From contig CAMGAL010000022.1 of assembly GCA_946007445.1 (NCBI GenBank), positions 1 to 13,735 on the forward strand: a stretch of DNA of 13,735 nt, in the 5' to 3' direction. Made by a program: the position numbers and the translations under genes. Source of the stretch: an uncultured Mediterranea sp. Its GTDB lineage: Bacteria; Bacteroidota; Bacteroidia; Bacteroidales; Bacteroidaceae. Of the stretch, positions 1 to 13,735 are shown piece after piece. A model generated the notes under the pieces. That model saw nothing but the letters and a program-made list of their open reading frames with translations, made no database searches and had not been told where the DNA came from. Every line of letters begins with the position of its first letter. Position 1 is the stretch's first letter.

Positions 1-955
1 AGTAGTACTTCAGCCCGTTGGAGCTGAATACCTGGCAGCGCATCAGGTCGTGCGGCTGGAACTGGCAGTCGTCCTCCATCTCCAGCACGTACATCGAACC
101 CATCCGCTCCACCGTCTTGAGCTTGCCGTTGGCCGCACTGACCACCACCATGCCCCCGACAGAACGTATCTTCTGTACAATCAGTTCGTAAATCGCCATC
201 ACCTTGCGCACCGTTAGGCGGTCCAGTGTCATCGACCAGTCGCCCGTGGCGATATCCTTCCATATCTGGTATCCCTCGCCGGCGAAGCCGTCCACAAAGC
301 GGGTGGAGCGCATCATCTGCACCACCGCCTGCGCGATGGTGGCCAGCTCCTGCACATCGAGGCGCATCAGCTCGGCCAGCCCGTAGACAGTCACGCCCTC
401 CTCGAAGGTGGAGTGGCTCTGTGCGGTCACACCCTGCACGAAGGTGATGTGCCCCTGCGCCGTATCGGGTATATCCTTGCGGAGGAATTTGTCGTCAAGC
501 ATCTCTATCTCGCTCCGCACTGCCTCTATCTGCACATCGGTGTAGGCATTGGCCTGCTCGACGGCTGTCTCGACCGCCAGATCCACCGCTGCCTCTACCT
601 GCGTGTCGGTGTACTGCTTGGATTGCTCCACCGCCGTCTCGACCGCCAGTTGTACGCCTGCCTCGATCTGCGTGTCGGTGTACTGCTTGGATTGCTCGAC
701 GGCTGTCTCGATGGCCAGCTGCACGCCTGCCTCGACCTGCGTGTCGGTGTAGGTGTTGGCCTGTACGAGGATGTTCTGCAGATCTTCGTCAGAGACGTGC
801 GCCCCCTCCCCTATCCTACTCTCCAGTTCCTGCAGGGAGACGCGGACCCGCTCGAAGTTGCGCTGCCACTTCATGCGAACGTCGCGTCCGGTGTCGTTGG
901 CACCGTTCCACGGGACTATCTGTTCGAACTCTATGTCTATGCGATCATCTGCCAT
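1..955 (-). CDS. Phage tail-tip/fibre-type structural protein, partial (C-terminus beyond left edge)
   Basis: 318 codons are visible from an ATG at 953-955; the frame is open to the window edge, so the protein continues to the left. Residues 1-60 are a charged N-terminal segment. Residues 69-137 are three near-identical 23-residue repeats starting YTDTQ, with a partial fourth at 138-149; they are likely helical or coiled coil, as in trimeric fibre shafts. Residues 150-318 contain FLRKDIPDTAQGHITF, a GFAGEGYQIWKD stretch and VRKVMAIYELIVQKIRSVGG followed by VVVSAANGK. I remember similar C-terminal regions in Bacteroides-group prophage tail proteins; this is recall, not a search. The gene lies downstream of the tape measure gene, where tail-tip and fibre genes are usually found. 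Its first 11 bases overlap the end of the 93-residue gene, suggesting translational coupling and expression from promoter P1. The tail role is likely; the exact position in the virion is inference. Confidence 0.7.
   Translation of the reverse strand, partial: MADDRIDIEFEQIVPWNGANDTGRDVRMKWQRNFERVRVSLQELESRIGEGAHVSDEDLQNILVQANTYTDTQVEAGVQLAIETAVEQSKQYTDTQIEAGVQLAVETAVEQSKQYTDTQVEAAVDLAVETAVEQANAYTDVQIEAVRSEIEMLDDKFLRKDIPDTAQGHITFVQGVTAQSHSTFEEGVTVYGLAELMRLDVQELATIAQAVVQMMRSTRFVDGFAGEGYQIWKDIATGDWSMTLDRLTVRKVMAIYELIVQKIRSVGGMVVVSAANGKLKTVERMGSMYVLEMEDDCQFQPHDLMRCQVFSSNGLKYY
545..751 (-). repeat. Three tandem 69-bp in-frame repeats in the tail-fibre-like gene
   Basis: Three head-to-tail 69-bp units encode 23-residue copies beginning YTDTQVEAG, YTDTQIEAG and YTDTQVEAA, each followed by a similar helix ending in AVEQSKQ or AVEQANA. 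Copies 1 and 2 are nearly identical at the DNA level; copy 3 has diverged more. A fourth, broken copy (YTDVQIEA) follows at 509-544. Because the unit length is a multiple of three, gain or loss of a copy would change shaft length without breaking the frame. Confidence 0.9.
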
Positions 956-1226
956 CGTCGAGTGTCAGGGGTTGTCCGTCGAACTCCATCAGGAGCGGTT
1001 GCCAGCAGGTGCGGTACTCCATGATGTCGAGGTCCACGTAGTTCAACATAAGGTCGGTATATTGGTTGCGCTCGCGCTTGGATTGGGAGCGCAGTTTGGC
1101 CCGCTGCACATAGACGATACCCTCGCTCTGCTTTCGCTCGCGGGAGTAGCTCATGTAGGCGAAGGAGAAGGGTGTGCCTTGCTCGGTGAGTCTACGCATA
1201 CGGTCTATGGCTTCATATACATTCAT
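945..1226 (-). CDS. Small conserved phage protein of unknown function (93 aa)
   Basis: 93 residues from an ATG at 1224-1226, beginning MNVYEAIDRMRRLTEQG and followed by PFSFAYMSYSRERK. It is rich in charged residues, with no signal peptide, membrane segment or recognisable catalytic motif. It sits between the tape measure gene and the fibre-like gene and overlaps the latter by 11 bases, so it is probably a tail-tip component or assembly factor; that is inference from position. Similar short proteins beginning with an EAI-RM pattern occur beside tape measure genes in Bacteroides-type prophages as I remember them. The ATG lies only four bases after the -7 box of promoter P1, so the mRNA may be leaderless. 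The Met at residue 10 is an alternative start. Confidence 0.75.
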   Translation of the reverse strand: MNVYEAIDRMRRLTEQGTPFSFAYMSYSRERKQSEGIVYVQRAKLRSQSKRERNQYTDLMLNYVDLDIMEYRTCWQPLLMEFDGQPLTLDDGR

Positions 1227-1230
1227 GCCA

Positions 1231-1267
1231 CAAAGTTACGGTCACAAGGGTCACAAAAAAAGGACAT
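1231..1267 (-). promoter_or_regulatory. Late promoter P1 (Bacteroides-type, extended -33 box)
   Basis: On the minus strand, ATGTCC at 1267-1262 and TTTT at 1261-1258 precede, by exactly 19 nt, TAACTTTG at 1238-1231. The latter matches the known Bacteroidota -7 consensus TAnnTTTG. The same arrangement recurs at P2 and P3. It drives the 93-residue gene and the fibre-like gene. ATGTCC overlaps the tape measure stop codon (TGA, 1267-1269). Confidence 0.7.
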
Positions 1268-4200
1268 CAATGGCGTGATACATTTCGCTCCAACGAGGTG
1301 ACATTGGCGATGCTGTCCCGAATCCGCCGGGGGTCAACGACCAGCTCTTTGTCGCGTATCTCGCGCAGCAGGTCGTTGTTGTCCTGCATGAGCCGGACAA
1401 TCTGCAGGCGCAGGTCATCGGGCAGGCTGCTCCAGGCCTGTGTGCTGTTTTGTCCCGACGTTGGGGTTGTGTATCCGCCCTCGTATCGGCCCTTGCCAAG
1501 CTGCACCTGTCGGATGATGGAGGCCGTATCGAGCAGTCGGATGGAACCGTTGCGTTGTGCCACATCGAACACATCCAGGAACTGACGGACAGCGGGATTG
1601 CCCACGGCCTCGTGGTTGGCCACGAACTCGTTGCGGTGTACGGGAATGACTCCGGCCACCTCGTGGTCGTCGCCGCTGCCCGTGTATCCCTCGGAGTATC
1701 CGCCCTGGTAAAGGCCCTTTGCTTCGTCGCGCTGCTGTTTGGCCACTACCAGTTGGGCAGCCCCTTCGGCCACAGCCAAAGCGGCATAGATGGGTCCGAG
1801 GATGGGGCCCAGTTCGGCCCACGACCGCATGACTGCCTGTGCGGTGTCGGCCGTGATGGTGAGTACGTGCATGGCAAACTGCTTGTCGGCATACTTCTTC
1901 TTGACCTCCAGAACGGCAGCCTCCTTCTGCTCTTCGAGGGCGGTGGTATCCTTGCCGGCCTTGCGGGCCGCGGTAATCTCCTTGTCGTACCGGCTCTCCA
2001 CCTTGCGCACCTCGGCGTTCATGAGCGACGAGTATAGCTGCGAGAGTGCCGAGAAGGAGTCACCGATGGCACCGGCTGCATCCTGTGCCGTGATGGTGCG
2101 CTCCTCGTTGCCCTTCTCGCTCTCCTCGGTCATCCGCTGTTCGGCTTCGGCATGAGCCTGCACCTGCTTATCGAGCAGTTGTTGCCTGAGGTCGGTGGCA
2201 TCCATGCCCATGGTCTCCATTAGGGCGATTCGCTCCTCGAGGTTCTGTCGCTCGGCCTCCTTGACGGCATCGAGCATGGCCTGATGGGTATCAATATCCC
2301 CGTTGAGGTATTGCGTCTTGATGGTGTTGATGCGCTCTTGTCCGTTCTGCTGTTGGGTGTCGAGTATCTGCCCGGGCAGGGCACCTCTCACCTTCTGCTG
2401 CTCGGCGTAGAGCCGGTTTGCCTCGTCAATCATGCGGTCGTAGATCTGCCCTTGTATCTCCGCCGTATCTTGTCCGTACCGCTCCATCAGCGACTTGCGT
2501 TCGAGGAGGTAGGCCGTCTCTGCCTCGTAGAGCTGCTGCTGGTACTCGGTCTCGGTCGTCTGTTCAGTGATGCGTGCCATCTTGATGGTGTTGAGCCGGT
2601 CCTGATGAGCCGTAGCCAGACGGGCCGACTGTTCGCGGTAGGCTTTCTCCGGGTCCTGTTCTGCGGTGGGTGTCCCCCCACCCTCTATATGTACCGGGAT
2701 GGACGCCACGAGCTGCTGCAGCCGTTTCTTCTCGTCGATGTAGCCGGCCACGACTGCCATCCGCTCCTTCAGGTCACGCTCCAGTCCATTCATGTAGGAT
2801 TTGCGCAACACCTCGTTGTCACCGGCCAAGTCGAGCAGGCTCTGTTTCTCCTGTTCGTACCACTGCTTGTTGGCCATCATGCTGTTGGTGATGAGTTCGT
2901 CCAGCTGGTCGATGCTGTATAGGGCATCGCTGCGGAGCGCCTGTTTCTGCTTATCCGTCAGGAACTCGATGTTGTCCGCCTTGGCCTTGATGCCTGCGAT
3001 GCGGTCGAGCACCTCCTTGGTCTGTGTGGCTTCGCGGTTGAAGTCAGAGAGGGCCTGTGTGCCGTCGTCCACCTTCTTCCGGAAGAGGGTGAAGTAGGAG
3101 ATGACTGACACCAGTGCGGAGGCAACGAGTCCGAATAGATTGGTCTTGGTGGCCTTATCGAGGGCCACCATGCCCGCTCTGGCTGCCTGTGTGGCGGTAT
3201 GGTAGAGCCACATGGCTGCCGTACCGGCCTTGACGGCTACAGTATAGGCTGCGATGCCGGCCACCAGCGAGAGGAGGGCGCTGCTGTACTTCATGGCGAA
3301 CCCAACGAGCGCAGAGAGCACGCTGATGGTCATCCGCCCCGTCGAAATCATGTACTTCATGTACGGAAGCAGCTGCTCGCCCAGCTCGATGCGCATGTTC
3401 TTGAAGCTCTCCTTGGCCTTGTCGAGCTGCGCCTGGACGGTGTTGTTCTGCACGTTGTACTCGTTGAGTGCGCTGGTGCCGTCGCGGTAGGCCTGATTGG
3501 CCAGCTGCTGCCGCTCGCGTATCTGGTCGGCCTTGGCTGCCATGACAGAAAGCATGGAGCTGACACCGGCCCCCTCGGTCTGCAGGTCGCCAAAGATCTG
3601 CGAGAGGTCGGCCAGTCCGCCCTTCTTGCTGAGCGCTTCGGCGAATTGCAGCAGGGCCTCGTTGGCATCGGAGCGGACGAGTCGGGCGAACTCCTGCAGG
3701 TTGAGTCCGGCTGCCTTGGCGAACTTGTCGGTATCGGTGAACATCTTCATGATGACCTTCTGGAAGGCGGTGGCGGAGGTCTCGTTGCGCAGCATGTTCT
3801 CGTCCATGGCCGCTGCCAGTCCGATGATATCGGCCTGCGTCAGTCCTGCCTGCTGCCCTACCCCGGCCACTCGGGCGGTGAACTCTACGAGGAACTGTTC
3901 GGCTGCGCTGGAGTTCTGAGCTACCTCGTTGACGGCGCTGGCTGTGGCGAGCATGGCACCCCGCAGACCCTTGGTCTCGTCCTCGCCGAACATCTGCGCC
4001 AGCTTGCCGATGTTCTTGACGGCATCCTCGCCGAGGTCTTCGCCCAGGGCCACGTTGATGATGTTGGCTGCATCGACGAACTCCTTGACCGCCTCGCTGG
4101 AGGTGATGCCCAATCGTCCGGCATCGCCTGCCAGGGCGTTGAGTTTCTCGCGCGGTGTCCGGGTGTCCATCCGCTTGAACTCCTCGTTGAGTGCCTGTAC

Positions 4201-4758
4201 CTCGTCGCGGGTCATGCCTGTGTACTTGATGACCTGGCTCTGCGCCTCCTCCATCGCGGCATACTCATCGACGCACTTTCGGGCGGTGAGTGCCACGCCT
4301 GTCATGGAGGCGATGGCTCCTGCTGCCAGTCCGGCATAGCGGTTGAACCCGTCGGCGAACTTGGAGAGAGAGAGGGAGGTCTGACGGCCTTGCTGTCGCA
4401 GTTCGACAATGCGGCTGTTGACCTGCCGCAGCTGTTCGTTGTACTGCCGCCACTGAGGCAGCGATGGGTCGAGGTTGCGCAGGATGGCGTTGAGTTCGCG
4501 CTGCCGGTTGGCCAGCTCCTTCAGGCTGAGTTTGCCGATGCCTATCTCGTCGAAGAGGTCGTCGTACTGCTGCTTCATCTTCTTGATGAGCTCCACCTGC
4601 TTCTGATACTGTTCGCTGTTCTCGCCGAACTGTTTCTTGATCTGCTTGAGTTCGGTCTGCGCATTGCGCATGGACTTCTCCAGCTCCATCATCTTGGCTC
4701 GTGCCTTGTCTTGCTGCACGACAATCTCCAGTTGTACGCGGTCTATCTTCAGGCTCAT
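1267..4758 (-). CDS. Phage tail tape measure protein (TP901-like core)
   Basis: 1163 residues, the longest gene here. Tape measure proteins fill the lumen of long phage tails, set tail length and help DNA pass into the cell. Residues 1-130 are charged, coiled-coil-like helices. Residues 140-460 match the TP901-type core as I know it: VIKYTGMTRDEVQAL, TPREKLNALAGDAGRLGI and an ALSKKGGLADLSQIFGD segment. Residues 470-560 are hydrophobic with several possible membrane-spanning helices. Then follow long Gln/Glu/Arg-rich helices and a C-terminal GGY-rich part with a GVIPVHRNEFVANHEAV motif near residues 1037-1053, common at the ends of tape measures of this type. At about 1.5 angstrom per residue the tail would be at most about 175 nm long, implying a siphovirus- or myovirus-like particle. 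The ATG at 4756-4758 follows an A/T-rich leader and promoter P2. Confidence 0.93.
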   Translation of the reverse strand: MSLKIDRVQLEIVVQQDKARAKMMELEKSMRNAQTELKQIKKQFGENSEQYQKQVELIKKMKQQYDDLFDEIGIGKLSLKELANRQRELNAILRNLDPSLPQWRQYNEQLRQVNSRIVELRQQGRQTSLSLSKFADGFNRYAGLAAGAIASMTGVALTARKCVDEYAAMEEAQSQVIKYTGMTRDEVQALNEEFKRMDTRTPREKLNALAGDAGRLGITSSEAVKEFVDAANIINVALGEDLGEDAVKNIGKLAQMFGEDETKGLRGAMLATASAVNEVAQNSSAAEQFLVEFTARVAGVGQQAGLTQADIIGLAAAMDENMLRNETSATAFQKVIMKMFTDTDKFAKAAGLNLQEFARLVRSDANEALLQFAEALSKKGGLADLSQIFGDLQTEGAGVSSMLSVMAAKADQIRERQQLANQAYRDGTSALNEYNVQNNTVQAQLDKAKESFKNMRIELGEQLLPYMKYMISTGRMTISVLSALVGFAMKYSSALLSLVAGIAAYTVAVKAGTAAMWLYHTATQAARAGMVALDKATKTNLFGLVASALVSVISYFTLFRKKVDDGTQALSDFNREATQTKEVLDRIAGIKAKADNIEFLTDKQKQALRSDALYSIDQLDELITNSMMANKQWYEQEKQSLLDLAGDNEVLRKSYMNGLERDLKERMAVVAGYIDEKKRLQQLVASIPVHIEGGGTPTAEQDPEKAYREQSARLATAHQDRLNTIKMARITEQTTETEYQQQLYEAETAYLLERKSLMERYGQDTAEIQGQIYDRMIDEANRLYAEQQKVRGALPGQILDTQQQNGQERINTIKTQYLNGDIDTHQAMLDAVKEAERQNLEERIALMETMGMDATDLRQQLLDKQVQAHAEAEQRMTEESEKGNEERTITAQDAAGAIGDSFSALSQLYSSLMNAEVRKVESRYDKEITAARKAGKDTTALEEQKEAAVLEVKKKYADKQFAMHVLTITADTAQAVMRSWAELGPILGPIYAALAVAEGAAQLVVAKQQRDEAKGLYQGGYSEGYTGSGDDHEVAGVIPVHRNEFVANHEAVGNPAVRQFLDVFDVAQRNGSIRLLDTASIIRQVQLGKGRYEGGYTTPTSGQNSTQAWSSLPDDLRLQIVRLMQDNNDLLREIRDKELVVDPRRIRDSIANVTSLERNVSRH

Positions 4759-4800
4759 TTGTTCAATTTAAAATTTAAAATTAAAAATTTAAGCTACGAG
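4759..4800 (-). promoter_or_regulatory. A/T-rich untranslated leader of the tape measure gene
   Basis: About 40 nt just before the tape measure ATG are nearly pure A/T, built of TTTTAAATT-like units, in an otherwise GC-rich region. There is no Shine-Dalgarno sequence. Unstructured A-rich leaders are known to favour translation in Bacteroidota, so this probably serves as the ribosome landing site. Confidence 0.5.
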
Positions 4801-4807
4801 TTTGACG

Positions 4808-4844
4808 CAAAGGTACGTGTGAGAGACCGCATCAGAAAGGACAT
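4808..4844 (-). promoter_or_regulatory. Late promoter P2 (Bacteroides-type, extended -33 box)
   Basis: Minus strand: ATGTCC (4844-4839), TTTC (4838-4835), a 19-nt spacer, and TACCTTTG (4815-4808), an exact match to TAnnTTTG. The predicted transcription start near 4804 gives the tape measure mRNA a leader of about 46 nt. It lies directly behind the terminator-like hairpin at 4852-4881. Confidence 0.75.
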
Positions 4845-4881
4845 AAAAAGGGTGGGTACTACTCTCGCGAGCGGTACCCAC
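4845..4881 (-). terminator. Intrinsic terminator-like hairpin after the 623-aa tail gene
   Basis: Minus strand: GTGGGTAC (4881-4874) and GTACCCAC (4859-4852) form a perfect 8-bp stem around a 14-nt loop that can add a small CTC/GAG stem. CC and a run of five T (4849-4845) follow. This fits a rho-independent terminator ending the long operon that starts at P3. The T run abuts the ATGTCC box of promoter P2, so termination and re-initiation are coupled in space. Confidence 0.65.
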
Positions 4882-4916
4882 TGCCATGAATCACACATTG
4901 ATTAAGTTATCCTGAT

Positions 4917-6788
4917 CTACGTATCCAGCCATCGGCCGTTGTCGAGCCACACGCCTCCGTCGCGCCACTTGCCGTCGGTCAGAATCCAGCGCACATCGGC
5001 TGCGGTGTCATCAATGGTGATGGGGTAGAAGGTTCCCTGCCAGGGACCTTTACGTCCATCCGGACCGATGGAGTACTCCATCTCCTTGCAGACGTAGCGC
5101 TTGTTGCGTATCTCGAAGATGGTACGCGGGTCGAACAGGTTGGGGTCGTGGCTCTTGACCTTGACCTGTGTATGGAAGTCGATGTCGTAGCCCCCCTGGT
5201 AGAGCAGGGTGTCGAGCGCCGTGAGGCGCAGGGTGGCTCCATGGTCGTTGGTGGGTGCGTAGGTGAGGGTGCCGCTCCAAGGGAGCATCTCGCGCTGTAT
5301 GTCTGTGTATGGCAGAGGGAAGTCCCAGCGGTAGATGCTCTCCTTGAGGGCGGTGGGTCCCGAGTAGAAGGCCAGCGGGAGGTATTCGGCGGATGCCTCT
5401 CCGGAGGTGCCGCCTCCCTCGATGAGTGTCTTGAGGTCGGTGGTAGACTCTTCGGTCTGCTCGATGCAGGCAGAGGGTATCTGGACGGGCAGGATGGCCG
5501 TCTGCGTCACCGGGTCGCCGTACTGGTCTTCGGTGCGGACGGTAATCATGAACATGGGCACGCGATCCATGCGGGTGGGTCCTGCCTCCAGCTCCACCTC
5601 GGGAGCGGTGTCACTGCGCACGATGGGGGCGAACTCATCGACCATCAGGTAGTCTATCTGCCGTTGGAAGGAGACACCCCGTCGTGTCTCGTCGAGGGTC
5701 TGACCCAGCCAGATGTATCGGTTGCCGGTGCGCTCGTCGGTATAGAGGGTGTCGGTGCGCCGGTGGCTCTCGTCGGCAAACCACTCGGCGATGCGGTCGG
5801 TCCGTGTGCCGAAGTCGGAGGGTATGGTCTGTTGCAGGGCATTCTGTCGCACGGCATCGGAGAGGATGCGGTAGCGGAAGTAGGTGTTGTCGGGAGCCTT
5901 GTAGGCGATGTTGCAGTTGGCATTGTCGTCTATCTCCGGCTCCTGCTCCACCTCGACGGTGTAGGCATCCTCCACCAGTCGGACGTGGGAGGTGGCGCAT
6001 CCGGCGTAGTAGGAGGCTCGCAGCAGCAGGCGGGCCTGCCGCTTGCGGTTGTCGAAGACGAAGACGGCATCGGCCAGCCGCTCTACGGCTTCGACGAACT
6101 GGAGCACCGTCCAGCCCGGCAGCATCTCGGCCCAGACGTGGCTGCGTATGTTGACGATGTAGAGATCGCGCAGGGGAGTCTGCTCCAGCTGGTTGTCCAC
6201 CAGGTCGTAGCCCAGCGCAGCCAGCACCTCGCGGATGTAGGCCATGAGGTAGGGCTGCTCCATCCACTGCGTCACGTAGTCGGCGGAGGGCAGTGTCTGG
6301 TCTTCGCCGGCCCAGTCGTTGATGACGAGGTCGGTATTCTCGTTGTAGACGGGGCAGAGGTTGAAGGGCACGCTCGGATAGGTCTCTGTGATGTAGCGCT
6401 GCGCATCGAGCGGCTGCCAGGCGTGGTTGGTCATGCGGAGCGAGCTGATGGGGGTATCTCCGCCCATCAGGTAGTTGACCTCGCTGTTGCCGGAGGCTAT
6501 CTGCAGGGTGACGCTGTCCTCGCTCCAGGCGGTGACTATCTCGGTGCCCCGGCAGTAGACGCGGTTGTCGGCCACGAGGATGGCTTCGCGCCCGGTGGCC
6601 TGCGGCGTGGAGCGGTTCAACCGGTTGATGTGGGCGTAGAGGTCGGCGTTGATGGATGGCATCAGGCTGATGGTGATGTCGTAGGTGTACTCTCCGTTCT
6701 TGGTGTAAAGCGGGTTTTCGCGCTTGACGGCGACGGAGAAGTCGGCAGGCAGGACGGCCTCGATGCCGTTAATGTATAGCTGTGTCAT
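4917..6788 (-). CDS. Large phage tail/baseplate-type protein (623 aa)
   Basis: I chose the ATG at 6786-6788, giving 623 residues starting MTQLYINGIEAVLPADFSVA. The frame is open eight codons further, but the preferred start matches the N-terminus I remember for a widespread Bacteroides-group phage protein, including ENPLYTKNGEYTYDI at residues 24-38. No membrane segment or enzymatic motif is visible; the composition suggests beta-rich domains with many aromatic residues, as in tail hub or baseplate proteins. The C-terminus has a Trp-rich stretch with repeated WxxDGxW/WLDNGRW units. It overlaps the upstream 154-residue gene by 20 bases and is the last gene before the terminator-like hairpin. 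Its place before rather than after the tape measure is unusual for a hub, so the baseplate role is tentative. Confidence 0.65.
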   Translation of the reverse strand: MTQLYINGIEAVLPADFSVAVKRENPLYTKNGEYTYDITISLMPSINADLYAHINRLNRSTPQATGREAILVADNRVYCRGTEIVTAWSEDSVTLQIASGNSEVNYLMGGDTPISSLRMTNHAWQPLDAQRYITETYPSVPFNLCPVYNENTDLVINDWAGEDQTLPSADYVTQWMEQPYLMAYIREVLAALGYDLVDNQLEQTPLRDLYIVNIRSHVWAEMLPGWTVLQFVEAVERLADAVFVFDNRKRQARLLLRASYYAGCATSHVRLVEDAYTVEVEQEPEIDDNANCNIAYKAPDNTYFRYRILSDAVRQNALQQTIPSDFGTRTDRIAEWFADESHRRTDTLYTDERTGNRYIWLGQTLDETRRGVSFQRQIDYLMVDEFAPIVRSDTAPEVELEAGPTRMDRVPMFMITVRTEDQYGDPVTQTAILPVQIPSACIEQTEESTTDLKTLIEGGGTSGEASAEYLPLAFYSGPTALKESIYRWDFPLPYTDIQREMLPWSGTLTYAPTNDHGATLRLTALDTLLYQGGYDIDFHTQVKVKSHDPNLFDPRTIFEIRNKRYVCKEMEYSIGPDGRKGPWQGTFYPITIDDTAADVRWILTDGKWRDGGVWLDNGRWLDT

Positions 6789-7233
6789 AGTCGCGCAGGT
6801 GGAGTGAGACACTGATGCCGTTCCAGCCTCCGAACACGTCGTACTCCCACTCGATGGAGATGGGGGACTCGGGGGTGAGACAGGAACAGATGGAGGGTGA
6901 CTCGAGGATGGTCTGCAGGAGCAGCTCGGCCAGCGTCTCTATCTGCTGGTAGTGGAGCAGCTCCTGTTCGTCGGTCTGCTGTCCGGAGGATACATGCTCG
7001 ATGAGGTAGAGCAGCAGGCGCGAGCGGGTGGAGTCGTTGTCATCGCGGTGGTCCAGTTGGGCATCCGGGTAGTTGGAGCAGAGCCAGATGCCCTGCCGGT
7101 CGCGCAGCTTGCGCGTCATGTGGCCTTCGCGCACGGCGATGGCCACGCCGTCGATGGATCGGTCGAGGGTCAGGTCGTTGACCCGGTTCATCCATTCGAT
7201 GAGCAGTTCGCGGTATCGGGTGATGGGAATCAT
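6769..7233 (-). CDS. Phage structural-module protein of unknown function (154 aa)
   Basis: The frame is open to 7260, but that first codon is TTG; I chose the ATG at 7231-7233, giving a 154-residue protein beginning MIPITRYRELLIEWMNRV, 19 bases after the upstream stop codon. The protein has a helical N-terminus, an IWLCSNYPDAQLD segment, a central leucine-rich helix (residues about 88-115) and an aromatic C-terminal strand region containing FGGWNGISVSLHLRDYD. Size and position between head-tail and tail genes would fit a tail-completion or neck protein, but no family-specific motif proves it. Its end overlaps the start of the 623-residue gene by 20 bases, indicating translational coupling. 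Confidence 0.7.
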   Translation of the reverse strand: MIPITRYRELLIEWMNRVNDLTLDRSIDGVAIAVREGHMTRKLRDRQGIWLCSNYPDAQLDHRDDNDSTRSRLLLYLIEHVSSGQQTDEQELLHYQQIETLAELLLQTILESPSICSCLTPESPISIEWEYDVFGGWNGISVSLHLRDYDTAIH

Positions 7234-7252
7234 GGGAGTTACGATATACGAG

Positions 7253-8251
7253 TTAGACAATAAGATAGGACTGGGATGCGTCCGCCACGCGGAAGGTGAG
7301 TGTCACGGCATCTACCTGGTTGGTCTGCTCGCTCTGCTCCATCTTGTGCTTGACGGGGAAGATGTCTATCCAGTTGCCGCCTGCCAGCAGCTGGATCTGG
7401 GTGGAGTGGATGAGCTCACGCCAGAGGCGGATATCGCTGCGGTGGTAGAAGGGGCCGCTGTGGATGGTCCACTCGTCCTGTACGCTGACACTGACCCGCT
7501 GCTCGCGTCCGGCCATGACGGCCGACTCGTCCTCGTTCTTGACCTCCAGGGAGAGTCCGCCGGTAGCGATGAGTGTCTCGGGCAGGTCGAAGTCGTTGCG
7601 GAAGCGCAGGCGCTGCACTTGGTGAGGGATGCGCTTGAGCAGCTGGTAGCGCATGAGGTTGTTGTTGCCGAAGTCCACCTCGTAGGTATCGAAGTCATCG
7701 ACCTGCAGCTCGCGCTGCACCGAGGCTACCGAGGTCTCTACGGTGTAGGGCAGCTCGTAGTCGGTGGGCATGGCCGGCGCATAGACCTGCTGCTCGGCCA
7801 CGGGCAGATACTCCTTGTAGGCCCGCAGGGTGTAGAATGGCCCGCGGCTGTCGGAAGGGAGCAGGCCGGTGGTGTACTCGGTCCAGCCCTTGGCCGTGGC
7901 CTTGACGTTGACACTGCTGAGCAGGCCTCCGTCACGCGGTTCGCGGAAGGAGTTGTGGCGCGAGTAGTAGAGGATGGAGGAGGAGAGCAGCGTGCCGTCT
8001 ACGTAGAAGTCGAAGCGGTCGGCGTGGTGGGTCTGCCAGCCGCCCTGCAGGTCGCCCCAGAGGGCGAGGCCGCAGAGACGGCCGAGGTCGCGGACGCGGA
8101 TGGTGTTGGCGGCATCGGGTGAGTAGAGCTCCTGAAGCAGGGTCTGCTTGCCTCGGCGCACCTCGAACTCCAGACTGACATCGGAGTCGAGGATGTAGTC
8201 GGGGCAGTTGCCGCAGTATTCGGCGGGGGGTATGGATTGGATGACGACCAT
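7253..8251 (-). CDS. Phage structural protein of unknown function (332 aa)
   Basis: The ATG at 8249-8251 gives 332 residues starting MVVIQSIPPAEYCGNCPDYI; the open frame extends upstream only as a shadow of the 129-residue gene. The sequence looks beta-rich and soluble, with no membrane segments. Visible features are a CxxC pair at residues 13-16, ELYSPDAANTIRVRDLG at 41-57 and a RHNSFREPRDGG stretch. I remember Bacteroides-type phage proteins with a similar N-terminal pattern (PxxY, then a PDA-IRIRxLG segment) among tail genes, but no name is attached. It lies 20 bases after the 129-residue gene and 19 bases before the 154-residue gene, inside the long P3 operon, so a virion or assembly role is likely. 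A major tail or tail-tip protein is possible but unproven. Confidence 0.75.
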   Translation of the reverse strand: MVVIQSIPPAEYCGNCPDYILDSDVSLEFEVRRGKQTLLQELYSPDAANTIRVRDLGRLCGLALWGDLQGGWQTHHADRFDFYVDGTLLSSSILYYSRHNSFREPRDGGLLSSVNVKATAKGWTEYTTGLLPSDSRGPFYTLRAYKEYLPVAEQQVYAPAMPTDYELPYTVETSVASVQRELQVDDFDTYEVDFGNNNLMRYQLLKRIPHQVQRLRFRNDFDLPETLIATGGLSLEVKNEDESAVMAGREQRVSVSVQDEWTIHSGPFYHRSDIRLWRELIHSTQIQLLAGGNWIDIFPVKHKMEQSEQTNQVDAVTLTFRVADASQSYLIV

Positions 8252-8271
8252 GGGAATGGACAATTGGGTGA

Positions 8272-8661
8272 TTAGAATGGAAGGTCTACGACGTTGTCCG
8301 CCTGCACGGGCTGGGCGGACTCGATGGCCTGCCGCTGGACGGTGTCGAAGGTCAGGGGCTTCATGTTGCCCAGGTAGGTCTTGGCGAGTGCTTCGGCCTC
8401 CTGGGGATGCTGCTCGCGGAAGCTCTTGCCCACGTTGGGCTTGACGTAGTGGGTCTTGCCGTCGTCCGATGGCTCGCGCCGCTCCAGCACACTGACGCCC
8501 ATCAGGGCGCTGGTCACCTTGCCGCTCTCGTCGCGGCCCAGGTAGATGTCGTTGTACGCCACGGGGATGAATACGCCTGTCACCCGTTCTTGGTTGCCTT
8601 GGATGCTGACGATGCACGCTTTGTTCATCTTCAGCAGGTTTAGATTGCCTTGTAGGTTCAT
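8272..8661 (-). CDS. Small conserved phage protein of unknown function (129 aa)
   Basis: 129 residues from an ATG at 8659-8661, starting MNLQGNLNLLKMNKACIVSI; the Met at residue 12 is a possible alternative start. Visible features are an IPVAYNDIYLGRDESGK segment (predicted beta strands and a turn), THYVKPNVGKSFREQHPQE, and a C-terminal NMKPLTFDTV. I remember short proteins of this pattern (N-terminal KACxVxIxG, then a VIP-ND-Y motif and a late GNMKP) recurring in Bacteroides-group phages, without a known role. There is no membrane segment or enzyme motif. It lies between head-tail-connector and tail candidates. The 46-bp gap before it carries an A-rich tandem repeat that probably acts as its translation leader. 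Confidence 0.75.
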   Translation of the reverse strand: MNLQGNLNLLKMNKACIVSIQGNQERVTGVFIPVAYNDIYLGRDESGKVTSALMGVSVLERREPSDDGKTHYVKPNVGKSFREQHPQEAEALAKTYLGNMKPLTFDTVQRQAIESAQPVQADNVVDLPF

Positions 8662-8670
8662 GGTGAGGTT

Positions 8671-8702
8671 ATGAGTTTATGAGTTTATGAGTTTTTGAGT
8701 TG
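8671..8702 (-). repeat. 8-bp tandem repeat in the leader of the 129-aa gene
   Basis: Three perfect head-to-tail copies of AAACTCAT (minus strand; 8671-8694) and a degenerate fourth (8695-8702) fill the gap between two genes. They end ten bases before the ATG at 8661. One further copy lies before the portal-like gene (11807-11814). They make an A-rich, unstructured ribosome landing site in GC-rich DNA. Confidence 0.8.
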
Positions 8703-8707
8703 AAGAG

Positions 8708-9622
8708 TTAAAGCACGCAGAATTTGTTCTTGCGGTCGTTGTCGGGCAGCAGGGGAGCCTCGTGCAGCGCTCCGTCGCGGTACCGCTTCATGCGGTCTAT
8801 CCAGTGGGCGGCATCGCCGGCCATCCAGTCGGCCACGCGGTGCACGTCATCGACGGTGGCCGGCTCGGAGGACTTCATGCCGTTCTGGTTCATGTAGCCG
8901 CGCACCACACCCTGCGGGATGAGCTGCAGGGGCAGTCGGTGGATGGCTGTGCTCATGGCCAGCAGGGCCACGGCCATGCAGGCTGCATAGCGGGTGTCGC
9001 TCTCTGGCAGGGAGTCCTCGGCCAGCAGGTCGGCCCATCCGGTGCCGTAGGCGGGTGCCACGGTGCCGGTCTGTGCCTCGCGGATGAAGGGGATGAGCAG
9101 CAGGTAGAGCCGCTCGCTGCGCCCGATGGGGAAGTAGAGGTCCATCTGCGCTCCGCTGCGGATGAGCAGTGTCTGCATCAGCCGGTAGGTGGTGCTGTCT
9201 GTCCACTCCTTGGGCTTGCGCTCGTTGAGGTAGCGGATGAGGGCATCGACCGACTTGTAGTACTCCTCCATGTGGATGGCGTCGTCGCGCTCCAGCTGCC
9301 ACTCCCAGGGCAGCTTGTCGCTGCCGTCGGTGGAGACCTTGAACTTGCGTCCATCGTCCTCGTGGCTGAGGTCGTTCTTCTGGTAGAGGCGCAGGGTGGC
9401 CAGCAGAGCGACGGGGCGCTGCATCTTCCGGACGAGCAGCGCATCGCGCTCCACATCGGGCCCCATGAGCTGCTGTTCGGCCAGGTCTATCACCTCCCGG
9501 CCGACGATGGCAGCCAGCTCTTCGGTGGCCAGTTCAATCTCTGTCACGACTTTGGCGAAGTCGTTGCTGGCGTAGTAGTTGGAGGTCAGCGACCTCAGTT
9601 CTTCAGCGGATTGTATCAGCAT
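8708..9622 (-). CDS. Phage protein, head-tail-connector-like candidate (304 aa)
   Basis: The ATG at 9620-9622 gives 304 residues starting MLIQSAEELRSLTSNYYASN; the frame is open 22 codons further, but that extension lies inside the preceding gene. The protein appears mainly helical: an N-terminal block FAKVVTEIELATEELAAIVG, then QLERDDAIHMEEYYKSVDAL, LIRSGAQMDLYFPIGRSERL, an alanine-rich helix AACMAVALLAMSTAIHRL, and a C-terminal block with WMAGDAAHWIDRM. The N-terminal pattern resembles families of Bacteroidota phage proteins of unknown function (I think of DUF6712) proposed as connectors; that link is from memory and not tested. It overlaps the 280-residue gene by 20 bases. A connector or other structural role is inference. 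Confidence 0.7.
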   Translation of the reverse strand: MLIQSAEELRSLTSNYYASNDFAKVVTEIELATEELAAIVGREVIDLAEQQLMGPDVERDALLVRKMQRPVALLATLRLYQKNDLSHEDDGRKFKVSTDGSDKLPWEWQLERDDAIHMEEYYKSVDALIRYLNERKPKEWTDSTTYRLMQTLLIRSGAQMDLYFPIGRSERLYLLLIPFIREAQTGTVAPAYGTGWADLLAEDSLPESDTRYAACMAVALLAMSTAIHRLPLQLIPQGVVRGYMNQNGMKSSEPATVDDVHRVADWMAGDAAHWIDRMKRYRDGALHEAPLLPDNDRKNKFCVL

Positions 9623-10445
9623 GGTTGTATCGGTTTTTGAGTTGGTCAATGGTCTGTTTGTCCTGCAGCAGTTTGAGCAGCACATCAAGCAGCAGGGTGC
9701 GGTCTACGTCGGCGGCGGTGCCGAAGGTGCCGCTCTCGGCCACGGAGAGGCGGATGCCCTCGAGGCCCAGATCGGTGGAGGGGGTATCGTCGCCGCTGCT
9801 CACGAAGAGGGGTGCGAAGCAGACCTCATGTCCACCCACGAGGAAGGTGCCGGTACGGATGTACTCGCACAGGTGGGCAAACCAGAGGTAGATGCCATAC
9901 TGCAGGCAGGGGGTGACCCGACGGCGCTGCTGCTTGATGGCTGCCGGCAACAGGGAGGGGTCGAAGGGAGTGCGCACGCCACCCTCGCCCATCGGCCGGT
10001 AGAGGATGGCAGCCAGGGCGGACAGATGGCTCTGGTGGTGGGTGCCGGTGTAGGCGTTCATGGCCATCACGGCGTGTCGGAACTCGCCGAAGGTGAGGTC
10101 GGCTGCATGGCCGGCCGGGCCGTAGAAGCTGCCGCATCGTGGCAGCAGCTGTCGGGTGGTGTCGATGGGCACCATCACCCTGCCCGTCAGGGGGTCCTGC
10201 GTAATGAGCCAGTGCAGCGTGCCGGACAGCTGGTGGACGGTATAGAACTCGGGCACGCCGAAGTGGCGCACGCCCGATCGGCGACGCAGGCAGTAGTAGG
10301 CGAAGTGGTTGCGCACGTCGATGATGTCGAAGAGTCGATCGTGCAGCATGAGGTCGAGTGCGGCCAGGAAGTGCATCCACTCCGACGGTTCTATCTCGTC
10401 GAAGCAGTCGGGGAACTCTACGATGCGGTTATGCTTCTGATTCAT
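9603..10445 (-). CDS. Phage structural-module protein of unknown function (280 aa)
   Basis: The frame is open far upstream through the portal-like gene, but the sensible start is the ATG at 10443-10445, 14 bases after the portal-like stop. This gives 280 residues beginning MNQKHNRIVEFPDCFDEIEP. Features are SEWMHFLAALDLMLHDRLFD, a THHQSHLSALAAILYRPMGE segment, a helical QYGIYLWFAHLCEYIRTG and a C-terminal leucine-rich helix ending KQTIDQLKNRYNHADTIR. The ALAAILYRP pattern followed by a hydrophobic helical block is reminiscent of short tail-assembly or baseplate chaperone-type proteins, but I cannot assign a family. It overlaps the 304-residue gene by 20 bases, so the two are probably coupled and made in similar amounts. 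Confidence 0.7.
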   Translation of the reverse strand: MNQKHNRIVEFPDCFDEIEPSEWMHFLAALDLMLHDRLFDIIDVRNHFAYYCLRRRSGVRHFGVPEFYTVHQLSGTLHWLITQDPLTGRVMVPIDTTRQLLPRCGSFYGPAGHAADLTFGEFRHAVMAMNAYTGTHHQSHLSALAAILYRPMGEGGVRTPFDPSLLPAAIKQQRRRVTPCLQYGIYLWFAHLCEYIRTGTFLVGGHEVCFAPLFVSSGDDTPSTDLGLEGIRLSVAESGTFGTAADVDRTLLLDVLLKLLQDKQTIDQLKNRYNHADTIR

Positions 10446-10459
10446 GGCGTATGGGGTGT

Positions 10460-11794
10460 TTAGAGATTGTTGGTCATGCGGGCCGAGGCGGTGAGGTTCT
10501 CCTCGCGCTGGATGGCCTGCCTGTACAGGCCCATGCGCAGCCGCTTGTCGGGAAAGTTGATGCGCAGGGCGCGGTTGATGCCCTCCAGGGCTATCTCCTC
10601 GGGTATCTGGGTGTCGGCTCCGTAGAAGATCTTGAGGGCGTAGAGCATCTGACTGCCGCTGTCGCTCTTGCCGTCGATGATGATGTTGGCCAGGGCGGGC
10701 GAGAGGCCGAATCCGCTGGTGGTGGATGAGTCGGCAATGCGGCTGATCTTGGCCTGCGCATCGATGTACTTGTCGATGTTCATCTCGATGGGTTCGATGG
10801 CCCACTTCTGCTGGGTGCCGGTGGAGGGGTCGACGAAGTCCACGCACTGGAAGAACTTGCCGGCGTTCTCCTTGCCGGACATCACCTCGGCGATGGTCTG
10901 CGTCAGCTCCTGGCGCAGGCGCTCCATGGCGTTGTGGTAGTCGGCCTCCTGCCATTCGGGGTGCTGCTCTTCGAGTTTGGCCCGCTTGGCCGCCCAGTAC
11001 TCTTGCGGGCAGTGGACGATGTAGGCGGCTGCAATGAGGTTCTCGTTGAGCCGTCGGATGATCTCGGGCAGGTCGTTGGCATTGCGCAGCCAGGGCATGG
11101 AGCCCATGAAGCTGGACATGGCGTAGAAGTTGCGCCCGAAGCTGCGCAGGCAGTGGTAGGCCATGGCCGATGACGCGCGTTCGGCTGCCCGGGTGCCGAG
11201 CACGGGGTAGCGTCGGTAGGTCTGCTGCCGGTAGTTGTCGAAGCGTCCCACGAGGATGTGCGTCACCGCCGAGAGGCGGCGTCTGTCGTCGTTCGGCCAG
11301 ACCAGGCGGCAGTCCGAAGAGGGTTCGCACTCCAGCCGCGCCACCCATGTCTGACCGATGCGATGTCCCTTGCCCATGACGTATCGGGTGAAGTGTCCGT
11401 TCAGTCGGGTGTACTCGACGAGGCAGTGGCGGATGTAGTCGCGGTAGTCCCACGAGTCGAGCCACTGCTGCACGTCGGCATCGGCTGTCCATCGGCGTGA
11501 GGGTTGTCCGTCCACCAGCTCGTCGGTGTAGAGCATGGGGCCCTGTCCGTAGAGCAGGCCCACCTTGCGGTCCAGCACGCCGGGGCCCAGGTTGTTGCGC
11601 TCGAGCATCCGGCGCACGTTGGCCGGGAAGTTGTTGTCCGGCCCCCAGGGTACGACGCGTTCTCCGGCCACGGTGGCGGGGTCGTCGTCCCAGTCGTCGG
11701 AGGTGAGGGAGAAGAGGTCGGCGGTGGTCTGCTCCCAGTTCATGCCGATGGCGTAGGTGCCACGGGCGGTATCGGCGAAATAGAATCTGTCCAT
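10460..11794 (-). CDS. Portal-like protein (444 aa)
   Basis: 444 residues from an ATG at 11792-11794. Portal proteins form the dodecameric ring at one capsid vertex through which DNA is packaged and the tail attaches. The layout fits that family: VVPWGPDNNFP at residues 47-57, LLYGQGPMLY at 80-89 (portals often have a segment around here describing an early helix and a Gly-rich turn), a long central alpha/beta part, PEIIRRLNENLIAAAYIVH at 243-261, a charged helix region at 270-310, and SGFGLSPALANIIIDGKSDS at 360-379, similar to the GLSPxL segment in portals. The length is normal for portals. No terminase precedes it and no recognisable protease or capsid gene follows, so the identification rests on these patterns. 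It begins 26 nt after the encoded CCA end of the tRNA-like RNA. Confidence 0.55.
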   Translation of the reverse strand: MDRFYFADTARGTYAIGMNWEQTTADLFSLTSDDWDDDPATVAGERVVPWGPDNNFPANVRRMLERNNLGPGVLDRKVGLLYGQGPMLYTDELVDGQPSRRWTADADVQQWLDSWDYRDYIRHCLVEYTRLNGHFTRYVMGKGHRIGQTWVARLECEPSSDCRLVWPNDDRRRLSAVTHILVGRFDNYRQQTYRRYPVLGTRAAERASSAMAYHCLRSFGRNFYAMSSFMGSMPWLRNANDLPEIIRRLNENLIAAAYIVHCPQEYWAAKRAKLEEQHPEWQEADYHNAMERLRQELTQTIAEVMSGKENAGKFFQCVDFVDPSTGTQQKWAIEPIEMNIDKYIDAQAKISRIADSSTTSGFGLSPALANIIIDGKSDSGSQMLYALKIFYGADTQIPEEIALEGINRALRINFPDKRLRMGLYRQAIQREENLTASARMTNNL

Positions 11795-11820
11795 TGTGGA
11801 GGGTTTATGAGTTTATAAGT

Positions 11821-11930
11821 TGGCGACCTGTGGGGGAATCGAACCCCCGTTGCTACCAGATTATCAAAACGTCGCGGATTGCTCCGTGGACTTTACATTC
11901 ATGTCCGCTACCATTCGGACGTAGCAGGTC
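11821..11930 (-). ncRNA. tRNA-like structured RNA lacking a recognisable anticodon arm
   Basis: Reading the minus strand from 11930: 5' acceptor GACCTGC (11930-11924) pairs with ACAGGTC (11831-11825) in six of seven positions, with one C-A mismatch at the base. TAC follows, then a D-arm of GTCC/GGAC (11920-11917 with 11906-11903) whose loop GAATGGTAGC contains the usual GG. The 3' part has a perfect T-arm, GGGGG-TTCGATT-CCCCC (11848-11832), then discriminator G and an encoded CCA (11823-11821). Between D-arm and T-arm are 54 nt in which I found no 5-bp stem with a 7-nt loop. Instead CGGA-GCAA-TCCG (11886-11875), flanked by GTC/GAC, forms a GNRA-capped hairpin. GCTAC at the acceptor base can also pair with GTAGC (11856-11852). 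It is therefore not an ordinary decoding tRNA; a processing signal, tRNA mimic or decayed tRNA are the options. Confidence 0.6.
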
Positions 11931-11936
11931 GGTGTT

Positions 11937-11952
11937 GCCGGTCTTTCCCGGC
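11937..11952 (-). other. GC-rich stem-loop just upstream of the tRNA-like RNA
   Basis: Minus strand GCCGG (11952-11948) and CCGGC (11941-11937) form a perfect 5-bp stem with the 6-nt loop GAAAGA. It ends six bases before the 5' end of the acceptor stem. No T run follows, so it is not a terminator; it may be part of the same RNA or a 5' processing context. Confidence 0.5.
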
Positions 11953-11965
11953 TGTCAGCCAAGCA

Positions 11966-11981
11966 CCTCTCTATGTAGAGG
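11966..11981 (-). other. Stem-loop over the stop codon of the 151-aa gene
   Basis: Minus strand CCTCT (11981-11977) and AGAGG (11970-11966) form a 5-bp stem with loop ACATAG; the loop contains the TAG stop codon (11973-11971). No T tract follows. It may protect the 3' end of the upstream message. Confidence 0.4.
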
Positions 11982-12426
11982 GGTCCCTGTTCGTGTTTTC
12001 GCGGTTCTGCAGGATGCCCTTGAGCCGCTGTATCTCTTGTTCGCTGAGTCCGTACATCAGTCGGCTGATGAGTGCATAGAGGCTGGTGTACATGTACTTG
12101 GCGTACCACTTGTGTGAGTTCTGCTTCATGCGGTTCTGTTTGATGCCCCATATCTCGCGGTTGGTGTCCACCGTGTGCTTGTTGCGCCGGTAGTCGAGCA
12201 TATCGACGCATCGGCCGTAGCTGACGAAGCGGAACCGGAGACCCGGGTTGCCGTCCTGCTCGAAGGCATCGTAGCGGATGCTCTCTTGCAGGAGGCCCGA
12301 GTCGGTGAGATGCTGCCGCTCGATCCTCTCGGACAGCAGGTCGGCCAGCATCTCTCCGTGGAGACTGAGTGTCTCTTGGAAGTGAAGTTTCACCAATTCG
12401 TCGTCAGTCTCCTTTACACTAATCAT
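11971..12426 (-). CDS. Tail-completion (HK97 gp10-like) candidate (151 aa)
   Basis: 151 residues from an ATG at 12424-12426, the first gene after promoter P3. The sequence shows a helical N-terminus, HLTDSGLLQESIRYDAF at residues about 40-56, LRFRFVSYGRCVDMLDYRRN at 63-82, and a C-terminal helix region KWYAKYMYTSLYALISRLMY. The pattern of a 'GxLxxSI' helix, a beta strand running into 'YGRxxDM', and a late KWY helix resembles small gp10-like proteins that finish and join phage tails in Bacteroidota phages; this is recall plus inference. Its place before the portal-like gene is unusual, because gp10-like genes normally follow the capsid gene. The tRNA-like RNA starts about 40 nt after its stop codon. 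A minor head protein is an alternative. Confidence 0.6.
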   Translation of the reverse strand: MISVKETDDELVKLHFQETLSLHGEMLADLLSERIERQHLTDSGLLQESIRYDAFEQDGNPGLRFRFVSYGRCVDMLDYRRNKHTVDTNREIWGIKQNRMKQNSHKWYAKYMYTSLYALISRLMYGLSEQEIQRLKGILQNRENTNRDPST

Positions 12427-12468
12427 AACCTATGCACTGTATTGCCTTGATGAGTTGAATTTCTATCG

Positions 12469-12505
12469 CAAAGGTATGAGTAACGACTCACACAGAAAAG
12501 GACAT
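12469..12505 (-). promoter_or_regulatory. Late promoter P3 (Bacteroides-type, extended -33 box)
   Basis: Minus strand: ATGTCC (12505-12500), TTTT (12499-12496), a 19-nt spacer and TACCTTTG (12476-12469), an exact match to TAnnTTTG. The predicted start near 12465 leaves a leader of about 39 nt before the 151-residue gene. It likely drives the whole block down to the terminator-like hairpin at 4852-4881. Confidence 0.75.
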
Positions 12506-12521
12506 CGGAGGACGAGCCCCC

Positions 12522-12776
12522 TCACTCGGTGTCGATGGTGCAGTGGGCGACGTATTGCTGCATCGTCATGCTGCCCCGCAGCACCTGCTCACCGTAGAGT
12601 CGGTCGTAGCGCAGGTAGTGCATCAGGGGCACGCCGGAGGGGTCGGTGGTGCCGTCGGTATAGCTGATGGCGTCGGGCTGCAGGCCGGTATCCGCCTCCA
12701 GGTCCTGGGCTGTGAGGAGGGCTGTGCGCAGGCTGTTGCCGGCGCACAGGTTGTAGTGTAGGGTCACGTTCTCCAT
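12522..12776 (-). CDS. Small protein of unknown function (84 aa)
   Basis: 84 residues from an ATG at 12774-12776, two bases after the stop codon of the 88-residue gene. It starts MENVTLHYNLCAGNSLRTAL and contains DLEADTGLQPDAISYTDGTT, HYLRYDRLYGEQVLRG and a C-terminal VAHCTIDTE. It is acidic and apparently soluble, with no membrane segment; two cysteines (residues 11 and 79) are far apart. I do not recognise a family. It is the last gene of the four-gene cluster at the right, before promoter P3, and the tight spacing argues that it is genuinely expressed with its neighbours. A regulator or a minor virion protein are both possible; nothing in the sequence decides. Confidence 0.65.
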   Translation of the reverse strand: MENVTLHYNLCAGNSLRTALLTAQDLEADTGLQPDAISYTDGTTDPSGVPLMHYLRYDRLYGEQVLRGSMTMQQYVAHCTIDTE

Positions 12777-12778
12777 GT

Positions 12779-13045
12779 TCAGCCCTCCTCTCCGTCCGGC
12801 TCTGAGTCTGATGGAATCTCGATGTCGCGTGCCAGCAGGTGGTAGGTCCGGATGGCGTTGTCCATGGCATCGCGCAGCTCGATGAGGTCATCGATGTCCA
12901 GCAGGTCGGCTATCACGTTGCCTCCGCGGATGATGTCGAACTTGTAGGCGTAGCGTCCGGCCACGGTCACGGCCTGGCGCATCTCGATGTAGGCCTCATT
13001 GGCATTGTGCATCATGTCGTGGTAGTGTATGGTCTCTTGTTTCAT
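12779..13045 (-). CDS. Small acidic protein of unknown function (88 aa)
   Basis: 88 residues from an ATG at 13043-13045, which overlaps the upstream stop codon in an ATGA junction, a sign of translational coupling. It begins MKQETIHYHDMMHNANEAYI, contains a beta-like AVTVAGRYAYKFDIIRGG segment, a helix DIDDLIELRDAMDNAIRTYH, and ends in a very acidic tail SDSEPDGEEG. There is no DNA-binding motif or membrane segment. Acidic tails of this kind occur in small phage regulators and inhibitors, but I cannot assign a function. The short length, acid tail and position among small overlapping genes suggest an accessory role rather than a virion part. Confidence 0.65.
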   Translation of the reverse strand: MKQETIHYHDMMHNANEAYIEMRQAVTVAGRYAYKFDIIRGGNVIADLLDIDDLIELRDAMDNAIRTYHLLARDIEIPSDSEPDGEEG

Positions 13046-13413
13046 AGCTGCACCTCCTCTCCGTCTTCGTGTTCGATGAATAGTCTGGCTCTACCATATA
13101 CGTGTGCGAGGGTAATCGTCAGCGCCTGTTGGTCGCGGTACTTGCTCTTCAGCACCATGTAGTAATCTATATCCGGTGTCTGAGATGCGTATGGCATGGC
13201 TTCGATGATATCTCTCAGCCGCCAATCCGGGATGTCCTTATCCACGGCATATTTTGCTACAAGAAGCTCCATCAGCTCTTGACAGCTTAAGTTGGTCTCT
13301 ATGACCTGACGGTTGAACCGGCTGAAGTACTGGGCGAGTCCGTCCAGCTCGGGGAGTTGCAGCGGTGTGTTGTGCTGCACGCGGCAGTAGTATCGGTTGA
13401 GCTGCTCGTTCAT
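13042..13413 (-). CDS. Protein of unknown function (123 aa)
   Basis: The frame is open 15 codons further, but the ATG at 13411-13413 overlaps the upstream TGA in an ATGA junction, so I use it. This gives 123 residues from MNEQLNRYYCRVQHNTPLQL. Visible parts are LPELDGLAQYFSRFNRQVIE, a helical CQELMELLVAKYAVDKDIPD, RLRDIIEAMPYA, YYMVLKSKYRDQQALTITLA, and an acidic end FIEHEDGEEVQL. It appears soluble and mixed alpha/beta; no known motif is seen. Its stop overlaps the ATG of the 88-residue gene by four bases, so three consecutive genes are chained by coupled translation. Confidence 0.7.
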   Translation of the reverse strand: MNEQLNRYYCRVQHNTPLQLPELDGLAQYFSRFNRQVIETNLSCQELMELLVAKYAVDKDIPDWRLRDIIEAMPYASQTPDIDYYMVLKSKYRDQQALTITLAHVYGRARLFIEHEDGEEVQL

Positions 13414-13682
13414 CTGAGGCCTCCTTTCTTGCAGAGGGTGAGGGCGAGGATGGTCCATGTCAGGCCGAAGAGGGTGCCGCCGACGGTGCTACTGAGCAGG
13501 ACCATGACGGAGAAGGCGGTCATGGTGTGCCACACGAGCAGGGACTGGCGGTTGGTGACGGTGCGCTCCATCAGGTCGGAGAGCAGCTGGTTGCGTCCGG
13601 CCATCCAGGTGCGGATGGCGGTGCGTGTGCTCACCTTCTGGGTGAGGTGAGCAGCGGCGGGGTTCAGGGTCAAGTTGTTCAT
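13410..13682 (-). CDS. Small two-helix membrane protein, possibly holin-like (90 aa)
   Basis: I chose the ATG at 13680-13682, giving 90 residues from MNNLTLNPAAAHLTQKV. The frame is open 16 codons more, but that extension comes from an A/T-rich leader. Residues 1-45 are a charged helix including RTWMAGRNQLLSDLMERTV. Two hydrophobic segments follow, about 48-66 (LLVWHTMTAFSVMVLLSST) and 69-84 (GTLFGLTWTILALTL), joined by a short Gly turn and closed by a basic KKGGLR tail. Size and two-helix hairpin fit small phage membrane proteins such as holins, but no lysin gene is nearby and the first half is unusually long. It is the first gene of the right-hand cluster; its promoter would lie at or beyond the right edge. 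Confidence 0.6.
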   Translation of the reverse strand: MNNLTLNPAAAHLTQKVSTRTAIRTWMAGRNQLLSDLMERTVTNRQSLLVWHTMTAFSVMVLLSSTVGGTLFGLTWTILALTLCKKGGLR

Positions 13683-13735
13683 AAATAAGTTCTTTTTTGT
13701 ATGCAATATAGACAGAAAAACGGCTGCCATTTCCC

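What the first reader, a model, noticed from the sequence alone, without database searches (positions are those of the whole stretch)
11821..11930. tRNA-like RNA with CCA end but no anticodon arm, in the middle of a phage late operon
The ends fold like a tRNA: acceptor (6 of 7 pairs), D-arm with a GG-containing loop, perfect 5-bp T-arm with a TTCGATT loop, discriminator and encoded CCA. The 54 nt between the D- and T-arms contain no 5-bp/7-nt anticodon arm; I checked each register for Watson-Crick and G-U pairs. They do contain a GCAA-tetraloop hairpin. Such an element could recruit RNase P and 3' processing enzymes to cut the operon mRNA, mimic tRNA for a host factor, or be a tRNA carrying an insertion. 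Its location, strand and closeness to the next start codon (26 nt) argue for a function in late mRNA.
Basis: partly seen in the sequence, partly recalled or inferred. Interest (0 to 1): 0.72.

Follow-up and report, generated by a model that had tools for sequence, protein, structure and literature searches.

The report
Phage tRNA mimic without anticodon arm
A virus of Bacteroidales bacteria carries a small RNA shaped like a transfer RNA but without the arm that reads the genetic code; similar RNAs in other viruses keep their remaining arms, so they probably serve something other than decoding, most likely the cutting of viral RNA.

Summary
On the minus strand at 11930-11821 lies a tRNA-like RNA with acceptor helix, D-arm, T-arm and CCA but no proper anticodon arm; ARAGORN does not call it. 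Its D-arm led to ten related sequences in Bacteroidales (Prevotella, Segatella, Caecibacteroides, Phocaeicola) with only 14-29 nt between D- and T-arm; nine show no anticodon-like hairpin, one (C. pullorum) has a 5-bp hairpin with 6-nt loop. A covariance model built without the window finds the window element at E = 9e-7 in its whole MAG. All six acceptor pairs show compensatory changes. Several relatives lie in front of Mu-like transposase genes; R2 finds the element in none of 32 portal relatives. The GCAA hairpin is not conserved. A pattern for D- and T-arms too close for an anticodon arm found 59 viral contigs (44 distinct elements), 38 of 44 with at least 6 of 7 acceptor pairs. The window element and some others follow, by a few nt, a hairpin with fixed GAAAGA loop and covarying stem. 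Best reading: a tRNA top-half mimic cut by RNase P and tRNA 3'-processing enzymes, used for RNA end formation. Function is inferred; no expression data were available.

The parts
11821..11930 (-). whole tRNA-like RNA without anticodon arm (110 nt)
11925..11930 (-). acceptor helix, 5' strand GACCTG (6 bp); C7 at 11924 faces A at 11831
   Evidence: sequence; all 6 pairs with compensatory changes in the family
11903..11920 (-). D-arm GTCCG-AATGGTAG-CGGAC, the family signature
   Evidence: same 18-mer in most relatives; TCCCG/CGGGA in L329, G-T closing pair in L332, 9-nt loop in L537/L550
11849..11902 (-). 54-nt stretch where an anticodon arm would be; ten relatives have 14-29 nt here
11875..11886 (-).
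   Evidence: some relatives share CGGAGCRA but not the closing TCCG
11832..11848 (-). T-arm GGGGG-TTCGATT-CCCCC
   Evidence: Rfam T-arm match
11821..11830 (-). acceptor 3' strand CAGGTC, discriminator G, encoded CCA
11937..11956 (-). leader hairpin GACA-GCCGG-GAAAGA-CCGGC, 6 nt upstream of the tRNA-like 5' end
   Evidence: coordinates; occurrence and spacing
10460..11794 (-). portal-like gene, start codon 26 nt downstream of the CCA end
   Evidence: phrog_22277, unknown function; annotated portal proteins in phages
11971..12426 (-). small phage gene upstream; in viral relatives of the portal the upstream ORF ends within about 50 nt of the portal start

Best explanation
The element is a phage-encoded mimic of the top half of a tRNA (acceptor helix plus T-arm, held by the D-loop/T-loop contact) that cannot decode. 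Shown: the family, the conserved arms with compensatory changes, the missing anticodon arm, the leader hairpin and its spacing. Inferred: in the late transcript it folds as a tRNA elbow; host RNase P cuts at G11930 and host tRNA 3' processing cuts or trims to CCA. This separates the upstream message from the portal message, leaves the GAAAGA-loop hairpin near the 3' end of the upstream RNA, and releases a short stable RNA that may also act on its own. What is kept is what tRNA-processing enzymes read; what is lost is what the ribosome reads.
For: R2 (without the window) finds the window element at E = 9.2e-7 genome-wide. On 10 members 98.7% of cells pair (shuffled 82.5), 9 of 16 pairs have changes on both sides, covariation score 0.418 against 0.113 in shuffles and at most 0.079 when slid by 1-3 columns. 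Spacers are 14-29 nt in ten relatives; nine contain no 5-bp/7-nt arm with even four pairs. Of 44 distinct armless elements from other viral contigs, 38 have >=6 of 7 acceptor pairs (shuffled mean 3.5, max 10) and 43 the full outer T-stem (shuffled max 16). L538, L541 and L545 are reduced further but keep a 7-bp acceptor and T-arm. Hairpin: 13 of 121 have a tRNA or tRNA-like starting 4-8 nt downstream, against 0-3 per 6-nt bin elsewhere. RNase P is reported to process phage M3 RNA, phage-derived C4 antisense RNA and other non-tRNAs (PMC11143913, passages).
Against: No expression or cleavage data. The tRNA-like fold is 10 kcal/mol above the predicted minimum for the isolated window sequence. The acceptor is 6 bp with a C.A mismatch, where RNase P leaves 7 bp in ordinary tRNAs. 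The nine aligned relatives do not encode CCA. The C. pullorum member has a 5-bp hairpin with 6-nt loop in the middle. Within this family the GAAAGA hairpin was seen upstream of the window member only, and 108 of 121 hairpins have no recognised tRNA-like 4-8 nt after them. In Mu-like phages, 8 of 13 elements at that place have another D-arm, and ARAGORN of these 8 as tRNA-Ser(act) or tRNA-???. Of 44 armless elements elsewhere, 5 lie opposite to both neighbouring ORFs and 3 between convergent ORFs (crude ORF calls), which fits an independent RNA gene better.
Confidence: 0.43

Rival explanations
1. A stand-alone small RNA that acts in trans: a decoy or carrier that binds a host factor which recognises the tRNA elbow or acceptor end (for example CCA-adding enzyme, EF-Tu, a tRNA-modifying or defence enzyme). 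Processing would only be its maturation.
For: Armless elements occur as single genes: 35 of 44 loci hold no ARAGORN tRNA; 5 are opposite in strand to both neighbours. The element stays in place when another ORF lies between it and the regulator gene (L326, L332).
Against: In the window and the Prevotella-type members it lies between same-strand genes, about 20-30 nt before a start codon. No partner factor is known.
Confidence: 0.3
2. A decaying tRNA gene, fixed by chance after loss of its anticodon arm.
For: Phage tRNAs are gained and lost often (general knowledge). A fresh deletion would keep acceptor pairing for a while, so the 44 elements alone do not exclude this. The window member carries about 30 nt more than L325 (alignment by eye).
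Against: Within a family that is already armless all 6 acceptor pairs have changed on both sides together, while D-loop and T-loop stay nearly constant. Five Mu-like loci keep the family member at the same distance from the transposase, 487-495 nt.
Confidence: 0.1
3. A functional tRNA interrupted by a short intron in the anticodon region.
For: Other viral loci look like tRNA-Asn with 32, 43 and 81 nt inserted in the anticodon loop (L185, L227, L257). One split of the 54 nt gives five pairs (GAATG/CGTTT, two of them G-T, 18 nt before the T-stem) and one gives four Watson-Crick pairs (ATGAA/TTGAT).
Against: ARAGORN finds no intron model at its normal threshold. Nine of ten relatives have no anticodon-like hairpin, and five have 20 nt or less between the arms.
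Confidence: 0.07
4. A cis-acting RNA switch in the leader of the downstream gene, for example alternative pairing of GCTAC with the GTAGC copies controlling translation of the portal.
For: GCTAC can pair with GTAGC at two places in the window, and the minimum-energy fold uses one. The start codon is 26 nt away.
Against: The second GTAGC copy is absent from the relatives' spacers, and the downstream genes differ between members.
Confidence: 0.1

Closest known systems
tRNA (Rfam RF00005), including phage tRNAs
   Same: acceptor, D-loop GG, T-loop TTCGANT, discriminator, CCA in the window; Rfam's tRNA model accepts at least one armless element (L376, 48.6 bits)
   Different: no proper anticodon arm, 6-bp acceptor with C.A in the window, not called by ARAGORN; 35 of 44 armless elements elsewhere have no ARAGORN tRNA in their locus
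Phage RNase P substrates that are not tRNAs: C4 antisense RNA, M3 RNA (named in PMC11143913, passages only)
   Same: phage non-coding RNAs processed by the tRNA 5'-end enzyme
   Different: no C4 match in Rfam (that Rfam holds a C4 family is recalled); the present family keeps D- and T-loops; M3 was not compared
tmRNA tRNA-like domain
   Same: tRNA top half on a non-tRNA; T-arm match in Rfam
   Different: only 18 positions match, below the gathering score
MALAT1/mascRNA 3'-end formation (recalled, no call)
   Same: a tRNA-like cut by RNase P that gives the upstream RNA a structured 3' end
   Different: eukaryotic, triple helix; here a simple hairpin in phages, untested
Armless mitochondrial tRNAs (recalled, no call)
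   Same: loss of a cloverleaf arm
   Different: those lose D- or T-arm and still decode; here the decoding arm is lost
Bacterial Y RNAs with tRNA-like domain (recalled, no call)
   Same: non-coding tRNA mimic in bacteria
   Different: not compared directly

Membership tests
tRNA | anticodon arm with 5-bp stem and 7-nt loop | tested here: not met
   no register with five pairs, two with four of five; ARAGORN none
tRNA | T-arm with TTCRANY loop and D-loop GG | tested here: met
tRNA | 7-bp acceptor | tested here: not met
   6 bp plus C.A in window, L302 and L329; 6 bp in the Prevotella-type members, one mismatch in L322
tRNA | CCA 3' end | tested here: met
   encoded in the window; the nine aligned relatives read CAC, CAT, CAA or CGA there
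tmRNA | tag reading frame and pseudoknots beside the tRNA-like domain | tested here: not met
   Rfam match limited to 18 positions, 18.5 of 47 bits; ARAGORN only at lowered threshold, 'Tag not identified'
RNase P substrate of the minimal kind (acceptor plus T-arm) | acceptor and T-arm helices with a free 5' leader | tested here: met
   conserved helices; that these suffice is recalled
RNase P substrate of the minimal kind (acceptor plus T-arm) | actual cleavage | not testable with these tools
   needs in vitro cleavage or RNA-seq
C4 antisense RNA of phages | Rfam model match | tested here: not met
   no match among hits up to E = 10; that Rfam holds this family is recalled

The most novel reading that the evidence does not exclude
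Phages of many bacterial hosts share a two-part RNA module, a hairpin with an invariant GAAAGA loop followed within a few nt by a tRNA or by a tRNA stripped of its anticodon arm, that borrows host RNase P to make and cap RNA 3' ends: a phage counterpart of MALAT1/mascRNA.
Probability: 0.2. Interest if true: 0.9.

Novelty: new variant of a known kind. Interest (0 to 1): 0.72.

Why it matters
If the elements are processed as predicted, phages use the host tRNA-maturation machinery as RNA scissors through a reduced tRNA mimic that ARAGORN misses: it called none of the 44 distinct armless elements nor the family members tested. Rfam's tRNA model does accept at least L376, so such elements may sit unexplained in annotations. 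They would give a natural test of which tRNA parts suffice for RNase P, CCA addition and elbow-reading enzymes without decoding.

Tried and rejected
GCAA hairpin as the functional core: rejected, not conserved. Intron-bearing tRNA: no ARAGORN model at its normal threshold, though two weak splits can be drawn. Cis element of the portal gene: R2 finds nothing in 32 portal relatives. Host tRNA copy: BLAST in 158 congeneric genomes (capped listing) matched mostly the T-arm stretch, intergenic repeats and short scattered pieces; the T-arm matches that I looked at (L162, L164, L166, L167, L170) are host tRNA-Glu(TTC). R1 in 297 genomes: 181 had a match at E<=1, own included (capped listing); G094 is the one relative recognised; some others coincide with the tRNA-Glu sites and the rest were not checked one by one. 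R2 in 393 Bacteroidales genomes (strict filters): 14 with a match at E<=0.001, namely the window, 12 canonical tRNAs and L334, a 71-nt tRNA-???. BLAST of single elements against named phages: none or only partial matches, none covering 80% (42 records; 2268 records, several of the rows shown being annotated tRNAs); E. coli none. A descriptor survey of 301 loci gave 54 abnormal-length and 62 normal-length candidates without an ARAGORN call against 8 hits of any length in one Markov control; it includes false hits and window copies and is not used for the claims. A stricter descriptor found no armless element besides those of the AGCTC pattern in 3.9 Mb of fetched loci. Terminator-like sites within 110 nt downstream of the hairpin: 8 of 114, against 1 of 114 upstream and 1 of 105 further downstream; suggestive only.

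Mended on re-check: the Mu-like elements with another D-arm are partly called by ARAGORN, weak intron splits exist, and C. pullorum has a hairpin. I lowered the best reading from 0.45 to 0.43, raised the intron rival from 0.05 to 0.07, and lowered interest from 0.74 to 0.72.

Literature: searches and look-up failed; 101, 102, 106 and 107 ran and, by titles and starts of abstracts, listed no paper on anticodon-armless phage tRNA-likes (open-licence PMC only). eLife 85183 and PMC12482277 were searched for terms only; in eLife 85183 none of the six terms occurs.

Full report
Observation. The minus strand 11930-11821 reads GACCTG-C-TAC-GTCCG-AATGGTAG-CGGAC-(54 nt)-GGGGG-TTCGATT-CCCCC-A-CAGGTC-G-CCA. 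ARAGORN finds no tRNA or tmRNA in the window and no intron-bearing tRNA around it at its normal threshold. In the 54 nt no 5-bp/7-nt arm has five pairs; two registers have four. Rfam finds the T-arm as tmRNA, far below its gathering score, and a plus-strand match at E = 4.7. The window is the whole contig C22 of a 2.43-Mb MAG of 394 contigs. Same-strand phage genes surround it: a tape-measure gene further on and directly downstream a portal-like gene (phrog_22277, unknown function; annotated portal proteins at 31-33% identity in Cellulophaga and Bacteroides phages).

Is it private to this phage? The portal gene has 25 viral relatives and matches in 11 other genomes. In the 25 viral relatives the upstream ORF ends within about 50 nt of the portal start. 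R2 finds no element in 32 of these loci (25 viral, 7 genomic). So it is probably an addition in this phage. BLAST of the element in 158 genomes of the genus returned mostly T-arm stretches of host tRNA-Glu and short repeats.

The family. Both share the D-arm GTCCG-AATGGTAG-CGGAC. Searching for it gave six viral contigs and, with a T-arm, five genome contigs: Prevotella aurantiaca, Segatella baroniae, Candidatus Phocaeicola faecipullorum, Prevotella oulorum and C. pullorum; some are the same loci. One search added L332 and one search added L537/L550. There are ten distinct sequences besides the window. The C. pullorum and Phocaeicola surroundings were not tested against phage families. Spacers between D- and T-arm are 14, 15, 17, 19, 20, 23, 25, 25, 25 and 29 nt. 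Nine contain no 5-bp/7-nt arm with even four pairs and no perfect 4- or 5-bp hairpin with a 6-8 nt loop; C. pullorum has GATGG-TCATCA-CCATC.

Test of membership and structure. R2 was built only from C. pullorum and Ca. P. faecipullorum. It finds the window at 39.3 bits, E = 3e-8 in 82 kb and 9.2e-7 in the MAG; among 393 Bacteroidales genomes (strict filters) the window is the only armless member at E <= 0.001. On the alignment of 10 members 98.7% of cells form standard pairs; all six acceptor pairs, one D pair and two T pairs change on both sides; covariation 0.418 against 0.113 (sd 0.028) in shuffles and at most 0.079 slid. That alignment was fitted to the model and leans towards it; the window's D 3' strand is placed differently there than I place it by eye.

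Context. In the Prevotella-type members with enough sequence the element lies between a small gene and a regulator-like gene, followed by a long ORF; the ORF of L324 served as MuA query, and a similar ORF in L484 matches phrog_310, transposase. In L326 and L332 another ORF lies between element and regulator. Of 43 loci, 13 have an acceptor+D+T element 487-1217 nt before the transposase. Five of these are the GTCCG family (487-495 nt), not called by ARAGORN. The other eight have another D-arm; ARAGORN calls three as tRNA-Ser(act), three as tRNA-??? and two not at all, so some anticodon arm can be drawn there. The remaining 30 gave none by that descriptor, four of them with 0-290 nt of upstream sequence. 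Among the 30, L538 and L541 have a shorter form with 7-bp acceptor and perfect T-arm; L540 is weaker; L545 has a GAAAGA-loop hairpin (without the GAC), 7-bp acceptor and T-arm; L547 and L551 have the hairpin and T-arm but no convincing acceptor; none of the six is called by ARAGORN. L329 carries four more tRNA-like candidates near its member, none called by ARAGORN.

Wider class. The pattern AGCTCANNNGGTNAGAGC N{6,19} GGTTCRANTCC, which leaves no room for an anticodon arm, gave 59 viral contigs. The acceptor is not in the pattern: 33 of 59 pair 7 of 7, 51 at least 6 of 7 and 8 fewer. Of 44 distinct ones 38 reach 6 of 7 against a shuffled mean of 3.5 and maximum of 10; the outer T-stem is complete in 43 of 44 against a shuffled maximum of 16. 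The D-stem is fixed by the pattern and says nothing. Complementarity alone could come from recent deletions in ordinary tRNAs; the compensatory changes inside the Bacteroidales family are the stronger evidence for selection. 35 of 44 loci hold no ARAGORN tRNA. Neighbouring ORFs (crude calls) are both on the same strand in 18, only the downstream one in 12, only the upstream one in 3, neither in 5, incomplete in 6. One of the 44 (L484) lies 22 nt before the transposase ORF. Of 30 neighbour proteins printed ten were given to PHROGs: two portals, two terminase small subunits, one transposase, two endolysins, two of unknown function, one without match.

Leader hairpin. At 11956-11937, 6 nt before the element, lies GACA-GCCGG-GAAAGA-CCGGC. 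It also occurs in named phages; of nine regions looked at, seven have it outside annotated genes, one inside a short hypothetical gene and one record is unannotated. In 13 of 121 a tRNA or tRNA-like begins 4-8 nt after it, several of them ordinary tRNAs; other 6-nt bins hold 0-3. In loci not chosen for the hairpin there are 13 matches to the general form (10 distinct), none for six permuted loops, with five stem types. Of the 10 distinct, the window included, 8 lead straight into a T-arm-bearing element, one precedes the second hairpin of L497, and L163 has none; most of these loci had been fetched for T-arms, armless patterns or MuA, so this is no unbiased count. Its function is unknown to me, and Rfam lists no family for it in the loci tried.

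Mechanism. What is conserved (acceptor, T-arm, elbow) is what RNase P, tRNA 3' processing and CCA addition read; what is lost is what the ribosome reads (general knowledge). Hence processing is the best reading: a cut at G11930 leaves the upstream RNA with the hairpin near its 3' end, and the portal message starts about 26 nt before its ATG. RNase P is reported to process several non-tRNA phage RNAs and mRNAs (PMC11143913, passages). Every functional step is inference. The main rival is an independent small RNA acting on a host factor.

Novelty. Searches listed, by titles and abstract starts, no description of anticodon-armless tRNA-likes in phages; they cover open-licence PMC papers only and eight other searches failed. 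I rate it a new variant of a known kind (tRNA-like RNAs), with a bolder reading given apart.

Noticed in passing
L185 2743-2849 (-), L227 269-386 (-), L257 8138-8294 (-): Viral tRNA-Asn-like genes for which ARAGORN draws introns of 32, 43 and 81 nt in the anticodon loop; the insert in L257 itself looks tRNA-like by eye.
   Followed up: partly
L184 3375-3495, L231 581-701 (-), L297 1462-1581: Three phage tRNA-likes share an insert with a CCTGNNAAGGAT-like hairpin and a second similar one, a possible separate family (by eye).
   Followed up: no
L329 (Ca. Phocaeicola faecipullorum contig), rc 1854-3310: Five tRNA-like candidates none of which ARAGORN calls, one with a 12-nt anticodon loop by eye.
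   Followed up: partly
L346-L465, window 11937-11956: Hairpin GACAGCCGGGAAAGACCGGC in at least 120 viral contigs (19-mer), function unknown; 7-bp closing stems are more frequent 11-13 nt after it (13-15 of 114).
   Followed up: partly
L474 901-1581: Human faecal phage scaffold with the hairpin, a tRNA match 6 nt later and a tmRNA match (91 bits) downstream.
   Followed up: no
L334 1501-1573: 71-nt tRNA-like with abnormal anticodon arm about 25 nt before an ATG in a Bacteroidales genome; ARAGORN labels it tRNA-???.
   Followed up: no
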